From the IMG/VR virus record IMGVR_UViG_3300005467_000019, positions 1-43,441 of that record: a stretch of 43,441 bases of DNA; one strand, given 5' to 3'. Shown here one piece after another: positions 1-43,441 of the stretch. The notes beneath the pieces are model-generated. The model searched no databases. It saw only the letters and a list, made by a program, of their open reading frames with translations, and had not been told where the DNA came from. Numbering within the stretch: the first letter of the stretch is position 1; each line of letters begins with the position of its first letter. Origin of the DNA: a virus. Made by a program: the position numbers and the translations under genes.

Positions 1-82
1 AAATAGCCCCGGGGGCACTTTTGAAGTAACTTTTCACTCCCCGGAAAGTCCAGGGAACTCACTCGAAGGGAGCTGATACTCG
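1..82. other. Left end of window, non-coding
   Basis: No gene is visible here. The segment has a short GC block (GCCCCGGGGGC near 6-16) and then a CTTTT-rich stretch, and it ends with a Shine-Dalgarno-like GAAGGGAG serving the first gene. Its place directly upstream of packaging genes is where cohesive ends usually lie. The window ends just after a strong hairpin at 43408-43433, so 1 and 43441 may be the natural genome ends. Sequence alone cannot confirm this. Confidence 0.35.
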
Positions 83-442
83 GTGCGCTCGAGGAGAAGT
101 AGCGAAGAACCTGCTCCAAGTCGAGGCAAACCGGCGTCAACTTCTGAGGGTCGAGAGAACCAGCTCATTGCGATGGCCATGGACCTCGCCGAGAAGCGTA
201 TTCGGGAAGGCACAGCCTCCGCGCAAGAGATCACGCACTTCCTCAAACTCGGATCGACGACTGGGATGCTCGAACGTGAGCGTCTGACCCGAGAGAACGA
301 ACTGCTTCGAGAGAAAGTCGATCAACTGGCCTCTGGCAAACGCATGGAGGAGCTGTACGAACAGGCCATCGAAGCAATGCGCACTTACTCCGGCCAAAAG
401 CCCGCGCATGGGGGTGACTATGATGCTGAGGACGTATTCTGA
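83..442 (+). CDS. Probable terminase small subunit
   Basis: This 119-residue protein probably recognises phage DNA and loads it onto the large terminase. It starts at a GTG with GAAGGGAG about 11 bases upstream. The core (residues about 25-70) reads like a conserved phage family: a basic N-terminus, then LAEKRIREGTASAQ, then ITHFLKLGSTTGMLERERL and a charged coiled-coil-like stretch rich in E, R and K. The C-terminus is acidic. It is the first gene of the packaging and head operon, directly before an HNH nuclease, which is a common order at cos ends of phages. The family match is from memory and the small-terminase role is inferred from position. A sigma-like or scaffolding role cannot be excluded. 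Confidence 0.6.
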   Translation: MRSRRSSEEPAPSRGKPASTSEGRENQLIAMAMDLAEKRIREGTASAQEITHFLKLGSTTGMLERERLTRENELLREKVDQLASGKRMEELYEQAIEAMRTYSGQKPAHGGDYDAEDVF

Positions 443-830
443 GCTCCGCAGACTCGATACGATCCAAGAACGCTTCGAGTACCTCAAGCTTCGAGGGCAA
501 GTAGGCGACAAGACGTTCGGTTACGACCGATGGATCAACCAGCAGTTCTACACGTCCGCGCAATGGCGGCATATCCGCCACGCAGTCATCACTCGAGACC
601 TCGGATGCGATCTCGGGATCGAAGGCTACGAGATTCATAGCGGACTTTACATTCATCACCTTAACCCGATGACAAAATCTGACATCGTAGAAGGTGATCC
701 GAGCATCCTCGACCCCGAATTCCTGATCACAACAACGCTAGTGACTCACAACGCCATTCACTACGGCGATGCGAAGCAGCTTCCGCGTCTCATGGTCGAG
801 CGGACGCCTGGCGACACAAAACTGTGGTAA
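423..830 (+). CDS. HNH endonuclease
   Basis: A 135-residue HNH nuclease. The domain is visible as FYTSAQWRHIRHAVITRD, then a CDLG segment where many HNH proteins have a zinc knuckle, then a GLYIHHLNP motif (catalytic HH) and a C-terminal THNAIHYGD (last H). Such proteins sit beside terminase genes in many phages and are needed for packaging or DNA end cleavage in HK97-like systems. The reading frame is open from 408, but GGGGGTG at 409-415 fits the ATG codons at 420 or 423 better, so I take 423. It overlaps the end of the small-terminase candidate. A free-standing homing nuclease is the alternative. Confidence 0.8.
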   Translation: MLRTYSELRRLDTIQERFEYLKLRGQVGDKTFGYDRWINQQFYTSAQWRHIRHAVITRDLGCDLGIEGYEIHSGLYIHHLNPMTKSDIVEGDPSILDPEFLITTTLVTHNAIHYGDAKQLPRLMVERTPGDTKLW

Positions 831-846
831 CGAGAGGAGCAAAACC

Positions 847-1623
847 ATGCGGGCTCACGGCATTCAGGTGCTGACGGACCAAGTCAAGGCAAAGCGTCCC
901 GGCGTCGTGATCTACGGCATCGGCGACGACGCCCACAAGCTCGAGGTTTCCGGTCACAACGAGGACGACACCGCTGGTGTTCGTGCCGAGGATCAGGACG
1001 CCGACAACACGCCGGAGCATCGCGCCATCGACGTCATGATCGGTCCGCGTTTCACCTCCGCCGACGCCAAGGCGCTGTTCGACGATCTTCGTTCGAACGC
1101 TGACAACCAGAAGCGTCTTCTCTACGTCATCTTCGATCGTCACATCGCCTCGGCGAGTCGTGGTTGGACGGTCCGGCCGTTCGACGGTGACGCTCACACC
1201 GATCACGTGCACGTCTCCGGTGAAGCCGACGCCGACGAGGTTGTCGTTCCCTGGACGCTCAGTGATTGGGGCTCGGCGCCGTCCGTGCCGCTGCCTCCGT
1301 CGATCCCTCTTCAGCTTGAGGTCGACGGAAAGCTCGGTCCGAAGACCATTTCTCGGTGGCAGCAGGTCATGGGGACTCCGGTCGACGGTGTCATCACACC
1401 TGGCGACAGCATGCTGGTTCGTGCGGTGCAGACGCACCTGAACAAGTACGTCACGCCGAGGCTTGTCGTCGACGGTGACGGCATCTACCAGAACGGCAAG
1501 CGCTACAAGACCATCGCGAACCTCCAGCAGTACCTTCGCGTCCCGGTCGACAGCTTCCTGTCGGTTCCGGTGTCGGAGACGATCAAGCAGCTTCAGCGCC
1601 GGCTGAACACCAACAAGTTCTAG
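847..1623 (+). CDS. Endolysin: metallopeptidase plus cell-wall binding region
   Basis: This 258-residue lysin probably cuts peptidoglycan cross-links at the end of infection. Residues 1-130 look like an M15-type zinc peptidase: candidate metal ligands are His37 (SGHNED), Asp62 (HRAIDVMIG) and a His of DHVHVS (120-122). Residues about 157-258 contain VDGKLGPKTISRWQ and VDGVI segments typical of peptidoglycan-binding repeats in actinophage lysins, followed by a second repeat-like tail. The start is ATG 847 with GAGAGGAG upstream; a longer open frame from 769 would overlap the HNH gene. It has no signal peptide, so export depends on the holins, which lie 20 kb away at 21588-22320. The exact bond cleaved is not readable from sequence. 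Confidence 0.8.
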   Translation: MRAHGIQVLTDQVKAKRPGVVIYGIGDDAHKLEVSGHNEDDTAGVRAEDQDADNTPEHRAIDVMIGPRFTSADAKALFDDLRSNADNQKRLLYVIFDRHIASASRGWTVRPFDGDAHTDHVHVSGEADADEVVVPWTLSDWGSAPSVPLPPSIPLQLEVDGKLGPKTISRWQQVMGTPVDGVITPGDSMLVRAVQTHLNKYVTPRLVVDGDGIYQNGKRYKTIANLQQYLRVPVDSFLSVPVSETIKQLQRRLNTNKF

Positions 1624-1643
1624 CACAAGGGAGGAGGTCCCAC

Positions 1644-2048
1644 GTGGACAGCATTCTCACTAGTGTCAAGAAAACCCTGAACCTGGACGAGGACTATACG
1701 TTCTATGACCCAGAGATCACGCTTCACATCAACTCGGTTTTCTCGACATTGACCCAACTGGGCGTCGGCCCTTCGATCGGGTTCGAGATTGAGGACAAGA
1801 CTGCCACGTGGGACAACTTCCTTGAGGGCAATCTTCAATACTCGTTCATCAAGTCCTATTTCTTCCTTCGGGTACGTCTTCTCTTCGATCCCCCGACGAC
1901 TAGCTACACGTTGGACTCGTTCGACAAGCAACTCAAGGAACTCGAGTGGCGCATTAACGTCGTTCGGGAGACCACCGCGTGGATTCCTGGGACGCCGGCG
2001 CTTCTTCCTGGCGACGAAGAGCTCATCCTCGATGGAGGTGGTCCGTAA
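1644..2048 (+). CDS. Probable head-tail adaptor (gp6-like)
   Basis: A 134-residue protein starting at GTG after GGGAGGAGG. It is largely helical in character with the phrases ITLHINSVFSTLTQLGVGPS, IKSYFFLRVRLLFDPP and LDSFDKQLKELEWRIN, which recur in a widespread phage family that I recall as gp6-like head-tail connectors. In that role it would form a ring beneath the portal. Its position upstream of the terminase rather than after the capsid gene is unusual, so the assignment is tentative. Its stop overlaps the next start (TAATG). Confidence 0.5.
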   Translation: MDSILTSVKKTLNLDEDYTFYDPEITLHINSVFSTLTQLGVGPSIGFEIEDKTATWDNFLEGNLQYSFIKSYFFLRVRLLFDPPTTSYTLDSFDKQLKELEWRINVVRETTAWIPGTPALLPGDEELILDGGGP

Positions 2049-2917
2049 TGCAGGTTCGGCAGGTCAAGTTCGAGCTGCGTGAGGGAACTGCCGCGGAATG
2101 GGCCGCCAAGAATCCCACGCTACGCGCCGGGGAGCCCGGCTATGAGCGGGATACCAACAAACTGAAAGTCGGCGACGGGAATACACCCTGGAATTCTCTC
2201 GGTTATTTGACCGGAGCGGGTTCGCAAGGTCCTCCTGGAGATTCTGCATACGAGGTGGCGGTTGCCAATGGTTTCGTCGGAACCGAGTCTCAGTGGTTGC
2301 TTTCGCTCGTTGGAGCAACGGGTTCAACAGGCCCTCAAGGACCGCAAGGAGATACTGGAGCGACCGGTGCCGCAGGACCTCAAGGAGACGGAGCTTATCC
2401 CCTAGCGGGGTATGGGTTCGTCGCCGCTAGTGCCCCTATCGAGACGGTTAAATCGGACTCGACTCATGGGAACAGCTGGGGCGCTCGTGTTTGGGTGCCG
2501 GCAGGAACACCGATCAATGGTCTTGGCGTTTTTGTGACGCAGACAGGAACCACGGGCTCTGGCAACAACGCATTCGCGATCTACGATGACAGTGGAAATC
2601 TCGTAGGCTCCACTCCGACGGACGATAACCTCTGGGTCGTCGCGCAAAGGCAGTGGGTCATTCGAAATCTATCGTCGCCGATCGCAGCTCAGGGCTCTGG
2701 CCGTTTCGTCTATGCGGTCAGCTCCAGAAACGGCGGCACCGATCCCTGGATAGCCTATCTGAACATTTCTTTCGGAGAGTTCATGATGAGCGGTGGGCCA
2801 ACCGGTAAGTTCCGTTCGCTCATTCCGGGCGGAATGAGTTCTAGCTTCCCGTCCACAATCAACGTAGCCACCCCGGGCAGCAATTTCGGGTATCTACCCT
2901 TGTACGTATTCGTCTGA
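2048..2917 (+). CDS. Collagen-like tail fibre / receptor-binding protein
   Basis: This 289-residue protein is probably an adsorption fibre. Residues 1-55 resemble the tail-attachment module of many siphovirus fibres (REGTAAEWAAKNPTLRAGEPGYERDT...KVGDGNTPW). Residues about 58-117 hold Gly-X-Y collagen-like runs (GSQGPPGDS, GATGSTGPQGPQGDTG) that would trimerise. The C-terminal about 170 residues are Gly-, Ser- and Thr-rich, beta-type and without a recognised fold, as expected for a host-binding tip. ATG 2048 overlaps the previous stop; an open extension to 1979 lies inside the previous gene and is unlikely. Its place between lysin and terminase genes is separate from the main tail cluster. Confidence 0.75.
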   Translation: MQVRQVKFELREGTAAEWAAKNPTLRAGEPGYERDTNKLKVGDGNTPWNSLGYLTGAGSQGPPGDSAYEVAVANGFVGTESQWLLSLVGATGSTGPQGPQGDTGATGAAGPQGDGAYPLAGYGFVAASAPIETVKSDSTHGNSWGARVWVPAGTPINGLGVFVTQTGTTGSGNNAFAIYDDSGNLVGSTPTDDNLWVVAQRQWVIRNLSSPIAAQGSGRFVYAVSSRNGGTDPWIAYLNISFGEFMMSGGPTGKFRSLIPGGMSSSFPSTINVATPGSNFGYLPLYVFV

Positions 2918-2928
2918 GAGGAGGAACG

Positions 2929-3570
2929 ATGCAGGATCTTGAGAATGAAGACGAAGTCCTAGGTGTCCTTGAGCACTTCGGTGTGAAGGGTATGCGTTGG
3001 GGACAGCGGAAGTCCCCCGCGGAACGTGTTGCGGCCGCTCAGGCGAAGACGAACCGTAAGGCCGTCAGGCAGGATGAGCGTCACGACCAGATGTGGCGTA
3101 ACAGCGCGAACGACAGCGCTCGTGCTTTCTGGGTCTACCACGCGGCCAAGAAGGACATGAAGAAGAACGGTATTCCTGCTCTGAACAATAGCCGGAAGTA
3201 CAAGGGCAAGGACCTCAAAGCCAACCCGAAGCTTCGCCAGCAGTACATGAAGGACTTCTCGGACGCCTTCACCAAGTCGATGAACCAGCAGTCGCTGCAC
3301 CAGATCGGCTTGGACTCGACCGGCACCAAGATGGTCAAGTTCACGTACGACATGAGTGATCCGCAGGTGCCCAAGGGCAAGATCGTCACGATCGGTGGTA
3401 CCAAGAAGAAGGTCAAGCACTCTGCGATCGATATTCCGGATCTGCCGGATGAGATCCCAGTGACGTTCACCTTCGGGCCGAACGGCGAGATCGTCGACGT
3501 CATCTATGACGACCCGGTGGAGCACTCGGAGAAGGTTGAGGATTTCCTCGTTGGAGTCCTCGCGCAGTAA
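2929..3570 (+). CDS. Virion-associated protein with HFGVKGMRWG motif
   Basis: A 213-residue basic protein. Residues 15-27 read EHFGVKGMRWGQR, a compact motif (H-[FY]-G-[VI]-K-G-M-[RK]-W-G) that recurs near one end of many phage head-associated proteins and whose function is not settled. The rest is Lys-rich and helical up to about residue 125, then a beta-rich segment ending in an acidic tail (DDPVEHSEKVEDFLVGVL). A role in the head, as a scaffold, internal or ejected protein, is inferred from the motif and from its place just before the terminase. GAGAGGAGG precedes the ATG. A related but different motif starts the RNA polymerase-like protein at 40461. Confidence 0.6.
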   Translation: MQDLENEDEVLGVLEHFGVKGMRWGQRKSPAERVAAAQAKTNRKAVRQDERHDQMWRNSANDSARAFWVYHAAKKDMKKNGIPALNNSRKYKGKDLKANPKLRQQYMKDFSDAFTKSMNQQSLHQIGLDSTGTKMVKFTYDMSDPQVPKGKIVTIGGTKKKVKHSAIDIPDLPDEIPVTFTFGPNGEIVDVIYDDPVEHSEKVEDFLVGVLAQ

Positions 3571-3597
3571 GCACCATCATCAAGTAAAGGGAGCGTC

Positions 3598-3879
3598 ATG
3601 GACAACGAGCAGCTCAAGGTTCTCGAGGCGATCAACGAGGGAGCCGTACCGACGGGAGACTGGACCGACAAGCCGGCGATCCCCGCGAGCACGGTGGAGG
3701 CTACCAACACGTCGGCACGAGGCATGTTCGTCGAGGTCACTGGTGGCACTGTCACTGTGGTCAAGGTGGACGGTGTCACCGTGGGTGCCCGCGTCTCGGG
3801 CATGTTCTACGTTCGTCCGGGGAGCACGATCGCGCTGACCTACAGCGTGGCGCCGACCTGGCAGTGGTTCTCCGTCTAG
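3598..3879 (+). CDS. Small beta-rich structural protein
   Basis: A 93-residue protein with a short helical N-terminus and then alternating hydrophobic strands (GMFVEVTGGTVTVVKVDG, GMFYVRPGSTIALTYSV). This pattern suggests a small beta-sandwich. Similar short proteins occur in actinophage head or tail operons, where they may decorate capsids or fibres; I cannot decide which. AAAGGGAG precedes the ATG. It has no cysteine, signal peptide or catalytic motif. Confidence 0.55.
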   Translation: MDNEQLKVLEAINEGAVPTGDWTDKPAIPASTVEATNTSARGMFVEVTGGTVTVVKVDGVTVGARVSGMFYVRPGSTIALTYSVAPTWQWFSV

Positions 3880-3898
3880 TTCGAGGGGAGGATTGGCA

Positions 3899-5644
3899 AT
3901 GGGTCTATCGAATACAGCGACTCCGATCTACTACGGTCTGTTTCGTGACGCGGTTCTCCGTGGAGAGATTCCCGTAAACCGGGAAATTGCAATGGAGATG
4001 AACCGTATCGATGCTCTCATTGCCAATCCGAACTACTACTACGACGACTTGGCCGTCGAGGGGTTCATTCTCTTCTGTGAGAACGAGCTAACGCTAACTG
4101 ATGGTAGTGACTTGCATCTGCTGCCGTCGTTCAAGGTGTGGGCGGAACAGATCTTCGGTTGGTATGAGTTCGTAGATCGTCAAGTCTACGAGCCAGATCT
4201 CAACCACCCGCTTGGTGGTCACTACGTAACTAAGGTGATCAAGAAGCGCCTTACTACCAAGCAATACCTGATCGTGGCACGTGGCGCAGCCAAGTCGATG
4301 TACGCATCGTGCCTCCAAAACTACTTTCTAACGGTCGACACGGCAACGACCCACCAGATCACCACCGCTCCGACCATGAAGCAGGCCGACGAGGTCATGT
4401 CTCCCATGCGGACGGCGATCACCAGAAGCCGCGGCCCCCTATACAAGTTCCTAACCGAGGGTTCCCTCCAGAACACCACCGGGTCCCGGGCCAATCGAGT
4501 GAAGCTGGCCTCTACCAAGAAGGGCGTTGAGAACTTCCTGACTGGTTCTCTGCTCGAGATCCGGCCGATGGCGATCAACAAGCTACAAGGACTTCGCCCC
4601 AAGGTGTCGACGATCGACGAGTGGTTGTCTGGAGATCTGAGAGAGGATGTTGTCGGTGCTGTTGAGCAAGGAGCGTCGAAGCTCGACGACTGGCTGATCA
4701 TTGCTATCAGTTCTGAGGGAACGGTTCGGAACGGTTCTGGCGACACAATCAAAATGGAACTCGCCAGTATACTGCGAGGCGAGTACGACGCTCCTCACGT
4801 CTCGATCTGGCATTACAAACTGGACGAGTTGGAGGAAGTCGCCGATCCTCGCATGTGGCCGAAGGCGAATCCGAACATTGGCATGACCGTTTCTTACGAA
4901 ACGTACCAGCTCGACGTGGAACGTGCCGAAAAGGCCCCAGCTTCTAGGAATGACATCCTAGCGAAGCGATTCGGCATCCCCATGGAAGGCTACACATACT
5001 TCTTCACCTACGAAGAGACCATTCCGCACCGGCCTGTCAGCTTCTGGGAGATGCCGTGTTCACTCGGAGCTGACCTTTCACAGGGTGACGACTTCTGTGC
5101 ATTCACTTTCCTTTTCCCACTCCGCAGTGGTTTCGGTGTCAAGACCCGAAGCTACATTTCAAGACTAACCCTTGACAGACTTCCTGGTGCCATGCGCATC
5201 AAGTACCAGGAGTTTATGGACGAGGGTAGCCTTCACGTTCTTGAGGGATCAATCCTCGAGATGATGGAGGTCTACGAAGACCTTGAGGCCTTCATAGAAC
5301 GTGAGAAGTACGATGTTCGTGCTCTCGGGTTCGACCCCTATAACGCTAAGGAGTTCGTGACTCGCTGGGAACAGGAAAACGGGCCTTACGCGATCGAGAA
5401 GGTCATTCAGGGCGCCAAAACCGAGTCGGTTCCTCTCGGAGAGCTCAAGATCATGAGCGAACAGCGTCTACTTATATTCGACCAACGGCTGATGATGTTC
5501 GCAATGGGCAACTGCATCACGCTTGAGGACACCAATGGGAACCGGAAGCTCCTGAAGAAACGTCAGGATGAGAAGATCGACAATGTGGCGGCCTTGATGG
5601 ACGCTTACGTTGCGTACAAGGCCAACAAGGAGGCGTTCGAATGA
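3899..5644 (+). CDS. terL: Terminase large subunit
   Basis: This 581-residue protein is the packaging motor ATPase and nuclease. A Walker A-like loop is at residues 126-133 (VARGAAKS), and Walker B with the catalytic acidic pair is in STIDEW at about 237-242. A second domain has RNase H-like nuclease signatures: Asp in GADLSQGDD (about 392), FDPYNAK (about 480) and a late Asp in KIDNVAALMDA. Length and order fit siphovirus large terminases. I prefer ATG 3899 with GAGGGGAGG upstream over the in-frame TTG at 3893. It is followed directly by the portal gene, the standard order. Confidence 0.95.
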   Translation: MGLSNTATPIYYGLFRDAVLRGEIPVNREIAMEMNRIDALIANPNYYYDDLAVEGFILFCENELTLTDGSDLHLLPSFKVWAEQIFGWYEFVDRQVYEPDLNHPLGGHYVTKVIKKRLTTKQYLIVARGAAKSMYASCLQNYFLTVDTATTHQITTAPTMKQADEVMSPMRTAITRSRGPLYKFLTEGSLQNTTGSRANRVKLASTKKGVENFLTGSLLEIRPMAINKLQGLRPKVSTIDEWLSGDLREDVVGAVEQGASKLDDWLIIAISSEGTVRNGSGDTIKMELASILRGEYDAPHVSIWHYKLDELEEVADPRMWPKANPNIGMTVSYETYQLDVERAEKAPASRNDILAKRFGIPMEGYTYFFTYEETIPHRPVSFWEMPCSLGADLSQGDDFCAFTFLFPLRSGFGVKTRSYISRLTLDRLPGAMRIKYQEFMDEGSLHVLEGSILEMMEVYEDLEAFIEREKYDVRALGFDPYNAKEFVTRWEQENGPYAIEKVIQGAKTESVPLGELKIMSEQRLLIFDQRLMMFAMGNCITLEDTNGNRKLLKKRQDEKIDNVAALMDAYVAYKANKEAFE

Positions 5645-5665
5645 GATCTCGAGGGGAGGTGACCT

Positions 5666-6925
5666 GTGCCAAGCATCCTGAGTAGATTCAGAGCGAGGAT
5701 CTCGCACGCGTGGAATGCGTTCACGAATGAGAAGCTGGAAGATCGTATTCGAGTTGCCGGCGGCGGTGGCACTAGCTACAGCTGGCGACCGGACAAGATT
5801 CGAATGCGGTATTCCAACGAACGTTCGATCATCGCTTCGATCTACATGCGCCTCGGAATCGATGCGTCATCGGTCGACATCCGTCACATCCGTCGAGATG
5901 CGGACGGACGTTACATAGAGGACATCAACAGCGGTTTGCAGAATTGCCTGAGTCTCGAAGCCAACATCGACCAAGCAGCTCGACAACTCCGCCAAGACAT
6001 CTTCCAGACGCTATTCGATCGTGGTTGCATTGCCATCGTCCCTGTCGACACTTCGGTGGACCCGTCTTCGACGGGCTTCGACATCAAGACGTTGCGCGTG
6101 GGGACCATCGTCGAATGGTTCCCGAAGCATGTTCGGGTGAACCTGTACAACGAAGAGAAGGGTTTCCGGGAGGACATCACTCTCGAGAAGAAGTTCGTTG
6201 CGATCGTGGAGAATCCACTCTACACGGTGATGAACGAGCCGAACTCGACTCTTCAGCGACTTGTTCGAAAGCTCAACCTGCTCGATGTGGTTGACGAACA
6301 GTCAAGCTCCGGCAAACTGGATCTGATCATTCAGCTTCCTTACGTCGTCAAGTCTGAAGCGAAGCGACAGCAGGCGATGCAGAGGAAGTCAGACCTCGAC
6401 GATCAGCTCCAGAACAGCAAGTACGGCGTCGCCTACATCGACGGCACGGAGAAGATCACCCAGCTGAACCGGCCGGCGGAGAACAACCTCCTCAAACAGG
6501 TCGAGATCCTGACCGAGCTTCTCTACTCCCAACTCGGTCTGACGACCAACGTCATGAACGGGACGGCCGACGAGGCCACCATGAGGAACTACTATGCCCG
6601 CACCATCGAGCCGCTAGTCGCCGCGGTGGTAGAAGCCATGCGGAGGGCATACCTCACCAAGACCGCTCGGTCCCAGGGCCAGTGGATCGCCTTCTACAAC
6701 GATCAGTTCAAGCTTGTTCCGTTGAAGGACCTCGCTGAGATCGCTGACAAGTTCCGTCGTGGAGAGATCGGATCACCGAACGACTTCCGACAAGTCATTG
6801 GCTGGAAGCCGCTGAAGACCGCAACTGCCGACGACACAAGAAACACCAACATGCCGGCTCCGTCGGAGTCGAATCCGTCAACAACTCAGAAACCGGAAGG
6901 GGACAGTCAAAATGGAAGCAGCTGA
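5666..6925 (+). CDS. Portal protein
   Basis: This 419-residue protein forms the dodecameric DNA entry vertex. It begins at GTG 5666 after GAGGGGAGG. Portal-type features include an N-terminal YSNERSIIASIYMRLGIDASS clamp-like region, a long helical middle (KSEAKRQQAMQRKSDLDDQLQNS) matching the stem, and the GTADEATMRNYYARTIEPL segment seen in HK97-type portals where subunits bind one another. The tail is Pro-, Ser- and Asn-rich and probably disordered. It overlaps the start of the protease-capsid fusion by 14 bases, so translation is probably coupled. Confidence 0.9.
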   Translation: MPSILSRFRARISHAWNAFTNEKLEDRIRVAGGGGTSYSWRPDKIRMRYSNERSIIASIYMRLGIDASSVDIRHIRRDADGRYIEDINSGLQNCLSLEANIDQAARQLRQDIFQTLFDRGCIAIVPVDTSVDPSSTGFDIKTLRVGTIVEWFPKHVRVNLYNEEKGFREDITLEKKFVAIVENPLYTVMNEPNSTLQRLVRKLNLLDVVDEQSSSGKLDLIIQLPYVVKSEAKRQQAMQRKSDLDDQLQNSKYGVAYIDGTEKITQLNRPAENNLLKQVEILTELLYSQLGLTTNVMNGTADEATMRNYYARTIEPLVAAVVEAMRRAYLTKTARSQGQWIAFYNDQFKLVPLKDLAEIADKFRRGEIGSPNDFRQVIGWKPLKTATADDTRNTNMPAPSESNPSTTQKPEGDSQNGSS

Positions 6926-8912
6926 CTTCAGCGGCTACGCCACCAAAGCTGGACTCAGGTGCTCCGACGGTCGAACCATCACCGCGCAGGCCTTCCAGCA
7001 CATGGATAAGGTCAAGGTTCCGCTCGTCTGGCAGCACACCCACAACGAGCCTGCCAAGGTCCTCGGTCATGCGATCCTCGAGGCCCGGCCCGACGGCGTT
7101 TACTGCCACGGCTTCTTCAACGAGACCGAGAACGGCAAGAACGCCAAGATCCTCGTTCAGCACAAGGACATCGAGAAGCTCTCGATCTGGGCGAACCAGC
7201 TCGTGGAGAAGTCGAAGCAGGTCCTGCACGGCTTCATCCGTGAGGTCAGCCTGGTCATGTCGGGCGCAAACCCCGGCGCGTTCATCGACAACATTCGCAT
7301 CGCACACGGCGAAGGCGATATCGACGTTCTGGACGACGAGGCGATCATCCACACCGGCCTGACGTTCGATTTCGTCGCAGAGACGGAAACGCCGGAGGGC
7401 GGCACGGTCGAGCACAAGGAGACCGAGCGTACCCCGCAGGAGATCTACGACTCCTTCGACGAGGACCAGAAGAAATTGGTCCACTCCATGGTCTCGAAGG
7501 CCCTCAAGGCCGATGGGGCTGCCGCCGAGCACTCGGACGGTACCGGAAACACCGACGAGGGTGACCTCGAACACAAGGAAGGGCAAGAAGAGATGACCCA
7601 TCGCAACGTTTTCGACAAGACCGACGACGGCGACCAGACGAACGGCAAGCTCCGGTACCTGGCGCACTCGGACGTGGTCTCGATCGCCGAGGAGTTCAAG
7701 CGCTGCGGCTCCTTCAAGGAGGCCTGGCAGTCCTTCAAGAAGGAGAAGGGCCTCGAGCTCAAGCACGGCATCGACAACATCGAGCTGCTGTTCCCGGACG
7801 CGAAGATGGTCGGCGACGGTCCCGAGTGGGACAAGCGCCGCACCGAGTGGGTCGCCGAGGTGCTCAACGGCACCAGCAAGACCCCCTTCTCCAAGATCAA
7901 GACCATGGTGGCGAACCTGACCCTGCTGGCGGCCCGTGCCAAGGGCTACGTCAAGGGTTCGATGAAGAAGGAAGAGTTCTTCGCGCTCACCAAGCGGACC
8001 ACCGGCCCGACCACGGTCTACAAGAAGCAGGGCCTCGACCGGGACGACATCGTCGACATCACCGAGATGGACGTCGTCGCCTGGCTCTGGGGCGAGATCC
8101 GGCTCATGCTGGAGGAGGAAATCGCGCGAGCGATCCTCATCGGCGACGGCCGTGACGTGGAGGACGAGGACAAGATCGCCGACCCGGCGGGTGCGTCTTC
8201 CGGCGACGGCATCCGTTCGATCCTGCACGACCACGACTACTACGCGCACACGATCAACGTCAACCTCGGCGCCACGCCGGACTACCTCCTGTTCATCGAC
8301 AAGGTGATCGAGAGCCGCCGCTACTACAAGGGCTCCGGTCTGCCGACGATGTTCACGACCGAGATCCACATCGCCAAGATGCTGACCCTGCGCAGCGATC
8401 TCACCGGTCTGCGGCTGTACCGCAACCTGGAGGAGCTGGCGACCGAGATGCGCGTCTCCAAGATCGTGCCCGTCGAGGCCATGGAGGAGGAGACCGATCT
8501 GATCGCGATCCTCGTCAACCTCCGCGATTACAACGTCGGCACGACCAAGGGCGGCGAGATCACCCGGTTCGACGACTTCGACATCGACTTCAACAAGTAC
8601 AAGTACCTCATGGAGGCTCGCCTGTCCGGCGCGCTCACCAAGGTGAAGTCGGCGCAGATCTACAAGTCCGTGACGAGCACCGACACGCTGGTGACCCCGA
8701 ACGCTCCGACCTTCGTGTCGAGCACGGGCGTCGTGACCATCGTCGCCACCACGGGTGTGGTCTACAAGAACAAGGACACGGGCGCGACCCTGTCCACCGG
8801 TGCTCAGGCGGCAATCGCCTCGGGCGCGTCCATCACCGTGGTCGCCACGCCGGCGTCGGGCTACTACCTGGCCGACAACATCAACGACGAGTGGACCTTC
8901 ACTCGCGACTAA
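6912..8912 (+). CDS. Prohead protease fused to major capsid protein
   Basis: A single 666-residue open frame joins two jobs. Residues 1-140 look like an S78-type prohead protease: a candidate catalytic His in WQHTH (42-44) and Ser113 in REVSLVMSGANPGA. An acidic linker (about 150-227, with several EH and HKE phrases) follows and could act as a scaffold or delta domain. From about 228 the protein is HK97-like major capsid: a long spine-helix-like region, LTLLAARAKGYVKGS, and a conserved ADYLL/MFTTEIHIAKML core. Residues about 596-666 form an Ig-like domain probably exposed on the capsid. An internal ATG at 7593 could give a capsid-only product, though its ribosome site (GGAAGGG) is far upstream. 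No frameshift is visible. Confidence 0.88.
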   Translation: MEAADFSGYATKAGLRCSDGRTITAQAFQHMDKVKVPLVWQHTHNEPAKVLGHAILEARPDGVYCHGFFNETENGKNAKILVQHKDIEKLSIWANQLVEKSKQVLHGFIREVSLVMSGANPGAFIDNIRIAHGEGDIDVLDDEAIIHTGLTFDFVAETETPEGGTVEHKETERTPQEIYDSFDEDQKKLVHSMVSKALKADGAAAEHSDGTGNTDEGDLEHKEGQEEMTHRNVFDKTDDGDQTNGKLRYLAHSDVVSIAEEFKRCGSFKEAWQSFKKEKGLELKHGIDNIELLFPDAKMVGDGPEWDKRRTEWVAEVLNGTSKTPFSKIKTMVANLTLLAARAKGYVKGSMKKEEFFALTKRTTGPTTVYKKQGLDRDDIVDITEMDVVAWLWGEIRLMLEEEIARAILIGDGRDVEDEDKIADPAGASSGDGIRSILHDHDYYAHTINVNLGATPDYLLFIDKVIESRRYYKGSGLPTMFTTEIHIAKMLTLRSDLTGLRLYRNLEELATEMRVSKIVPVEAMEEETDLIAILVNLRDYNVGTTKGGEITRFDDFDIDFNKYKYLMEARLSGALTKVKSAQIYKSVTSTDTLVTPNAPTFVSSTGVVTIVATTGVVYKNKDTGATLSTGAQAAIASGASITVVATPASGYYLADNINDEWTFTRD

Positions 8913-8927
8913 GCGAGGGGACTCGCA

Positions 8928-9269
8928 ATGCCAAGGTTTCGCGGCGCGATCGGTTACGCCGACGGGACTGTGGAATCCCCATCCGGAAGCGGGATATTTG
9001 TCGAACAGATCGTCGAAAAGATGTACACCGGCGATGTCGTTCGCAACTCCCGTAAACTCGAGGAGGCCGAGAAGGTAAACCTCGATGTCCGGGTGGGGAA
9101 CTCCATAAGTGTCGTCGCGGACGCTTACGCCAGCGAACATTTCTTTGCGATTCGCTATGTGGCTTGGGCGGGGAAGCTGTGGACGGTAAGTGACGTCGAA
9201 GTGCAGCCTCCCCGCCTTATCCTAAGGTTGGGGGTGCTTTACAATGGCCCAACGCCAGAAGCTCCATGA
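8928..9269 (+). CDS. Head closure protein
   Basis: A 113-residue neck protein that probably plugs the filled head and docks the tail. It is beta-rich, with DVRVGNSISVVADAYASEHFFAIRYV and a WTVSDVEVQPPRLILRLGVLYNG ending that matches a common phage stopper family in wording and length. GCGAGGGG precedes the ATG. Its end overlaps the next gene by 26 bases, as is common for closure/terminator pairs. Confidence 0.75.
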   Translation: MPRFRGAIGYADGTVESPSGSGIFVEQIVEKMYTGDVVRNSRKLEEAEKVNLDVRVGNSISVVADAYASEHFFAIRYVAWAGKLWTVSDVEVQPPRLILRLGVLYNGPTPEAP

Positions 9270-9564
9270 CATCCTCAAGGGGATTCTTGGTTCGGACTTT
9301 GTATATTTCCAACCAGGTGCGAATGTGACGATGCAGTACCCTTGCATCGTCTACAAGAGAGACAACGCGAAGAGCGAGTTCGCTGACAACAATCCATACC
9401 GCATCACGAAGCGATACTTGGTGACTTACATTGCTCGAGATCCGGACTCAGCCATCTGGGACAAGATCGCGGGCTTGCCGTCGTGTCTCCATAATCGCGG
9501 GTATGCGGTGGGCAACCTCAACCACGACGTATTCAACTTGTACTTCGAAGGAGATCAATCATGA
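9244..9564 (+). CDS. Tail terminator protein
   Basis: A 106-residue protein with the usual pattern of siphovirus tail terminators: an N-terminal helix (QKLHDILKGILG), then YFQPGANVTMQYPCIVYKRD, then a strand with YLVTYIARDPDSAIWDKIAGLP. It would cap the head-proximal end of the tail tube. It lies between head closure and tail tube genes, the canonical place, and its end overlaps the tail tube start (ATGA). Confidence 0.75.
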   Translation: MAQRQKLHDILKGILGSDFVYFQPGANVTMQYPCIVYKRDNAKSEFADNNPYRITKRYLVTYIARDPDSAIWDKIAGLPSCLHNRGYAVGNLNHDVFNLYFEGDQS

Positions 9565-10430
9565 CCAGGGCCCAGTGGGACCTCGTCGGCGAGCGGGTGT
9601 TCGAGACCGGTGTCGATCGAGGCATGCTGTACCGCCAGGACGTCAGCGGCGACTACACGACGGGTTTCGCGTGGAATGGCCTGACGGCCGTCACCGAGTC
9701 GCCGACGGGTGGCGAAGCCAACCCTCAGTACGCCGACAACATCAAGTACGTCAACCTCTACTCGTACGAGGAGTTCGAGGGCTCCATCGAGGCGTTCACC
9801 TACCCGGACGAGTTCGCCGAGTGCGACGGTTCGGCTCAGCCCGAGCCGGGTCTGAAGTTCGGTCAGCAGCCTCGCAAGCCGTTCGGCTTCTCCTACCGTA
9901 CCCGGGTCGGAAACGATCTCGAGGGCGTTGAGGCCGGCTACAAGCTGCACCTCGTCTACGGTGCGACTGCGTCGCCGTCGGAGAAGGCGCACTCGACCAT
10001 CAACGACTCGCCTGAGGCGATGACCTTCAGCTGGGACGTCATGACCGTTCCGGTGGCCTGGGCTGGCGGCAAGCCGGTGTCCAGCATCGAGATCGACTCG
10101 ACCCAGGTGGACGCAACGGCCCTGGCGGCCCTCGAGGACTTCCTCTACGGGACCGTCTCGACCGATCCGTCTCTCCCACTGCCGGATGCCGTCGCGGCCC
10201 TGTTCGCCGGCACGATCACGACCGTCACGCCGACCGCGTCGACCTACGACTCGGGCACGGACCTCGTGACGATCCCGTCTGTCACCGGCGTCATCTACAA
10301 GATGAACGGTGTCGTCCAGACTGCCGGCACCCACGCCATCACCGCGGATGTCATCGTGCAGGCCTTCCCGGCCGCCGGCTACAAGTTCCCGGCCATCGTC
10401 GACGACCGCTGGGTGCACGTCTTCGCCTAG
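9561..10430 (+). CDS. Major tail tube protein with Ig-like C-terminal domain
   Basis: A 289-residue tail tube subunit. Residues 1-210 carry the tube fold shared with the two paralogues at 11005 and 11649: ETGVDRGMLY, FAWNGLTAVTESPTGGE, EGSIEAFTYPDEF, YKLHLVYGA and ALEDFLYGTVSTDPSLPLPD. Residues about 215-289 add an Ig/Big-like domain (TVTPTASTYDSGTDLVTIPS to the end) that resembles the C-terminus of the capsid fusion. It is the only paralogue with this domain and comes right after the tail terminator, so it is the best candidate for the main tube. GAAGGAG precedes the ATG. Confidence 0.88.
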   Translation: MTRAQWDLVGERVFETGVDRGMLYRQDVSGDYTTGFAWNGLTAVTESPTGGEANPQYADNIKYVNLYSYEEFEGSIEAFTYPDEFAECDGSAQPEPGLKFGQQPRKPFGFSYRTRVGNDLEGVEAGYKLHLVYGATASPSEKAHSTINDSPEAMTFSWDVMTVPVAWAGGKPVSSIEIDSTQVDATALAALEDFLYGTVSTDPSLPLPDAVAALFAGTITTVTPTASTYDSGTDLVTIPSVTGVIYKMNGVVQTAGTHAITADVIVQAFPAAGYKFPAIVDDRWVHVFA

Positions 10431-10450
10431 CAGCGAAAGGAGATCAGGGA

Positions 10451-10993
10451 ATGCTTCGACTTGCAGTACAGTTGTCCGACGAACAATTCGACGAAGAGAA
10501 GAACGAATTCGTTTCGGGCGAGACTTTCGAGCTGGAGTTGGAGCATTCTCTGGTCTCGCTGTCAAAATGGGAGTCAAAGTTTTGTAAACCCTTCTTGAAG
10601 GATACCAAGACTACGGAAGAGACCCTTTTCTATTTGGAGTGCATGATCATGACTCCAAAATACCCCGAGGGACTTCTCCAGAAACTCTCCCAAACGAACC
10701 TTGATGAGGTTAACGCCTACATCGACGCCAAGATGACGGCGACGACCGTCAAGCAGGCACCCAATCAGAGCCCCATGCGGGAACAGATCACCAGTGAGCT
10801 TATTTACTACTGGATGATCGCATTGAACATCCCCTTCGAGTGCCAGTACTGGCACCTCAATCGGTTGCTCATGCTGATCAAGGTCTGCAACGCCAAGAAC
10901 ACACCGCCCAAGAAGATGTCGAAGCGAGAAGCAGCCAGCCGGCAGACCGCGCTGAACGCTCAGCGGAAGCAGAAGTACGGAACCAGAGGCTGA
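10451..10993 (+). CDS. Tail assembly chaperone
   Basis: This 180-residue protein has the wording of a broad phage family thought to chaperone tape measure and tube assembly: LELEHSLVSLSKWESKF, KPFLKDTKTTEETLFYLECM, TSELIYYWMIALNIPFECQYWHLNRLL and a basic KKMSKREAASRQTALNAQRKQKYG tail broken over the last 30 residues. Unlike the lambda gpG/gpGT pair, I see no overlapping downstream frame or slippery sequence for a -1 frameshift product. It is placed between two tail tube paralogues. AAAGGAG precedes the ATG. Confidence 0.65.
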   Translation: MLRLAVQLSDEQFDEEKNEFVSGETFELELEHSLVSLSKWESKFCKPFLKDTKTTEETLFYLECMIMTPKYPEGLLQKLSQTNLDEVNAYIDAKMTATTVKQAPNQSPMREQITSELIYYWMIALNIPFECQYWHLNRLLMLIKVCNAKNTPPKKMSKREAASRQTALNAQRKQKYGTRG

Positions 10994-11004
10994 GAGGAGG
11001 ACCA

Positions 11005-11640
11005 GTGGCAAGAATCGTGTGGGGAGCTCGTGGAGAACGTTTCTTCGAGCTCGGAATTGACCGAGGGGTGCTTTTCCCTTCCTCAGGCGCTGGTGTTGCC
11101 TGGAGCGGTCTTCTCTCTGTGAATGAGACCCCTACAGGCGCCGAGGAGCGTCCGTACTATATCGACGGCGTCAAGTACCTGAACCTTCGGTCCGCGGAGG
11201 AGTTCGCCGCGACCATCGAGGCTCTGGGTGCTCCTGTGGAGTTCGGACCCTGCGAGGGGAACGCAACCATTCACACAGGGTTGATCGCCACGCAACAGCC
11301 TCGCCAACCCTTCGGTTTGGCGTACCGAACACTGCTGGGCAACGATCTGGACGGTCCCGACTACGGGTACAAGCTTCATCTCGTCTACAACGCTTTGGCA
11401 GCACCGGCAACTCGGAACAACGCCACAATCAGCGACACAGTCGAGCCATCCAAGTACACGTGGGCTATATCCACTCTCCCGCCACCGGTGACGGGATTTA
11501 AGCGGACGGCCCATTTCGTGGTCGACTCCAAAACCTCCGATCCAGCGGCTCTGGCCGAACTCGAGGATCTGCTGTACGGAACGGTCTCAACGAACCCATC
11601 CCTGCCTGATCCGGATGCTTTGATCGCCATATTCGCTTAG
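11005..11640 (+). CDS. Tail tube paralogue 2
   Basis: A 211-residue paralogue of the major tail tube protein without the Ig-like domain. Shared blocks are FFELGIDRGVLF, VAWSGLLSVNETPTGAEE, AATIEALGAPVEF, QQPRQPFGLAYRTLLGNDLDG and ELEDLLYGTVSTNPSLPDPD. Start GTG 11005 follows GAGAGGAGG; the open frame upstream to 10840 overlaps the chaperone. It could be a minor tube ring at one tail end or a specialised adaptor. Confidence 0.8.
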   Translation: MARIVWGARGERFFELGIDRGVLFPSSGAGVAWSGLLSVNETPTGAEERPYYIDGVKYLNLRSAEEFAATIEALGAPVEFGPCEGNATIHTGLIATQQPRQPFGLAYRTLLGNDLDGPDYGYKLHLVYNALAAPATRNNATISDTVEPSKYTWAISTLPPPVTGFKRTAHFVVDSKTSDPAALAELEDLLYGTVSTNPSLPDPDALIAIFA

Positions 11641-11648
11641 GAGGGGAC

Positions 11649-12368
11649 ATGACCAAGATCGTTTGGGAGACCCCTGACGACATCGAAATCGGCGTTGACC
11701 GTGGTGTGTTATATCCTACGATCGGACCTGGTGTTGGATGGAATGGGCTGACGAAAGTCGACGAAGTTCCAACAACGGAGGTGAAAGTCCGATATCTGGA
11801 CGGAGTGCGGACTCGTGCAAGGAGAACTCGCGGAGAATTCTCGGGATCGATCGAAGCCTTCACGTATCCTGACGAACTCTACTCCAATGTGCTTGTCCAA
11901 CAACGAGCGCAAACGTTCGGGATGAGCTACCGAGTTGCTGCGGGGGAGTTTTACCGGTTGCACTTGGTATACAATGTTGTCTTGGTTCCCTCCGATCGGA
12001 ACTACGTGCAACAAAACCCGAACGCTTTCCGCTGGGACTTCACAACGCTGCCGATTGACATGCCAAATGCTGCTCGGAGTGCGCATCTCATTCTCGATGG
12101 GACGCTTGCATATCCTTGGGTTATGGCGGATCTGGAGGACATCCTCTATGGCACTGACTCAACCGATCCGAGGCTACCAGAGCCGCAAGAAGTCTGGGAT
12201 TTGGTCGAAGCGGGATCGCTTCTTATCGTCACTGATCACGGCGATGGGACGTTCACGATCGATGGCCCCGATGACGCAATCACGATGCTCACCTCGACGA
12301 CGTTCGAGGTAACTTGGCCGTCTGTGATCAACATTGACACCAACACCTACCAAATCAGCTCCCTGTAA
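11649..12368 (+). CDS. Tail tube paralogue 3
   Basis: A 239-residue divergent third tube paralogue: IEIGVDRGVLYPTIGPGVGWNGL, SGSIEAFTYPDELYS, FYRLHLVYN and DLEDILYGTDSTDPRLPEPQ match the other two when aligned. The last about 45 residues form a separate small beta-type module (VTDHGDGTFTIDG...FEVTWP) unlike the Ig-like domain of the first paralogue. It starts right after a stop with TAGGAGGGG as ribosome site. A distal or proximal tube adaptor role is inferred. Confidence 0.75.
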   Translation: MTKIVWETPDDIEIGVDRGVLYPTIGPGVGWNGLTKVDEVPTTEVKVRYLDGVRTRARRTRGEFSGSIEAFTYPDELYSNVLVQQRAQTFGMSYRVAAGEFYRLHLVYNVVLVPSDRNYVQQNPNAFRWDFTTLPIDMPNAARSAHLILDGTLAYPWVMADLEDILYGTDSTDPRLPEPQEVWDLVEAGSLLIVTDHGDGTFTIDGPDDAITMLTSTTFEVTWPSVINIDTNTYQISSL

Positions 12369-12377
12369 GGAGGACCC

Positions 12378-13226
12378 ATGGCTACGGTACAGAGCATGAC
12401 CTTGGACCGTCTCCTGGCGCTCGAAGCGGATACGGTGATTGGCGGCCATATCGATGGGTCAGGTCACCTGATTCTCGAACAGCACGACGGCACCACAATC
12501 GACGCGGGCTACATGATCGCCTCGGTTCCGGATGCGACTACGACGATCAAAGGTATCGTCGAGCTTGCTACCGACGCGGAAGCGACGGCTGGAACAGATA
12601 CGGTCCGCGCAGTGACACCCGCAGGACTCGCCGCCGCAGTGGGAACGCTGGTTCCAGACGCTAGCGACACTGTCAAGGGAAAAGTCGAACTAGCCACGGT
12701 GGCGGAGGCCTTGGCCGGTACAGACACAGTACGGGCGGTGACTCCTGCGGGACTTAAGGAGTTTCTGAAGGCGGTTTATCCAGTAGGATGCGTCTATATC
12801 TCATCGTCATCGACAAGTCCGGCAACAGTTTTCGGATTTGGAACTTGGACTGCGATCCAAGATCGGGTTCTGATGGCGGCCGGATCGACATATTCTGCTG
12901 GGTCAACTGGTGGCGCAGCTACAAAGACCCTAGACACTGGTGAACTTCCCTCGCACACTCACTCGTTCAGTGCTACGACCAACAGTACGGGCGATCACAC
13001 GCACGATATCGCTCGAGACAACGATGGCGCGACAGGTACTACCGAAAAGACCCTGCATTCGACCGGTATCACTTCCGGTTACGACAGCCGTTATACCAAC
13101 CAGCTATGGCCCGCTGGTGCACACTCGCACAGCGTTTCTGGAACATCAGGCGCGACGGGCTCTGGAACGGCTTTCTCTATTCTTCCGCCTTACAAGGCCT
13201 ACTACATGTGGGAACGTACAGCGTAA
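12378..13226 (+). CDS. Tail fibre with collar-type tip
   Basis: A 282-residue fibre protein. Two tandem copies of a Phage_fiber_2-type repeat are visible at about residues 55-85 and 95-125 (KGIVELATDAEATAGTDTVR and KGKVELATVAEALAGTDTVR, each followed by AVTPAGL). The C-terminal half has the tail-collar pattern: GTWTAIQDRVLMAAG, LPSHTHSFS, HSHSVSGTSGATGSG and a closing ILPPYKAYYMWER. The His-rich turns probably bind metal in a trimeric tip. It would bind the host surface. Its place between tube paralogues and the tape measure is unusual for an adsorption fibre. Confidence 0.8.
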   Translation: MATVQSMTLDRLLALEADTVIGGHIDGSGHLILEQHDGTTIDAGYMIASVPDATTTIKGIVELATDAEATAGTDTVRAVTPAGLAAAVGTLVPDASDTVKGKVELATVAEALAGTDTVRAVTPAGLKEFLKAVYPVGCVYISSSSTSPATVFGFGTWTAIQDRVLMAAGSTYSAGSTGGAATKTLDTGELPSHTHSFSATTNSTGDHTHDIARDNDGATGTTEKTLHSTGITSGYDSRYTNQLWPAGAHSHSVSGTSGATGSGTAFSILPPYKAYYMWERTA

Positions 13227-13238
13227 AGAAGGAGACGA

Positions 13239-13790
13239 ATGTACGAGAACCAAGCGGTGCAGTACGTACACTACACCCAGTACGACGGAACGAACGCGGC
13301 AGCGATATTTGACGCCGCATCCGACGGACAGCCTGGAACCTGGTCGTACAACGAGGACAACAACGTCCTGACGATCAAGCAGGACTTCGGCGACGACATC
13401 TTCGATGAGTGGTCGGCCCCAGAGAACGGTTATTTCCTCTGGCGCCCGGACGGAACCATGTCTTCCGGCATGACCGAGGCCGAGTTCGACAGCATGTTCG
13501 TTAAGCTCGGCGACATGGTCAACGACGAGGTTACTGCAGCGTCGGGCATCGAGGCTGTAGGCACTCTCGGAATCAACGCGTCGACAACGGTCACGGTCAC
13601 GCTTAACGCGGCTTTCGCGGACACGAACTTCAGCGTCGCTCCGATCGTATTCGGAGGTCTTACGGTGCTGGGCAAGCTCGAAGTCACGGCCGTGTCGATC
13701 GTGGACGAATCACACGTCAACGTCACTGTCCACAACACCGGGCTCGTGTCGCTTTCCGGCGCCAGCGTGCTCGTTCAAGCCGTCAAGTAG
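13239..13790 (+). CDS. Putative minor tail / receptor-binding protein
   Basis: A 183-residue protein whose N-terminal third is polar and aromatic (YENQAVQYVHYTQYDG, WSYNEDNNVLTIKQDFGDD), while residues about 105-183 form a beta-rich domain (TVTVTLNAAFADTNFSVAPIVFGG...VNVTVHNTG) of the type found at fibre tips. It follows the fibre gene after AGAAGGAG and could be its partner or chaperone. No closer family is recognised. Confidence 0.55.
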   Translation: MYENQAVQYVHYTQYDGTNAAAIFDAASDGQPGTWSYNEDNNVLTIKQDFGDDIFDEWSAPENGYFLWRPDGTMSSGMTEAEFDSMFVKLGDMVNDEVTAASGIEAVGTLGINASTTVTVTLNAAFADTNFSVAPIVFGGLTVLGKLEVTAVSIVDESHVNVTVHNTGLVSLSGASVLVQAVK

Positions 13791-13805
13791 CTGGAGGGAG
13801 GCAGG

Positions 13806-14183
13806 ATGCTGACCATATCATCGAGCGGCTCGTTCAAGAACACTGAGTCGTTCCTCAAGTCGATGCAAAGACTCAACATAATCAGCATCCTGAACTCCTG
13901 CGGTGATGCGGGTGTACAGGCCTTGTCCATGGCCACGCCAGTTGATAGCGGTCAAGCCGCTTCCTCGTGGTATTACAAGGTCGGCGGACGCAATGGCAAG
14001 TACAACATCACTTGGTACAACTCCGACGTTGAGAACGGATTCCCTGTGGCCATCATGCTCCAGTACGGCTACGGAACTGGTACCGGTGGCTTCGTCCAGG
14101 GCGAGGACTACATCAATCCGGCAATCAGACCCATATTCAACCAGATCGCAGACAAGGCATGGAAGGCGGTGACCTCCGCATGA
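13806..14183 (+). CDS. HK97 gp10-like tail completion protein
   Basis: A 125-residue protein with the layout of HK97 gp10-like proteins: an N-terminal helix, ALSMATPVDSGQAASSWYYKV (the TPVDTG-type signature), ITWYNSDVENGFPVAIMLQYGYGTGTGGFV and a C-terminal NPAIRPIFNQIADKAW helix. Such proteins sit at the head-tail junction. It usually lies between head closure and tail terminator, but here directly precedes the tape measure gene, overlapping it (ATGA). Confidence 0.65.
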   Translation: MLTISSSGSFKNTESFLKSMQRLNIISILNSCGDAGVQALSMATPVDSGQAASSWYYKVGGRNGKYNITWYNSDVENGFPVAIMLQYGYGTGTGGFVQGEDYINPAIRPIFNQIADKAWKAVTSA

Positions 14184-17100
14184 GCAGCGTTGACGAGCGC
14201 GTTGTCAGTATGAAGTTTGACAACAAGCAGTTCGAAGACGGCACGAAGCAAACCATGGCGTCCCTTGACGCTCTGAACAAGGGTTTGAAGCTCGAAGGGG
14301 CCACCAAAGGCCTAACCGATGTCGCCAACGCGGCTCGTAATGTCTCGCTCGGAAATATCGAGCAGGGTGTCAACAGCATTGCGGACCGCTTCCGGGCCAT
14401 GTCCGTCATCGCAATCACCGCTCTGGCCAACATCGCAAACCGTGCAGTTGAGACAGGCTTCACGCTGGTCAAGTCCCTCACGGTTGACCCCATTAAGTCT
14501 GGTCTGGAAGAGTACGAGATCAATCTCAACTCGATCCAGACGATCTTGTCGAATACCCAGTGGCAGAACACCGGTCTGAATGACGTCAACAAAGCTCTGC
14601 AGATTCTGAACGAGTACTCCGACCAGACCATTTACAACTTCTCCGAGATGGCTCGGAACATCGGTACGTTCACGGCGGCCGGTGTCAAGCTGGAAGTCGC
14701 CACACAAGCGATCAAGGGTATCGCGAACCTGGCCGCTATATCTGGGTCAAACTCCCAGCAGGCTGCCACCGCGATGTACCAGTTGTCCCAGGCTCTGGCC
14801 GCGGGCAAGGTCGCCCTGATGGACTGGAACTCGGTCGTCAACGCCGGCATGGGCGGTAAGGTCTTCCAGGATGCCCTGATGGAGACCGCTCGCATCCATG
14901 GTGTGGCCATCGACAAGATGGTTAAGGACGCGGGTAGCTTCCGTAACACCCTCGAGAACGGCTGGCTTACCGGCCAGATTCTGACCGAGACTCTTGCGAA
15001 GTTCACCGGAGATCTCACTGCCGCTCAGCTGAAGGCAATGGGATACAACGATCAGCAGATCGCCGGAATTCTCAAGATGGGCAAGACCGCCCAAGAAGCC
15101 GCTACCAAGGTCAAGACGCTTTCGCAGCTAGTCAACACCCTGCAGGAAGCGGCCGGTTCGGGTTGGGCTCAGACCTGGCAGCTCATATTCGGTGACTTCG
15201 AAGAAGCCCGAACGATGTTCACAAACGTCAGCGATGTCCTTGGCGCATATATCAAGGCTACCGCCGACATGCGGAACGAAGTTCTGGGGGACTGGAAGGA
15301 ACTGGGTGGCCGTACGGCCATCATCGACTCGATCACGAATGCGTTCAATGCGTTCATCGCCGTGGCGAGGCCAATCCGGGATGCGTTCCGCGATATCTTC
15401 CCGGCGGTCACAGGTCGACAGCTTTACGAGATCTCGATTGCGATCAAGAACTTCACAGCGGGTCTGACGATCAGCTCTGAAGCGGCCGATAAGCTCCGGA
15501 GGACTTTCGCCGGATTGTTTGCGATCTTGGGGATCGGCTGGGATCTGATCAAGGTCGTCGCCTCAACCCTTGCCAGACTCTTCGGGATCACCTTCGAGGG
15601 GTCCGGGAATATTCTGGACATAACGGCCAGGATCGGCGACTTCCTCGTTGCGCTACGTCTTGCGATCCAGCAGGGCGAAGGCTTCGAGAAGATATTCGGC
15701 GCGGTGGGGAAGGCCCTCGAGGTTCCGATTAAGTTGATTAAGATCCTCATTGGATTCCTTGCGGGGATGTTCTCGCAGTTCGATGAAGCGAAGGCGATCG
15801 ACGGCATCACGACCTTCTTCTCCAAATTTGAGCCTCTTACAAGACTAGGCGAACTGATCGCCAACGTCTGGTCTCGAGTCATATCCGTCTTGGACGACGT
15901 GGCCAAGGACGCCTCAGGTCTTGGGGCTAAGTTCGCAGCCCTGTTCGGAGACTTCGGGACCTACGTCTACAACGCGATTCAAGCGATCGACTTCTCGGAC
16001 GTTCTCAAGGGGATCAACACCGGCTTGTTCGGCGCCTTCATTCTGACGATCCGCAATATGTTCGGTCGTGGTGGAGCTACCGGCCTGCTGAAGTCGATCT
16101 CGGAGTCGTTCAACCAGCTCACGAATACAATGCAGTCGATGCAGAACACTCTGCGGGCGGCGACGCTCCTCCAGATTGCTGCGGCGATTGCCATTCTCAC
16201 CATATCGGTCAAGCAACTCTCCACAGTGGACGCTGCCGGCCTTACCCGGGCTTTGACGGCGATCACGGTTATGTTCGGTCAGCTCGCCGGCGTTCTTCTG
16301 CTGTTCGAGAAGATGTCCGGATTCGCGGGTCTTGCCAAGATGCCGCTTGTGACGGGCGGCCTCATCCTGCTTGCGATCGCCATCAACATTCTCACTATCG
16401 CGGTCAAGCAAATGGCCGATCTGAAGTGGGAAGAGCTGGCCCGTGGCCTCACCGGTGTCACGGTTCTGCTCGGGGCCCTTGTGGCCGTCGTCAAGTTGAT
16501 GCCGCCGGCGCCTGGTCTCATTGCCACAAGTATCGCACTCACACTGCTTTCGGGTGCGATCAAGATCCTCGCTAGCGCTGTTATCGACCTGGCTGGTCTT
16601 AGCTGGGAGAATATGGCGAAGGGTCTACTTGGGGTCGGAGCAGTTCTCGCTGCGCTGACTCTCTTCACCAAGTTCGCAGCGGTGGAGAAGGGCGGTGTGC
16701 TTTCCGGGGTTGGCATTGTCCTTCTCGCGGCGGGCATCAAGATCCTGGCGAGTGCGATCCAGGACTTTGCTCAGCTCTCTTGGGCTGAGATCGGTCGAGG
16801 TCTGACCGTAATGGCCGGTGGTCTGACGTTGATGACGGCGGCTTTGGTCGTCCTGTCGGATGCGGCTCCCACGTCCCCACTCTCAGCTGCGGCGATCTTG
16901 GTCGTGGCGATATCTCTGGGGTTCATGGCCGACGCCCTCGCAAAGATGGGCGGGATGAAGTGGGCTGACATCGGCGCAGGCCTGGTTGTCATGGCGGCTG
17001 CGCTGACGCTGATCACCGCGGCACTTGTGGTTCTATCAGACGCTGCTCCTACAGCCCCCTTGTCCGCCGGAGCCATTCTCATTGTTGCTATATCTCTGGG

Positions 17101-18601
17101 GATGATTGCGGACGCCCTCGGCAAGATGGGCGGGATGAGTTGGTCTGAGATCGCGAAGAGTCTCGTCACCTTGGCGGGTGCTCTGGGGATCATCACCGTT
17201 GCAATGATATTCATGACCGAGGCCCTTCCGGGGGCTGCGGCCTTGCTCGTCGTTGCGGGCGCACTGGCGATTCTCACACCGATTCTCGGCACCCTCGGCA
17301 AGATGTCTTGGGGCGAGATCATCAAGGGTCTCGTGGCTTTGGCCGGCGTGTTCGTTATCATCGGCCTTGCTGGAGCTCTGCTCACCCCCGTGATCCCGAC
17401 CTTGCTTGGGTTGGGTATCGCGATCGCACTCATCGGCGTGGGTCTCCTCGCCGCGGGTGTCGGCATATTGGCGTTCTCGATAGCTGTGACCGCGCTGAGC
17501 ATATCTGGCGCGGCCCTCGTGACCACGATCATCGCTATCGTCAGCGGACTGATCGGTCTCATTCCGGCTCTGGCTGAGCAAATCGGCTTGGGTCTGGTGG
17601 CCATCGCAGGTGTTATTGGGAACGCAGGACCCGCCATCCTCAAGGCGATCACGACGATCCTCCTTGCTCTTCTGCAAGCAATCATCGATATCTCGCCGAA
17701 GCTAGGCGAAGCACTCTTGGTGTTGATCGCGCTCCTGGCAAAGGTCATCATCGAGGGGTCGCCCAAGCTAGCTGAAGCGGCGTACAAGCTGTTGCTGGCA
17801 GTACTCACCGCTATCCGGAACAACATCCGTCAGATCGTGGATGTGGCTCTGGAGATCGTGGCCAACTTTATCAAGGGTCTCGGAGACGGGCTACCCAAGG
17901 TGCTGAAGGCCGGCGCTGAGTTCATCATCAAGTTCATCAACGGTCTCGCCGACACGATTCGGAATAACTCCGAGGCGCTTGGCAAGGCTGGCGGGAACTT
18001 GGCGACCGCCATCATCGAAGGCATGGCCAAGGGTCTCCTTGGAGGCTCGAGCGTCATTGCGGACGCAGCGAAGAAGGTGGCTAAGAACGCCCTCAAGACC
18101 GCTATGGACGTCCTGGGGATCAACTCCCCGTCCAAGGAGTTCGAGTGGATTGGCCGCATGTCTGATGAAGGCATGGCCGCAGGTCTGGACAAGTACGCCA
18201 AGGTTGTTAACTCGTCCGCTGCCGACGTCGGCGAGGGCGCTATGACTACCCTGCGCAAGACTATATCTGGGCTTGGGGACGGTCTGAGCACTACCATCGA
18301 TATGCAGCCAACGATCCGACCCGTACTTGATCTGACCAACATCAGGAAGAGCGCGGACCAGATCGGCGCAATGTTCCGGACGACACCGATCGTCTTGGAC
18401 GCTACGGTCAAGAAGGCGAATGAGGCCGGCAGCGGCTTCCAGACCAACCAGGACCTGGCTGCGGATAACGCCGATACCAGCGACGGCGATAACTTCACCT
18501 TCAACCAGTACAACTCTTCTCCAAAGGCTCTGTCGGAGTCGGAGATCTACCGTCAGACGAGAAACCAAATATCTAAGGCGAAGGAGGCGGTGGCGCCCTA
18601 A
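14180..18601 (+). CDS. Tape measure protein
   Basis: This 1473-residue protein sets tail length and probably helps DNA cross the membrane. The N-terminal third has the conserved siphovirus core (EYSDQTIYNFSEMARNIGTF, AAISGSNSQQAATAMYQLSQ, LMDWNSVVNAGMGGKVFQ). Residues about 670-1150 are hydrophobic and include six repeats of 56-60 residues anchored on (L/M)-x-W-x-(E/D)-(I/L/M). The C-terminus has GINSPSKEFEWIGRMSDEGMAAGLDKY, typical of tape measures. I choose ATG 14180, which overlaps the previous stop and follows GAAGGCGGTG; an ATG at 14159 is in frame but without a good ribosome site. It is the longest gene in the window. Confidence 0.93.
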   Translation: MSSVDERVVSMKFDNKQFEDGTKQTMASLDALNKGLKLEGATKGLTDVANAARNVSLGNIEQGVNSIADRFRAMSVIAITALANIANRAVETGFTLVKSLTVDPIKSGLEEYEINLNSIQTILSNTQWQNTGLNDVNKALQILNEYSDQTIYNFSEMARNIGTFTAAGVKLEVATQAIKGIANLAAISGSNSQQAATAMYQLSQALAAGKVALMDWNSVVNAGMGGKVFQDALMETARIHGVAIDKMVKDAGSFRNTLENGWLTGQILTETLAKFTGDLTAAQLKAMGYNDQQIAGILKMGKTAQEAATKVKTLSQLVNTLQEAAGSGWAQTWQLIFGDFEEARTMFTNVSDVLGAYIKATADMRNEVLGDWKELGGRTAIIDSITNAFNAFIAVARPIRDAFRDIFPAVTGRQLYEISIAIKNFTAGLTISSEAADKLRRTFAGLFAILGIGWDLIKVVASTLARLFGITFEGSGNILDITARIGDFLVALRLAIQQGEGFEKIFGAVGKALEVPIKLIKILIGFLAGMFSQFDEAKAIDGITTFFSKFEPLTRLGELIANVWSRVISVLDDVAKDASGLGAKFAALFGDFGTYVYNAIQAIDFSDVLKGINTGLFGAFILTIRNMFGRGGATGLLKSISESFNQLTNTMQSMQNTLRAATLLQIAAAIAILTISVKQLSTVDAAGLTRALTAITVMFGQLAGVLLLFEKMSGFAGLAKMPLVTGGLILLAIAINILTIAVKQMADLKWEELARGLTGVTVLLGALVAVVKLMPPAPGLIATSIALTLLSGAIKILASAVIDLAGLSWENMAKGLLGVGAVLAALTLFTKFAAVEKGGVLSGVGIVLLAAGIKILASAIQDFAQLSWAEIGRGLTVMAGGLTLMTAALVVLSDAAPTSPLSAAAILVVAISLGFMADALAKMGGMKWADIGAGLVVMAAALTLITAALVVLSDAAPTAPLSAGAILIVAISLGMIADALGKMGGMSWSEIAKSLVTLAGALGIITVAMIFMTEALPGAAALLVVAGALAILTPILGTLGKMSWGEIIKGLVALAGVFVIIGLAGALLTPVIPTLLGLGIAIALIGVGLLAAGVGILAFSIAVTALSISGAALVTTIIAIVSGLIGLIPALAEQIGLGLVAIAGVIGNAGPAILKAITTILLALLQAIIDISPKLGEALLVLIALLAKVIIEGSPKLAEAAYKLLLAVLTAIRNNIRQIVDVALEIVANFIKGLGDGLPKVLKAGAEFIIKFINGLADTIRNNSEALGKAGGNLATAIIEGMAKGLLGGSSVIADAAKKVAKNALKTAMDVLGINSPSKEFEWIGRMSDEGMAAGLDKYAKVVNSSAADVGEGAMTTLRKTISGLGDGLSTTIDMQPTIRPVLDLTNIRKSADQIGAMFRTTPIVLDATVKKANEAGSGFQTNQDLAADNADTSDGDNFTFNQYNSSPKALSESEIYRQTRNQISKAKEAVAP

Positions 18602-19422
18602 TGCTTACCAAAGTAGAAGTACGCAACCCCGCGGGAGCACTCCTGACCCTGCTGTTGGATGACATAACTGACGGGTACGTTCTTAGGAACATCGACGGCA
18701 TTGATCCGGTTCAGGCCACGATCGTGTCGTCGGAGTTCGCGTCTCTCGATGGAGTCCAATACCAGACATCGCGGCGCAACTCTCGCAACATCATCCTGAC
18801 GCTCGGATTGGAGCCCGATTACGCAACGGGTTCCGTCCGGGCGCTCCGGAGCGCCCTGTACGCCTGGTTCATGACCAAGGCCTCGGTAAACCTCAGGTTC
18901 TACGACTCGGACGGTACGATCGTGGCGATCGACGGTTACGTCGAAACCTACGAAACACCGTTCTTCGTCCAAGAGCCGGTGGCTACCATCTCGATCATTT
19001 GTCCGGACCCGGATTTCGTGGAGCTAACCGCGGTGACTGGCTCGGGTAACACAGTGTCTGACACGACCGAGTTTTCTTTCACGTACAACGGAACCGTGGA
19101 AGCGGGGATTGTGTTCGATCTCCTGCTGGATCGGACGTTGGCGGGTTTCACGATTTACCACCGTCCGCCGGATAACATCGTTCGGCAGTTCGACTTTATT
19201 GCGTCCATGCTCAACGCGGACGTTGTGACGGTGAATACGAACGTGGGTGCCAAGGCAGTCACACTAACCCGATCGTCGGTGCAGAGCTCGTTCTTGTACG
19301 GACGACAGCCGAACTCGGCATGGTTCCTGCTGCAGCCGGGGGTGAACTATTTCCGGTTCTATGCCACAGGAGCGGCAATCCCCTTCAACTACTCGTTCCT
19401 TGAACGACACGGAGGTTTGTGA
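18601..19422 (+). CDS. Distal tail protein (Dit-like)
   Basis: A 273-residue protein with the Dit pattern: an N-terminal belt domain (VLRNIDGIDPVQATIVSSEFASLDGVQ broken by strands; SRRNSRNIILTLGL), a FYDSDGTIVAIDGYVETYETP arm and a C-terminal galectin-like beta domain. It would form the ring joining the tail tube to the hub. It starts within the tape measure stop (TAATG) and ends overlapping the hub gene. Confidence 0.8.
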   Translation: MLTKVEVRNPAGALLTLLLDDITDGYVLRNIDGIDPVQATIVSSEFASLDGVQYQTSRRNSRNIILTLGLEPDYATGSVRALRSALYAWFMTKASVNLRFYDSDGTIVAIDGYVETYETPFFVQEPVATISIICPDPDFVELTAVTGSGNTVSDTTEFSFTYNGTVEAGIVFDLLLDRTLAGFTIYHRPPDNIVRQFDFIASMLNADVVTVNTNVGAKAVTLTRSSVQSSFLYGRQPNSAWFLLQPGVNYFRFYATGAAIPFNYSFLERHGGL

Positions 19423-20591
19423 TGGAGGTGTATATCCTCGATAGTTCTCGTCGCAATATCTCGGTGGTGGACAAGTACGAGTCGCTTATCTGGACCGAAC
19501 GATTCTCTGGCTACGGCGATTTTGAGTGGAAGCTCCACTCCACTCGGGACAACAAGAGTCGCTTGCAAGCCGGACTATGGATCTCGATTGATGCTTCGTA
19601 TCGCATCATGGTGATTGAGACGACCGAGGACACCACGGATAAGGACGGCAAAGAAGTTCTAATCGTCCGAGGCCGCTCCATCGAAGCCATCCTCACAAGT
19701 CGCATGGCTCGTAGCACCATGGGGGATCTGACGGCGACCCCGAAATGGTCTATCACAGACCAGCCAGCCGACATCGTCAGGAAATACTTCCACGACATCT
19801 GTGTGACGGGCGTGGTGAATTCTGGCGACGTCATATCCGGGGTAAACGAATCCCGGATGCCGTTGTTGCCGGCTGACACAATATCCGAACCGCCGGATGC
19901 TGTAACTGTGGAGATCGACCCTATCTCGCTATACGCGGCCACGAAGAACTTGTGCGACCAATGGCGCATGGGTTTCCGGCTGGTCCGCCACCCAACCACG
20001 TGGGCGTTGTATTACGACATCTATATGGGCAGCGATCGTACGACCAACCAGACCTCGCTCCCCGCGGTGGTCTTCTCTAAGGGAATGGACAACCTGTCCA
20101 ACACCACGGAGCTCACCTCGATTGCGTTGTACAAGAACGTTGCGTACGTTCTCTCGCCGGTGGGTAGCGAGACTGTGTACGCAGACGACGTTAGCTCCTC
20201 TATCGCCGGGTTCGAGCGGAATGCTCTGATCGTGGTAGCTGAGGATATTACGTCGGGCGTTCCGGCTACGGCCTCAGCGCAGATGATCCAACGAGGCAAG
20301 GAAGAGCTTGCCAAATATCGTCGGTTCACTGCCTTCGATGGGGAGCTCAACCGCAACAACAAGTACGTGTACGGAACGGACTACAATCTCGGCGACCTTG
20401 TTGAGTTTCAGAACGATGAGGGAACCAGCAGCATCATGAAGGTGTCCGAGCAGATATTCGTGTCTGACAAAGAAGGCACGAAGTCCTACCCAACCTTGGT
20501 TATCGACTCGTTCATCGTTGCGGGTTCTATCGACGACGCACCCCCGGACATGGTCATCGACGCTGCCTCGGGCACGATCGACGCCAATTAG
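19422..20591 (+). CDS. Tail hub protein (ReqiPepy6 Gp37-like)
   Basis: A 389-residue tail-tip hub protein. Visible features are an N-terminal strand pair (EVYILDSSRRNISVVDKYESLIWTERF, split across turns), FEWKLHSTRDN, a MVIETTEDTTDKDGKEVLIVRGRS segment and a C-terminal YGTDYNLGDLVEFQ...KVSEQIFVSDKEGTKSYP region, as in Gp37-like and Tal N-terminal folds. It has no obvious peptidase motif. ATG 19422 sits 6 bases after GGAGG; the GTG three bases earlier is too close. Confidence 0.8.
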   Translation: MEVYILDSSRRNISVVDKYESLIWTERFSGYGDFEWKLHSTRDNKSRLQAGLWISIDASYRIMVIETTEDTTDKDGKEVLIVRGRSIEAILTSRMARSTMGDLTATPKWSITDQPADIVRKYFHDICVTGVVNSGDVISGVNESRMPLLPADTISEPPDAVTVEIDPISLYAATKNLCDQWRMGFRLVRHPTTWALYYDIYMGSDRTTNQTSLPAVVFSKGMDNLSNTTELTSIALYKNVAYVLSPVGSETVYADDVSSSIAGFERNALIVVAEDITSGVPATASAQMIQRGKEELAKYRRFTAFDGELNRNNKYVYGTDYNLGDLVEFQNDEGTSSIMKVSEQIFVSDKEGTKSYPTLVIDSFIVAGSIDDAPPDMVIDAASGTIDAN

Positions 20592-20600
20592 GAGAGAACA

Positions 20601-20834
20601 ATGGCTGTTGGAGATGACGCCGCTGCTGCCGGTTTCTCCTTGGTCGACGGAGCGGTCGTTCTGCTCAATACCGTTGACACGGAGATCAACAGGTCGCGCG
20701 ACTACATAGCACAGGTCAAGAACACGATCCCTGTCGGCCATGCCGGATATCAGGCCGCCGCCGGAATCTCGTCCGGCACCGCGGACCCATCTGGCGGATC
20801 TAACGGGGATATCTACTTCAAGATCATCTCGTAG
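20601..20834 (+). CDS. Small minor tail protein
   Basis: A 77-residue protein: an Ala-rich N-terminus, a helix with VDTEINRSRDYIAQVKNTI, then a Gly- and Ser-rich end (GTADPSGGSNGDIYFKI). The last phrase, 'P-x-G-G-x-x-G-D-I-Y-F-K', resembles strand endings in tail fibre modules. Its place between hub and fibronectin-type tail genes suggests a baseplate part. GGAGAG precedes the ATG. Confidence 0.55.
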   Translation: MAVGDDAAAAGFSLVDGAVVLLNTVDTEINRSRDYIAQVKNTIPVGHAGYQAAAGISSGTADPSGGSNGDIYFKIIS

Positions 20835-20841
20835 GTGAGTC

Positions 20842-21567
20842 ATGACTGACTACACCAGGTCTACCGGTAACTCCGGCACAATGATGATCCGAGACAATGC
20901 TCCTGGAGCTGCGTCTGGCACGGTAGAGTTCTGGCTGAACTCTAATAACAGCACTACGTTCAACCATCAGCTTCCGTGGCGTTACACCATCAACGGTAGT
21001 ACCAGTGGCATCCAGGAATACGACTATTTCGCTGGCGCAGGTTGGCGGATGCTCGGTTCCTGGAACATCACGTATTCCCAGACGGTTACGTTCAAGCTGG
21101 AAGCAACCGGCACGAGCGGCTTTGGTGGACCAACAACGTTCAACCAAGCCATATCTAGGGCCACAGTGCCCGCAGCACCAAATGCGCCCACGTTCGCCAA
21201 CATCACGCCGACTACCCTGGACGTGTTGTGGACTCCGAACAGCAACGGGGGCGCCGCGATCACGAACTACGAAATCGCGTATGGGACAAACCCATCGTCG
21301 CCGTCGAACACAGTAACTTCGGCGACGTCCCCCAAGGGCATCACCGGCCTCACCCCTGGAACGACCTACTATTTCAAGGTCAGGGCCCAGAACTCGGTTG
21401 GTTGGAGTGCATATTCTGCCCAAACGAGTGCCATGACTATCGCCGGTGTCCGTATTAGGGACGGCGGGGTCTGGAAGATTGCCGTGCCTTACGTGAAAGA
21501 CGGCGGAGTCTGGAAATTGGCTCGTCCTTACGTCAAGGTAGCTGGCGTCTGGAAGGAGACCATCTAA
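20842..21567 (+). CDS. Minor tail protein with fibronectin III domain
   Basis: This 241-residue protein has three parts. Residues 1-110 are a beta-type polar domain. Residues about 112-200 are a fibronectin type III domain (PNAPTFANITPTTLDVLW, then ITGLTPGTTYYFKVRAQNSVGWS), which in phage tails helps attach to cell-surface sugars. Residues about 204-241 hold three short repeats ending in GVWK (RDGGVWKIAVPYV, KDGGVWKLARPYV, KVAGVWKETI). It is the last tail gene before the holins. TAGGTGAG is a modest ribosome site. Confidence 0.75.
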   Translation: MTDYTRSTGNSGTMMIRDNAPGAASGTVEFWLNSNNSTTFNHQLPWRYTINGSTSGIQEYDYFAGAGWRMLGSWNITYSQTVTFKLEATGTSGFGGPTTFNQAISRATVPAAPNAPTFANITPTTLDVLWTPNSNGGAAITNYEIAYGTNPSSPSNTVTSATSPKGITGLTPGTTYYFKVRAQNSVGWSAYSAQTSAMTIAGVRIRDGGVWKIAVPYVKDGGVWKLARPYVKVAGVWKETI

Positions 21568-21587
21568 CTATGTGTGAGGAGACCCTA

Positions 21588-21974
21588 GTGAACCCCTGGC
21601 TTCAAACCCTCCTGACGGTGATCGGGACCCTGATTGCGTCGTCTGGTTTTTGGGCCTACGTCCAGTACAAGGACAACGGCCGGCGCCAGAACAACCAGCT
21701 CTTGATGGGGTTGGCCTACGACAAGATCATTTCCATGGGGCTCGGCTACATCGAGCGAGGGTGGATAACGCGGGACGAGTATGAGGATTACCGCAGGTAC
21801 CTCTACGAGCCCTACAAAGCCCTGGGCGGCAACGGGGTGACCGAGCGCATTGCCGCCGAAGTATCCAATCTGCCGCTGCGATCGAGGGCAAAATACGCCG
21901 AACTACTCGTCGAGGCTAAGACAAGGAGTGCACCAAGTGGAAACGAACACGCCGACGACCTTATTGACGGATAG
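21588..21974 (+). CDS. Holin-like membrane protein 1
   Basis: A 128-residue protein with one clear N-terminal membrane segment (about residues 5-24, LQTLLTVIGTLIASSGFWAY) followed by a charged cytoplasmic region (LLMGLAYDKIISMGLGYIERGWITRDEYEDYRR, split in two helices). I recall this family beside holins in many phages. I choose GTG 21588 because TGAGGAG lies just upstream; the frame is open from ATG 21570. It overlaps the second holin gene by 38 bases. Holin, antiholin or other membrane accessory are all possible. Confidence 0.6.
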   Translation: MNPWLQTLLTVIGTLIASSGFWAYVQYKDNGRRQNNQLLMGLAYDKIISMGLGYIERGWITRDEYEDYRRYLYEPYKALGGNGVTERIAAEVSNLPLRSRAKYAELLVEAKTRSAPSGNEHADDLIDG

Positions 21975-22320
21975 GACCTATAACCGGCTGCGGCTGGTTG
22001 CTCAGATCCTCCTCCCTGGTCTCTCGGCCCTATATTTCGGGCTCGCTGAGATCTGGCACTTCCCTTACCAGGCCCAGGTTTCGGGTACCATCGCCGTTCT
22101 GGGAGTATTCGTGGGCGTTCTGCTCACGTTCGCCCGCGCCATGCACGAAGCATCCGGGGCTCAGTACGACGGGGTTCTCAGTCTGGAACCTGACCCCGGC
22201 GGAGAAGGTTCGAACCTCAAGCTTCTGTCCATCGACTGGGACGCGCTTGAGAGCAAGAAGGCGATCAACTTCAAAGTGCGCCGGCCAACAGTTCCGCCGG
22301 TTCAGGGGGTCGCGGAATAA
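21937..22320 (+). CDS. Holin (r1t-type)
   Basis: This 127-residue protein has two membrane segments, about residues 22-40 (AQILLPGLSALYFGLAEIW) and 49-67 (VSGTIAVLGVFVGVLLTFA), with the pairing and spacing of r1t-family holins. It would form the lesion that releases the endolysin. The C-terminus is long, polar and ends in a basic plus Pro stretch. Start GTG 21937 follows CAAGGAG. Promoter cassette 1 overlaps its last codons, which marks the end of the late operon. Confidence 0.8.
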   Translation: METNTPTTLLTDRTYNRLRLVAQILLPGLSALYFGLAEIWHFPYQAQVSGTIAVLGVFVGVLLTFARAMHEASGAQYDGVLSLEPDPGGEGSNLKLLSIDWDALESKKAINFKVRRPTVPPVQGVAE

Positions 22321-22354
22321 ACACCGCCTATAATGAGACCCCTAACTGAAGGAG
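22310..22354 (+). promoter_or_regulatory. Promoter-leader cassette 1
   Basis: Upstream box TCGCGGAAT (22310-22318), TATAAT (22329-22334), GAGACCCC, CTAACTGAAGGAG leader. It drives the gene at 22360. No TTGACA-like -35 sequence is at the usual distance. The in-frame ATG inside TATAATG (22333) is part of the promoter, not the gene start. Confidence 0.75.
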
Positions 22355-22359
22355 CCATA

Positions 22360-22650
22360 ATGCTCATCAAGAAGAACTCCAACGAAGACACCGCGCTCGA
22401 CGCGGCCATCGACGACCTATTTAACGAACTGAAGGGATTCAGTGCGGATGAAGAGGGATACGCAAAGACAGCAGACCAGCTGATCAAGCTCATCAAATTG
22501 AAGAAAGAAACAAACCCTTCATGGCGAGTGAGCCCTGACACCCTGGCACTGATCGGAGCCAACCTCCTCGGCATCCTCCTGATCCTGAACTTCGAACGAA
22601 TGGGAGTCGTGGCCTCAAAGGCGCTCGGCTTCGTAGGAAAACTGCGATGA
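22360..22650 (+). CDS. Small membrane-anchored protein
   Basis: A 96-residue protein with a charged helical N-terminal two-thirds and one C-terminal membrane segment (about 66-84, TLALIGANLLGILLILNF), giving a tail-anchored or C-in layout. I recognise no family. It is the first gene after the late operon and has its own promoter cassette with GAAGGAG before the ATG. A start at 22333 would use the promoter's own ATG and is rejected. Confidence 0.65.
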   Translation: MLIKKNSNEDTALDAAIDDLFNELKGFSADEEGYAKTADQLIKLIKLKKETNPSWRVSPDTLALIGANLLGILLILNFERMGVVASKALGFVGKLR

Positions 22651-22651
22651 C

Positions 22652-22670
22652 ATGAGACCCCAAAGAAGGA
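22652..22670 (+). other. Decayed promoter-leader cassette
   Basis: ATGAGACCCC followed by AAAGAAGGA repeats the downstream half of the cassettes, but TATAAT has become TGACAT and no gene follows; a terminator lies 12 bases later. It is probably a relic of a lost gene or of cassette duplication. Confidence 0.45.
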
Positions 22671-22681
22671 CGACGTAGGAT

Positions 22682-22719
22682 GTGTACGAGCTAGCCACTC
22701 GTACACGTCTTATGTTTTT
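22682..22719 (+). terminator. Rho-independent terminator
   Basis: A 9-bp perfect stem GTGTACGAG / CTCGTACAC (22682-22690 with 22698-22706) with a 7-base loop, followed by GTCTTATGTTTTT. It ends transcription of the gene at 22360. Confidence 0.8.
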
Positions 22720-22778
22720 ACCTGCGTTATAAATTTTTCCAGATCCAAAAAATCCCGGGTGGGAAATTTGGAGAAACC

Positions 22779-22822
22779 TCGCAAGATTCGCAGCCCCTAT
22801 AATGAGACCCCTATCTAAGGAG
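22779..22822 (+). promoter_or_regulatory. Promoter-leader cassette 2
   Basis: TCGCAAGAT (22779-22787), TATAAT (22798-22803), GAGACCCC, TATCTAAGGAG. It drives the gene at 22829, which starts six bases after AAGGAG. Confidence 0.78.
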
Positions 22823-22828
22823 ACACCA

Positions 22829-23023
22829 ATGGACTACGACAACGTAAAGGCCAAGGTTCTGTCCCTCTGGAAGTTCCTCGTGAAACACCGCGCCAAGCTG
22901 GCAGCAGGCATGACCGCATCAGCGTTCCTGATCCTGATGTACCGCAACGCCCGGCAACTCGAGACTTTCATGGCCGACCACAACCTGACCGACGAGTACA
23001 ACCGTTGGCTCACCGGAGAGTGA
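22829..23023 (+). CDS. Small single-span membrane protein
   Basis: A 64-residue protein: a basic N-terminal helix (VLSLWKFLVKHRAKL), one membrane segment (about 27-44, AAGMTASAFLILMYRNA), then a polar tail (DEYNRWLTGE). I recognise no family. It forms its own transcription unit, with cassette 2 before it and a terminator directly after. The in-frame ATG at 22802 lies in the promoter and is not the start. Confidence 0.65.
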   Translation: MDYDNVKAKVLSLWKFLVKHRAKLAAGMTASAFLILMYRNARQLETFMADHNLTDEYNRWLTGE

Positions 23024-23031
23024 TCCAAAAG

Positions 23032-23062
23032 CCAACAGCCCCTAACACGGGCTTTGGTTTTT
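23032..23062 (+). terminator. Rho-independent terminator
   Basis: Stem CCAA..AGCCC / GGGCT..TTGG (23032-23041 with 23049-23057) with a CTAACAC loop and TTTTT. The T-run abuts promoter cassette 3, whose upstream box starts at the last T. The loop resembles those of the terminators at 26145 and 37581. Confidence 0.8.
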
Positions 23063-23106
23063 CGCAGGAATTACAACCCCTATAATGAGACCCCCTAACT
23101 AAGGAG
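23062..23106 (+). promoter_or_regulatory. Promoter-leader cassette 3
   Basis: TCGCAGGAAT (23062-23071), TACAACCCC, TATAAT (23081-23086), GAGACCCC, CTAACTAAGGAG. This is the best consensus copy. It drives the small gene at 23114. Confidence 0.8.
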
Positions 23107-23113
23107 AACCATC

Positions 23114-23254
23114 ATGAACAAGCCCACCACCAAGGCCGTTCAGACCACCACCAAGAACGGCTGGAAGACCGCTCGCGACATCACTGTTGCGCTCGCTCCC
23201 ACCGTCGTGACCGTCGTGGCCTGCGCCCTCGTGTTGAACAAGCTTGAGAAGTGA
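23114..23254 (+). CDS. 46-residue membrane protein
   Basis: A short gene with strong support from context: cassette 3 and AAGGAG just upstream and a terminator after it. The protein has a Lys- and Thr-rich N-terminus (MNKPTTKAVQTTTKNGWK), one membrane segment (about 23-41, ITVALAPTVVTVVACALVL) and a short NKLEK tail. The composition resembles the protein at 24875 (basic/Thr-rich end, Val-rich span). The function is unknown. Confidence 0.7.
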   Translation: MNKPTTKAVQTTTKNGWKTARDITVALAPTVVTVVACALVLNKLEK

Positions 23255-23269
23255 CCCTACTAGACCTCA

Positions 23270-23304
23270 CCATACGACCTGACCCGTCGTATGGTTTTGT
23301 GTTT
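23270..23304 (+). terminator. Terminator ahead of structured element
   Basis: A 9-bp perfect stem CCATACGAC / GTCGTATGG (23270-23278 with 23286-23294), loop CTGACCC, then TTTTGTGTTT. Its T-run is also the left arm of the larger inverted structure 23294-23409, so the two may compete. Confidence 0.75.
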
Positions 23305-23409
23305 GCCTATATGCACCGCGTCGGGAAATCCCCGCGGCCTCAGTCGATACAGATCACGGGGGCTGTGCGTGTCCAGTACCGACGCGGTGCTTATATCCAT
23401 ACACAAAAC
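23294..23409 (+). ncRNA. Structured non-coding element with nested inverted repeats
   Basis: Nested complementary arms are visible: GTTTTGTGT (23294-23302) with ACACAAAAC (23401-23409); ATAT (23309-23312) with ATAT (23393-23396); GCACCGCGTCGG (23313-23324) with CCGACGCGGTGC (23379-23390), a perfect 12-bp stem; and an inner CCCCG (23330-23334) with CGGGG (23357-23361). There is no gene or promoter cassette inside. It follows a terminator and precedes a gene with its own AAAGG ribosome site at 23434. It could be a stable small RNA, an RNA-processing signal or a leader. The strand is assumed from the genes. Confidence 0.55.
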
Positions 23410-23433
23410 CACCCGCTAGAGAAAGGTACCAAA

Positions 23434-23814
23434 ATGGAAACGTTCATCAGTATCCTGGAAGTGCTCGCCTTTGTCGCCAAGGTGGCCTTCTCCCTCAGCA
23501 TCGTTGTGCTCCTCGCTGTCTGTGGTGTGTGGGCCTCAGACGAGTTCAAAGAGTCGAGACTCGAGCGAAGTCAGGAGCTGGCACGTGCCGGCCATTCAGA
23601 CCACCTCTTCACCGCCATGGTGGAGGAGACCCGGGAGTACCGTGCGAGGCACGCGTACGACAAGACTCAAAAGCAATACCGTCACGAGACCCCTTCGGCA
23701 GAGCCGACGTATCTGGAGAGGGTTCGTGAGAAGACCCGAAAGGTTCTTCCCTTCGGCGACGAGGAATACTTCGCCGCGCTCCTGAAAGAGCAAGAGATGG
23801 TCCACGCTTGGTAG
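23434..23814 (+). CDS. Membrane-anchored protein
   Basis: A 126-residue protein with an N-terminal membrane segment (about 8-33, LEVLAFVAKVAFSLSIVVLL) and a long charged cytoplasmic domain rich in E, R and H (SRLERSQELARAGHSDHLF, ETREYRARHAYDK). I recognise no family. The start at ATG 23434 follows GAAAGG; the open frame from 23251 would run through the structured element and is rejected. It is followed 19 bases later by another membrane protein gene. Confidence 0.65.
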   Translation: METFISILEVLAFVAKVAFSLSIVVLLAVCGVWASDEFKESRLERSQELARAGHSDHLFTAMVEETREYRARHAYDKTQKQYRHETPSAEPTYLERVREKTRKVLPFGDEEYFAALLKEQEMVHAW

Positions 23815-23833
23815 TAGACAAGGAGCGTAACTG

Positions 23834-24055
23834 ATGGAACTGTTCACACAGCCACTCCATCCCGCAACCGAGCTCGCATTCCAGATCTGGGCATGGATCG
23901 CCGGCATCTGGTTCGTGTGGTGGGTGATTATGAAGATCACCGGCGCGAACAAGATGATTGAGGAGGCCAAGTACCTTCCCGGTGGCATGTACTACGACGA
24001 GACGGAAGAAGAGAAAGCTGCGAGAGAGGAACTGGAGTACCGCGCACATGCTTAA
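23834..24055 (+). CDS. Small single-span membrane protein
   Basis: A 73-residue protein with a Trp-rich membrane segment (about 14-36, ELAFQIWAWIAGIWFVWWVI) and an acidic C-terminal helix (DETEEEKAAREELEYRAHA). AAGGAG precedes the ATG. The last 8 bases overlap the DUF6353-like gene, so the two are probably co-translated and may interact. No family is recognised. Confidence 0.65.
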   Translation: MELFTQPLHPATELAFQIWAWIAGIWFVWWVIMKITGANKMIEEAKYLPGGMYYDETEEEKAAREELEYRAHA

Positions 24056-24815
24056 CCTTCCCCAGCTCCTCAAGAAGGCAGAGAAGGTCGTCGCCGACAA
24101 TTCGCCGTTGATCATGACCGCTATAGGGGTCACCGGTACTGTGGCGACGGCCTATCTCGCTGCCAAGGCAACCTACAAGTACATGGAGATTCTCGCGGAA
24201 GAGGGCTATTACGACCGCGACTATCGGTTCGAAAGAACCAGAACAGAACATTTCCAGGCAGCCTGGAAGTTCTACGTCCCCGCGGTGGGGACCGGCCTGA
24301 TCACAGTCACGGCCATCATATTCTCGCACCATGTGAGTGCACGCCGTGCCGCAGCCCTCGCGTCGGCTTACGCCATATCTGAGAAGGCCTTCGAGGAATA
24401 CCGCGAGAAGGTCATCGAGAAGATTGGTGACAAGAAGGAACTTGTTGTCCGGGACGAGATCGCAAAGGAGCGAATCGAGAGAAACCCGGTAAGCAAGAAC
24501 GAAGTCATTATCGTCAACGGAAACGTTCTCTGCTACGACCACCTGACGGCTCGATATTTCCTGAGCGATATCGAGACCATCCGGAAGGCTCAGAACGACA
24601 TCAACGAGCAGATCATCCACAGCCATTATGCCTCGCTCGGGGATTTCTTCGACAAGATCGGCCTCCCGCAAACGGGCCTTTCCGAAGAACTCGGCTGGAA
24701 TCTGGACAGGATGCTCGAGGTTTCATATTCCACCCAGATGTCGGACGACAATCGACCGTGCATCGTCATCACGTACGAGGTATCGCCATCTCGGAACTAC
24801 TTTCGAATGGGTTAG
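24048..24815 (+). CDS. DUF6353-like membrane protein 1
   Basis: A 255-residue protein with two membrane segments near the N-terminus (about 21-39, PLIMTAIGVTGTVATAYLAA; about 77-95, AVGTGLITVTAIIFSHHV) and a soluble C-terminal domain (CYDHLTARYFLSDIETIRKAQNDIN; LGDFFDKIGLP; LGWNLDRMLE). The layout matches the paralogue at 26952 (SHHVSARRAAALASAYAISEKAFEEYR versus SHVVLNRRHAGVIAAYAALDKGFREYR, shown in parts). I recall this family in actinophages as DUF6353; its function is unknown. ATG 24048 overlaps the upstream gene; the open frame to 23958 is a shadow. Confidence 0.7.
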   Translation: MLNLPQLLKKAEKVVADNSPLIMTAIGVTGTVATAYLAAKATYKYMEILAEEGYYDRDYRFERTRTEHFQAAWKFYVPAVGTGLITVTAIIFSHHVSARRAAALASAYAISEKAFEEYREKVIEKIGDKKELVVRDEIAKERIERNPVSKNEVIIVNGNVLCYDHLTARYFLSDIETIRKAQNDINEQIIHSHYASLGDFFDKIGLPQTGLSEELGWNLDRMLEVSYSTQMSDDNRPCIVITYEVSPSRNYFRMG

Positions 24816-24851
24816 CCGATACCGTCATTTGTTCCAAAAACCATGGCAATA

Positions 24852-24866
24852 CGCCTAACTAAGGAG
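24852..24866 (+). promoter_or_regulatory. Cassette leader without -10 box
   Basis: CGCCTAACTAAGGAG matches the downstream leader of the promoter cassettes exactly from TAACTAAGGAG, but TATAAT and GAGACCC are absent. It supplies the ribosome site of the gene at 24875, which probably relies on read-through from upstream. Confidence 0.5.
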
Positions 24867-24874
24867 ACTCCGCA

Positions 24875-25081
24875 ATGAAGAACAACACCGAGACCGCCGT
24901 TGAGACCGTCGTCGACGCCGTCAAGGAGAACACCAAGCTGATCACCCCGGCCCGTCTGGTCGTTGCCGGCGTCGTGACCGTGGCCGTCGTGGGCACCGTC
25001 TTCTGGCTGAAGACCCGCAAGAAGACCGAGGACGTGGCCGAGGAGACCCCGGCGGAGCCGAAGAAGCACGCCACCAAGTAG
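24875..25081 (+). CDS. Small single-span membrane protein
   Basis: A 68-residue protein: a soluble N-terminal helix (VETVVDAVKENTKLI), one Val-rich membrane segment (about 27-45, LVVAGVVTVAVVGTVFWL) and a charged Lys/Glu/Pro tail (TRKKTEDVAEETPAEPKKH). It resembles the 46-residue protein at 23114 in build. AAGGAG is nine bases before the ATG. The function is unknown. Confidence 0.65.
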   Translation: MKNNTETAVETVVDAVKENTKLITPARLVVAGVVTVAVVGTVFWLKTRKKTEDVAEETPAEPKKHATK

Positions 25082-25132
25082 TTCCGCAACTAGTCCGGCA
25101 AATCCGAACAAAAGCCGAAGGGCCCCAACGAA

Positions 25133-25693
25133 ATGATCGTCAAGAAGCTCACCTATTCCGGGTTCGACGGTGTCACCATCACCGAGGACTTCTACTTCAA
25201 CATGACCGCGGCGGAGCTCACCGAGAAGGAGCTCATCTACCCCGGCGGGTTCGCCAACCACCTTCAGACCATCGTGAAGGAGGACAACCGCCCGGAGATC
25301 ATCAAGGCGTTCAAGGACCTCATCCTGTGGAGCGTCGGCGAGCGCGCCCCGGACGGCAAGGGGTTCCTCAAGAAGGGCGTCGCGGAGCGGTTCGAGGCCA
25401 CGGAGGCCTACTCCGCGCTGTTCATGGAGATCATCCTGGACACCGCCAAGTGCGTCGAGTTCTTCAACGGCGTGATGCCGAAGGATCTGGCGGAGAAGAT
25501 GGAGGCCCACATGAAGGCCGCGTCGGGCGCGCTCGAGCTGCCCGAGGCCAAGGCCAAGACGTTCCCGGACGACTACAGCGAGGCTGAACTTCTGGCCATG
25601 CCGCAGGACGAGTTCGACCGGGAGCTCAGCAAGATCAAGGGCAACGTGCCCAAGGGCCTCCTCATGATCGCGATGAGGCGCCCGCGGGCTTAA
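25133..25693 (+). CDS. Conserved phage protein, possibly chaperone-like
   Basis: A 186-residue soluble protein. KKLTYSGFDGVTITEDFYFN, MTAAELTEKELIYPGG, TEAYSALFMEIILDTAKCVEFFNGVMP and a closing acidic segment (LLAMPQDEFDREL) recall a widespread phage family, often found with tail assembly genes, that begins with 'K-x-x-Y-x-x-(F/Y)-(D/N)-G...DFYFN'. Here it sits among membrane proteins far from the tail cluster. Codon use is markedly GC-rich compared with its neighbours. The ribosome site is GAAGGG. A tail-chaperone role is only a possibility. Confidence 0.6.
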   Translation: MIVKKLTYSGFDGVTITEDFYFNMTAAELTEKELIYPGGFANHLQTIVKEDNRPEIIKAFKDLILWSVGERAPDGKGFLKKGVAERFEATEAYSALFMEIILDTAKCVEFFNGVMPKDLAEKMEAHMKAASGALELPEAKAKTFPDDYSEAELLAMPQDEFDRELSKIKGNVPKGLLMIAMRRPRA

Positions 25694-25819
25694 GCGAGGT
25701 AAGGGGATCAGCAAGGTAAGTACGGCTGTTGGGGTCTGCCGGAAAGCTTATTCAGGATGCTGATCTTAAACGACCGCCTAGATGTTACTCCCCCGTGGTG
25801 ACGTAAAGGCGCCCTGTCT
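25694..25819. other. Non-coding gap
   Basis: About 125 bases without a gene. It holds a partial inverted repeat, GATCAGCA near 25707 with TGCTGATC near 25760, which could fold into an 8-bp stem with a long loop. I see no T-run, so it is not an obvious terminator. Confidence 0.4.
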
Positions 25820-25863
25820 TCGCAAGAACTACCAACCCTATAATGAGACCCCAATCTAAGGAG
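25820..25863 (+). promoter_or_regulatory. Promoter-leader cassette 4
   Basis: TCGCAAGAACT (25820-25830), TATAAT (25839-25844), GAGACCCC, AATCTAAGGAG. It drives the gene at 25870. Confidence 0.78.
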
Positions 25864-25869
25864 ACCGAA

Positions 25870-26133
25870 ATGGAAATGACCAAGACCGACATTGTGAAAG
25901 CAGTGGTTGGCTACGTCGTAGCCGGCGGAACTGCCCTAGTCGTCAAGGGATTCATCGACAATAACACCAACCCCGAAACCATGCCATCCAAAATCATGGT
26001 CGCGGCAGCGAGTGTTGCAATCGGTGGAATCGCCAAGGACGCCACTAGGAAGTACACCGACGAGCAAATCGACAAGCTGATCGCCGCATGGAACGATGCG
26101 AAGGAAGCGGTACGTTCCCTGAAAGAAGCCTAG
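25870..26133 (+). CDS. Small membrane-associated protein
   Basis: An 87-residue protein with two hydrophobic stretches (about 9-26, VKAVVGYVVAGGTALVVKG; about 44-57, IMVAAASVAIGGIA) and an amphipathic C-terminal helix (TDEQIDKLIAAWNDAKEAVRS). It could be a two-span membrane protein. Cassette 4 and AAGGAG precede it and a terminator follows, so it is its own unit. The ATG at 25843 lies in the promoter and is not used. Confidence 0.65.
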   Translation: MEMTKTDIVKAVVGYVVAGGTALVVKGFIDNNTNPETMPSKIMVAAASVAIGGIAKDATRKYTDEQIDKLIAAWNDAKEAVRSLKEA

Positions 26134-26144
26134 AGAATACTCAA

Positions 26145-26176
26145 CTAAAGCCCTGAAACACGGGCTTTTAGTTTTT
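26145..26176 (+). terminator. Rho-independent terminator
   Basis: Stem CTAAAGCCC (26145-26153) with GGGCTTTTAG (26162-26171), loop TGAAACAC, then TTTTT. It separates the gene at 25870 from the next unit. Confidence 0.82.
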
Positions 26177-26196
26177 GCCTTCGGAACGAGGAAAAC

Positions 26197-26817
26197 ATGG
26201 ATTTGCCGAGCAACAGCAACACAAGTAGGGCGCCGAAGCCGGAAAAGCTCGAGCGAATCACTACTGGAGAGGTTACCCGGCGTAAGAAGCCATTGGGTAG
26301 TCGTCTCCTCGGTGCATTCATCGCAGGTGACCCGAAGCAGGCCGCCACGAACGCCATTTTCGATGTGTTCCTTCCCGCCGCCAAGGACATGATCGTCGAC
26401 ATGTTCACCCGAGGTGTCGAGGAATGGTTCTACGGGGACGCACGATCGGCCCGGTCCAGGACTCCGAACCGTCCAACTGGCGGAAACGGCTACGTTAGCT
26501 ACAACCGATTCTCTTCTCCGGCCACCTCCGCCCGCCGCGAAGAAGGACGCTCCTTCGGACGCCCGAATCGTCTCGCAGAGACCTTGGACGATCTCGTCGT
26601 CGGCACCAGGGCCGAAGCCGAAAGCATCATCGACCGGATGTTCGACATCGTAGGCAAGTACGAGCAAGCCACGGTGCATGACCTCTACGAGCTCGTGGGT
26701 ATCACCGGTGAGCCCATCGATACCAAGTTGGGGTGGACGAGCATGGAGGGTGCTACGTTCAGGCGCATCGGCAATGGCTACCTGCTCCTTCTGCCGAAGA
26801 TTGAGCACCTCAAGTAG
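26197..26817 (+). CDS. Hypothetical phage protein
   Basis: A 206-residue protein. The N-terminal region is basic (KLERITTGEVTRRKKPLGSRLL), a central helix follows (ATNAIFDVFLPAAKDMIVDMF), then a disordered Arg/Ser/Pro stretch (about 85-130). The C-terminal domain has IIDRMFDIVGKYEQATVHDLYELVGI and IDTKLGWTSMEGATFRRIGNGYLLLLP, which recur in actinophage hypothetical proteins I cannot name. The start, ATG 26197, has GAACGAGG upstream. The C-terminal part may be a small nucleic-acid or protein-binding fold. Confidence 0.6.
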   Translation: MDLPSNSNTSRAPKPEKLERITTGEVTRRKKPLGSRLLGAFIAGDPKQAATNAIFDVFLPAAKDMIVDMFTRGVEEWFYGDARSARSRTPNRPTGGNGYVSYNRFSSPATSARREEGRSFGRPNRLAETLDDLVVGTRAEAESIIDRMFDIVGKYEQATVHDLYELVGITGEPIDTKLGWTSMEGATFRRIGNGYLLLLPKIEHLK

Positions 26818-26823
26818 CCGGCG

Positions 26824-26955
26824 ATGAACGCCCGTGAACAACTCAAGTCGATCTACTCAAAGTCTAAGCGCTGGACTGAGAAGGTCGACAAGATGACTGA
26901 TGCGCAAGTCATCGCAGTTCTTATCCGCATGAAACAAAGAAGGGCAACGACGTGA
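26824..26955 (+). CDS. 43-residue basic protein
   Basis: A short open frame tightly packed between two genes. It starts six bases after the previous stop and overlaps the next gene's GTG by four bases (GTGA). The protein is basic and helical (MNAREQLKSIYSKSKRWTEK, then DAQVIAVLIRMKQRRATT). There is no strong ribosome site (AGCCGGCG); coupling to the gene before it is likely. The function is unknown. Confidence 0.55.
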   Translation: MNAREQLKSIYSKSKRWTEKVDKMTDAQVIAVLIRMKQRRATT

Positions 26956-27845
26956 ATCTCACATCCATCCGCAACGCGATCACCAGTAAGGCTGGTCGTC
27001 AGCTCCTGATTGCGCGGAAGCACTCTCCGACCATTCTGTTCGTCGCCGGCACCGTCGGCATCGTGGCCACCGTCATCGTGGCGAGTCGGGCCACGCTCAA
27101 GCTGGACGAGATTCTGACCGAAGCCGAGAAGACTCGCGGTCAGATCGAAGAGACCCAGCACCCGCGGTACACCGAGGACGACCGCGCCAAGGACCTCATC
27201 AAGCTCAAGCTCAACACCATGGTGGAGATCACCAAGCTCTACGCACCGTCCGTCATCCTGGGAGCCGCCTCGATCGCGGCGCTGACCGGTTCACATGTGG
27301 TTCTGAACCGGAGGCACGCAGGAGTGATCGCCGCCTACGCGGCCCTCGACAAGGGTTTCCGGGAGTACCGGGCCCGGGTGGTGGGTGAGCTCGGCGAGGA
27401 CAAGGACCGGGAGTTCCGCTACGGCTACGAGGAGCGGGAGATCGTCGAGGAGGGCAAGAACGGCCCGGTGGTCAAGTACCACAAGCGTGTCGGCATCAAC
27501 GGCGCCTCCATCTACGCCAAGTTCTTCGACGAGGGTTCCGAGAACTGGGACAAGCGGGCCGGCTACAACCTGATGTTCCTTCGGGCGACTCAGGCGCAGA
27601 TGAACAACCGCCTCCACTCGCACGGCTACGTCTTCCTGAACGAGGTTTACGAGGCACTCGGCCTGAAGCGGACGCCGCAGGGTCAGATGGTCGGCTGGGT
27701 CCTCGACGGCGGCAACAGCGACAACTACATCGACTTCGGGTGCTTCGACGGCACGAACCAGCAGTTCCGTGACTACGTCAACGGCTGGAACTCCGCGATC
27801 CTGCTGGACTTCAACGTCGACGGCCCCATCTTCAACCAGATCTAG
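26952..27845 (+). CDS. DUF6353-like membrane protein 2
   Basis: A 297-residue paralogue of the protein at 24048. Membrane segments are at about 27-44 (PTILFVAGTVGIVATVIVA) and about 95-115 (YAPSVILGAASIAALTG). Then come the shared SHVVLNRRHAG and DKGFREYRARVVGELG phrases, and a C-terminal soluble domain (IYAKFFDEGSENWDKR, YVFLNEVYEALGL, VGWVLDGGNSDNYIDFGCFDG, each a separate strand or helix). The two copies have diverged strongly. It starts at GTG with GAAGGG upstream. The function is unknown. Confidence 0.7.
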   Translation: MNLTSIRNAITSKAGRQLLIARKHSPTILFVAGTVGIVATVIVASRATLKLDEILTEAEKTRGQIEETQHPRYTEDDRAKDLIKLKLNTMVEITKLYAPSVILGAASIAALTGSHVVLNRRHAGVIAAYAALDKGFREYRARVVGELGEDKDREFRYGYEEREIVEEGKNGPVVKYHKRVGINGASIYAKFFDEGSENWDKRAGYNLMFLRATQAQMNNRLHSHGYVFLNEVYEALGLKRTPQGQMVGWVLDGGNSDNYIDFGCFDGTNQQFRDYVNGWNSAILLDFNVDGPIFNQI

Positions 27846-27856
27846 GAGGTACAGCA

Positions 27857-28621
27857 ATGCGTAAGACGCTAGTCATCGCCGGGGCCGCCTCGATCGTGTC
27901 CCTGGCGGCCGGCCTCGCTGTCGGCTACAAGCTCGCGGTGCATCGTCTCAACGAGACGTACAACGAGCAGATGGAAGAGGAGCTCCGTAAGACCGCGGAG
28001 TTCTACGAGCGGAATCAGCGGAAGTTCGCCGATCCGGCCGACGCCGTCAAGGTCCTCGTCCCCGAGAAGGTTGACGAGATCAAGGCGGCTGCGGCTGTTG
28101 CCGCGGTGACCAAGGACGAGATCTCCACCGAGGATCTCGAGCGTGTTCTGGACGGCCTCAAGTACAACAAGATCACCCCGGCCGAAGGCATCAAGGCGCC
28201 GGTCAAGGTCGATGTGTCGGAGAGGATCACTCGCCCCAGCGTGGTCCACCACAGCGTCTTCGAGAACCAGGGCGAGACTCTGGATGTCGAGGACGATGAG
28301 GCCTACGACGCGATGATGGAGGCTCGGGCCGACGAGATCGTCTACCTCGTGACGAAGGAAGAGCACTTCGAGAACGCGCACGAGTTCGACATGGTCACCC
28401 TCACCTACTACGCCGGTGACAACGTGTTGGCGGACGAGAACGACCAGCCGGTTGAGGCGTTCGCGGAGGCCATCGGAACTCCGGACAATCTCCAGTTCGG
28501 CCGGTGGTCGGAGGACGCCAAGATCGTCTACATCCGAAACGAGAAGCTCGCGATCGAGTACGAGATTCTCAAGTCGGACGGCCGGTACGCCATCGAGGTG
28601 CTTGGTCTGGACCCGGAGTAG
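27857..28621 (+). CDS. Membrane-anchored hypothetical protein
   Basis: A 254-residue protein with an N-terminal signal-anchor (about 5-23, LVIAGAASIVSLAAGLAVG). A charged coiled-coil-like stretch follows (NEQMEEELRKTAEFYERNQR), then an Ala- and Glu-rich middle and an acidic C-terminal domain with DEIVYLVTKEEHFENAHEFD and LTYYAGDNVLADENDQPV. The last phrases resemble a family found beside DUF6353 genes. TAGGAGG precedes the ATG. It probably works with the DUF6353-like proteins at the host membrane. Confidence 0.6.
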   Translation: MRKTLVIAGAASIVSLAAGLAVGYKLAVHRLNETYNEQMEEELRKTAEFYERNQRKFADPADAVKVLVPEKVDEIKAAAAVAAVTKDEISTEDLERVLDGLKYNKITPAEGIKAPVKVDVSERITRPSVVHHSVFENQGETLDVEDDEAYDAMMEARADEIVYLVTKEEHFENAHEFDMVTLTYYAGDNVLADENDQPVEAFAEAIGTPDNLQFGRWSEDAKIVYIRNEKLAIEYEILKSDGRYAIEVLGLDPE

Positions 28622-28633
28622 GCGGGCCGATGA

Positions 28634-29161
28634 GTGAAGGCGCCTATCGACGAGCTGTACTTCAACTGGCTCTACAGTCAGGTCGCCGACCCTCGTGTCA
28701 AGATTCTGTCCCGTACCTATTGGCGGTTGATGAAGATCCTGTATCAGAAGGAATTCTTCTGGACCGTCCCCAACGATGACAACAGGATTGAAGACGGTAA
28801 AGATCTACGCCACGAGTTCGTCGCCCAGGAACAGCTCGAGAATGTGGATCTCGGATGGATGCAACTTGGATGCTCCTTCCTTGAACTGCTAGTGGCCTTG
28901 TCGCGCCGGCTTGCCTTCGAAGCGGAGGGTGAGCCGGCCGACTGGTTCTGGCACATGCTCGAAAACATCGGTCTGCATATCTACACGGATCGAGATGCAC
29001 TACCCTTCCAAGACATTGATGAGATACTAGACCAGGTCATCTGGCGTAAATACAAACACAACGGTGTAGGCGGGTTATTTCCGCTGGAAGGACCGTGCCA
29101 GGATCAGCGCGAGATCGAACTTTGGTACCAGCTCAGCGCCTATATCCTTGAACGGATCTAA
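28634..29161 (+). CDS. Conserved phage protein of unknown function
   Basis: A 175-residue soluble protein of a family common in phages, usually hypothetical. Recognisable parts are DELYFNWLYSQVADPR, YWRLMKILYQKEFFWTVPND, DNRIEDGKDLRHEFV, WMQLGCSFLELLVALSRRL, DWFWHMLENIGL and ELWYQLSAYILERI. The Trp-rich helical pattern suggests a compact all-alpha fold. It begins at GTG 28634 with a weak GGCGGG site just after the previous stop. It comes directly before the replicase, so a replication accessory role is possible but unsupported by motif. Confidence 0.6.
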   Translation: MKAPIDELYFNWLYSQVADPRVKILSRTYWRLMKILYQKEFFWTVPNDDNRIEDGKDLRHEFVAQEQLENVDLGWMQLGCSFLELLVALSRRLAFEAEGEPADWFWHMLENIGLHIYTDRDALPFQDIDEILDQVIWRKYKHNGVGGLFPLEGPCQDQREIELWYQLSAYILERI

Positions 29162-29178
29162 CTACGAGAGGAGGTTAA

Positions 29179-32100
29179 GTGGATTTCTTCGAAGTCAGCA
29201 CGAGAGAGACCAAAGGCGGATTCGAGCTATATCCCGATTTCAACGTCGGCAGATCGAAAGATCTGATGGTTCGCGGGCGGTCTTTCTATGCTATCTGGGA
29301 TGAGGAGACGCAACTATGGTCTACGGACGAGTACGACGTTCAGCGTCTTGTCGATCGTGCGCTCCGTAATCGTGCGGACGAACTAAAAGCCCAGGGCACA
29401 ACGTGCACCGTGAAGTATCTCCGCTCGTTCGGAAGTAACGGCTGGAATCAGTTCCGTAGGTTCATCGGAAACGTGAGCGATAATAGCCACCAACTGGATG
29501 AAACGCTGACCTTCGCCAACACCGTTACCAAGAAGACCGACTACGTGAGTCGTCGGCTTCCATATTCGATAACCCAAGGCCCCGTTTCAGCTTGGGATGA
29601 GCTCGTCGGAACCTTGTACAACGAAGAGGAACGCGCCAAGATCGAGTGGGCGATCGGCGCCGTCGTATCCGGTGATGCAAAGAAGATCCAGAAGTTCCTA
29701 GTGTTCTATGGGTCCGGAGGCACGGGGAAAGGCACAATCCTCAGCATCATCGAGAAGTTGTTCGAGGGATACACCACATCCTTCGAGGCTAAGGCTCTTG
29801 TAGGGAACAACGCTTTCGCCACGGAGGTGTTCAAATCCAATCCGCTGGTGGCAATCCAGTACGATGGCGATTTGTCCAAGATTGAGGATAACGGTCGGCT
29901 TAATTCCATCGTCTCTCACGAACCCATGACGATGAACGAGAAGTACAAGGCAACCTACACCGATCGGATCAATGCGTTTCTCTTCATGGGTACGAACAAG
30001 CCAGTGAAGATCAGTGACGCCAAGTCCGGCATCATTCGGCGGTTGATCGACGTGCATCCGACCGGGAATTTGTTTCAGCCTAGCCATTACCACACTCTGA
30101 TGGCTCAGGTCGACTTCGAGCTGGGAGCGATCGCTTACCACTGCCTCGAGGTCTATCGGACGCTCGGGAAGAACTATTACAGTACGTACCGCCCGTTGCA
30201 GATGATGTTCCAGACGGACGTGTTCTTCAACTTCGTCGAGTACTACTTCGATATCTTCAAAGCGCAGAATGGTTGTACCTTGAAGCAGGCCTATGCCCTG
30301 TACAAGGAGTTCTGCAGCGAGACGGGTATCGACTTCGTGCTCCCGCAGTACAAATTCCGAGAGGAGCTCCGCAATTACTTCGCCGAATTCCATGACCGGA
30401 CCACAGTCAATGGAGAAACAGTGCGGAGCTACTACTCGGGTTTCACAGCTCAGCCGTTTAAGACTCCGCTCAAGAACAGCGATGAGCATGCCTTCTCTCT
30501 TGTGATGGATGAAGTGACATCCATATTTGATCTGGAGTACGCCGACCAGGCAGCGCAAGGGGCTAAGGACGACGATACTCCGCGGATGCGCTGGGCACTC
30601 GTCAAAACGACGCTTTCGGAGATCGACACCTCACAAGTGCACTTCGTGAAGGTCCCCGAGAACCACATCGTCATCGACTTCGATTTGAGAGGGCCGGATG
30701 GAGAGAAGTCTCTTGAAAGCAACTTGGCGGCTGCTTCTCAGTGGCCTCCGACCTACGCCGAGCTTAGCAAATCAGGCTCTGGCGTCCATCTCCATTACAT
30801 CTATGATGGTGACGCCTCCCAACTCGCACGAGTCTACGATGACGGCATTGAGATCAAGGTGTACACCGGGGACTCTTCCCTGCGGCGCCGGCTGTCGAGA
30901 TGCAACAACGTGCCTGTTTCCACAATTAGCAGCGGACTCCCGCTAAAGGAGAAGAAGGTGCTCTCAAGCGATACCATCAAAACGGAGAAGGGTCTTCGGG
31001 AACTGATAGCGCGGAACTTGCGCAAGGAGATTCACCCGGGAACCAAACCCTCCATCGATTTCATCGCGCATATCCTCGAGGAAGCGCATCGGTCTGGGAT
31101 GACGTATGACGTGAGCGACCTCAAGCAGAAGCTGGTCAACTTCGCCAACGACAGCACCAACCAGCCTTTGGCGGCGCTCAAGGTCGTCAAGCACATGAAG
31201 TTCCGGTCCGATGACCCCATCAAGCCCCAGCCTGAGCCGGAGGCCAAGGACGATCGTCTGGTGTTCTACGACGTAGAGGTGTACCCCAACCTCTTCGTTG
31301 TCTGCTGGAAGTACCAGGGAACCTCCACCGTGGTACAGATGATCAACCCATCTCCGCAAGAGGTAGAGGGTCTGTTCAAGATGCGTCTCGTCGGGTTCAA
31401 CAACCGGCGATACGACAACCACATCCTGTACGCCCGCTATCTCGGCTACGACAACGAGCAACTCTACCGGCTCTCGCAGAAGATCATCGAGGGCAACGTC
31501 GGGTCCATGTTCGGCGAGGCTTACAACCTGTCGTACACGGACATCTACGACTTCAGCTCGAAGAAGCAGGGGCTGAAGAAGTTCGAGATCGAGCTCGGCT
31601 TGCACCATATGGAGCTGGACTTCCCGTGGGACCAGCCGGTCGACAAGAAGCACTGGCCGAAGGTCGTCAAGTACTGCTGCAACGACGTCGTCGCTACGGA
31701 GGCAGTGTTCCTCGCGCGTGAGGCCGACTTCAAGGCTCGTCAGATCCTGGCCGACCTGAGTGGTCTCAGCGTCAACGACACCACTCAGAAGCACACCGCA
31801 CGGATTATCTTCGGTGAAGACAAGAACCCGCAGCGGTCCTTTGTCTACACCGATCTCAGCAAGGAGTTCCCCGGCTATGTTTACGAGCGAGGGAAGAGCA
31901 CTTACCGCGGGATCGAAACCGGCGAGGGGGGTCTCGTCCATGCTGAGAAGGGCATGTTCGAGAATGTGGCCCTTCTGGACGTGGCGTCTATGCATCCAAC
32001 CAGCATTATTCAGCTCAACCTCTTTGGAGAATACACTGCGAACTTCGCAGCTCTCGTTGAGGCTCGGCTGGCGATTAAGGCTAAGAACTACGACGTGGCC

Positions 32101-32934
32101 AAGGGTCTACTTGGAGGCAAGCTCGCCAAGCACCTGGGCGATCCTGCAGGTGCTGATGCGTTGGCCTACGCTCTCAAGATCGTTATCAACATCGTCTACG
32201 GCCTCACATCGGCGAAGTTCGATAACCCGTTCCGTGACCCGCGTAACGTGGACAACATCGTCGCCAAGCGCGGGGCCCTCTTCATGGTGGATCTCAAGGA
32301 GTACGTGGAGAGTCTCGGCTTCACGGTCGCGCATATCAAAACGGACTCGATCAAGATACCTGATGCGACGCCGGAGATTATCGAGCTCGTGACACGGTTC
32401 GGTGAGAAGTACGGTTACACGTTTGAACACGAGGCAACCTACGACGCCTTCTGTCTGGTCAACGACGCAGTCTACGTGGCTCGCAAGGGCAACAAGTTCA
32501 CCGCGGTCGGTGCTCAGTTCCAGCATCCGTATGTGTTCAAGACCCTCTTCACCGGAGAGCCCATCCAGTTCGAAGATCTATGCGAGACTAAGCAGGTCAC
32601 CCAGGGGATCATGTACCTGGACTTCGACCACGACACGCCGATGGCACTCGCCAAGGGTCTGCATCATGTCGGCAGGACCGGACTGTTCGTTCCCGTGCTT
32701 CCGGGGAACGACGGTGGAATCCTGTACCGCATCAAGGACGAGAAGTGGTACGCCGTCGCCGGCACCAAGGGTCACCTGTGGGTTGAGGCTGAGATGGCCA
32801 AGCTGGCGCTGGATAAGAGCGGGACCCACATCACGACCGCCGGCTTCATCGACTGGTCGTACTTCGACAACCTGGCGGAGGAAGCCCGCAAGGCCATCGA
32901 CTATTTCGGAGAGTTCACGAGGTTCGTCGGATGA
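29179..32934 (+). CDS. Replicase fusion: SF3 helicase, AEP-like primase, exonuclease, family B DNA polymerase
   Basis: A 1251-residue protein that appears to hold the main replication activities. Residues about 150-330: SF3/D5-type helicase with Walker A GSGGTGKG (178-185), Walker B-like VAIQYDGD, and FLFMGTNKP as sensor. Residues about 470-590: archaeo-eukaryotic primase-like signatures, IDFDLRG (Asp500, Asp502), SGSGVHLH (His537) and EIKVYTG. Residues about 695-870: DnaQ-like 3'-5' exonuclease, DVEVYPN (Asp698, Glu700), NNRRYDN and YCCNDVVAT. Residues about 930-1080: family B polymerase motif A LLDVASMHP (Asp934), motif B KIVINIVYG (Lys1000) and motif C IKTDSIKI (Asp1056, in place of the usual DTDS). 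GTG start after GAGAGGAGG. No frameshift is seen. Activities are predicted from motifs only. Confidence 0.88.
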   Translation: MDFFEVSTRETKGGFELYPDFNVGRSKDLMVRGRSFYAIWDEETQLWSTDEYDVQRLVDRALRNRADELKAQGTTCTVKYLRSFGSNGWNQFRRFIGNVSDNSHQLDETLTFANTVTKKTDYVSRRLPYSITQGPVSAWDELVGTLYNEEERAKIEWAIGAVVSGDAKKIQKFLVFYGSGGTGKGTILSIIEKLFEGYTTSFEAKALVGNNAFATEVFKSNPLVAIQYDGDLSKIEDNGRLNSIVSHEPMTMNEKYKATYTDRINAFLFMGTNKPVKISDAKSGIIRRLIDVHPTGNLFQPSHYHTLMAQVDFELGAIAYHCLEVYRTLGKNYYSTYRPLQMMFQTDVFFNFVEYYFDIFKAQNGCTLKQAYALYKEFCSETGIDFVLPQYKFREELRNYFAEFHDRTTVNGETVRSYYSGFTAQPFKTPLKNSDEHAFSLVMDEVTSIFDLEYADQAAQGAKDDDTPRMRWALVKTTLSEIDTSQVHFVKVPENHIVIDFDLRGPDGEKSLESNLAAASQWPPTYAELSKSGSGVHLHYIYDGDASQLARVYDDGIEIKVYTGDSSLRRRLSRCNNVPVSTISSGLPLKEKKVLSSDTIKTEKGLRELIARNLRKEIHPGTKPSIDFIAHILEEAHRSGMTYDVSDLKQKLVNFANDSTNQPLAALKVVKHMKFRSDDPIKPQPEPEAKDDRLVFYDVEVYPNLFVVCWKYQGTSTVVQMINPSPQEVEGLFKMRLVGFNNRRYDNHILYARYLGYDNEQLYRLSQKIIEGNVGSMFGEAYNLSYTDIYDFSSKKQGLKKFEIELGLHHMELDFPWDQPVDKKHWPKVVKYCCNDVVATEAVFLAREADFKARQILADLSGLSVNDTTQKHTARIIFGEDKNPQRSFVYTDLSKEFPGYVYERGKSTYRGIETGEGGLVHAEKGMFENVALLDVASMHPTSIIQLNLFGEYTANFAALVEARLAIKAKNYDVAKGLLGGKLAKHLGDPAGADALAYALKIVINIVYGLTSAKFDNPFRDPRNVDNIVAKRGALFMVDLKEYVESLGFTVAHIKTDSIKIPDATPEIIELVTRFGEKYGYTFEHEATYDAFCLVNDAVYVARKGNKFTAVGAQFQHPYVFKTLFTGEPIQFEDLCETKQVTQGIMYLDFDHDTPMALAKGLHHVGRTGLFVPVLPGNDGGILYRIKDEKWYAVAGTKGHLWVEAEMAKLALDKSGTHITTAGFIDWSYFDNLAEEARKAIDYFGEFTRFVG

Positions 32935-33005
32935 GAAAGAAATTCTGCTGGGCTTGTGCCATGGGTTGGCACTGGCTCTGCACCGGATGTGAGTGCACAC
33001 ACTAG
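32931..33005 (+). CDS. 24-residue zinc-knuckle-like microprotein
   Basis: A tiny frame overlapping the replicase stop (ATGA) and closing eight bases before the next ATG. The product, MRKKFCWACAMGWHWLCTGC followed by ECTH, has CxxC (Cys6, Cys9) and CxxC (Cys17, Cys20) plus Cys22 and a final His, as expected for a minimal zinc-binding peptide. Tight packing and the cysteine pattern support translation. There is no strong ribosome site; it probably relies on coupling. Confidence 0.5.
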   Translation: MRKKFCWACAMGWHWLCTGCECTH

Positions 33006-33012
33006 GAGAGTC

Positions 33013-33447
33013 ATGAGCAAATGCATCTCGAAGCACGGGGAGTTCAGCGAGCACGACCTCGACGACGAGTACACCTGCAAGCTGTGCTCCGTCCTGGACG
33101 AGGACGCGTTGCGTCTGGAGCTCGCGCACCTTAGGGGGATCGCCGGCCGTGAGGGATACCAGGAGAAGGCCCGTCGGCTGGTCTACGAGTACATCAAGCC
33201 GCGGCTGGAGAAGACGGACAAGCACGTCACGTTCGCCCCGGACGAGGTGTACGTCGTCTGGTTCAGCAAGACCCTTCAGAACTGGAAGGCGTTGATCTCG
33301 ACCACGCTTCCGGACGGGATGTACTACGAGGTCACCTACAACGGCGACCAACACGAGACCTACATCGACGCCTACAAGAAGTTCGACAACGTCCTCGTCA
33401 AGGACCCGGACGTCGGCGTGCACATTCCGATGGTCGACTCGGATTGA
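33013..33447 (+). CDS. Hypothetical protein with N-terminal CxxC
   Basis: A 144-residue protein. The N-terminus has possible metal ligands (CISKHGEFSEHD then YTCKLC), followed by a helical stretch (EDALRLELAHLRGIAGREG) and a C-terminal domain of strands and helices (VTFAPDEVYVVWFSKTLQNWKALIST, GMYYEVTYNGD). The first helical phrase recalls phage regulatory proteins but I cannot place it. ATG 33013 follows TAGGAGAG; the upstream open frame from 32956 is inside the microprotein region and less likely. It belongs to the replicase operon. Confidence 0.6.
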   Translation: MSKCISKHGEFSEHDLDDEYTCKLCSVLDEDALRLELAHLRGIAGREGYQEKARRLVYEYIKPRLEKTDKHVTFAPDEVYVVWFSKTLQNWKALISTTLPDGMYYEVTYNGDQHETYIDAYKKFDNVLVKDPDVGVHIPMVDSD

Positions 33448-33450
33448 TCC

Positions 33451-33741
33451 GTGATCCTCGAGACCTACGAACCTAAGATCTCGGATGATGTCCAGGCGGT
33501 CCAGCTCACGGCAGCGAATGCCAAGGCTGTGGCCGCCTGGTGCAGAGGTGAAGCCCTCTACATGGTTGAAGCGGCTTCGAACAAGAACTGCTTCATTGGT
33601 TTGAACCTCCCCACGCAGACTGGGGTACGTCTCGTCGCCGAAGGAGACTACGTCCTTCGGAAAAGAACCGGTGACTTTCAAACGATGACATACCACACCT
33701 TCGAGGGGAAATACCGAAGGAAGAGTAATGGACATTCATGA
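33451..33741 (+). CDS. AWC-type small phage protein, copy 1
   Basis: A 96-residue protein with the pattern VQAVQLTAANAKAVAAWCRGE, then GLNLPTQTGVRLVAEGDYVLRK and a C-terminal aromatic strand. The same build occurs in the protein at 34806 (IRVTALNMQEVAEWCGGE...AYVGDWVLR). I recall the family from many phages, where its function is unknown. It starts at GTG three bases after the previous stop with no clear ribosome site, so it is probably coupled. It overlaps the next gene by 14 bases. Confidence 0.6.
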   Translation: MILETYEPKISDDVQAVQLTAANAKAVAAWCRGEALYMVEAASNKNCFIGLNLPTQTGVRLVAEGDYVLRKRTGDFQTMTYHTFEGKYRRKSNGHS

Positions 33742-33961
33742 GGTGCCCTTGACTTTCAAGGGAGAACAGGTCGGGGTTGCCCGATTGACCACGGATGACG
33801 AGGGTATCCACATCAGTGGGGAAATCTTTGACGCTGAGACAGCCGCGGCGATCCTCGGTCCGGGCGTCAGCAACGTGTCGTACGGTTTCGACCCCGACGG
33901 CGTCAGCTTCAGCGCAGTTCAGCCGGGCGAGAATGCCCTGATTCACAAGGAGAACCGATGA
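33728..33961 (+). CDS. Hypothetical small protein
   Basis: A 77-residue beta-rich protein: VPLTFKGEQVGVARLTTDDEG, IHISGEIFDAETAAAILGP, then SYGFDPDGVSFSAVQPG. There is no recognised motif. GAAGGAAG precedes the ATG, and the stop overlaps the SSB-like gene (ATGA). It is probably a partner or regulator in the replication operon. Confidence 0.55.
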   Translation: MDIHEVPLTFKGEQVGVARLTTDDEGIHISGEIFDAETAAAILGPGVSNVSYGFDPDGVSFSAVQPGENALIHKENR

Positions 33962-34458
33962 CCGAGCCGCGTCGCGTTGAGGGCACCATCACCATCGAAG
34001 ATGCCCGCATCATCTTCAAGAACTTCGAGGGACGCGAGTCCCAGTACAACCGTGCCGGCAGCAAGAACTTCTGCGTCGTGCTGGACGAGGACATGGCAGG
34101 CCAGTTGATCCGCGACGGCTGGACCGGAGTTCGGCAGCTCAAGGAGCGCCCGGACGGCACCGCCGGCGACTGGGTGATGCAGGTGACCGTCTCGTACAAG
34201 AACAAGCCCGCCCGCGTCATCATGATCACCAGCAAGGGTCGCACCGAGTTGGACGAGGACACCGTCGATCTCCTCGACGACCTCGACATCAAGATGGCCG
34301 ACATGATCATCAGCCCGTACAACTGGAACGTCCGCGGCGAGACCGGCGTCAGCGCCTACCTCCGCAAGGCCTTCATCACGATCGAGGAGGACGCGCTCGA
34401 TCTCAAGTACGCTGAAGTGGAGGACGCGGATGACCGACCTCCCTTCCCGACCGACTAA
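33958..34458 (+). CDS. Probable single-strand DNA-binding protein
   Basis: A 166-residue protein of a phage family thought to bind single-stranded DNA: IIFKNFEGRESQYNRAGSKNFCVVLD, QVTVSYKNKPARVIMITSKGRT, DIKMADMIISPYNWNVRGETG and a closing acidic tail (EVEDADDRPPFPTD) like the C-terminal tails that recruit partners. The beta-rich core fits an OB-like fold. Its place two genes after the replicase supports this. No residue-level proof of DNA binding is visible. Confidence 0.6.
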   Translation: MTEPRRVEGTITIEDARIIFKNFEGRESQYNRAGSKNFCVVLDEDMAGQLIRDGWTGVRQLKERPDGTAGDWVMQVTVSYKNKPARVIMITSKGRTELDEDTVDLLDDLDIKMADMIISPYNWNVRGETGVSAYLRKAFITIEEDALDLKYAEVEDADDRPPFPTD

Positions 34459-34690
34459 GTTCGAGGGCGACTCCATCTGGACGCATTCCTACACGGGCGC
34501 GGGTGGCAACGATGTCGACCGTGAAGCTAAGCTCTTTCGCTGGGGTCTCGAGAAGTGGTTCCTCAGTGTGGAGTCGGCGCCGGTGATTAAGGACGGCGTT
34601 CCAACTACGCCTCAGTTCGGCTGGATCTTGGCCGACCGCAACGATCTCCTGCTTCTGCACAAGCGCTTGGGCGAAGAGCTCGGCGTGTAG
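34430..34690 (+). CDS. Hypothetical small protein
   Basis: An 86-residue protein with KFEGDSIWTHSYTGAGG near the start, an aromatic helix (AKLFRWGLEKWFLSVES) and a C-terminal helix (DRNDLLLLHKRLGEEL). It overlaps the SSB-like gene by 29 bases and is the last gene before promoter cassette 5. No family is recognised. Confidence 0.55.
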   Translation: MTDLPSRPTKFEGDSIWTHSYTGAGGNDVDREAKLFRWGLEKWFLSVESAPVIKDGVPTTPQFGWILADRNDLLLLHKRLGEELGV

Positions 34691-34703
34691 AAACGGACAA
34701 AAC

Positions 34704-34735
34704 TCGCAGGAATTACACCGCCTATAATGAGACCC
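34704..34735 (+). promoter_or_regulatory. Promoter cassette 5
   Basis: TCGCAGGAAT (34704-34713), TACACCGCC, TATAAT (34723-34728), GAGACCC. This copy lacks the short CTAACTAAGGAG leader and instead has a longer leader (see 34729-34805). Confidence 0.78.
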
Positions 34736-34805
34736 AGAGAGTTCATACCTCTCAACTGCTGAGAAGCATGGGCTCTCTTTAATGCCCCCGTTAAGGAGGA
34801 CGACA
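34729..34805 (+). promoter_or_regulatory. Long leader with alternative hairpins
   Basis: After the promoter, AGAGAG (near 34736) can pair with the nearby CTCTC (near 34750) as GAGAG-loop-CTCTC, or with the later CTCTCT (near 34774). The Shine-Dalgarno AAGGAGG is at 34794-34800. Switching between the two pairings could control translation or attenuation of the next gene. It is a prediction from sequence only. Confidence 0.4.
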
Positions 34806-35300
34806 ATGGCCCTTTCCACAACCCGTGCGACAAGGAAGCCTTTTTATGTCGACGCCATTCGAGTTACGGCGCTCAACATGCAAGAGGTTGCCGAGTGGTG
34901 CGGCGGCGAAATCCGCAAGACTGCCCCCAAACCGCAGATCGGCGGAGAACTGGGTCAGAAGAACTACATCCACGTTCCGGTCGAGCACGCGTCCAACGAG
35001 CGTCAGACCAAGGCGTACGTCGGGGACTGGGTCCTCCGAGCGAACAGCACTTTCAAGGTGTACACCAACAAAGCCTACGTCAATGGGTTCGACCCGGTGG
35101 GCGATCTCGTGTGTGGTGACACCTCTCTCACACTGGATCACCAGCCTTGTGTGCTGAACCACAAGCACATGACGGCTCGGGTTGCGGTGGGGTGCCGAAG
35201 CTTCAACGACTACGTCGAACTCGAGAGGCGCCATGCAACTCCTCCTGTGGCGGAGCTCGACAACAAGATGGGCCCCGCTCTCAGCGAGGCCTGCGCATAA
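34806..35300 (+). CDS. AWC-type small phage protein, copy 2
   Basis: A 164-residue protein. Residues about 15-80 carry the shared module (IRVTALNMQEVAEWCGGE; VGDWVLRANSTFKVYTN), which matches the protein at 33451. The C-terminal half is new: LVCGDTSLTLDHQPCVLNHKH and a helical end. ATG 34806 follows AAGGAGG; an open frame from 34782 has no ribosome site. It has its own promoter (cassette 5) and leader, so it may be expressed differently from the rest of the replication operon. Confidence 0.65.
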   Translation: MALSTTRATRKPFYVDAIRVTALNMQEVAEWCGGEIRKTAPKPQIGGELGQKNYIHVPVEHASNERQTKAYVGDWVLRANSTFKVYTNKAYVNGFDPVGDLVCGDTSLTLDHQPCVLNHKHMTARVAVGCRSFNDYVELERRHATPPVAELDNKMGPALSEACA

Positions 35301-35302
35301 CT

Positions 35303-35341
35303 CGTCTGGGCGAGGATAAATAGGCCTCTAGGCCCAGAGCG
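35303..35341 (+). ncRNA. Repeated RNA hairpin element, copy A
   Basis: CGTCTGGGC (35303-35311) can pair with GCCCAGAGCG (35332-35341, one bulged G), enclosing a 20-base loop that starts GAGGATAAATAG. The same arrangement occurs at 35739-35777 with a base-pair swap (G-C to A-T), which argues that the pairing is conserved. Inside the loop GGCC..GGCC can form an extra small stem. Confidence 0.6.
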
Positions 35342-35343
35342 GA

Positions 35344-35600
35344 TGGCGGAAGAGTGGAGGGTGGTCCAGCGCGGGCAGCCCATTCCGAACCAAGGCTAAC
35401 CGGAGATCGTGAAAGCAATTGGGCGGCTTATGTGTGAGCCCTAGAGAACCGGGGATAGTGTAAGGTATCGAAATCTGTAGTTGCCGTTCGGGTTCAAGTC
35501 CCGATGCCTTTCGAGGTATAGCGTAATGTAGCGCCGCTCTTACGGATTCGAGAAGCACGCCGCCATCGGGGTGAGATACACCCATTGAGGAGGTTCCAAA
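35344..35600. other. Non-coding stretch between 34806 gene and small acidic gene
   Basis: I see no gene in this stretch. It contains a tRNA-like fragment (35451-35512) and, further on, TATAGCGTAATGTAGCGC (near 35517-35534), which resembles a tRNA D-arm without a complete tRNA around it. The next gene's ribosome site (GAGGAGG) lies at the end. Its structure is otherwise not resolved. Confidence 0.5.
35451..35512 (+). other. tRNA-like fragment, probably not functional
   Basis: TCGGG-TTCAAGT-CCCGA (35488-35504) is a perfect T-arm with a typical seven-base loop. Upstream GGGGATAGTGTAAGGTATC resembles the start and D-arm of a tRNA. Only 30 bases separate the candidate acceptor start from the T-arm instead of about 41, and I find no proper anticodon stem or a good acceptor stem (TAAGGTA at 35461-35467 pairs only partly with TGCCTTT). 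It may be a decayed tRNA or a different structured RNA. Confidence 0.4.
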
Positions 35601-35729
35601 ATGACTGAGCCCGCATTCGTCGAGCCCACTGAGGGCAACGACGGAGAGGTCCAGCCGGCTGAGCTCGCTGAGGCCGAGGCCGGTGCTCCGGAGGTGGCCG
35701 AGGAGGCTGCCGACGAGCGTCAGTACTGA
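35601..35729 (+). CDS. 42-residue acidic protein
   Basis: A short gene with a strong ribosome site (GAGGAGG) eight bases before the ATG. The product is very acidic and Ala/Glu-rich (TEPAFVEPTEGNDGEVQPAE, then LAEAEAGAPEVAEEAADERQ), probably disordered, with no cysteine. It stands between the two hairpin elements. Highly acidic small phage proteins sometimes mimic DNA to block host proteins; that is only a possibility here. Confidence 0.6.
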   Translation: MTEPAFVEPTEGNDGEVQPAELAEAEAGAPEVAEEAADERQY

Positions 35730-35738
35730 TCCCAACCT

Positions 35739-35777
35739 CGTCTGAGCGAGGATAAATAGCTCCTTAAGCTCAGAGCG
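35739..35777 (+). ncRNA. Repeated RNA hairpin element, copy B
   Basis: CGTCTGAGC (35739-35747) pairs with GCTCAGAGCG (35768-35777, one bulged G) around a 20-base loop starting GAGGATAAATAG, the same layout as copy A. The single changed stem pair (A-T instead of G-C) keeps the pairing. It follows the acidic 42-residue gene, and copy A follows the gene at 34806, so both sit just after stop codons. Confidence 0.6.
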
Positions 35778-35862
35778 CCTGCCGGCACCTAGACCTCCTC
35801 CGGGTGCCGGCAGTGTGGAGATAAGCATCCTGCCCTCCAAAACCCCTACCAAGGGAGTAACT

Positions 35863-36591
35863 ATGGACCTCAACATCGTGGAGATGCTGACCGACGGAAC
35901 GTTCGTCGACCAGTACTACCAGATGGACCCGACCACGGACGACCTCATCCGCAGCTACCGCCTTCGGGACGGTATGCGGGTCCTCATCGAGTCCCCCACG
36001 ATCAAGTCGGCCCTGTTGGTCGACAAGGTTCAGGAAGACATCACCGAGCTTCACAAGGCCCTCCAGTACAACCGGTGGTGCGTCGTGACCGAGCTCGCGT
36101 GGAACCGCAAGGACAATCTCATCTCGTTCATCGCCGTGTACGACGACGGTACCAAGAGCACGATCTCCGTCGGCATGGCCCACAACTGGTACGTCAAGAT
36201 CGACTCCCTTCCGGTGGCGGAAGCGGGCACCAGCCTGCTCGACTTCTTCCGCCTTATGGGGATGGTCGTGGTGTCTGGCACCCCGGAAGAGATGGCGGAC
36301 CAGATCATCAACAGCCTCCACGATCTGGGCGTCAACATGCAGGACGCTTCCGCCGGCAAGATGGATTGGCGGGACGAAGCCGATGGCGTGGTAAACCCTG
36401 TCTCGTTCCAGGATGACCGCAAGGTCGAGTGGGATATCGATCGCAACCAGCCCATGAGCAAGACGCTGGAGGACGAGGCGGCCGAGATCGAGAAGGCCAA
36501 CGAGATCATCGAGGGGACGGGCAAGGCCGGACTCAAGATGAAGCCGGCCGACGAGACCCCGGATTGGGAGCAGCAGCTCAAGGACAGCTGA
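35863..36591 (+). CDS. Hypothetical protein
   Basis: A 242-residue protein. The N-terminal half has ordered strands and helices (LIRSYRLRDGMRVLIESPTI, YNRWCVVTELAWNRKDN, ISVGMAHNWYVKI, SLLDFFRLMGMVVVSGTP). The C-terminal part is charged and likely disordered (EDEAAEIEKANEIIEGTG, DETPDWEQQLKDS). I recognise no family. AAGGGAG precedes ATG 35863; an earlier open frame from 35815 has no ribosome site and crosses a GC-rich hairpin. It has no membrane segment. Confidence 0.6.
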   Translation: MDLNIVEMLTDGTFVDQYYQMDPTTDDLIRSYRLRDGMRVLIESPTIKSALLVDKVQEDITELHKALQYNRWCVVTELAWNRKDNLISFIAVYDDGTKSTISVGMAHNWYVKIDSLPVAEAGTSLLDFFRLMGMVVVSGTPEEMADQIINSLHDLGVNMQDASAGKMDWRDEADGVVNPVSFQDDRKVEWDIDRNQPMSKTLEDEAAEIEKANEIIEGTGKAGLKMKPADETPDWEQQLKDS

Positions 36592-36599
36592 GGTCTGTA

Positions 36600-36634
36600 A
36601 GTGGGGGACGGCTCGAGAGGGCCCTCCCCTGCTT
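36600..36634 (+). terminator. Possible hairpin terminator
   Basis: AGTGGGG (36600-36606) pairs with CCCCTGCT (around 36626-36633) around GACGGCTCGAGAGGGCCCT. No T-run follows (TTAGAAAC), so it could be a factor-dependent stop, a stability element or a spacer before the secreted-protein gene. Confidence 0.35.
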
Positions 36635-36663
36635 AGAAACATGAAGCCAACCTTGGAGGAAAC

Positions 36664-37104
36664 ATGCGTAACAAGATCATCATCGCCGTGTCGCTCGTCG
36701 TCGCCCTGCTCGGTTTCAGTGTGGCTGCCTTCGGCATGACCAAGCCGACCAGTCAGCCCGCGATCATCGTGGCGGACCAGCACGAGATGAAGACCGCCGT
36801 GCAGCCGGCCGACTCCGGAATCACCACCTGCCAGGAGATGGCCACCAGGGCGAACACGCCCGGTCCCAAGCCCAAGCTATCCTTCGCCGACGTGCGTGCC
36901 AAGTTCGAGGCGTCCCAGGACGTCGACATCCGGACCGCCGGAACGAAGTTGGTGGACACGCTCGAGAAGATCGACAAGCAGCTTTCGGGTGACACTACCG
37001 GGGCCGAGAACGTGGGCGCCGTCCTCGCCATGAGGGTGGCGTGGCTCGACTTGCAGGAGGCCTGCGGGAAACACGGGGTAACCATCCCCGATCTCAAGGG
37101 CTAA
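36664..37104 (+). CDS. Secreted or membrane-anchored protein with signal peptide
   Basis: A 146-residue protein with an N-terminal signal sequence (basic MRNK, then IIIAVSLVVALLGFSVAAFG to about residue 24; possible cleavage after AFG or AAF). The mature part has two cysteines far apart (TTCQEMA about 55; LQEACGKHG about 137), helices (FADVRAKFEASQDVDIR; VGAVLAMRVAWLDLQEA) and no known catalytic motif. A protein exported by the host during lytic growth could act in lysis control, envelope modification or superinfection exclusion; none is shown. GGAGGAAAC precedes the ATG. Confidence 0.6.
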   Translation: MRNKIIIAVSLVVALLGFSVAAFGMTKPTSQPAIIVADQHEMKTAVQPADSGITTCQEMATRANTPGPKPKLSFADVRAKFEASQDVDIRTAGTKLVDTLEKIDKQLSGDTTGAENVGAVLAMRVAWLDLQEACGKHGVTIPDLKG

Positions 37105-37217
37105 CGAAGCTCGCCGGGTTAGGAGCGGATCTCCATTTAAGCCCTGAATGTCTGGTGACAGCATTGGTCCGAGGGCTACCGGCGTAGGGGAAGGGGTGTG
37201 GTCCTTAGGGGCTGCAC
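37105..37217. other. Non-coding stretch before terminator
   Basis: I see no gene. GGGGTG (37193-37198) can pair with CACCCC (37215-37220), which competes with the terminator stem just after it, an arrangement that could act as an attenuator. Confidence 0.35.
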
Positions 37218-37243
37218 CCCAACTCCACTTGGGTTATGTTTTT
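37218..37243 (+). terminator. Rho-independent terminator
   Basis: CCCAA (37218-37222) pairs with TTGGG (37229-37233), followed by TTATGTTTTT. It is a short stem, helped by the upstream pairing noted at 37193-37220. Confidence 0.6.
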
Positions 37244-37260
37244 ATCTGTAAACAAACCTT

Positions 37261-37306
37261 CTCGTAGTTTTTACGAGGCCTATAATGAGACCCCCTAACT
37301 AAGGAG
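37261..37306 (+). promoter_or_regulatory. Promoter cassette 6 with operator-like repeat
   Basis: TATAAT (37281-37286), GAGACCCC, CTAACTAAGGAG as in cassette 3. The usual upstream box is replaced by an inverted repeat CTCGTA-GTTTT-TACGAG (37261-37277), which could be an operator or a hairpin. It drives the gene at 37312. Confidence 0.72.
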
Positions 37307-37311
37307 CAGTC

Positions 37312-37572
37312 ATGAGTGACGCAAGAGAGATCGCCCGCAAGGCATTCGACCGCATCGCCGACCAGTACCCAGCTGCCCTGAGCAAACTGGAACTCCGTGA
37401 CTCCGCTGTGGTCCGACGCCTCTACTTCTATGGAGTGCTGAAGACCATCCTGCGGACCCCCATCGAGGACCAGTACGCGCAGATGCACCTGATCGCGCTG
37501 ATCCGGCATGAAGTCGAGATGTCCTCGGAAGACCTCGCTTACGAGATCCTGATCGCCACCGAAGAACAGTAA
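37312..37572 (+). CDS. Hypothetical small protein
   Basis: An 86-residue helical protein: [24 protein letters not shown], then [17 protein letters not shown], then [21 protein letters not shown]. There is no recognised motif, cysteine or membrane segment. It is a single-gene unit between cassette 6 and a strong terminator, similar in layout to the small membrane-protein units at 22-26 kb. Confidence 0.6.
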
Positions 37573-37580
37573 GGCTCACG

Positions 37581-37612
37581 GAAAGGACCCCCAACACGGG
37601 TCCTTTCTTTTT
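37581..37612 (+). terminator. Rho-independent terminator
   Basis: A 10-bp stem GAAAGGACCC (37581-37590) with GGGTCCTTTC (37598-37607), loop CCAACAC, then TTTTT. The loop AACAC is shared with the terminators at 23032 and 26145. Confidence 0.88.
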
Positions 37613-37628
37613 CCCTGAGGAGACGCCT

Positions 37629-38804
37629 ATGAAGCTCTATCCACACCAGGAAAAGGCCGTTGAGGAGCTTGGGAACGGCAAAATCCTTTGGGGTGGAGTC
37701 GGCTCAGGCAAGTCACTAACCGCGGCGGCATACTACATACGGAAGGAAGCCCCTCGTGACGTCTATGTCATCACAACAGCGAAAAAACGTGACTCACTTG
37801 ACTGGGTTAATGAATTCGCTCGATTTGGAGTTGACGGAGTGGCAGCGCCAGGTGCTGGGCGACTCGTTGTCGACTCCTGGAACAACATCCACAAGTACCA
37901 GAAAACCTACGGTGCGTTCTTTATCTTTGACGAACAAAGGATCGTCGGGGCGGGTGCGTGGGTTAAGGCCTTCCTACACATTGCTCGACGAAACCACTGG
38001 ATCATGCTATCCGCTACGCCTGGAGACACGTGGCTGGACTACATACCGGTGTTCGTCGCTAACGGATATTACTCGAATCGCACTGAGTTCAAGCGCGAGC
38101 ACGTGGTCTACAATACCTTCACCAAGTTTCCCAAGGTGGATCGATACATCGGAGTAGGCCGTCTGGTCGCCCTGAGAAACCATCTCTTGGTGGAGATGCC
38201 GTACTTACGCAGCACTATCCGTAAAACATACCATGAGATGATCTCGCATGATCCTGCGATGCTGGAAAGGGTGACCAAGGACCGATGGAACGTGTTCAAG
38301 GAAAAGCCCCTGTTGGATGTCGCAGAACTCTTCTCGGTGACACGGAAAGTTGTCAACTCCGACGCCTCCCGTATCGAGAAGGTCCGGGAATTGATGCAGA
38401 AACATCCACGGCTGATTGTCTTCTACAATTTCGACTACGAGCTGGAAAACCTGAGATCGCTTGCCAGTTCGATAACGCTTGCCGAATGGAACGGACATAG
38501 ACATCAACCCATTCCGGAGACCGACTCCTGGGTCTATCTAGTTCAGTACACGGCGGGTGCGGAGGGATGGAACTGCATCGAAACTGACGCGGTTTGCTTC
38601 TTCAGTCTGAACTATTCGTACAAGATTTGGGAGCAAGCCTACGGACGAATCGACCGCATCAACACCCCCTTCCACGTCTTGCATTATTACGTGCTGATGT
38701 CAAATTCGTGGATAGATTCTGCCATTTTTAAATCGCTTTCTGAAAAGAGGTCTTTCAACGAGCGTGATTTCATGAAAGGGGCCAAAGGAGTAAAGAAGGA
38801 ATAG
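37629..38804 (+). CDS. SF2 DNA helicase
   Basis: A 391-residue SNF2/DEAD-type helicase or translocase. Motif Q-like start ([12 protein letters not shown]), motif I GGVGSGKS (about 23-30), motif Ia TTAKKR, motif II FIFDEQR (DEQR variant of DExH), motif III LSATPGD, motif V-like [13 protein letters not shown] and motif [14 protein letters not shown] are all visible. The protein is short, with few extra domains. It probably remodels or unwinds DNA during replication or recombination. CTGAGGAG precedes the ATG. The gene is more AT-rich than the replicase. Confidence 0.88.
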
Positions 38805-39029
38805 CTGGTTAAACTGGGGAAAGCCGGGCCTGGTAGGATGCAGTATTACAGACCGGGGCAAAACGGGCACGTTTTAGGCTGTTTTGGAGAGTCAATCTGC
38901 CAAATCTGCCAAATTTCTATTAAAAACTTTTTCATCGCGCGAACTTAGTATAGGGTATAGACCCTATATTAACTTTAGCAAAATAAAAAGTTTTCGGCAA
39001 AATTTTTGACATTTGACAGAGGGCCGAAA
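38805..39029. promoter_or_regulatory. AT-rich control region, possible origin
   Basis: The region has an A/T-rich run unlike the rest of the window. It has a tandem TCTGCCAAA pair (38896-38913), an inverted pair AAAAACTTTTT (38922-38932) / AAAAAGTTTT (38985-38994), and between them a perfect palindrome TATAGGGT-ATAG-ACCCTATA (38949-38968) that looks like an operator. Two TTGACA-like words (39006, 39013) lie before the next gene. These fit a regulatory hub or a replication origin. I cannot choose from sequence alone. Confidence 0.5.
38960..38972 (+). repeat. GACCCTATATTAA repeat, copy 1
   Basis: A 13-base word, part of the palindrome in the AT-rich control region. A second exact copy lies at 39526-39538, just after the stop region of the gene between them. 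Confidence 0.6.
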
Positions 39030-39527
39030 ATGATCGAACTTTGGTCGGAAATTCCTTCCTTCGAGAACTACTCGATTAGTAACTACGGAGCCGTCCGGAA
39101 CAGCAGAGGAGATCTGCTTTCGACCGGGCGAAACCAACAAGGTGTGCTCTACGTTCAGCTATGGCGTGGGGGCAAACCTTACAACCGAGCGATCGCGCCA
39201 ATCGTCGCCAACGCATTCCTCCAAGAGCCGCCGCACCACTCCTGGGATACTCCAATCCATTTGAACGGGAACCGTGTCGATGTCTCAGTCGAGAACCTTA
39301 TGTGGAGACCCCGCTGGTTCGCAATCGACTATCACCAACAGATCCTCCTCGCAAGTCAGAACAAGGTGCGCGATGTACTAACCAGAGAGGCGGACACAAT
39401 TAAGGCCATGTGCATGCGATTCGGCCTTCTGCCGGCCAAGGTGTTCGAACAAGCTGCAGACTACACGAACGAGATCCACTCCATCTTCGGCGTCTGGCCC
39501 ACAGGACAAATGTTCGAATTTGTCTGA
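39030..39527 (+). CDS. NUMOD4-like DNA-binding protein or degenerate HNH homing endonuclease
   Basis: A 165-residue protein. Residues 1-45 match a NUMOD4 pattern (ELWSEIPSFENYSISNYGAVRNS), as at the start of many phage homing nucleases. A central stretch (PIVANAFLQEP, PIHLNGNRVDVSVENLMW) resembles HNH_3, but I see only one clear His in place of the usual catalytic pair. The C-terminus is helical (VLTREADTIKAMCMRFG). It may be a decayed homing nuclease or a regulator. ATG 39030 follows AGAGGG; the open frame from TTG 39006 lies over a TTGACA. It is flanked by exact 13-base repeats. Confidence 0.65.
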   Translation: MIELWSEIPSFENYSISNYGAVRNSRGDLLSTGRNQQGVLYVQLWRGGKPYNRAIAPIVANAFLQEPPHHSWDTPIHLNGNRVDVSVENLMWRPRWFAIDYHQQILLASQNKVRDVLTREADTIKAMCMRFGLLPAKVFEQAADYTNEIHSIFGVWPTGQMFEFV

Positions 39528-39538
39528 CCCTATATTAA
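39526..39538 (+). repeat. GACCCTATATTAA repeat, copy 2
   Basis: The exact copy of the word at 38960-38972. It overlaps the end of the NUMOD4-like gene (TGA at 39525-39527) and lies just before promoter box 7. Confidence 0.6.
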
Positions 39539-39542
39539 TACG

Positions 39543-39564
39543 CGCAGGAATCGCAGGATATAAT
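39543..39564 (+). promoter_or_regulatory. Divergent promoter 7
   Basis: CGCAGGAAT (39543-39551), the cassette upstream box, then TCGCAGGA region and TATAAT (39559-39564) at a spacing of 7 instead of 9 bases. The GAGACCC initial sequence and standard leader are absent; AGAAGGGGTGAGATC follows. It would drive the VRR-NUC, exonuclease and RNA polymerase-like genes. Confidence 0.6.
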
Positions 39565-39620
39565 AGAAGGGGTGAGATCAAGCCTTCACTGCGACTCCTT
39601 TCTTTTATGTGAGGAGCATC

Positions 39621-39923
39621 ATGAGGGAAACAGGAAAGAACGGCTACAAGACTAAGTTGAAGAAAGATCTGGAAGAGCTCTTCGAAGGCTGCATCGTTAT
39701 CATCAACGACCCCAACCTTCGTCAAGGGATTCCGGATCTTCTGATTCTCTTTGGCCGTCGATGGGCAGCCTTGGAAGTAAAGGCGAGTAGAAACTCTCCC
39801 ACTCGTCCGAACCAGCCATACTATGTGGACCTCCTCAACGAGATGTCCTACGCCGCCATCATCTACCCCGAGAACGAAGCGGAAATCCTCTATGAACTTG
39901 AATGCGCACTCCGCGATCAGTAG
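39621..39923 (+). CDS. VRR-NUC domain nuclease
   Basis: A 100-residue nuclease of the PD-(D/E)XK superfamily. The catalytic signature is visible as GIPDLLILFGRRWAALEVKAS (Asp of PD, Glu and Lys of EVK), followed by PNQPYYVDLLNEMSYAAIIYPE where the family usually has the Q-rich helix. Such proteins cut branched DNA such as Holliday junctions and are common in phage replication regions. Start ATG 39621 is 6 bases after GAGGAG; a GTG at 39609 is in frame but before the ribosome site. Confidence 0.85.
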   Translation: MRETGKNGYKTKLKKDLEELFEGCIVIINDPNLRQGIPDLLILFGRRWAALEVKASRNSPTRPNQPYYVDLLNEMSYAAIIYPENEAEILYELECALRDQ

Positions 39924-39930
39924 GAGCCTT

Positions 39931-40464
39931 ATGGGCACCCACGCATTCCTCAGCCCAAGCAGCCCCGCCTGGGTCAACTACGATGAGGACAAGCTCGATC
40001 GGGTGTTCTTCGCTGCCCTGGCAGCCCAACGTGGAACCGACCTCCACGACCTAGCTCACCGCTGCATCAAGCTGCGTGTGAAGCTCCCGGAGACCCCAAC
40101 CACCCTGAACCTCTACGTGAACGACGCCATCGGTTTTCAGATGACGCCGGAACAGTTGTTGTACTACTCAGACAACTGCTACGGCCACGCCGACTGTGTC
40201 GGTTTCCGAAAGAACACGCTTAGGATTCACGATCTGAAGACCGGCGTGAACGAGGCGCCTTTCAAGCAACTCGAGATCTACACGGCCTTGTTCTGTCTGG
40301 AGTACAAGTACAAGCCGAGCGAGATCAAGATCGAACTTCGAATCTACCAGAATGATGGCGTGAAGGTTCTGAACCCCGACCCTGACGACATCTTCCACAT
40401 CATGGACCGGATTCGAACCTTCGACAAGCGGATCACGGAGAACCGAATGGAGGCACTGTCTTGA
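39931..40464 (+). CDS. RecB/Cas4-like exonuclease
   Basis: A 177-residue PD-(D/E)XK nuclease. RGTDLHDLAHRCI (candidate motif with His), GHADCVGF (Asp), LRIHDLKTG (Asp and Lys of DLK) and QLEIYTALFC (Q helix) follow the RecB order. It would process DNA ends in replication or recombination. Cysteines are present (CIKL, CYGHADC, FCLEY) but not in the Cas4 iron-sulphur arrangement I would expect, so the name Cas4 is only by family resemblance. TAGGAG precedes the ATG, and the stop overlaps the polymerase start (TTGA). Confidence 0.75.
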   Translation: MGTHAFLSPSSPAWVNYDEDKLDRVFFAALAAQRGTDLHDLAHRCIKLRVKLPETPTTLNLYVNDAIGFQMTPEQLLYYSDNCYGHADCVGFRKNTLRIHDLKTGVNEAPFKQLEIYTALFCLEYKYKPSEIKIELRIYQNDGVKVLNPDPDDIFHIMDRIRTFDKRITENRMEALS

Positions 40465-43139
40465 TCATCACCGAGGAAGAATACCTCGCTCACTACGGAA
40501 TTCTTCGTCGGTCGGGCAGGTACCCATGGGGCTCTGGTGGCCCAGAAACGAACAGTGGTCCTCACTCATTCCTCGGCATGGTCGACGGGATGAAGAAGGC
40601 AGGTCTCAGTGAAAAGGAAATTGCTGACGGCCTTGGTATCACTACTACTCAACTTCGTGCCGCCAAGTCCATCGCCAAGGCTGAGCAGAAGCAGGCTGAC
40701 ATCTCTCGCGCCCAGCGTCTCAAGGACGAGGGAAACTCAAACATCGCCATCGGCAAAGAAATGGGGATCAACGAGTCCTCGGTTCGAGCTCTGCTGGCCC
40801 CTGGCGAGAAAATCAAGGCCGATGTTCTAGCCTCCACTGCGAACATGCTCAAAGAGCAGGTGGCGGAGAAGAAGTACGTAGATGTGGGTGCTGGTGTCGA
40901 TCAGCATCTCGGTGTCAGCTCAACGAAGCTCAGCACCGCGGTAGCCCGACTTCGCGAAGAAGGTTACACCCTCCACTACGTCAAGGTTGAGCAGCTGGGT
41001 ACTGGCCAGCAAACGAGCATGAAAGTTCTCGCCGCCCCAGGCACGTCGTACGGAGAGGTCTTTCGCAACCGCGCAGAGATCAAGCTGCCCACCTCGTTCT
41101 CCAACGATGGAGGTCATACCTATCTGGGCCTCGAGCCTCCGCTTGCAATCCACCCGAAGCGAGTTGGCGTTCGTTACGCCGAAGACGGTGGCGCTGACGC
41201 AGACGGCGTGATCTATGTTCGGCCTGGCGTCAAGGATGTATCCCTGGACGGGTCGCGCTACGCTCAGGTTCGCATCCAGGTAGGCAAGGATCACTACCTC
41301 AAGGGCATGGCGATGTACAAGGATGACCTCCCTGAGGGTGTCGACCTTGTATTCAACACGAACAAGAGCAACACAGGCAACAAGCTTGACGCAATGAAGA
41401 AGCTGAAGACCGACAAAGATGGAAACGTCGACACAGATAACCCGTTTGGCGCAGTCATCGATCGTCAGGTCATCAAGGTGGACAAGAAGGGTGGCAAGAA
41501 AGTCACCTCTGTAATGAACATCGTCAACGAAGAAGGTTCTTGGGAGAAGTGGTCCAAGAGTCTGTCTTCGCAGATGCTGTCCAAGCAGAGCCCCGCCTTG
41601 GCCAAGGGCCAGCTTGACATGACGTTCGAGCGAAAGAAGCGCGAATTCGACGACATTATGGCGTTGACTAACCCTGCGGTCAAGAAGCGTTTGCTTGATT
41701 CGTTCGCAGACGACGTCGACTCCTCGGCTGTGCATCTCAAGGCTGCCGCCCTGCCTAGGCAAGGGTCGCATGTCATTCTCCCCATCAATTCGATGAAAGA
41801 GAATGAGATCTATGCCCCTAACTACAGGAATGGTGAACGAGTCGCCCTGATTCGTTACCCCCATGGTGGGATCTTCGAGATCCCTGAGCTGACTGTAAAC
41901 AACAACCACCCTGAAGCGAAGAAGCTTCTAGGTAATGCCAAGGATGCAGTCGGCATCAACCATAAGGTGGCGCAGAAGCTGTCTGGTGCAGACTTCGACG
42001 GCGACACTGTTCTTGTGATTCCGAACAACAACAAGCGAGTCAAGTCATCGCCGGCACTGGAAGGTCTTAAGGACTTCGATCCAGTGCGCACATACAAGTT
42101 GCCGGATGACAGCCCCATCGCCAGGATGACTCCTAGGCAGAAGGCTATCGAGATGGGTGTTGTGTCTAACCTCATCACCGACATGACCATCAAGGGAGCA
42201 AACACGTCCGAGCTTGCTCGAGCAGTTCGGCACTCCATGGTCGTGATCGATGCTGAGAAGCATGGCCTCAACTACAAGCAGTCCGCCTTGGACAACGGCA
42301 TCGCGCAACTCAAGGCTAAGTATCAAGGCAGTGCCACTTCTGGCGCAGCAACCCTAATCTCTAGGGCATCCGCTGATGTGCGGGTTCCTGATAGGAAAGA
42401 AAGGTCTGCCGCTAAAGGTGGTTCTGTAGACAAGGCCACTGGCAAGAAGGTGTTCGAGCCCACCGGAGAAACCTTTGTCAACATTGATGGCAAGATAGTC
42501 AAGAAGACTGTCAAGTCTAAGCGTTTGGCAGAGACCGACGATGCAAGTACCCTCTCTTCTGGTACCCCCATAGAGAAGGTCTATGCTGACCACTCGAACA
42601 AACTGAAGGACCTAGCCAACCAGGCAAGGAAGGCAGCAGTACATACTAAGCCTACCCAACGGTCTTCTTCAGCAGCCACCACGTACCACAAAGAAGTGGC
42701 CTCCCTAGACGCTAAGTTGAAAGTTGCTTTGGCAAACGCGCCTTTGGAAAGACACGCCCAGGTCATAGCAAACGGCATTGTCTCCCAGAAACGCGCAGCC
42801 AACCCCGATCTCGAGCCTGCTGATGTGAAGAAGCTGAAATCACAAGCTTTGAACGCAGCCCGTGCAAGAACAGGCGCCAAGAAACAAAGAATCGAGATCA
42901 CAGACAACGAATGGGCCGCTATCCAGGCAGGCGCCATCAGTCCTAGTAAGTTGGATCGCATCCTGAGTAATGCAGATCTGGATGTGGTCAAACAAAGGGC
43001 AACACCAAAGACTGAGGTCTTGATGACATCGGCAAAGACACAAAGAGCCTTGGCTATGGCCAATTCTGGCTACACCCAGGCCGAAATCGCTGATGCTCTA
43101 GGTGTCTCCTTGACTACTCTTAAGCGGGCCATAGGCTGA
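40461..43139 (+). CDS. Double-psi beta-barrel RNA polymerase-like protein with HTH motifs
   Basis: An 892-residue protein. Residues 511-515 read DFDGD within GADFDGDTVLVIP, the metal-binding signature of multisubunit and YonO/QDE-1-type RNA polymerases (DxDxD). Before it are GERVALIRYPHGGIFEIPEL (second barrel, about 465-485) and ALPRQGSHVILP. A first-barrel candidate is YLKGMAMYKDDLPEGVDLVF (about 279-299, with Lys281 and Lys288). After it, about 559-613, a bridge-like helix region (EMGVVSNLITDMTIKGAN, SMVVIDAEKHGLNYKQS). HTH motifs lie at about 47-70, 85-113 and 863-892. Residues 11-26 (HYGILRRSGRYPWGSG) resemble a virion-protein motif. The start is TTG 40461 with GGAGG seven bases before it. 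It is probably a phage RNA polymerase; template and promoter are not known. Confidence 0.82.
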   Translation: MIITEEEYLAHYGILRRSGRYPWGSGGPETNSGPHSFLGMVDGMKKAGLSEKEIADGLGITTTQLRAAKSIAKAEQKQADISRAQRLKDEGNSNIAIGKEMGINESSVRALLAPGEKIKADVLASTANMLKEQVAEKKYVDVGAGVDQHLGVSSTKLSTAVARLREEGYTLHYVKVEQLGTGQQTSMKVLAAPGTSYGEVFRNRAEIKLPTSFSNDGGHTYLGLEPPLAIHPKRVGVRYAEDGGADADGVIYVRPGVKDVSLDGSRYAQVRIQVGKDHYLKGMAMYKDDLPEGVDLVFNTNKSNTGNKLDAMKKLKTDKDGNVDTDNPFGAVIDRQVIKVDKKGGKKVTSVMNIVNEEGSWEKWSKSLSSQMLSKQSPALAKGQLDMTFERKKREFDDIMALTNPAVKKRLLDSFADDVDSSAVHLKAAALPRQGSHVILPINSMKENEIYAPNYRNGERVALIRYPHGGIFEIPELTVNNNHPEAKKLLGNAKDAVGINHKVAQKLSGADFDGDTVLVIPNNNKRVKSSPALEGLKDFDPVRTYKLPDDSPIARMTPRQKAIEMGVVSNLITDMTIKGANTSELARAVRHSMVVIDAEKHGLNYKQSALDNGIAQLKAKYQGSATSGAATLISRASADVRVPDRKERSAAKGGSVDKATGKKVFEPTGETFVNIDGKIVKKTVKSKRLAETDDASTLSSGTPIEKVYADHSNKLKDLANQARKAAVHTKPTQRSSSAATTYHKEVASLDAKLKVALANAPLERHAQVIANGIVSQKRAANPDLEPADVKKLKSQALNAARARTGAKKQRIEITDNEWAAIQAGAISPSKLDRILSNADLDVVKQRATPKTEVLMTSAKTQRALAMANSGYTQAEIADALGVSLTTLKRAIG

Positions 43140-43150
43140 AAGGAGGGCAC

Positions 43151-43402
43151 ATGAAGGAACACATGCTGTCTACTATCGACAATCCATTCAATCCGTTCAC
43201 TGAATGGGATGCATGGTTTCAGTTTGATGAGAGCCAGGGCTACAAATCAACCGCCCTCCTCGACAGAGTGGCCAAGACTTCTTACGAACTCTCTGATGCC
43301 GATCAGAGTCTTGCGATCGAAGAAGCGATTGATGAGATTGTTCGTGAGAACGTGAACGGAATGTACATCAAGATAGCAGAAGACGAAGACGCAATCAGGT
43401 AG
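43151..43402 (+). CDS. Conserved small phage protein
   Basis: An 83-residue protein of a small phage family of unknown role: STIDNPFNPFTEWDAWFQFD, then STALLDRVAKTSYELSDADQ, then LAIEEAIDEIVRENVNGMYIKI. It is acidic and helical. AAAGGAGG precedes the ATG and it is the last gene of the window, directly after the polymerase, so it is probably co-transcribed. It might be an accessory factor of the polymerase; this is guesswork from position. Confidence 0.65.
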   Translation: MKEHMLSTIDNPFNPFTEWDAWFQFDESQGYKSTALLDRVAKTSYELSDADQSLAIEEAIDEIVRENVNGMYIKIAEDEDAIR

Positions 43403-43407
43403 GGGGA

Positions 43408-43433
43408 GGGGGGTCTCGCAAAATTGACCCCCC
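43408..43433 (+). terminator. Strong terminal hairpin
   Basis: GGGGGGTC (43408-43415) pairs with GACCCCCC (43426-43433), loop TCGCAAAATT, then TTCTGCAT to the window end. It is a likely end-of-genome transcription stop or part of the end structure. The T-run is weak. Confidence 0.65.
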
Positions 43434-43441
43434 TTCTGCAT

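Follow-up and report, generated by a model that had tools for sequence, protein, structure and literature searches.

The locus examined here raises the question of whether a long open reading frame near the right end of a phage genome encodes an RNA polymerase and, if so, whether that enzyme travels in the virion to transcribe the first genes of infection. The window, meaning the whole stretch of DNA analysed, is a 43.4-kb virus record with a gene order resembling that of Streptomyces phage Bilo. The frame proved to be a real gene of 892 aa, with a TTG start that overlaps the stop of the upstream exonuclease gene (TTGA).

40461..43139, + strand: predicted single-chain two-barrel RNA polymerase gene, 892 aa, PHROG 4291 (profile, homologs, alignment, model, fold match)

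The PHROG 4291 profile matched the protein with 1349 bits (residues 4-890 against 7-904 of 909), a full-length match far beyond chance. Homologs at 80 % coverage or more were found in 249 phage records at 39-68 % identity, from phages of Arthrobacter, Gordonia, Streptomyces, Lactococcus, Curtobacterium, Rhodococcus, Microbacterium, Bifidobacterium and Faecalibacterium, and the family was also present in more than 500 metagenomic viral stretches or contigs. PHROG names it RNA-dependent RNA polymerase, whilst depositors usually label its members helix-turn-helix (HTH) protein and sometimes 'DNA-binding protein'. Lactococcus phage 1706 orf75, ReqiPoco6 gp106 and Bilo gp57 (PHROG 4291; 'HTH DNA-binding domain protein' in SEA-PHAGES) belong to the same family over their full length, lie at the right genome end before PHROG 4303, carry the same N-terminal motif and show no difference in kind from the polymerase here. 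The family is therefore already catalogued and no orphan; its function, a packaging tag and a promoter are what existing annotation lacks.

A sequence-only reading of the window had assigned this frame to the single-chain two-barrel RNA polymerases on the basis of DFDGD, a preceding barrel sequence (GERVALIRYPHGG) and YLKGMAMYKDD, all of which were present as described, and had suggested HTH motifs at both ends. In an alignment of 84 relatives, D511, D513 and D515 of the DFDGD motif and K281, K302 and K313 were invariant. The principal regions of the protein are as follows.

41253..41367, + strand: region of the first barrel, spanning residues about 265-302 and containing the invariant lysines K281 and K302 (alignment, model; barrel assignment inferred from the QDE-1 fold match)
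41991..42005, + strand: catalytic DFDGD, residues 511-515, invariant in 84 relatives (alignment)
40569..40793, + strand: N-terminal helical region with two HTH-like segments, residues about 37-111 (domain search, model)
43029..43133, + strand: C-terminal helix-turn-helix, residues about 857-891 (domain search, model)

The AlphaFold model (pLDDT 85, pTM 0.75) was used for the structural comparison that the same reading had called for. Foldseek returned QDE-1 (E 1e-10), P74-26 gp62 (E 1.5e-6) and maize RDR2 (E 2e-6), each with probability 1.00, and a P23-45 protein was matched among viral models. Global TM-scores of these matches were only about 0.3, as is usual for distant matches of large multi-domain proteins, and the two barrels were not traced strand by strand in the model. 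A direct PDB sequence search with the polymerase returned nothing relevant, and the fold link therefore rests on the model; the Pfam RdRP match was weak (E 7e-4) and below the curated cut-off. The HTH claim also held, with HTH_24 matching the C-terminus (E 1e-8), a weaker HTH match near the N-terminus and helical structure modelled in both places. Those marks of the single-chain clade of the two-barrel superfamily that sequence and model can show, namely a QDE-1-like fold, a DxDxD triad and barrel lysines, were present. Fold and residues thus give good support to a single-chain two-barrel (double-psi) RNA polymerase, with the fold taken from a model and the enzyme activity inferred.

Scanning the window revealed a promoter-like element of about 35 bp, T-CGCA-N4-TTACA-N4-C-TATAATGAGACCCC, in six copies, some with few mismatches, upstream of early and middle genes. 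The core TATAATGAGACCCC occurred six times where 0.14 were expected.

22310..22344, + strand: candidate phage promoter 1, early region (45.1 bits)
22779..22813, + strand: candidate phage promoter 2 (39.2 bits)
23062..23096, + strand: candidate phage promoter 3 (48.0 bits)
25820..25854, + strand: candidate phage promoter 4 (41.0 bits)
34704..34738, + strand: candidate phage promoter 5, replication region (48.1 bits)
37262..37296, + strand: candidate phage promoter 6, upstream of the helicase-exonuclease-polymerase gene cluster (35.8 bits)

At unchanged spacing, the element recurred five times in Bilo, nine times in Secretariat and six times in Mudcat, and it was also present in ReqiPoco6; more diverged copies were found in Lactococcus phages P078 (6) and 1706 (3 above threshold) and Bifidobacterium phage BitterVaud1 (4). 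The spacing holds from Lactococcus phages to those of Arthrobacter, Gordonia and Streptomyces. FP_oengus had no element at the set threshold; a relaxed search of this phage gave weaker evidence of a diverged form, CGCG...ACA...CTTTATGA. Shuffled genomes yielded zero elements and all genuine sites lay on the coding strand. Of the 581 sites, 531 were followed by a ribosome-binding site and a start codon, with a median distance of 21 nt. When loci were retrieved with the polymerase protein rather than with the element, 46 sites fell on the strand of the polymerase gene and none on the opposite strand. The profile of the 581 sites contained no -35 box at sigma-70 spacing, and conservation ran past TATAAT into GAGACCCC. 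As the profile was built from sites no more than four mismatches from the consensus, the information of its core is inflated, but this bias does not touch the T ahead of CGCA (92 %), which was not selected for, or the CCCC that follows GAGA. The TATAAT within the element resembles a sigma-70 -10 box, and host polymerase could contribute.

A search of 257 Gb of bacterial and archaeal genomes returned one match, against about 0.5 expected by chance, whereas the element was present in at least 118 stretches of viral contigs. The polymerase was matched in 34 of the 39 long viral contigs with the element, in one of them (G005) by a fragment only; the five without a polymerase match, and G005, have the capsid gene of the lineage, and those five also have its DNA polymerase gene. 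No copy of the element lay in the structural half of any scanned genome. The right arm held no excess of sigma-70-like sites over shuffles, although promoters of Streptomyces are variable and one used by the host could have escaped notice. Position and conservation lead us to infer that the element is the promoter read by this polymerase, transcripts being unmeasured. If the enzyme does read the element, including the copy before its own gene cluster, it must be supplied from outside at the start of infection, and by inference this means from the virion. The suggestion in the sequence-only reading that the polymerase transcribes the first genes fits this conserved element, which that reading had not noted, and likewise remains an inference.

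The N-terminus of the polymerase offers a candidate route into the virion. Residues 1-34 are predicted to be disordered yet include a stretch, HYGILRRSGRYPWGSG, that is nearly invariant across the family and ranks among the best conserved of the whole protein.

40485..40538, + strand: putative N-terminal tag, residues 9-26, L-A-H-Y-G-I-L-R-R-S-G-R-Y-P-W-G-S-G, in the predicted disordered leader; its L-x-H equals the inferred prohead-protease site (motif scans, alignment, model)
2929..3570, + strand: head-module protein with sister motif L-E-H-F-G-V-K-G-M-R-W-G near the N-terminus and a V-E-H-S site near the C-terminus (motif scan, gene calls)

The conserved leader residues are H11-Y12-G13 followed by S18-G19-R20-Y21-P22-W23-G24-S25-G26, giving the motif [LI]-x-H-Y-G-x4-S-G-R-Y-P-W-G-S-G. 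G13, S18, G19, R20 and G24 were present in 84/84 polymerase sequences, and the residue two before the motif histidine was L, I, M or F in 79/79. A sister motif (motif A), L-x-H-x-G-V-K-G-M-K-W-G-V-R-R, occurs in one to five proteins per genome, mostly beside terminase and portal, and was found in each polymerase-bearing genome whose structural region was among the sequences examined. The fetched loci gave 78 matches to it, all on the coding strand, compared with 1.3 in shuffled ORFs. Proteins bearing it are otherwise unlike each other, with annotations that include acetyltransferase and RNA ligase, and one, 1706 orf7, was deposited as a structural protein. A hybrid motif in locus L128 (HYGVGHLQGGHSGRWPWGSGKYKNSDGSL) joins the polymerase motif and the sister motif.

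A link between these motifs and head maturation came from the capsid gene, since the major capsid protein of polymerase-bearing phages is fused through a linker to its own maturation protease.

6912..8912, + strand: fusion of maturation protease, linker and major capsid protein (PHROG 3270); [LIVM]-x-H sites abound in the linker, the last of them, LKH, at residues 283-285, three residues before the conserved capsid-domain start (profile, linker analysis)

Across ten nonredundant fusions, 64 of 73 linker histidines lay in [LIVMF]-x-H (shuffle mean 15, maximum 26 in 1000), followed by S, A or G in 51 of the 64. The last linker L-x-H site fell three or seven residues before the conserved start of the capsid domain, and the remaining capsid protein held three such sites in 3264 aa. 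From this enrichment and placement we infer that the prohead protease cuts after L-x-H. When 544 ORFs from 11 genome pieces were ranked by L-x-H enrichment, the top genes were nearly all capsid fusions and motif-A proteins; this per-gene test allowed an aromatic residue after the histidine, thus counting the motif's own site and partly inflating motif-A genes, unlike the capsid-linker result, which is independent of the motif. The body of the polymerase was depleted of L-x-H sites, with 19 where 51 were expected. In the motif an aromatic residue follows L-x-H, as opposed to S, A or G in the capsid linkers, so cleavage at the motif is uncertain and head targeting is a safer claim than cleavage.

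Direct indications of virion presence were limited to annotation. The original GenBank entry for Lactococcus phage 1706 calls the polymerase ortholog, orf75, a 'structural protein'. It gives the same label to orf62 and orf71, two further genes located away from the structural module, whilst most neighbours of these three are 'unknown'. Such labels on genes without structural homology normally stem from virion proteomics, which the 1706 paper is reported to have performed. The orf75 label could reflect contamination, and Rhodococcus phage ReqiPoco6 gp106 was named after orf75. No Gordonia virion proteomics was found in the open literature searched. Packaging, for which the sequence-only reading had only the resemblance of the N-terminus to an HFGVKGMRWG protein at position 2929 (a protein that does exist and bears the related motif), is now supported by the 1706 label, the motif shared with head-module proteins and the identity of L-x-H with the inferred protease site. 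We consider it likely that the polymerase belongs among the virion RNA polymerases, an inference from sequence evidence and one ortholog annotation, without proteomics or activity data for the protein here.

Our preferred reading, which we likewise regard as likely, is that the protein is a free two-barrel DNA-dependent RNA polymerase that is packed into the head, injected with the DNA and used to read early and middle genes; its virion presence, promoter use and activity are all inferred. The disordered leader with its SGRYPWGSG-containing motif would direct the polymerase into the prohead, the related HxGVKGMKWG motif is proposed to direct other head-cargo proteins likewise, and the prohead protease, fused to the major capsid protein, may trim the polymerase leader. 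The polymerase would then stay in the virion and enter the cell, the deposition of one ortholog as a structural protein being the basis for this step. Once inside, it would recognise the element of about 35 bp, perhaps through its own HTH domains, and transcribe early and middle genes, the cluster of its own gene included. Late structural genes lack the element and would probably be read otherwise, for example by host polymerase. Import by the tag is inferred from its position and conservation and by analogy with the capsid-targeting sequences of T4. A bolder reading, which we favour by a narrow margin, is that a lineage of Gram-positive phages loads enzymes into its heads by means of an N-terminal L-x-H-x-G...W-G tag that the capsid-assembly system recognises, that the capsid-fused protease cuts after L-x-H, and that the main cargo is a small free-standing polymerase starting infection from a dedicated promoter of about 35 bp, conserved from Lactococcus to Streptomyces phages. 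On this bolder reading a virion polymerase would have a defined promoter as well as a defined import signal, and the tag would point to the other proteins that are injected.

Other explanations were weighed against the preferred reading. The polymerase could be a non-virion, YonO-like enzyme, made after infection from host-driven transcripts to read middle or late genes, with its motif serving another interaction or persisting as a relic. YonO, a phage single-chain two-barrel polymerase, indeed transcribes late genes (PMC5467207), and the TATAAT of the element could be used by host sigma factors to start the cascade. Against this stand the structural label of the 1706 ortholog, a tag that stands out as the best conserved portion of the disordered leader and recurs in head-module proteins, the location of the element before early and middle genes and the polymerase's own cluster but not in the structural half, and right-arm sigma-70-like sites that do not exceed shuffles; we judge this alternative unlikely. 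Equally improbable in our view is that the element serves as a promoter of the host's sigma-70 type, its CGCA/TTACA part being bound by a phage activator, and leaves the polymerase to read other sequences. In favour of this, TATAAT is the consensus of the sigma-70 -10 box and start codons follow closely behind the element. Against it, the profile of 581 sites has no -35 box at the distance sigma-70 requires, the conserved sequence runs on from TATAAT into GAGACCCC, one and the same spacing recurs in Lactococcus, Arthrobacter, Gordonia and Streptomyces phages, a single match came from 257 Gb of bacterial genomes, and the diverged FP_oengus form CTTTATGA is no -10 box.

That the protein is a true RNA-dependent RNA polymerase acting on RNA templates, as its database name states, seems very unlikely. 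The PHROG name, the weak Pfam RdRP match (E 7e-4) and the nearest solved fold, QDE-1, which uses both RNA and DNA templates, speak for it; however, these are DNA phages without an RNA stage, the HTH domains at both ends suggest recognition of double-stranded DNA, phage-specific promoter-like elements exist, and the related phage enzymes that have been assayed, YonO and P23-45 gp64 and gp96, transcribe DNA (PMC5467207, PMC10770324). We give as little credence to a structural head protein that has lost polymerase activity, which would account for the 1706 label but not for an Asp triad and three lysines invariant in 84 divergent sequences, which argue for retained catalysis.

In comparison with known systems, the polymerase of the preferred reading would find its closest functional counterparts in the virion polymerases of crAss-like phages and P23-45, again by inference. 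It shares with crAss-like phi14:2 gp66 and P23-45 gp96 (PMC10770324) the proposed delivery of a two-barrel polymerase in the virion to read the earliest genes; those enzymes are fused to large structural or ejected proteins, whereas here a free chain of about 100 kDa carries a short N-terminal tag. The nearest phage structure, P74-26 gp62, is a homolog of the non-virion gp64. With YonO of phage SPbeta (PMC5467207) it has in common a single phage-encoded chain, two barrels and the Asp triad, but YonO serves late genes after infection whilst the element here precedes early and middle genes, and the polymerase here also differs in bearing HTHs and a tag of the head type and in having an ortholog that was deposited under the label of structural protein. 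QDE-1 and the eukaryotic RDRs, polymerases of RNA interference, gave the best fold match (E 1e-10) but only 11-15 % identity, with no HTHs in common and without the viral DNA-phage context. The capsid-targeting sequence of T4 internal proteins is a short N-terminal import tag with a prohead-protease site of the kind also cut in the capsid precursor; that site is L/I-x-E in T4 as opposed to L-x-H here, where a conserved G...W-G is added after it.

Searches of the open literature with the motif strings and with the promoter strings returned nothing relevant, and no published description of the tag, the promoter or the protease specificity was found there. The candidate tag, its link to L-x-H cleavage and the promoter-like element thus appear undescribed in the literature searched. 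If the reading is true, about 250 sequenced phages, mostly annotated 'HTH protein', can start infection without host RNA polymerase. The tag would predict injected proteins (acetyltransferase and RNA ligase are candidates) that are otherwise learned of by proteomics only. The promoter would be a direct handle on transcription by compact two-barrel polymerases and on their comparison with cellular RNAP and the RNA-interference polymerases, and a single-chain polymerase with a dedicated promoter could serve as an orthogonal expression tool in Actinobacteria.

A further gene directly follows the polymerase throughout the lineage.

43163..43402, + strand: PHROG 4303, small acidic protein directly downstream of the polymerase; candidate partner, function unknown (profile, neighbourhood, model)

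The polymerase, capsid fusion, DNA polymerase and PHROG 4303 co-occur in the same phage sets, and common descent would by itself suffice to keep tag, promoter and polymerase together. The joint occurrence of polymerase and capsid type at first looked like strong support but was rejected as evidence of coupling, as the DNA primase/polymerase and PHROG 4303 co-occur equally. No PDB structure was matched by the model of the PHROG 4303 protein, which was itself predicted with confidence (pLDDT 93).

The gene for the predicted single-chain RNA polymerase is followed in nearly all loci, at a gap of about 50 nt or less, by a gene of PHROG 4303, and phage records with the polymerase also carry this family.

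Window 43163-43402, PHROG 4303 gene, acidic product of 80 aa

The motif D-N-P-x-x-P-F is invariant in the PHROG 4303 protein, whose AlphaFold model (pLDDT 93) had no fold match in the PDB. The protein may be a partner or inhibitor of the polymerase.

The N-terminal tag, inferred to direct head packaging, and its sister form, motif-A, were also found on other proteins.

L005:1284-1898, short basic protein with SGRYKWGSG-type tag, human-gut phage contig
L005:3636-4214, second such protein, same contig
L178:4948-6636, gp15 of Gordonia phage Eddiemania, RNA ligase by annotation
L001:2269-3171, motif-A protein, two tag copies
L003:2501-3889, the same, Lactococcus phage 1706
L091:9829-11382, the same
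L092:2820-3827, the same

Both L005 proteins lack any polymerase domain and are possibly head cargo. Eddiemania gp15, encoded next to terminase, carries a KGMKWG-type tag and may be an injected RNA-repair enzyme. In the double-tag proteins the tags flank separate domains with L-x-H sites (inferred protease cut sites) in between, as in Streptomyces phage Bilo gp6, where KLQH-GAD precedes the second motif; they resemble polyproteins, perhaps cleaved to several head-cargo proteins. Orf62 and orf71 of phage 1706, deposited as 'structural' and located outside the structural module, lack the tag; therefore, either the tag is not the sole way into the virion or these labels include contaminants.

Separately, a collagen-like ORF of tail-fibre type lies close to the head genes (window 1979-2917), whereas Bilo has other genes at this place.
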